Origin: Candidatus Nitrosopumilus sp.
GTDB taxonomy: Archaea; Thermoproteota; Nitrososphaeria; Nitrososphaerales; Nitrosopumilaceae
Direction: 5' to 3'
NCBI GenBank assembly: GCA_029861085.1
Contig: JAOUAE010000056.1
Location: 1 to 8,051 of the forward strand
DNA length: 8,051 nucleotides
This document shows, piece by piece, positions 1 to 8,051 of this stretch; positions within the stretch are counted from its first letter, which is position 1; each line of letters starts with the position of its first letter. The notes beneath the pieces were generated by a model, which worked only from the letters and a program-made list of their open reading frames with translations, was not told the DNA's origin and did not search any database. The position numbers were made by a program, and so were the translations under genes.

Positions 1-56
1 AAACAGCATAGGTGTTTGTTTTTTTATAAAAAAATTCTGATTTCATCATTGGTTAT

Positions 57-64
57 TTTTTATA
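57..64 (+). promoter_or_regulatory. TATA-like box before the hairpin
   Basis: TTTTTATA followed by AAC matches an archaeal TATA element. A start about 25-28 nt downstream would fall near 85-92, just before the hairpin at 99-142. This would allow a short structured transcript, but no transcript is demonstrated and AT-rich DNA gives many chance TATA boxes. Confidence 0.3.
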
Positions 65-75
65 AACTCTAGTTC

Positions 76-86
76 CACGTGGGTAT
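76..86 (+). promoter_or_regulatory. CACGTGGGTAT motif, copy 1
   Basis: The 11-bp sequence is identical to the minus-strand copy at 3030-3020. It lies between a TATA-like box and the hairpin at 99-142. A third, 8-bp copy (CACGTGGG) lies at 7867-7860 on the minus strand, at the methyltransferase start. Confidence 0.35.
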
Positions 87-98
87 CTTTTCCAACAC

Positions 99-142
99 CC
101 TAACTATATCCCCATGCACGTTGTGCTGGGGATATAGTTAGG
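99..142. repeat. Perfect 15-bp inverted repeat (strong hairpin)
   Basis: The arm at 99-113 is the exact reverse complement of the arm at 128-142. Pairing continues: A114 pairs with T127, T115 bulges, and GCAC (116-119) pairs with GTGC (123-126) around a three-base GTT loop. Nearly the whole 44 nt therefore folds. A T-rich stretch follows on the plus strand (about 149-168). It could be a terminator of an upstream gene outside the window, a structured small RNA, or a protein-binding palindrome. Confidence 0.8.
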
Positions 143-332
143 CCTCTAGATTTTGCACTAATTTTTATTCCAATTGATTGTTGAATTTTTTAAGTTGTTT
201 TTGAACTAGAATTTCAGTTTAATTCTCTGAGGACTGAATAATCATTTGGGGGATAAAAATGGAGACAGATAGGCATGAAAAATCATGAATAAAAAGTAAA
301 CCTGATAAAGATGTGAATTAGAATTTGAAATT

Positions 333-1073
333 GTGAAAATTGAAATGATTTGTGCAATAGTATTATCCATTACAATGTTTGCAATTCCTTTCTCTTATGC
401 TGAAGAAACAACTACATTCTTCATTCATCCTCATCTTGTTGATTGTGTGGGAGTTGGTCCAATGAAATGCCTGCAAGTTCGAGAAAACCAACACTCTGAA
501 TGGCTAAATTTTTATGATAAAATTGAAGGGTTTTCATTTTCACAAGGAAATTCTTATCAAATTTCTGTAAAGATAACTGACGTTGAGAATCCACCAGCGG
601 ATGCTTCAAGCAAAAAATATGAACTAATTGAAATAATTAAACAAGAATCTACAACAGACCATAGTCCATACAAGAATACATGTGCACCTGGATTTGTTCC
701 ATTGGGAGAGATATGCGTTCTAAATGACAGATGTGGTCCTGGAATATATCCTGAAAAAGTATGTGTCATGGATGGAATGGAACAACCATATCTCAGACCA
801 TCACAGCAAGGCAATGCAGGAATTTCAGCAACCAATGTTATTTGTGCAGAAGGTTTGAAACAAATGTTCAAGTCTCATGACGGTTCTCCTGCATGCATCA
901 AACCACAATCAGTCAATTCACTAAAAGAGAGAGGTTGGCAGACATTCATGCCAATCTTTGCATGTACGCTAGAGTATGCACCAGTATGCGGAGTAGATGG
1001 AAAGACCTATGGAAACAATTGTATGATTAATTCAGAACACATTACAATAAAACACCAAGGCGAATGCCAATGA
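333..1073 (+). CDS. Exported DUF4377 and Kazal-domain protein
   Basis: A 246-residue secreted or surface protein. Residues 1-22 form a signal peptide (MK, hydrophobic core, then SYA before EET). Residues about 28-103 match the DUF4377 pattern: C38[12 protein letters not shown]57-x2-FYDKIEGF, and NPPADASS-x2-Y. A Cys-rich linker (C117, C128, C133, C144) and the segment SPACIKP...LKERGW (185-202) follow. The C-terminus (about 211-245) is a Kazal-type inhibitor motif, C211-x4[15 protein letters not shown] with a last Cys at 245. It keeps four cysteines rather than the classical six, which I recall as common in prokaryotic versions. It may therefore inhibit extracellular proteases, although the reactive site is not assignable. 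The start is GTG at 333, giving a basic residue ahead of the hydrophobic core; ATG at 345 is the alternative. It overlaps the next gene by an ATGA. Confidence 0.9.
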
Positions 1074-1480
1074 ATAAAAAAATTGCAATGGGAATAGGTA
1101 TTGCTGTAATTGCAATTGGGATATTTGTCTTGGCATTAACTAATCCTAACTTGAGAGAAAACAAAGATACATGGTTTGGTTTTATCGATACAAGTTCAGA
1201 GCCTGTTCCTCCTGTAACTCAACAAGACTTGAGAATAATGATTGATGAGTGGATGGACAATCCCGATGAAGATGACAGGGAGCAACGATTAGAAATTATG
1301 AAAGCCTTTTACACATTCCAAGAATCAGGACAAAAACTAACCGATGATCAGGCAGGCAGAGTCATGTATAATCAGATTGTAAAAATGGTAAGCTTTGATA
1401 TTCCGAAAACAGAATTAGATGAAATGAAACAAGATATTCGTGAAGAACTAAGAGAGTTAGGATTTAATTCAGATTCTTGA
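1070..1480 (+). CDS. Small membrane-anchored protein, coupled to the DUF4377-Kazal gene
   Basis: I do not recognise the family. The protein has about 136 residues: an N-terminal hydrophobic segment (about residues 4-24, after MNKK) that is either a signal anchor or an uncleaved signal, followed by an acidic, mostly helical soluble region rich in Asp, Glu, Met and Gln. No catalytic motif is visible. ATG 1070 is preferred because it overlaps the previous stop as ATGA and has AAGG at 1057-1060, nine bases upstream. ATG 1064 lies in the same frame and adds two residues, but would put AAGG too close. The overlap implies co-translation with the exported inhibitor-like protein, so the two may act together at the cell surface. 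Confidence 0.82.
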
Positions 1481-1570
1481 TCTTTTAATGTTTGAGATAG
1501 AAATGATGGTTAGTCACAAAGATTTTGCATTAAAATGAAAAATGAAGAATCTTATGAAATATCCAAAATG

Positions 1571-1580
1571 CTTATGAATA
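1571..1580 (+). promoter_or_regulatory. TATA-like box for the Yip1 gene
   Basis: CTTATGAATA is centred about 29 nt before the TTG start at 1605, the distance expected for a leaderless or nearly leaderless archaeal transcript. The match to a TATA consensus is only moderate. Confidence 0.3.
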
Positions 1581-1604
1581 CATCCAGTAAGGTTTCATCA
1601 TACT

Positions 1605-2270
1605 TTGTCTTTTGATCTAAATGTAATTCTACGTGTAATTACCTCTCCAAATTCAGCATTTGCACAAATCAGAGACAATGAGGAAAAATACTTTACACAA
1701 TCAATTGGCCTTTTGGTAGTCAGCTCTATTCTCAGTGTGTTTGTGATACTTCCGTTTGTAATGATTCCACTCAGTGATGCCTATTTTGAAGGGGTAGATG
1801 ATGTTGATCTTCCAACAGAAGGTGCAGACATGGTTTGGGCCATGGCAGTAGGCTTTCTAAAAGGAATAGTTTCGTTTGTGGCCCTTTACTTTATTGGAAA
1901 AAAGATTGGAGGCAACACCAACTGGAAAAAGGTATTCTCAGTTATCTTCCATACGTACGTTCCAGTAATTCCCATGATGATCATAATTTCTGTACTGGTG
2001 TTTTTGATGTGGGGTTCTCTTGCAGAAATAGACCCATCCTATCTCATGTCCACTGATGCAGACGAGGAGCAAATTCTGTCTGCAATAGGACCCATGCTTG
2101 CTTATGCAATCCTACTTGGTGTTTTTGCAATTGCATTTATGATATGGATTATAGTCATATCAGTCAAGGCAATCAAGATAGTTGACGGGTTTGAAACAGG
2201 AAAGGCTTTTGGGCTTTTGATTTTGGTCATGATTATTGCTTCTGCTGCATCTGTAGTGTTTAACGTATAG
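1605..2270 (+). CDS. Yip1-family multispanning membrane protein
   Basis: A 221-residue integral membrane protein. The N-terminal segment ILRVITSPNSAFAQIRDNEE followed by hydrophobic spans is typical of Yip1-domain proteins (PF04893). Spans lie at roughly residues 30-56, 76-98, 112-136, 163-188 and 199-219, with an acidic loop at about 58-72 and a second at about 140-158. In eukaryotes the family functions in membrane trafficking with Rab GTPases; the archaeal role is unknown. TTG at 1605 is the only usable start: an in-frame TGA sits at 1575-1577 and no ATG follows it before the conserved region. AAGG at 1589-1592 is a weak, distant ribosome-binding site. The gene appears to be transcribed alone. 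Confidence 0.88.
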   Translation: MSFDLNVILRVITSPNSAFAQIRDNEEKYFTQSIGLLVVSSILSVFVILPFVMIPLSDAYFEGVDDVDLPTEGADMVWAMAVGFLKGIVSFVALYFIGKKIGGNTNWKKVFSVIFHTYVPVIPMMIIISVLVFLMWGSLAEIDPSYLMSTDADEEQILSAIGPMLAYAILLGVFAIAFMIWIIVISVKAIKIVDGFETGKAFGLLILVMIIASAASVVFNV

Positions 2271-2310
2271 TTTTACACGCTTGTGAAACAGATTAAGAAA
2301 ATATCCATGT

Positions 2311-2320
2311 AAAAAATAAT
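2311..2320 (+). promoter_or_regulatory. TATA-like box for the gene at 2344
   Basis: The A/T-only stretch AAAAAATAAT is centred about 28 nt before the GTG start at 2344. No ribosome-binding site lies between them, consistent with a leaderless message. Confidence 0.3.
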
Positions 2321-2343
2321 AACATCAATAACAACAAAAATTT

Positions 2344-2661
2344 GTGGCAATTTATTCAGTTAAAGCTAGATGCATCAAAGAAAAAATGGAAGAATTTTAC
2401 CAGAAACTAACAGATGGTACAATTGAGAATCAGAAACCTGATGGTCAAGAGATAATTAATTCGATGAAACGTGCCAAGATAATCGAGTCAAACATAATTC
2501 AATGGTCTGAGATGTGTTTTTGTTCGCCTCCATTAAAGCATGAACGTAAAACTGTATACGATCATTTTCTAGTAAATATGGAAACTAAAGTTATAGATGA
2601 GCACGTAGAGTATGAAGGAGAATTGTTTATGGATTTTTTAGTAAAACAAAATAGAAAATAA
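2344..2661 (+). CDS. Conserved hypothetical protein (105 aa), likely lineage-specific
   Basis: The protein starts at GTG (MAIYSVKARC...). It shows alternating strand-helix character: a short N-terminal strand, a helix (about 11-24), PDGQEIINSMKRA (32-44), then SEMCFCSPPLKHER (54-67) with the compact C58-F-C60-SPP motif, and a C-terminal helix. It resembles small proteins I recall from ammonia-oxidising archaea with a conserved CxPPLxxER core, but I cannot name a function. The conserved Cys and Asp/Glu pattern could bind a metal, which is a guess. There is no signal peptide or membrane span, so it is probably cytoplasmic. It has its own TATA-like box and no close co-directional neighbour, so it is probably monocistronic. 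Confidence 0.8.
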   Translation: MAIYSVKARCIKEKMEEFYQKLTDGTIENQKPDGQEIINSMKRAKIIESNIIQWSEMCFCSPPLKHERKTVYDHFLVNMETKVIDEHVEYEGELFMDFLVKQNRK

Positions 2662-2721
2662 AGAATGCATGAGTAACTGCACATTGCGCTGCAACCATAC
2701 TCGTTCATTTCTTGGAAATCT

Positions 2722-2871
2722 TTATTGTGATTCAAAACTTTTAATTTCTAATTCATCATTGTTGTAATCCTGGCTCTCATTAATTGATTTGATTGCCTTT
2801 TCTTTAGAATCATAGACTCCAATTATTTCACCACCTGCATAGTATATTTCAGATACTATCCAAACCTTCAT
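2722..2871 (-). CDS. 49-residue protein, DUF7336-like
   Basis: This short frame starts at ATG 2871 on the minus strand and ends with TAA at 2722-2724. It begins MKVWIVSEIYYAGGEIIGVY and continues DSKEKAIKSINE, followed by an acidic strand ending in ESQ. The layout is strand, short turn, IIGVYDSKEKAI, then helix. It matches small proteins (DUF7336-like) in which a strand pair precedes an S/D-K-E-K-A helix; the function of that family is unknown. The strong amphipathic pattern and well-formed ends argue for a real gene. No Shine-Dalgarno is visible. A TATAAA lies at 2926-2921 on the same strand, which would give a leader of roughly 25 nt. Confidence 0.72.
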   Translation of the reverse strand: MKVWIVSEIYYAGGEIIGVYDSKEKAIKSINESQDYNNDELEIKSFESQ

Positions 2872-2920
2872 TTTTTTTCTTAATCATACTTACTGATGTG
2901 TCTTTGCGATTAGTTTGTCA

Positions 2921-2926
2921 TTTATA
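2921..2926 (-). promoter_or_regulatory. TATA box for the 49-residue minus-strand gene
   Basis: TATAAA on the minus strand lies about 52 nt upstream of the ATG at 2871. Transcription would begin near 2897 with a short leader. Confidence 0.35.
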
Positions 2927-2976
2927 GTGTCATTGTTTCATTTCTCTACGTAAATACTATGTTGACCAATAAAATA

Positions 2977-2999
2977 CCAATACCCACAATTAGTATTGG
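2977..2999. repeat. Small inverted repeat CCAATAC / GTATTGG
   Basis: CCAATAC (2977-2983) and GTATTGG (2993-2999) are perfect 7-bp arms around a 9-nt loop. The left arm overlaps one of two GTGGGTAT copies (minus strand, 2987-2980 and 3027-3020) that are exactly 40 bp apart. It may be a transcription-factor site or a weak terminator. The surrounding 2872-3143 has no convincing gene. Confidence 0.45.
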
Positions 3000-3019
3000 A
3001 AGTTAGAGAGTCAAATTCC

Positions 3020-3030
3020 ATACCCACGTG
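3020..3030 (-). promoter_or_regulatory. CACGTGGGTAT motif, copy 2
   Basis: These 11 bases are identical to 76-86, on the opposite strand, and sit in intergenic DNA. A TTTTAATA box (3038-3031, minus) lies directly upstream. The core CACGTG is a palindrome, as expected for a dimeric DNA-binding protein. Confidence 0.35.
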
Positions 3031-3149
3031 TATTAAAATCATATTGGAAAAGAAGTAACAAACGTCTAGGAATTATTTACGGTAAAATAATTTTAATCAG
3101 TTCTCCCATTGGATTTTGGCAGATCTGCTCAACGCTCTCTATCTTGGAC

Positions 3150-3782
3150 ATGAACAAGTTTACATTTTTATCAATAAATGAACAATCTGTTACCAAAGAA
3201 ATGAAAAGATATCCCCTATGTCAAACAGAATACAAGGATATGGCCAAAGTTTGTCCATTAAGACACTGTTCTAACTGTGGCTCATTAAAATTACAGTCTC
3301 ATAAAAAACGGAGTTTTCAAACATCTCGGGCAAAACAAAATTTTGCCTTCATTTTACCACCTTTGGGTTTCTTTGTCTTAGTGTATGGTTATCTGTTTGT
3401 TCAAGGAGACTTGATTCCCTTTCTCAGCATTGTTGCAGTTTATTCCGTATTTTTTACCAGTATTTTGTTTAAAATTACAATAAAAAATATTGATTGCAAA
3501 GAATGCAATGCGAGAAATTTTCCGTTTGTGAGTGATGTCACCATCAATTCAGCCAAACCAAATGGATATTTGATTGATGAGGAAGATCTGACAAGAAAAA
3601 TTGCCAAGACAGTTCTTGAAGGACTATCGAAAGAACAGAAAAAACACAACAAAAAAGATACAATGATTAGAATAGTGGGTGCAGTTTCCTTGGTAGTTAT
3701 TGCAGCACTTGGAACTTTCTTTGTAAATCCAGATGATGTTTTACTGGGGGAGATTGTCGATTTAATAAAATCATTTCAATAA
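3150..3782 (+). CDS. Membrane protein with split zinc-ribbon CxxC pairs
   Basis: A protein of about 210 residues that I do not recognise. Counting from the ATG at 3150, a Cys-rich N-terminus (C24, C35, C40-x2-C43) is followed by a basic patch, two membrane spans (about 65-84 and 88-108) and a second C116-x2-C119. Next come a soluble Asp/Glu/Lys-rich region (about 125-170) and a third span (about 171-192). The two CxxC pairs flank the membrane hairpin, so they could form one zinc ribbon on the cytoplasmic face. The start is uncertain: TTG 3144 adds two residues, and ATG 3201 would begin MKRYPLCQTEYKD with a TTTTTATC box (3165-3172) about 32 nt upstream. A Y stands where a fifth Cys of a typical CPxC knuckle would sit. 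Confidence 0.75.
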   Translation: MNKFTFLSINEQSVTKEMKRYPLCQTEYKDMAKVCPLRHCSNCGSLKLQSHKKRSFQTSRAKQNFAFILPPLGFFVLVYGYLFVQGDLIPFLSIVAVYSVFFTSILFKITIKNIDCKECNARNFPFVSDVTINSAKPNGYLIDEEDLTRKIAKTVLEGLSKEQKKHNKKDTMIRIVGAVSLVVIAALGTFFVNPDDVLLGEIVDLIKSFQ

Positions 3783-3804
3783 ATGAGAGCACTTTCATTT
3801 CTTT

Positions 3805-3826
3805 TCAGAAAATCAGTTCATTCTGA
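3805..3826. terminator. Possible bidirectional terminator between convergent genes
   Basis: TCAGAA (3805-3810) and TTCTGA (3821-3826) form a 6-bp stem with a 10-nt loop. T-rich sequence lies on the plus-strand side (TTGATTTTGT). It sits in the 65-bp gap between two convergent genes, where termination is expected, but the stem is short. Confidence 0.3.
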
Positions 3827-3847
3827 ATCTTGATTTTGTATTGCAGT

Positions 3848-3997
3848 TTATTGTGATTTGTCACTCTCTTGTTTTTGGGATTCCTTTTTCTTGCGAGAAC
3901 ATGCAAGCATCTCTTCTGACATGTGTTTGCCTTTTGCCTTGTTGCATACAGGACATGTCCCGTCTCCGTCTTTTGGACTTGGAGATTCTGACATCAT
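3848..3997 (-). CDS. 49-residue zinc-knuckle protein
   Basis: A small soluble protein: an acidic, Pro/Gly-rich N-terminus, the knuckle TCPVCNKAKGKHMSEEMLAC (C15, C18, H25, C33 counted from the upstream Met), and a highly charged Lys/Glu/Gln tail. C-x2-C-x6-H-x7-C is a plausible single zinc site. I recall similar CPVCxKxxGKHxSEEM proteins in ammonia-oxidising archaea, with no known function. The frame stays open upstream to 4087, but that extension is hydrophobic and crosses the promoter. The start is ATG 3997 or the adjacent ATG 3994, because TTTTAAAC (4029-4022, minus) lies about 28 nt upstream, as for a leaderless message. It is divergent from the zinc-finger gene at 4093. Confidence 0.8.
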   Translation of the reverse strand: MMSESPSPKDGDGTCPVCNKAKGKHMSEEMLACSRKKKESQKQESDKSQ

Positions 3998-4021
3998 ATA
4001 AAGTACAATAAGGAATACCTC

Positions 4022-4029
4022 GTTTAAAA
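4022..4029 (-). promoter_or_regulatory. TATA box for the minus-strand zinc-knuckle gene
   Basis: TTTTAAAC on the minus strand is centred 28 nt from ATG 3997. It forms one half of a compact 95-bp divergent promoter region. Confidence 0.45.
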
Positions 4030-4058
4030 AAAAATGTGAAATGAGAGATTGCTGCGCT

Positions 4059-4070
4059 TTTAATACTTTA
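4059..4070 (+). promoter_or_regulatory. TATA box for the zinc-finger/Mrr-like pair
   Basis: The A/T-rich TTTAATACTTTA is centred about 28 nt before ATG 4093, with no ribosome-binding site between. A leaderless message carrying both genes is likely. Confidence 0.4.
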
Positions 4071-4092
4071 ACGACGTACAATATCATAGAGT

Positions 4093-4212
4093 ATGGTTTT
4101 TAGAAAATGTGTCCATTGCAACAGGGAATATGAAAGCCTGTTTGATGGGCCCACTTGTTCATCTGAATGTGCAGTGGAAATATCATCCACAATTGAGGTA
4201 AATAGTGGTTAA
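4093..4212 (+). CDS. 39-residue C4 zinc-finger protein
   Basis: The protein starts MVFRKCVHCNREYESLF and has four cysteines, C6-x2-C9 and C22-x3-C26, joined by a short hairpin (FDGPT). This is the layout of small treble-clef or zinc-ribbon domains of the CxxCxxxF...CSxxC type. The ligand spacing and the leaderless-distance TATA box make it a credible gene despite its length. Its last 8 nt overlap the GTG of the following gene, and a GAGGT inside its own coding sequence (4195-4199) is the next gene's ribosome-binding site. The two are therefore translated together. It may be a DNA-, RNA- or protein-binding partner of the downstream nuclease-like protein; that role is inferred from position only. 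Confidence 0.8.
   Translation: MVFRKCVHCNREYESLFDGPTCSSECAVEISSTIEVNSG
4195..4199 (+). promoter_or_regulatory. Ribosome-binding site fixing the GTG start at 4205
   Basis: GAGGT complements the archaeal 16S 3' end and lies five bases before GTG 4205. An in-frame TAA at 4199-4201 excludes any start further upstream. Confidence 0.7.
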
Positions 4213-4843
4213 CCGTAATTTTCCAGAATTCTGTACCCCTCAAGTCAGTGGACATCACGTGGAATCTCTCAAAAACTATGCTTTACCTGATTTTATTTTG
4301 TCACTTGTCGCAAAAGAATGCGATTCGGATCTTGCAAAAAAAGGAAGAACGGACAAGAAATTACACAGCATGAATGAGGAATCCCTTGAGTTACTGTATC
4401 GGATATTCGTAAAGTGTGACAAAAACAAGTCAGGACAGTATGCCAGGTACAGATTTTATGCGTATGTTGCCAGCATGTATTACAAATGCGAAGTCTTGAT
4501 CAACGAGATATTGCCAGGCAAGTCGGGAAATAATTACAAGGTTCCAGTAGCGATAAAAAGTAACGGAATGTACATTTCAGTTGCAGTAAACAAGGACATT
4601 GGAAAGCAAGTGAACAGAAGGGACACAGCGAAATTTTACCACATGGTTGATGACATCAAAAATGGAGAGCAGGGAACCATGTTGGCTGATGCAATTTATG
4701 CTTCCTCGGTAGGATTCAAAAGGGAATCACTAGTTGAGATTGAGAGGCTAAGTGTAGCAAGAAACAATGATGATCCTGAAAACAAACTGAATTTTAAAAC
4801 GGCATATTTTGAAAACGACATTTATTCTACAGCTCAGTGTTGA
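4205..4843 (+). CDS. Possible decayed Mrr-type restriction-endonuclease-fold protein
   Basis: A 212-residue cytoplasmic protein. The N-terminal half (about 18-105) is helical and charged. The C-terminal half reads like the core of Mrr-type restriction endonucleases (PD-(D/E)xK fold): strand YKVPVAIK (111-118), turn SNG, strand MYISVAVNK (122-130), helix RRDTAKFYHMVDDIK (138-152), strand DAIYASSVGF (162-171), then a helix (ESLVEIERLS). In active enzymes the two strands carry an Asp and then E-x-K. Here the matching positions look like Pro/Val and V-N-K, leaving only the Lys. If the alignment is right, it is a catalytically dead or altered nuclease fold that may only bind nucleic acid. The start GTG 4205 is fixed by an upstream stop and GAGGT. 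It is coupled to the zinc-finger gene at 4093. The family call is an eye alignment. Confidence 0.75.
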   Translation: MVNRNFPEFCTPQVSGHHVESLKNYALPDFILSLVAKECDSDLAKKGRTDKKLHSMNEESLELLYRIFVKCDKNKSGQYARYRFYAYVASMYYKCEVLINEILPGKSGNNYKVPVAIKSNGMYISVAVNKDIGKQVNRRDTAKFYHMVDDIKNGEQGTMLADAIYASSVGFKRESLVEIERLSVARNNDDPENKLNFKTAYFENDIYSTAQC

Positions 4844-4971
4844 AGGGATTAATTTTAAAGCAGATGGAAAGTAGATCATTGGCTCCTACATTGTATTCCT
4901 TTTCAACTCAAAAAGAATTTAAGACTATGGGAATTTCAAGTAAAAAGTTTCCATATTGATGTCCACTATTG

Positions 4972-4977
4972 TTATAA
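4972..4977 (+). promoter_or_regulatory. TATA box for the gene at 5000
   Basis: TTATAA is centred about 25 nt before ATG 5000, the position expected for a leaderless archaeal transcript. Confidence 0.45.
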
Positions 4978-4999
4978 CTGCCCAATCCTTAATTCTTAC

Positions 5000-5155
5000 A
5001 TGGTTCACAAAATAAAATATTTTGAAGCTGATAAATTGAAACCAGGTGTTTTCCTTCAAGATGCAGTAAATGACTTTCTAGCGGAAAAAGATGAAAAAAT
5101 CATAGCAGTTCACCCCGTTATGGAAAAAACATTGTTGGTTCACTACAAGGAATAA
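5000..5155 (+). CDS. 51-residue Cse60-like small protein
   Basis: The sequence begins MVHKIKYFEADKLKPGVFLQ, continues DAVNDFLAEKDEKIIAVHPV and ends in a short strand (TLLVHYKE). The order is strand KIKYFEA, helix with LQDAVNDFLAE, strand KIIAVHPV, turn, strand LLVHY. This matches the small Cse60-like fold (a K-I-K-V-F strand, an xxxINxFL helix, then two strands); the function of that family is not known. The same frame is open upstream to 4859 but has no ATG, GTG or TTG before 5000, so ATG 5000 is the start. A TTATAA box lies at the right distance. No operon partner is evident. Confidence 0.72.
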   Translation: MVHKIKYFEADKLKPGVFLQDAVNDFLAEKDEKIIAVHPVMEKTLLVHYKE

Positions 5156-5548
5156 TGACTCATCTTCCATTATTTTCATCTTGATAAAAAATTTAACGTC
5201 CAATGCTGTTTTAGTTTTGAATAACGTGAATAGTTCGTCAAAGATTGGTGGCCAAAGAAAAATATCTTTGTGCCAAGACCGCTAATCTAAAAGTTATCAT
5301 TAATGTTACGGACTTGTGGAATAAAAGAACAATTATGCAAATACCAAACATGTTTTTAGAAAATGGTTCTTTTCTTCGCATTTTGTGATTTTTAATAACA
5401 TAACATGAACTTGCGTTTTTCAATGTTTTTGGAATGCATTTTCAGATTATGATTTACCGAATTGGTGTAATTCCAGCAAATAATCCATGACTTGCAGATG
5501 CTGTTATTACGACAGATGTGGTTGCTTGTTTTTTTCATGATTTTACAT

Positions 5549-5560
5549 ATCTATATAGAT
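5549..5560. repeat. 12-bp palindrome ATCTATATAGAT
   Basis: This perfect palindrome lies about 120 bp upstream of the mini-gene cluster and is flanked by TCATGAT (5535-5541) and ATCATGA (5562-5568). It could be an operator, but short A/T palindromes are frequent by chance here. Confidence 0.3.
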
Positions 5561-5652
5561 CATCATGAGAAATGTATACTTGGGCATTAAAATTTATAGA
5601 AAAATAGTAAAAAATATAGAAATTCAGGCATGAAACTGTGAAATTCATCCGG

Positions 5653-5659
5653 TATATAT
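5653..5659 (+). promoter_or_regulatory. TATA box of the mini-gene cluster
   Basis: TATATAT is centred 27 nt before ATG 5683, the best-placed TATA box in the window. No Shine-Dalgarno precedes the ATG, so the first gene is probably read from a leaderless message and later genes by coupling. A second TATA-like element (TTTATAG, near 5593) lies further upstream. Confidence 0.5.
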
Positions 5660-5682
5660 CACAGAAAGGCACTAGCTAAAGC

Positions 5683-5799
5683 ATGTTAAAAGAACTAATT
5701 CAAAAAATGAAATTTGGTTCTTGCAAAGCCAAAACATCTGACGATGTTAATGCATTTGAGGAATCTGGAAAAAAGAAACCCGAGGATGTAGAAAAATAG
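5683..5799 (+). CDS. 38-residue hypothetical, first gene of the mini-gene cluster
   Basis: No family recognised. The sequence starts MLKELIQKMKFGSCKAKT, has one Cys (C14) and a charged Lys/Glu/Asp C-terminal half. An amphipathic N-terminal helix followed by a disordered tail is likely. It is supported mainly by position: a TATA box 27 nt before its ATG, and a TAG stop directly abutting the next gene's ATG with no intervening base. It could act as a leader peptide for the cluster. On sequence alone it is the weakest member. Confidence 0.55.
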   Translation: MLKELIQKMKFGSCKAKTSDDVNAFEESGKKKPEDVEK

Positions 5800-5904
5800 A
5801 TGGCATATCGCTGCAAGCATTGTAATTTTAAGTGGAATGCATGGGAAGACGATTTTCAAAAAGTACTTGTTCATGAAAAGACACATGTGGGAAAGGGTGA
5901 CTGA
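5800..5904 (+). CDS. 34-residue C2H2 zinc-finger protein
   Basis: The whole protein is one finger: C5-x2-C8, then FKWNAWEDDF, then H25-x3-H29. The linker between the second Cys and first His is 16 residues, longer than the classical 12, but hydrophobic and aromatic positions remain (F10, W12, W15, F19, L23). I recall single-finger proteins of this C2H2 style in ammonia-oxidising archaea. A nucleic-acid-binding role is plausible but unproven. It starts at the base after the previous stop; GAGG at 5782-5785 is a distant ribosome-binding site. Its stop shares one base with the next start (TGATG). Confidence 0.8.
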   Translation: MAYRCKHCNFKWNAWEDDFQKVLVHEKTHVGKGD

Positions 5905-6011
5905 TGCTCCTTTGCAATAAATGCTATAACGAACATCATGATCAGTGTATGGGAAAAGCTGGCATGTATGATTGTAGTTGCAAATGTTTTAAAAATAATT
6001 TAACAACATGA
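5904..6011 (+). CDS. 35-residue Cys-rich zinc-binding protein
   Basis: Six cysteines and two histidines in 35 residues: C4-x2-C7, H11-H12, C15, and the tight run DCSCKCF (C24, C26, C28). This could hold one or two zinc ions; the CxCxC run is also seen in metal-chelating peptides. GGTGA at 5896-5900 is a good ribosome-binding site three bases before the ATG. The start overlaps the previous stop by one base and the end overlaps the next start as ATGA, so translation is coupled on both sides. No known family is assigned. Confidence 0.78.
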   Translation: MLLCNKCYNEHHDQCMGKAGMYDCSCKCFKNNLTT

Positions 6012-6220
6012 TATCATCAGAAAACAGAAACATAATCACATCACATAGTAATGTGAACCGTCTACGAATATCCACTAAAGGTACCAACATTCCAGGGCAC
6101 CATCGGGAATGTGAAGAAGGGAATTGTTCTCGATTGATACCATGCCCATATGTCAGATGCCAAGAACACCGAACCGATATGGCAATAAAGGATTGGACTG
6201 TACAGCATGTTGAACCATGA
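6008..6220 (+). CDS. 70-residue protein with a Cys/His cluster
   Basis: The first 30 residues are polar and probably flexible. Residues 31-54 hold a dense ligand set: H31, H32, C35-x4-C40-x5-C46-x4-C51-x2-H54, with IPCPY in the middle. This can form one zinc site and resembles no family I can name. Both ends are ATGA overlaps (start in the previous stop, stop in the next start), strong evidence that this is the translated frame. The minus-strand frame over the same DNA lacks such signals. Its base composition looks richer in G+C than the flanking DNA. Confidence 0.72.
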   Translation: MISSENRNIITSHSNVNRLRISTKGTNIPGHHRECEEGNCSRLIPCPYVRCQEHRTDMAIKDWTVQHVEP

Positions 6221-6504
6221 AAAGCATGCCAACCCCGCCTGCAGAAGATTACGTAATGAAGAGCGATTCTAAAATAAAATTGTCTGAGGATGACTTTGTT
6301 TTGGTTGGAATGAACTACAACTATTACATGATTCCAAGGCTGGCATATCCCAAAGATGAACTCAAAAGTATAAAAGAGCAAATCCTCAAAAATCAGAAAA
6401 TGATTGAGGAATTAAAATCAGTCTGGGATGATGGAGTGCATGGCATGTTTGCAGACGATGTTGCAGGAATAATGGAGAAATATTTTGGCAAAAGAACCAA
6501 ATGA
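6217..6504 (+). CDS. 95-residue hypothetical with a coiled-coil helix
   Basis: No zinc ligands, unlike its neighbours. The N-terminus (MKSMPTPPAEDYVMKSD) is polar. An extended region with DDFVLVGMNYNYYMIPRLAY (25-44) suggests a short beta unit. A long charged helix (about 46-68, DELKSIKEQILKNQKMIEEL) has coiled-coil spacing, so dimerisation is likely. The C-terminus is acidic then basic. The family is not recognised. The start is coupled by ATGA to the previous gene, and its last 20 nt overlap the following zinc-ribbon gene. It may be a scaffold for the small zinc proteins, by position only. Confidence 0.78.
   Translation: MKSMPTPPAEDYVMKSDSKIKLSEDDFVLVGMNYNYYMIPRLAYPKDELKSIKEQILKNQKMIEELKSVWDDGVHGMFADDVAGIMEKYFGKRTK
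6474..6477 (+). promoter_or_regulatory. Ribosome-binding site fixing the TTG start at 6485
   Basis: GGAG lies seven bases before TTG 6485, inside the preceding gene. An in-frame TAA at 6470-6472 leaves TTG as the only standard start. Confidence 0.6.
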
Positions 6505-6646
6505 CAAATCACTTGCTACTGAAGGTGCAGAATTAAAGACAAGAGTAGTTTTACTCAATACCTGTACGAATTGTGGCAATAAATTCAAACCTGTCAACAG
6601 TATGATATTGGAAACGTTATGCGGTTTGTGTCTGAGAGAGAAATAA
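6485..6646 (+). CDS. 53-residue zinc-ribbon protein with a TTG start
   Basis: After a polar N-terminus (MAKEPNDKSLATEGAE) comes a four-Cys ribbon: C27-x2-C30-G, strand NKFKPVNSMILET, then C46-x2-C49-L. The TCTNCG and LCGLC knuckles are canonical for a zinc ribbon, as in rubredoxin-like or transcription-type ribbons. The start is TTG, backed by GGAG seven bases upstream and by an in-frame stop just before. It overlaps the previous gene by 20 nt, so it belongs to the same polycistron. It is the last member: downstream lie 27 nt of A/T-rich sequence and a poor frame at 6674. Confidence 0.8.
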   Translation: MAKEPNDKSLATEGAELKTRVVLLNTCTNCGNKFKPVNSMILETLCGLCLREK

Positions 6647-6745
6647 AATTCGATTGAGAAGATATTATTGGACATGATGATTTTCGATGCAAATCAAATC
6701 AAATCAACATGTAATGAGATGACATATGCACTTGAAGGTTGGAAT

Positions 6746-6842
6746 CTATTCTTCTTCACATTCTTTGCAACAAAATACTTGTAAAAAGATCAAAATGTTT
6801 CCACAGATTTTACATTTTTCATTTACAACATCAAAGGATCAT
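6746..6842 (-). pseudogene. Frameshifted mini zinc-knuckle gene
   Basis: The frame 6838-6746 encodes 30 residues ending in a clear zinc knuckle: KCKICGN, then ILIFLQVFCC, then KECEEE (C9-x2-C12 and C23/C24-x2-C27). It has no ATG, GTG or TTG before the knuckle and is closed upstream by TGA (6841-6839). However, an ATG (6842-6840) lies one base out of frame: ATG-A-TCC-TTT-GAT. Removing the extra A at 6839 would give an intact MSFDVVNEKCKICG... protein. Either the gene is broken by a one-base insertion, the read has an error, or an unusual start is used. It is the last of the minus-strand genes on this side. Confidence 0.5.
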
Positions 6843-6864
6843 GTTTGAAATCTTCATTTCTCAG

Positions 6865-7047
6865 TCAGGATGATTTGTCAATACAGTAACTACATGGGGA
6901 AAATCCTTCATTTTTTGCACAATCAAGCGTGTCTGGGACAAAGTAGGACCTGTCTTTCTTTTTTACGTGATAGATCTTGCATTCATGTTTTTTCATGGTC
7001 AGATGATGCACGATCATGCCTGATTTATCGCCCATATACCCCGGCAT
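6865..7047 (-). CDS. 60-residue Ada-like zinc-binding protein
   Basis: The C-terminal half resembles the small zinc-binding module of Ada-type proteins: KKHECKIYHVKKKDRSYF, then a short helix, then GFSPCSYC. Likely ligands are C23, C52, C55 and a histidine (H21 or H27); C43 is extra. In Ada the module is a metal-bound DNA-repair and regulatory domain; a free-standing copy could bind DNA or sense damage. ATG 7047 lies 4 nt after the methyltransferase stop, so the two are almost certainly co-transcribed. Later Met codons (residues 5, 11, 18) are alternative starts, and the first 17 residues look weakly conserved in character. The plus-strand frame across it is a shadow. Confidence 0.72.
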   Translation of the reverse strand: MPGYMGDKSGMIVHHLTMKKHECKIYHVKKKDRSYFVPDTLDCAKNEGFSPCSYCIDKSS

Positions 7048-7051
7048 GGTG

Positions 7052-7849
7052 CTACTTGTTAATCTCCAAGAGAATGTTCTCGTCTTGCCATCTGATGTTC
7101 TCTAAATCATCAAAGTTATCTTTGATGTTTTGCTCAAACGTTTCAGATGATTTTTTAAATTCATCTTTATCGTAAAGGGCAAATGTGGAGTAGTGATTAC
7201 TTTTTGCTTTCTTTAAAAGATTGGATAAATCAGATGTTCTGTCATGTCCAAATACGCGGGTATTGACAATTTTCATATCTGCCTTTTTTACGGCATATTG
7301 CAATTCATCAAATTCAAACAAACGATCCTCAGTTTCTGTAAACAAAGGAAAGTATTGCCCCCAGATGTTTCTGGAATTTTGATCTCGTAATCGTGTGTAG
7401 ATGAATGCATTGCCGTCATCCTTGAGGCATCCGTATACCTCAGCCAAAAACCTCTGTATGTCAAAATGATGTATGGCATTAAACGTTACAATACAATCCA
7501 TCGAATCGTTTTCTAAAGGTAATTTGTTGGCATTGCCTGGTCTGGCACAAAAATTCAAAATGCCGTTGCCAATCAAATAACTCTTCAGATGTTTGAGCAT
7601 ATTTTCATTGTAATCGATGCAGTGAAGATAGCAATCATCTTGTAAGTATTTTAAAAGTTCCAAAGAATGTCTACCATCACCGCATCCTACATCGGCTATA
7701 CCGATTCCTGGTTTTTTTGATAGTCGATTTTTTATGTGCTGTATGTGGTCAAAATCAGTCATTCTCAAATCTTTGTACTTAGAAGCAATTTTTGAAAAAT
7801 GACTATTTGTATCCTTTTCAGCAACCATTGCTTCATTCTTCATGGTCAT
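7052..7849 (-). CDS. Class I SAM-dependent methyltransferase
   Basis: Counting from the GTG at 7864, motif I is IADVGCGDGRHS (56-67), the acidic end of strand 2 is D84 in HCIDYNENML, and motif IV is MDCIVTFNAIHHFD (122-135), as in Methyltransf_11/25-type enzymes acting on small molecules. The C-terminal third (about 165-270) is lineage-variable and would carry substrate specificity; the substrate cannot be told. The start is ambiguous: GTG 7864 lies within the CACGTGGG motif, so ATG 7849 (MTMKNEAMVAEKD) or ATG 7843 is preferred. TTTTATC (7902-7896, minus) is the likely TATA box, giving a leader of about 20 nt. The 60-residue zinc protein follows 4 nt behind. Confidence 0.88.
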   Translation of the reverse strand: MTMKNEAMVAEKDTNSHFSKIASKYKDLRMTDFDHIQHIKNRLSKKPGIGIADVGCGDGRHSLELLKYLQDDCYLHCIDYNENMLKHLKSYLIGNGILNFCARPGNANKLPLENDSMDCIVTFNAIHHFDIQRFLAEVYGCLKDDGNAFIYTRLRDQNSRNIWGQYFPLFTETEDRLFEFDELQYAVKKADMKIVNTRVFGHDRTSDLSNLLKKAKSNHYSTFALYDKDEFKKSSETFEQNIKDNFDDLENIRWQDENILLEINK

Positions 7850-7859
7850 AATGAAAATT

Positions 7860-7867
7860 CCCACGTG
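7860..7867 (-). promoter_or_regulatory. CACGTGGG motif, copy 3, at the methyltransferase start
   Basis: The same 8-bp core as at 76-83 and 3030-3023, here near the predicted transcription start. A protein bound here would block initiation, so a repressor site is conceivable. Confidence 0.35.
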
Positions 7868-7895
7868 AGGACAATTATTGAAACCGCGCTGGAAA

Positions 7896-7902
7896 GATAA
7901 AA
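7896..7902 (-). promoter_or_regulatory. TATA box for the methyltransferase gene
   Basis: TTTTATC on the minus strand predicts a transcription start near 7872, just before the CACGTGGG motif and about 20 nt ahead of ATG 7849. Confidence 0.4.
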
Positions 7903-7935
7903 CGAATAGTACGTTCGTCTGTATCTTGGCCTCAT

Positions 7936-8051
7936 CTATGCAATCACCGTTTTTTTAATTTCAGCAGTCTTGCACAGGCTTATCAAACAATCATGACAGA
8001 GATATTCACCGGACGTATTCTTGCAACCGCAATCACATGTACACGTATAAT
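7936..8051 (-). CDS. Partial Cys-rich zinc protein (5' end outside the window)
   Basis: The open frame enters from the right edge with no start codon and ends in TAG at 7938-7936. The visible 37 residues contain YTCTCDCGCK, GEYLCHDC and LISLCK: seven cysteines and one histidine, with C-x2-C spacing (CHDC) and a CxCxCxC run. This fits one or two zinc sites. The tail AEIKKTVIA is ordinary. It is co-directional with the methyltransferase, whose own TATA box lies between them, so it is probably a separate unit. Its full length and start cannot be judged here. Confidence 0.65.
   Translation of the reverse strand, partial: YTCTCDCGCKNTSGEYLCHDCLISLCKTAEIKKTVIA

Follow-up and report, generated by a model that had tools for sequence, protein, structure and literature searches.

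Six short overlapping frames on the plus strand of the window (the whole stretch of DNA that was analysed, 8,051 nucleotides from Candidatus Nitrosopumilus sp.) constitute a genuine operon, which belongs to a modular family of microproteins that we saw only within one archaeal family, the Nitrosopumilaceae. Tiny proteins of this kind, together with a spare copy of TFB, a general transcription factor, found among them in some relatives, point to an undescribed gene-control module. From sequence comparison, we give about an even chance to the reading that the six products, o1 to o6, are subunits, coupled in their translation, of an accessory module for transcription initiation. The original prediction of six mini-genes running head to tail was confirmed in the ORF list of the window, where all six plus-strand frames and all five junctions were found as claimed. 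The features of the operon are:

5648-5660, plus strand: promoter element TCCGGTATATATC, containing a TATA box at 5653-5659, with leaderless geometry.
5683-5799, plus strand: o1, 38 aa, head peptide with a cationic amphipathic N-terminus.
5800-5904, plus strand: o2, 34 aa, C2H2-like finger, C-X2-C-X16-H-X3-H.
5904-6011, plus strand: o3, 35 aa, Cys-rich (CxxC...C...CxCxC).
6008-6220, plus strand: o4, 70 aa, C4 plus His cluster.
6217-6504, plus strand: o5, 95 aa, no Cys, predicted beta-hairpin plus two helices.
6485-6646, plus strand: o6, 53 aa, TTG start, C4 zinc-ribbon-like, with a 20-nt overlap with o5.

From o1 to o6 the junctions read, as had been claimed, TAG directly followed by ATG, then TGATG, ATGA, ATGA and a 20-nt overlap, corresponding to gaps of 0, -1, -4, -4 and -20. 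When the interval 5640-6660 was subjected to 500 dinucleotide shuffles, the longest chain obtained (counting frames with 30 or more codons and gaps from -20 to +1) had four members and was reached by 5/500 shuffles, versus the six observed. Since shuffles reach at most four and the order is kept in the related loci L001, L002 and L003, the six-frame chain is beyond chance.

Relatives were taken from six genome-contig loci and from 250 genomes belonging to the same family as G003, the genome from which L003 comes; we take this family to be the Nitrosopumilaceae. L001, L002 and L003 carry all six frames in order, with 54-83% protein identity to the window over the aligned parts. Their gaps are 0, -1, +1, -4 and -20; thus four of the five junctions are the same as in the window, the exception being o3/o4, where a 1-nt gap replaces the window's ATGA. 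The window's junctions, all between -20 and 0, show the overlap or very short distance expected of translational coupling, and this spacing is conserved in relatives. The proposal of coordinated production is supported by these recurrent stop-start junctions and by the strict coupling of similar pairs, which was found in 13/14 overlapping gene pairs tested in Haloferax volcanii and E. coli, according to passages of PMC6728339. Closely spaced pairs of H. volcanii are, in the part of PMC10666635 consulted, enriched for subunits of complexes (45.2% vs 5.6%). 

The original prediction had staked itself on conservation of the frames and of their overlaps, and on Ka/Ks values away from 1. The frames and overlaps are conserved, and all six frames are under purifying selection in the comparisons with L001 and L003: NG86 dN/dS, calculated over few codons, is 0.15-0.29 across the six for the window versus L001 and the in-order L003 copy (for o1, 0.22 and 0.15, respectively). 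Against more distant or paralogous copies the values rise to as much as 0.90 (o1) and 0.88 (o2), some of them saturated. The relatives also differ in places. Cysteines are lost from o3 (two in L001, one in L002), and o6 of L003 ends early, its second Cys pair gone. A syntenic locus, L026, matches window positions 4300-6039 with 91% identity and breaks off 32 nt into o4; a search with the opposite-strand gene that lies beyond this breakpoint gave no identity. Its genome, G155, yielded no o4 or o5 match, in an assembly that may be incomplete. From the breakpoint within o4 and the lack of o4 and o5 matches in G155, it appears that o4 to o6 were either lost together or gained together. Copies also decay: G001 has a second o1-o2-o3 copy (L028, G001:C4) with a broken o3 that reads on into different sequence.

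Four of the six peptides, o2, o3, o4 and o6, carry a metal-site pattern, in agreement with the claim of four distinct Cys/His clusters; o1 has one Cys. Classical C2H2 zinc fingers have the spacing C-X2,4-C-X12-H-X3-5-H. The o2 peptide departs from it and has no Pfam C2H2 match; its putative ligands, C5, C8, H25 and H29, are all invariant in nine aligned rows. There are six Cys in o3; the o4 cluster consists of C35, C40, C46 and C51 plus His, accompanied by further invariant residues that are not ligands, and that of o6 of C27, C30, C46 and C49. Judged from these patterns, o2, o3, o4 and o6 probably bind zinc. Residues 1-12 of o1 have a hydrophobic moment with a mean z of 1.25 relative to shuffles (57 peptides). 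A natural fusion of o5 and o6 exists (P0075), and a multi-subunit assembly, as had been suggested for the six, would fit both this fusion and the overlaps.

Pfam and NCBIfam scans of o1 to o6 gave matches below cut-off only, a PHROGs scan only matches with E above 0.05, and an Rfam scan of the window nothing at gathering scores. Homologues in the protein database numbered 198 for o5 and 38 for o4. Searches of PDB sequences with profiles of o4, o5 and o2 returned no match or only matches with E above 0.1. A structural model of o5 (pLDDT 67.5) had no PDB fold match at E of 0.001 or below, and the o4 model (pLDDT 54.9) was too poor for a fold search.

The TATATAT sequence noted ahead of the first ATG is indeed present, at 5653-5659, its centre 27 nt upstream. 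With archaeal TATA-to-start spacing, this distance puts the expected transcript start at or beside the ATG. The surrounding element recurs among relatives. Its strict form, GYCRGTATATATC, from which the window copy deviates at the first base, has 40 matches in 30 of the 250 genomes searched, versus three for the reversed control. An o1-like frame begins 33-35 nt on in 35/40, a figure composed of 27/31 matches with loci of their own and 8/9 others (seven in further fetched loci, plus L078 and L029); it includes two frames recognised by eye only (L078, L118), two stumps of 13-14 aa (L097, L101) and two weak HMM matches (L085, L088). The five matches that lack such a frame are those of L091, L102, L114, L115 and L117. 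Conversely, a loose form of the element, with an ATG 33-35 nt from the element's start, precedes 37 of 57 o1 chains. A second promoter type was recognised in 11 chains, 10 of which have a second type of o1; two more second-type o1 genes have a type I or unclassified promoter. The CCGG-TATA promoter also precedes longer o1 peptides of 53 and 50 aa, in L096 (1535, plus strand) and L098 (1535 in minus-strand coordinates, promoter at 1501). No o2 was found behind either, so that each is a solo head peptide.

The constituents of the operon are distributed unevenly. Matches to o2 occur in 94/250 genomes, with up to seven per genome, to o4 in 17/250 and to o5 in 9/250. At class level, an o2 search at E 1e-5 gave matches in 77/400 genomes, all from the family set; 18 of the 20 listed non-matching genomes were new relative to the family search. 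When the frames behind each o1 of the fetched loci were followed downstream, 57 chains emerged, 56 of them distinct (one duplicate was dropped), and o2 follows o1 directly in 52/56, a share biased upward by the fetching of these loci largely through o2, o4, o5 or the promoter. The o1-o2 distance lies within -4 to +1 in 45/52 pairs, being 0 in 24, -4 in 10, +1 in nine and -1 in two; it takes other values in seven. The tails of the chains vary and draw on o3, a second o2, o4, o5, o6, e37 and the Cys-rich peptides zr1, zr2 and zr3; a fourth further Cys-rich peptide, zr4, is found beside the TFB genes described below.

Related small genes lie elsewhere in the window. A 60-aa Cys/His peptide, m60 (6865-7047, minus strand), is convergent to the operon and a recurrent neighbour outside it. 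The Cys-rich family e37, represented at 7936-8049 on the minus strand, recurs near o1 operons of relatives and inside some of them; in L079 (minus strand, strand coordinates 2041-2373) e37 extends into a longer tail, which we take to resemble the Lrp/AsnC ligand-binding domain. A short Cys-rich frame at 6746-6838, minus strand (CKICG...CCKEC), has no canonical start and is probably the decayed remnant of a microprotein gene; L003 has a 44-aa relative that starts with GTG (5460-5594, minus strand). Farther away, positions 333-1073 of the plus strand encode a protein with DUF4377 and a Kazal-type protease inhibitor domain, which is, to our knowledge, unusual in an archaeon.

In several relatives a TFB paralogue is located inside the same gene run. 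Searching the 250 genomes with that paralogue at E 1e-110 identified 17 genes in 16 genomes, here called TFBz. At least one microprotein of the set adjoins the TFBz gene in 17/17 cases versus 0/26 other-clade TFB loci (within 1.5 kb), the 26 being the higher-scoring others among the matches listed rather than a random draw. Directly upstream, zr4 stops some 10 nt short of TFBz in 15/17; of the two exceptions, one copy has an internal stop and the other is truncated by the contig end. On the same strand, o4, o5 or o6 is found downstream in 12/17 and o1, o2 or zr1 upstream in 8/17, o4 coming after the TFBz gene in several relatives. The fullest order, o1-o2-zr1-zr4-TFBz-o4-o5-o6, is seen in G153 and G156; G177 shows it too, enlarged by a further zr2 and o2. 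A single contig of G003 carries an o1-o6 operon and, about 5 kb on, o1-o2-zr1-zr4-TFBz followed by an o5 remnant and o6.

At the level of genomes, TFBz is present in 7/9 that have o5, versus 16/250 overall (hypergeometric 3e-8, kinship being ignored). By hand count, 7/20 o1 matches in 12 genomes lie less than 1 kb from a TFB, four of these being TFBz, and 13/20 do not; the count left out one weak o1 match (E 0.005), and some known copies escaped the o1 search. The binomial probability of 7/20 is 8e-8 at an assumed chance of 2%. TFBs of other clades are found within 1 kb of o1 at seven loci, convergently in L003, L028, L083, L086, L120 and L124 and divergently in L066. No TFB is present in the window, nor in the operons of L001, L002 and L003 themselves, and TFBz was not found in G001 or G002 at E of 1e-110 or below. 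The TFB gene of one relative (L004:316-1245) has two TFIIB core repeats (PF00382, E 3.7e-31, two stretches), and its putative N-terminal zinc ribbon scores 28.3 bits with PF08271, whose cut-off is 29. TFBz reaches 283 bits with the NCBI TFIIB model, against a cut-off of 384. Up to 11 TFB-like matches per genome are found in the family. The original prediction had listed a regulatory module among several possible roles, and the TFB linkage in relatives lends support to that one. L114 encodes a Cys-rich protein resembling zr4 (3e-6; strand coordinates 1913-2107 of the minus strand), some 400 nt away from a promoter match that lacks o1; relatives of zr4 may occur beyond the TFBz clade, and L084 and L105 point the same way.

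These findings can be assembled into a conditional scheme. A single transcript of leaderless type would issue from the dedicated CCGG-TATA promoter, whose sequence is observed and whose start site is predicted, and the observed stop-start overlaps would couple translation from o1 to o6 by reinitiation. The products would be small adaptor subunits: zinc-stabilised fingers or ribbons (o2, o3, o4, o6), with o5 as a helical partner and o1 as a cationic, amphipathic head. Their contacts may be with each other and with TFB, RNA polymerase or promoter DNA. As there is no TFB between o3 and o4 in the window, its operon would act in trans, on a TFB encoded elsewhere or on a general one. A more specific form of the scheme, which we offer tentatively and think rather improbable, is a dedicated system in which the divergent TFB is encoded and translated together with zinc microproteins, these serving to hold, activate or release it (anti- or co-TFB) and acting at private CCGG-TATA promoters. 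A promoter read only by TFBz was considered and rejected, since G018, G089, G096 and G176 have the promoter and no TFBz.

The conserved overlaps and the o5-o6 fusion would also be in keeping with a coupled heteromeric complex of zinc microproteins whose role lies outside transcription (protein quality control, RNA handling or signalling), next to which TFB would be found through shared regulation only. The 13/20 o1 matches (12 genomes) with no TFB within 1 kb, and the window with none, favour such a complex; the presence of these neighbours in the TFBz clade, 17/17 versus 0/26 of the others examined, argues against it, and we consider it possible, with considerable doubt. The free mixing of modules, with o2, o3, e37, zr1, zr2, o4 and o6 appearing in differing sets, suggests instead stand-alone zinc-finger microproteins that each regulate or adapt separately as in H. 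volcanii, the operon only setting their dosage. In that organism 12/16 single-deletion mutants had a phenotype in at least one condition, as stated in passages of PMC6562870. However, the fixed head o1, the fixed order of shared members, the tight overlaps and the o5-o6 fusion make this explanation unlikely here.

Two further proposals of the original prediction fared poorly. A zinc buffer or metallothionein-like store could draw on the 26 Cys and His summed over the four cluster peptides, but o1, with its single Cys, and o5 lack metal sites, the chains do not show Cys density throughout, and o2, o4 and o6 have the spacing of fingers or ribbons, o4 with its invariant non-ligand residues besides; we regard such a store as highly improbable. 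As to a virus-like module, or more broadly a mobile-element or conflict cassette such as a toxin-antitoxin-like set with a cationic o1, the patchy distribution of o5 and o4 leaves some mobility possible, and the cationic, amphipathic N-terminus of o1 and the abrupt L026 breakpoint would suit it. Against this, viral contigs searched with profiles of o5, o4 and o2 gave no confirmed relative (a weak test for a 34-aa query), and no integrase was present among the window proteins scanned with Pfam. PADLOC found no match for the seven proteins scanned, and a defence system was marked down on that result. The chance that the operon is a cassette of this type seems to us very slight.

A conserved operon tying zinc microproteins to a TFB and a near-private promoter makes a testable case of how a second initiation factor could be wired in an archaeon. 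In marine ammonia oxidisers, selection is also seen to act on genes as short as 34-38 codons, a size that gene callers readily omit.

Taken separately, zinc microproteins in archaea and genomes with several TFBs are already known, as described in parts of PMC6562870 and PMC12448741. The one-domain zinc finger micro-proteins of H. volcanii, the majority of which, not all, bind zinc (passages of PMC6562870 and PMC11241148), resemble the peptides described here in being archaeal, about 70 aa or less and endowed with Cys clusters, and many of their deletions have conditional phenotypes. The sizes of o2 (34 aa), o3 (35), o4 (70) and o6 (53) fall within this range. The H. volcanii proteins are defined, in the same passages, by two C(P)XCG motifs, whereas here o6 alone has one CxxCG (CTNCG), its second pair being CGLC followed by Leu. 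They further differ from the present genes, which are arranged as operons of overlapping frames, begun by a head peptide and, in relatives, joined by a TFB; the main text of PMC11241148 has none of the words operon, overlap, translational coupling and co-transcri*. Like o2, AFV1p06 is a single small archaeal C2H2-type finger, and it binds DNA; unlike o2, it is viral and has Glu as its fourth zinc ligand, according to passages of PMC3541406. The o2 profile gave two weak matches among the PDB sequences listed, neither of them AFV1p06. Ammonia-oxidising archaea have several TFBs per genome, N. maritimus having eight, of which the highest-expressed one changes in biofilms (passages of PMC12448741, whose main text lacks the words zinc and small protein). 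No description of a union of zinc microproteins with TFB was found in the open-licence literature, among the matches listed, or in the passages of PMC4158269, PMC9258230 and PMC7785015 retrieved by word search.

Should a dedicated TFB-partner system be real, archaea would have a parallel, in logic, to the pairing of sigma factors and zinc anti-sigma proteins, and TFB-less operons such as that of the window would act in trans. In bacterial sigma factor and zinc anti-sigma operons, the gene of an alternative initiation factor stands together with that of a small zinc protein, which it often overlaps; the proteins are unrelated to those described here, and the analogy is one of layout only. By its description the operon can also be likened to TFS4, a zinc ribbon which is a TFIIS paralogue and not the product of a microprotein operon. 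In Sulfolobus, TFS4 is a small factor that destabilises the TBP-TFB-polymerase complex and inhibits RNA polymerase, according to passages of PMC5715097.
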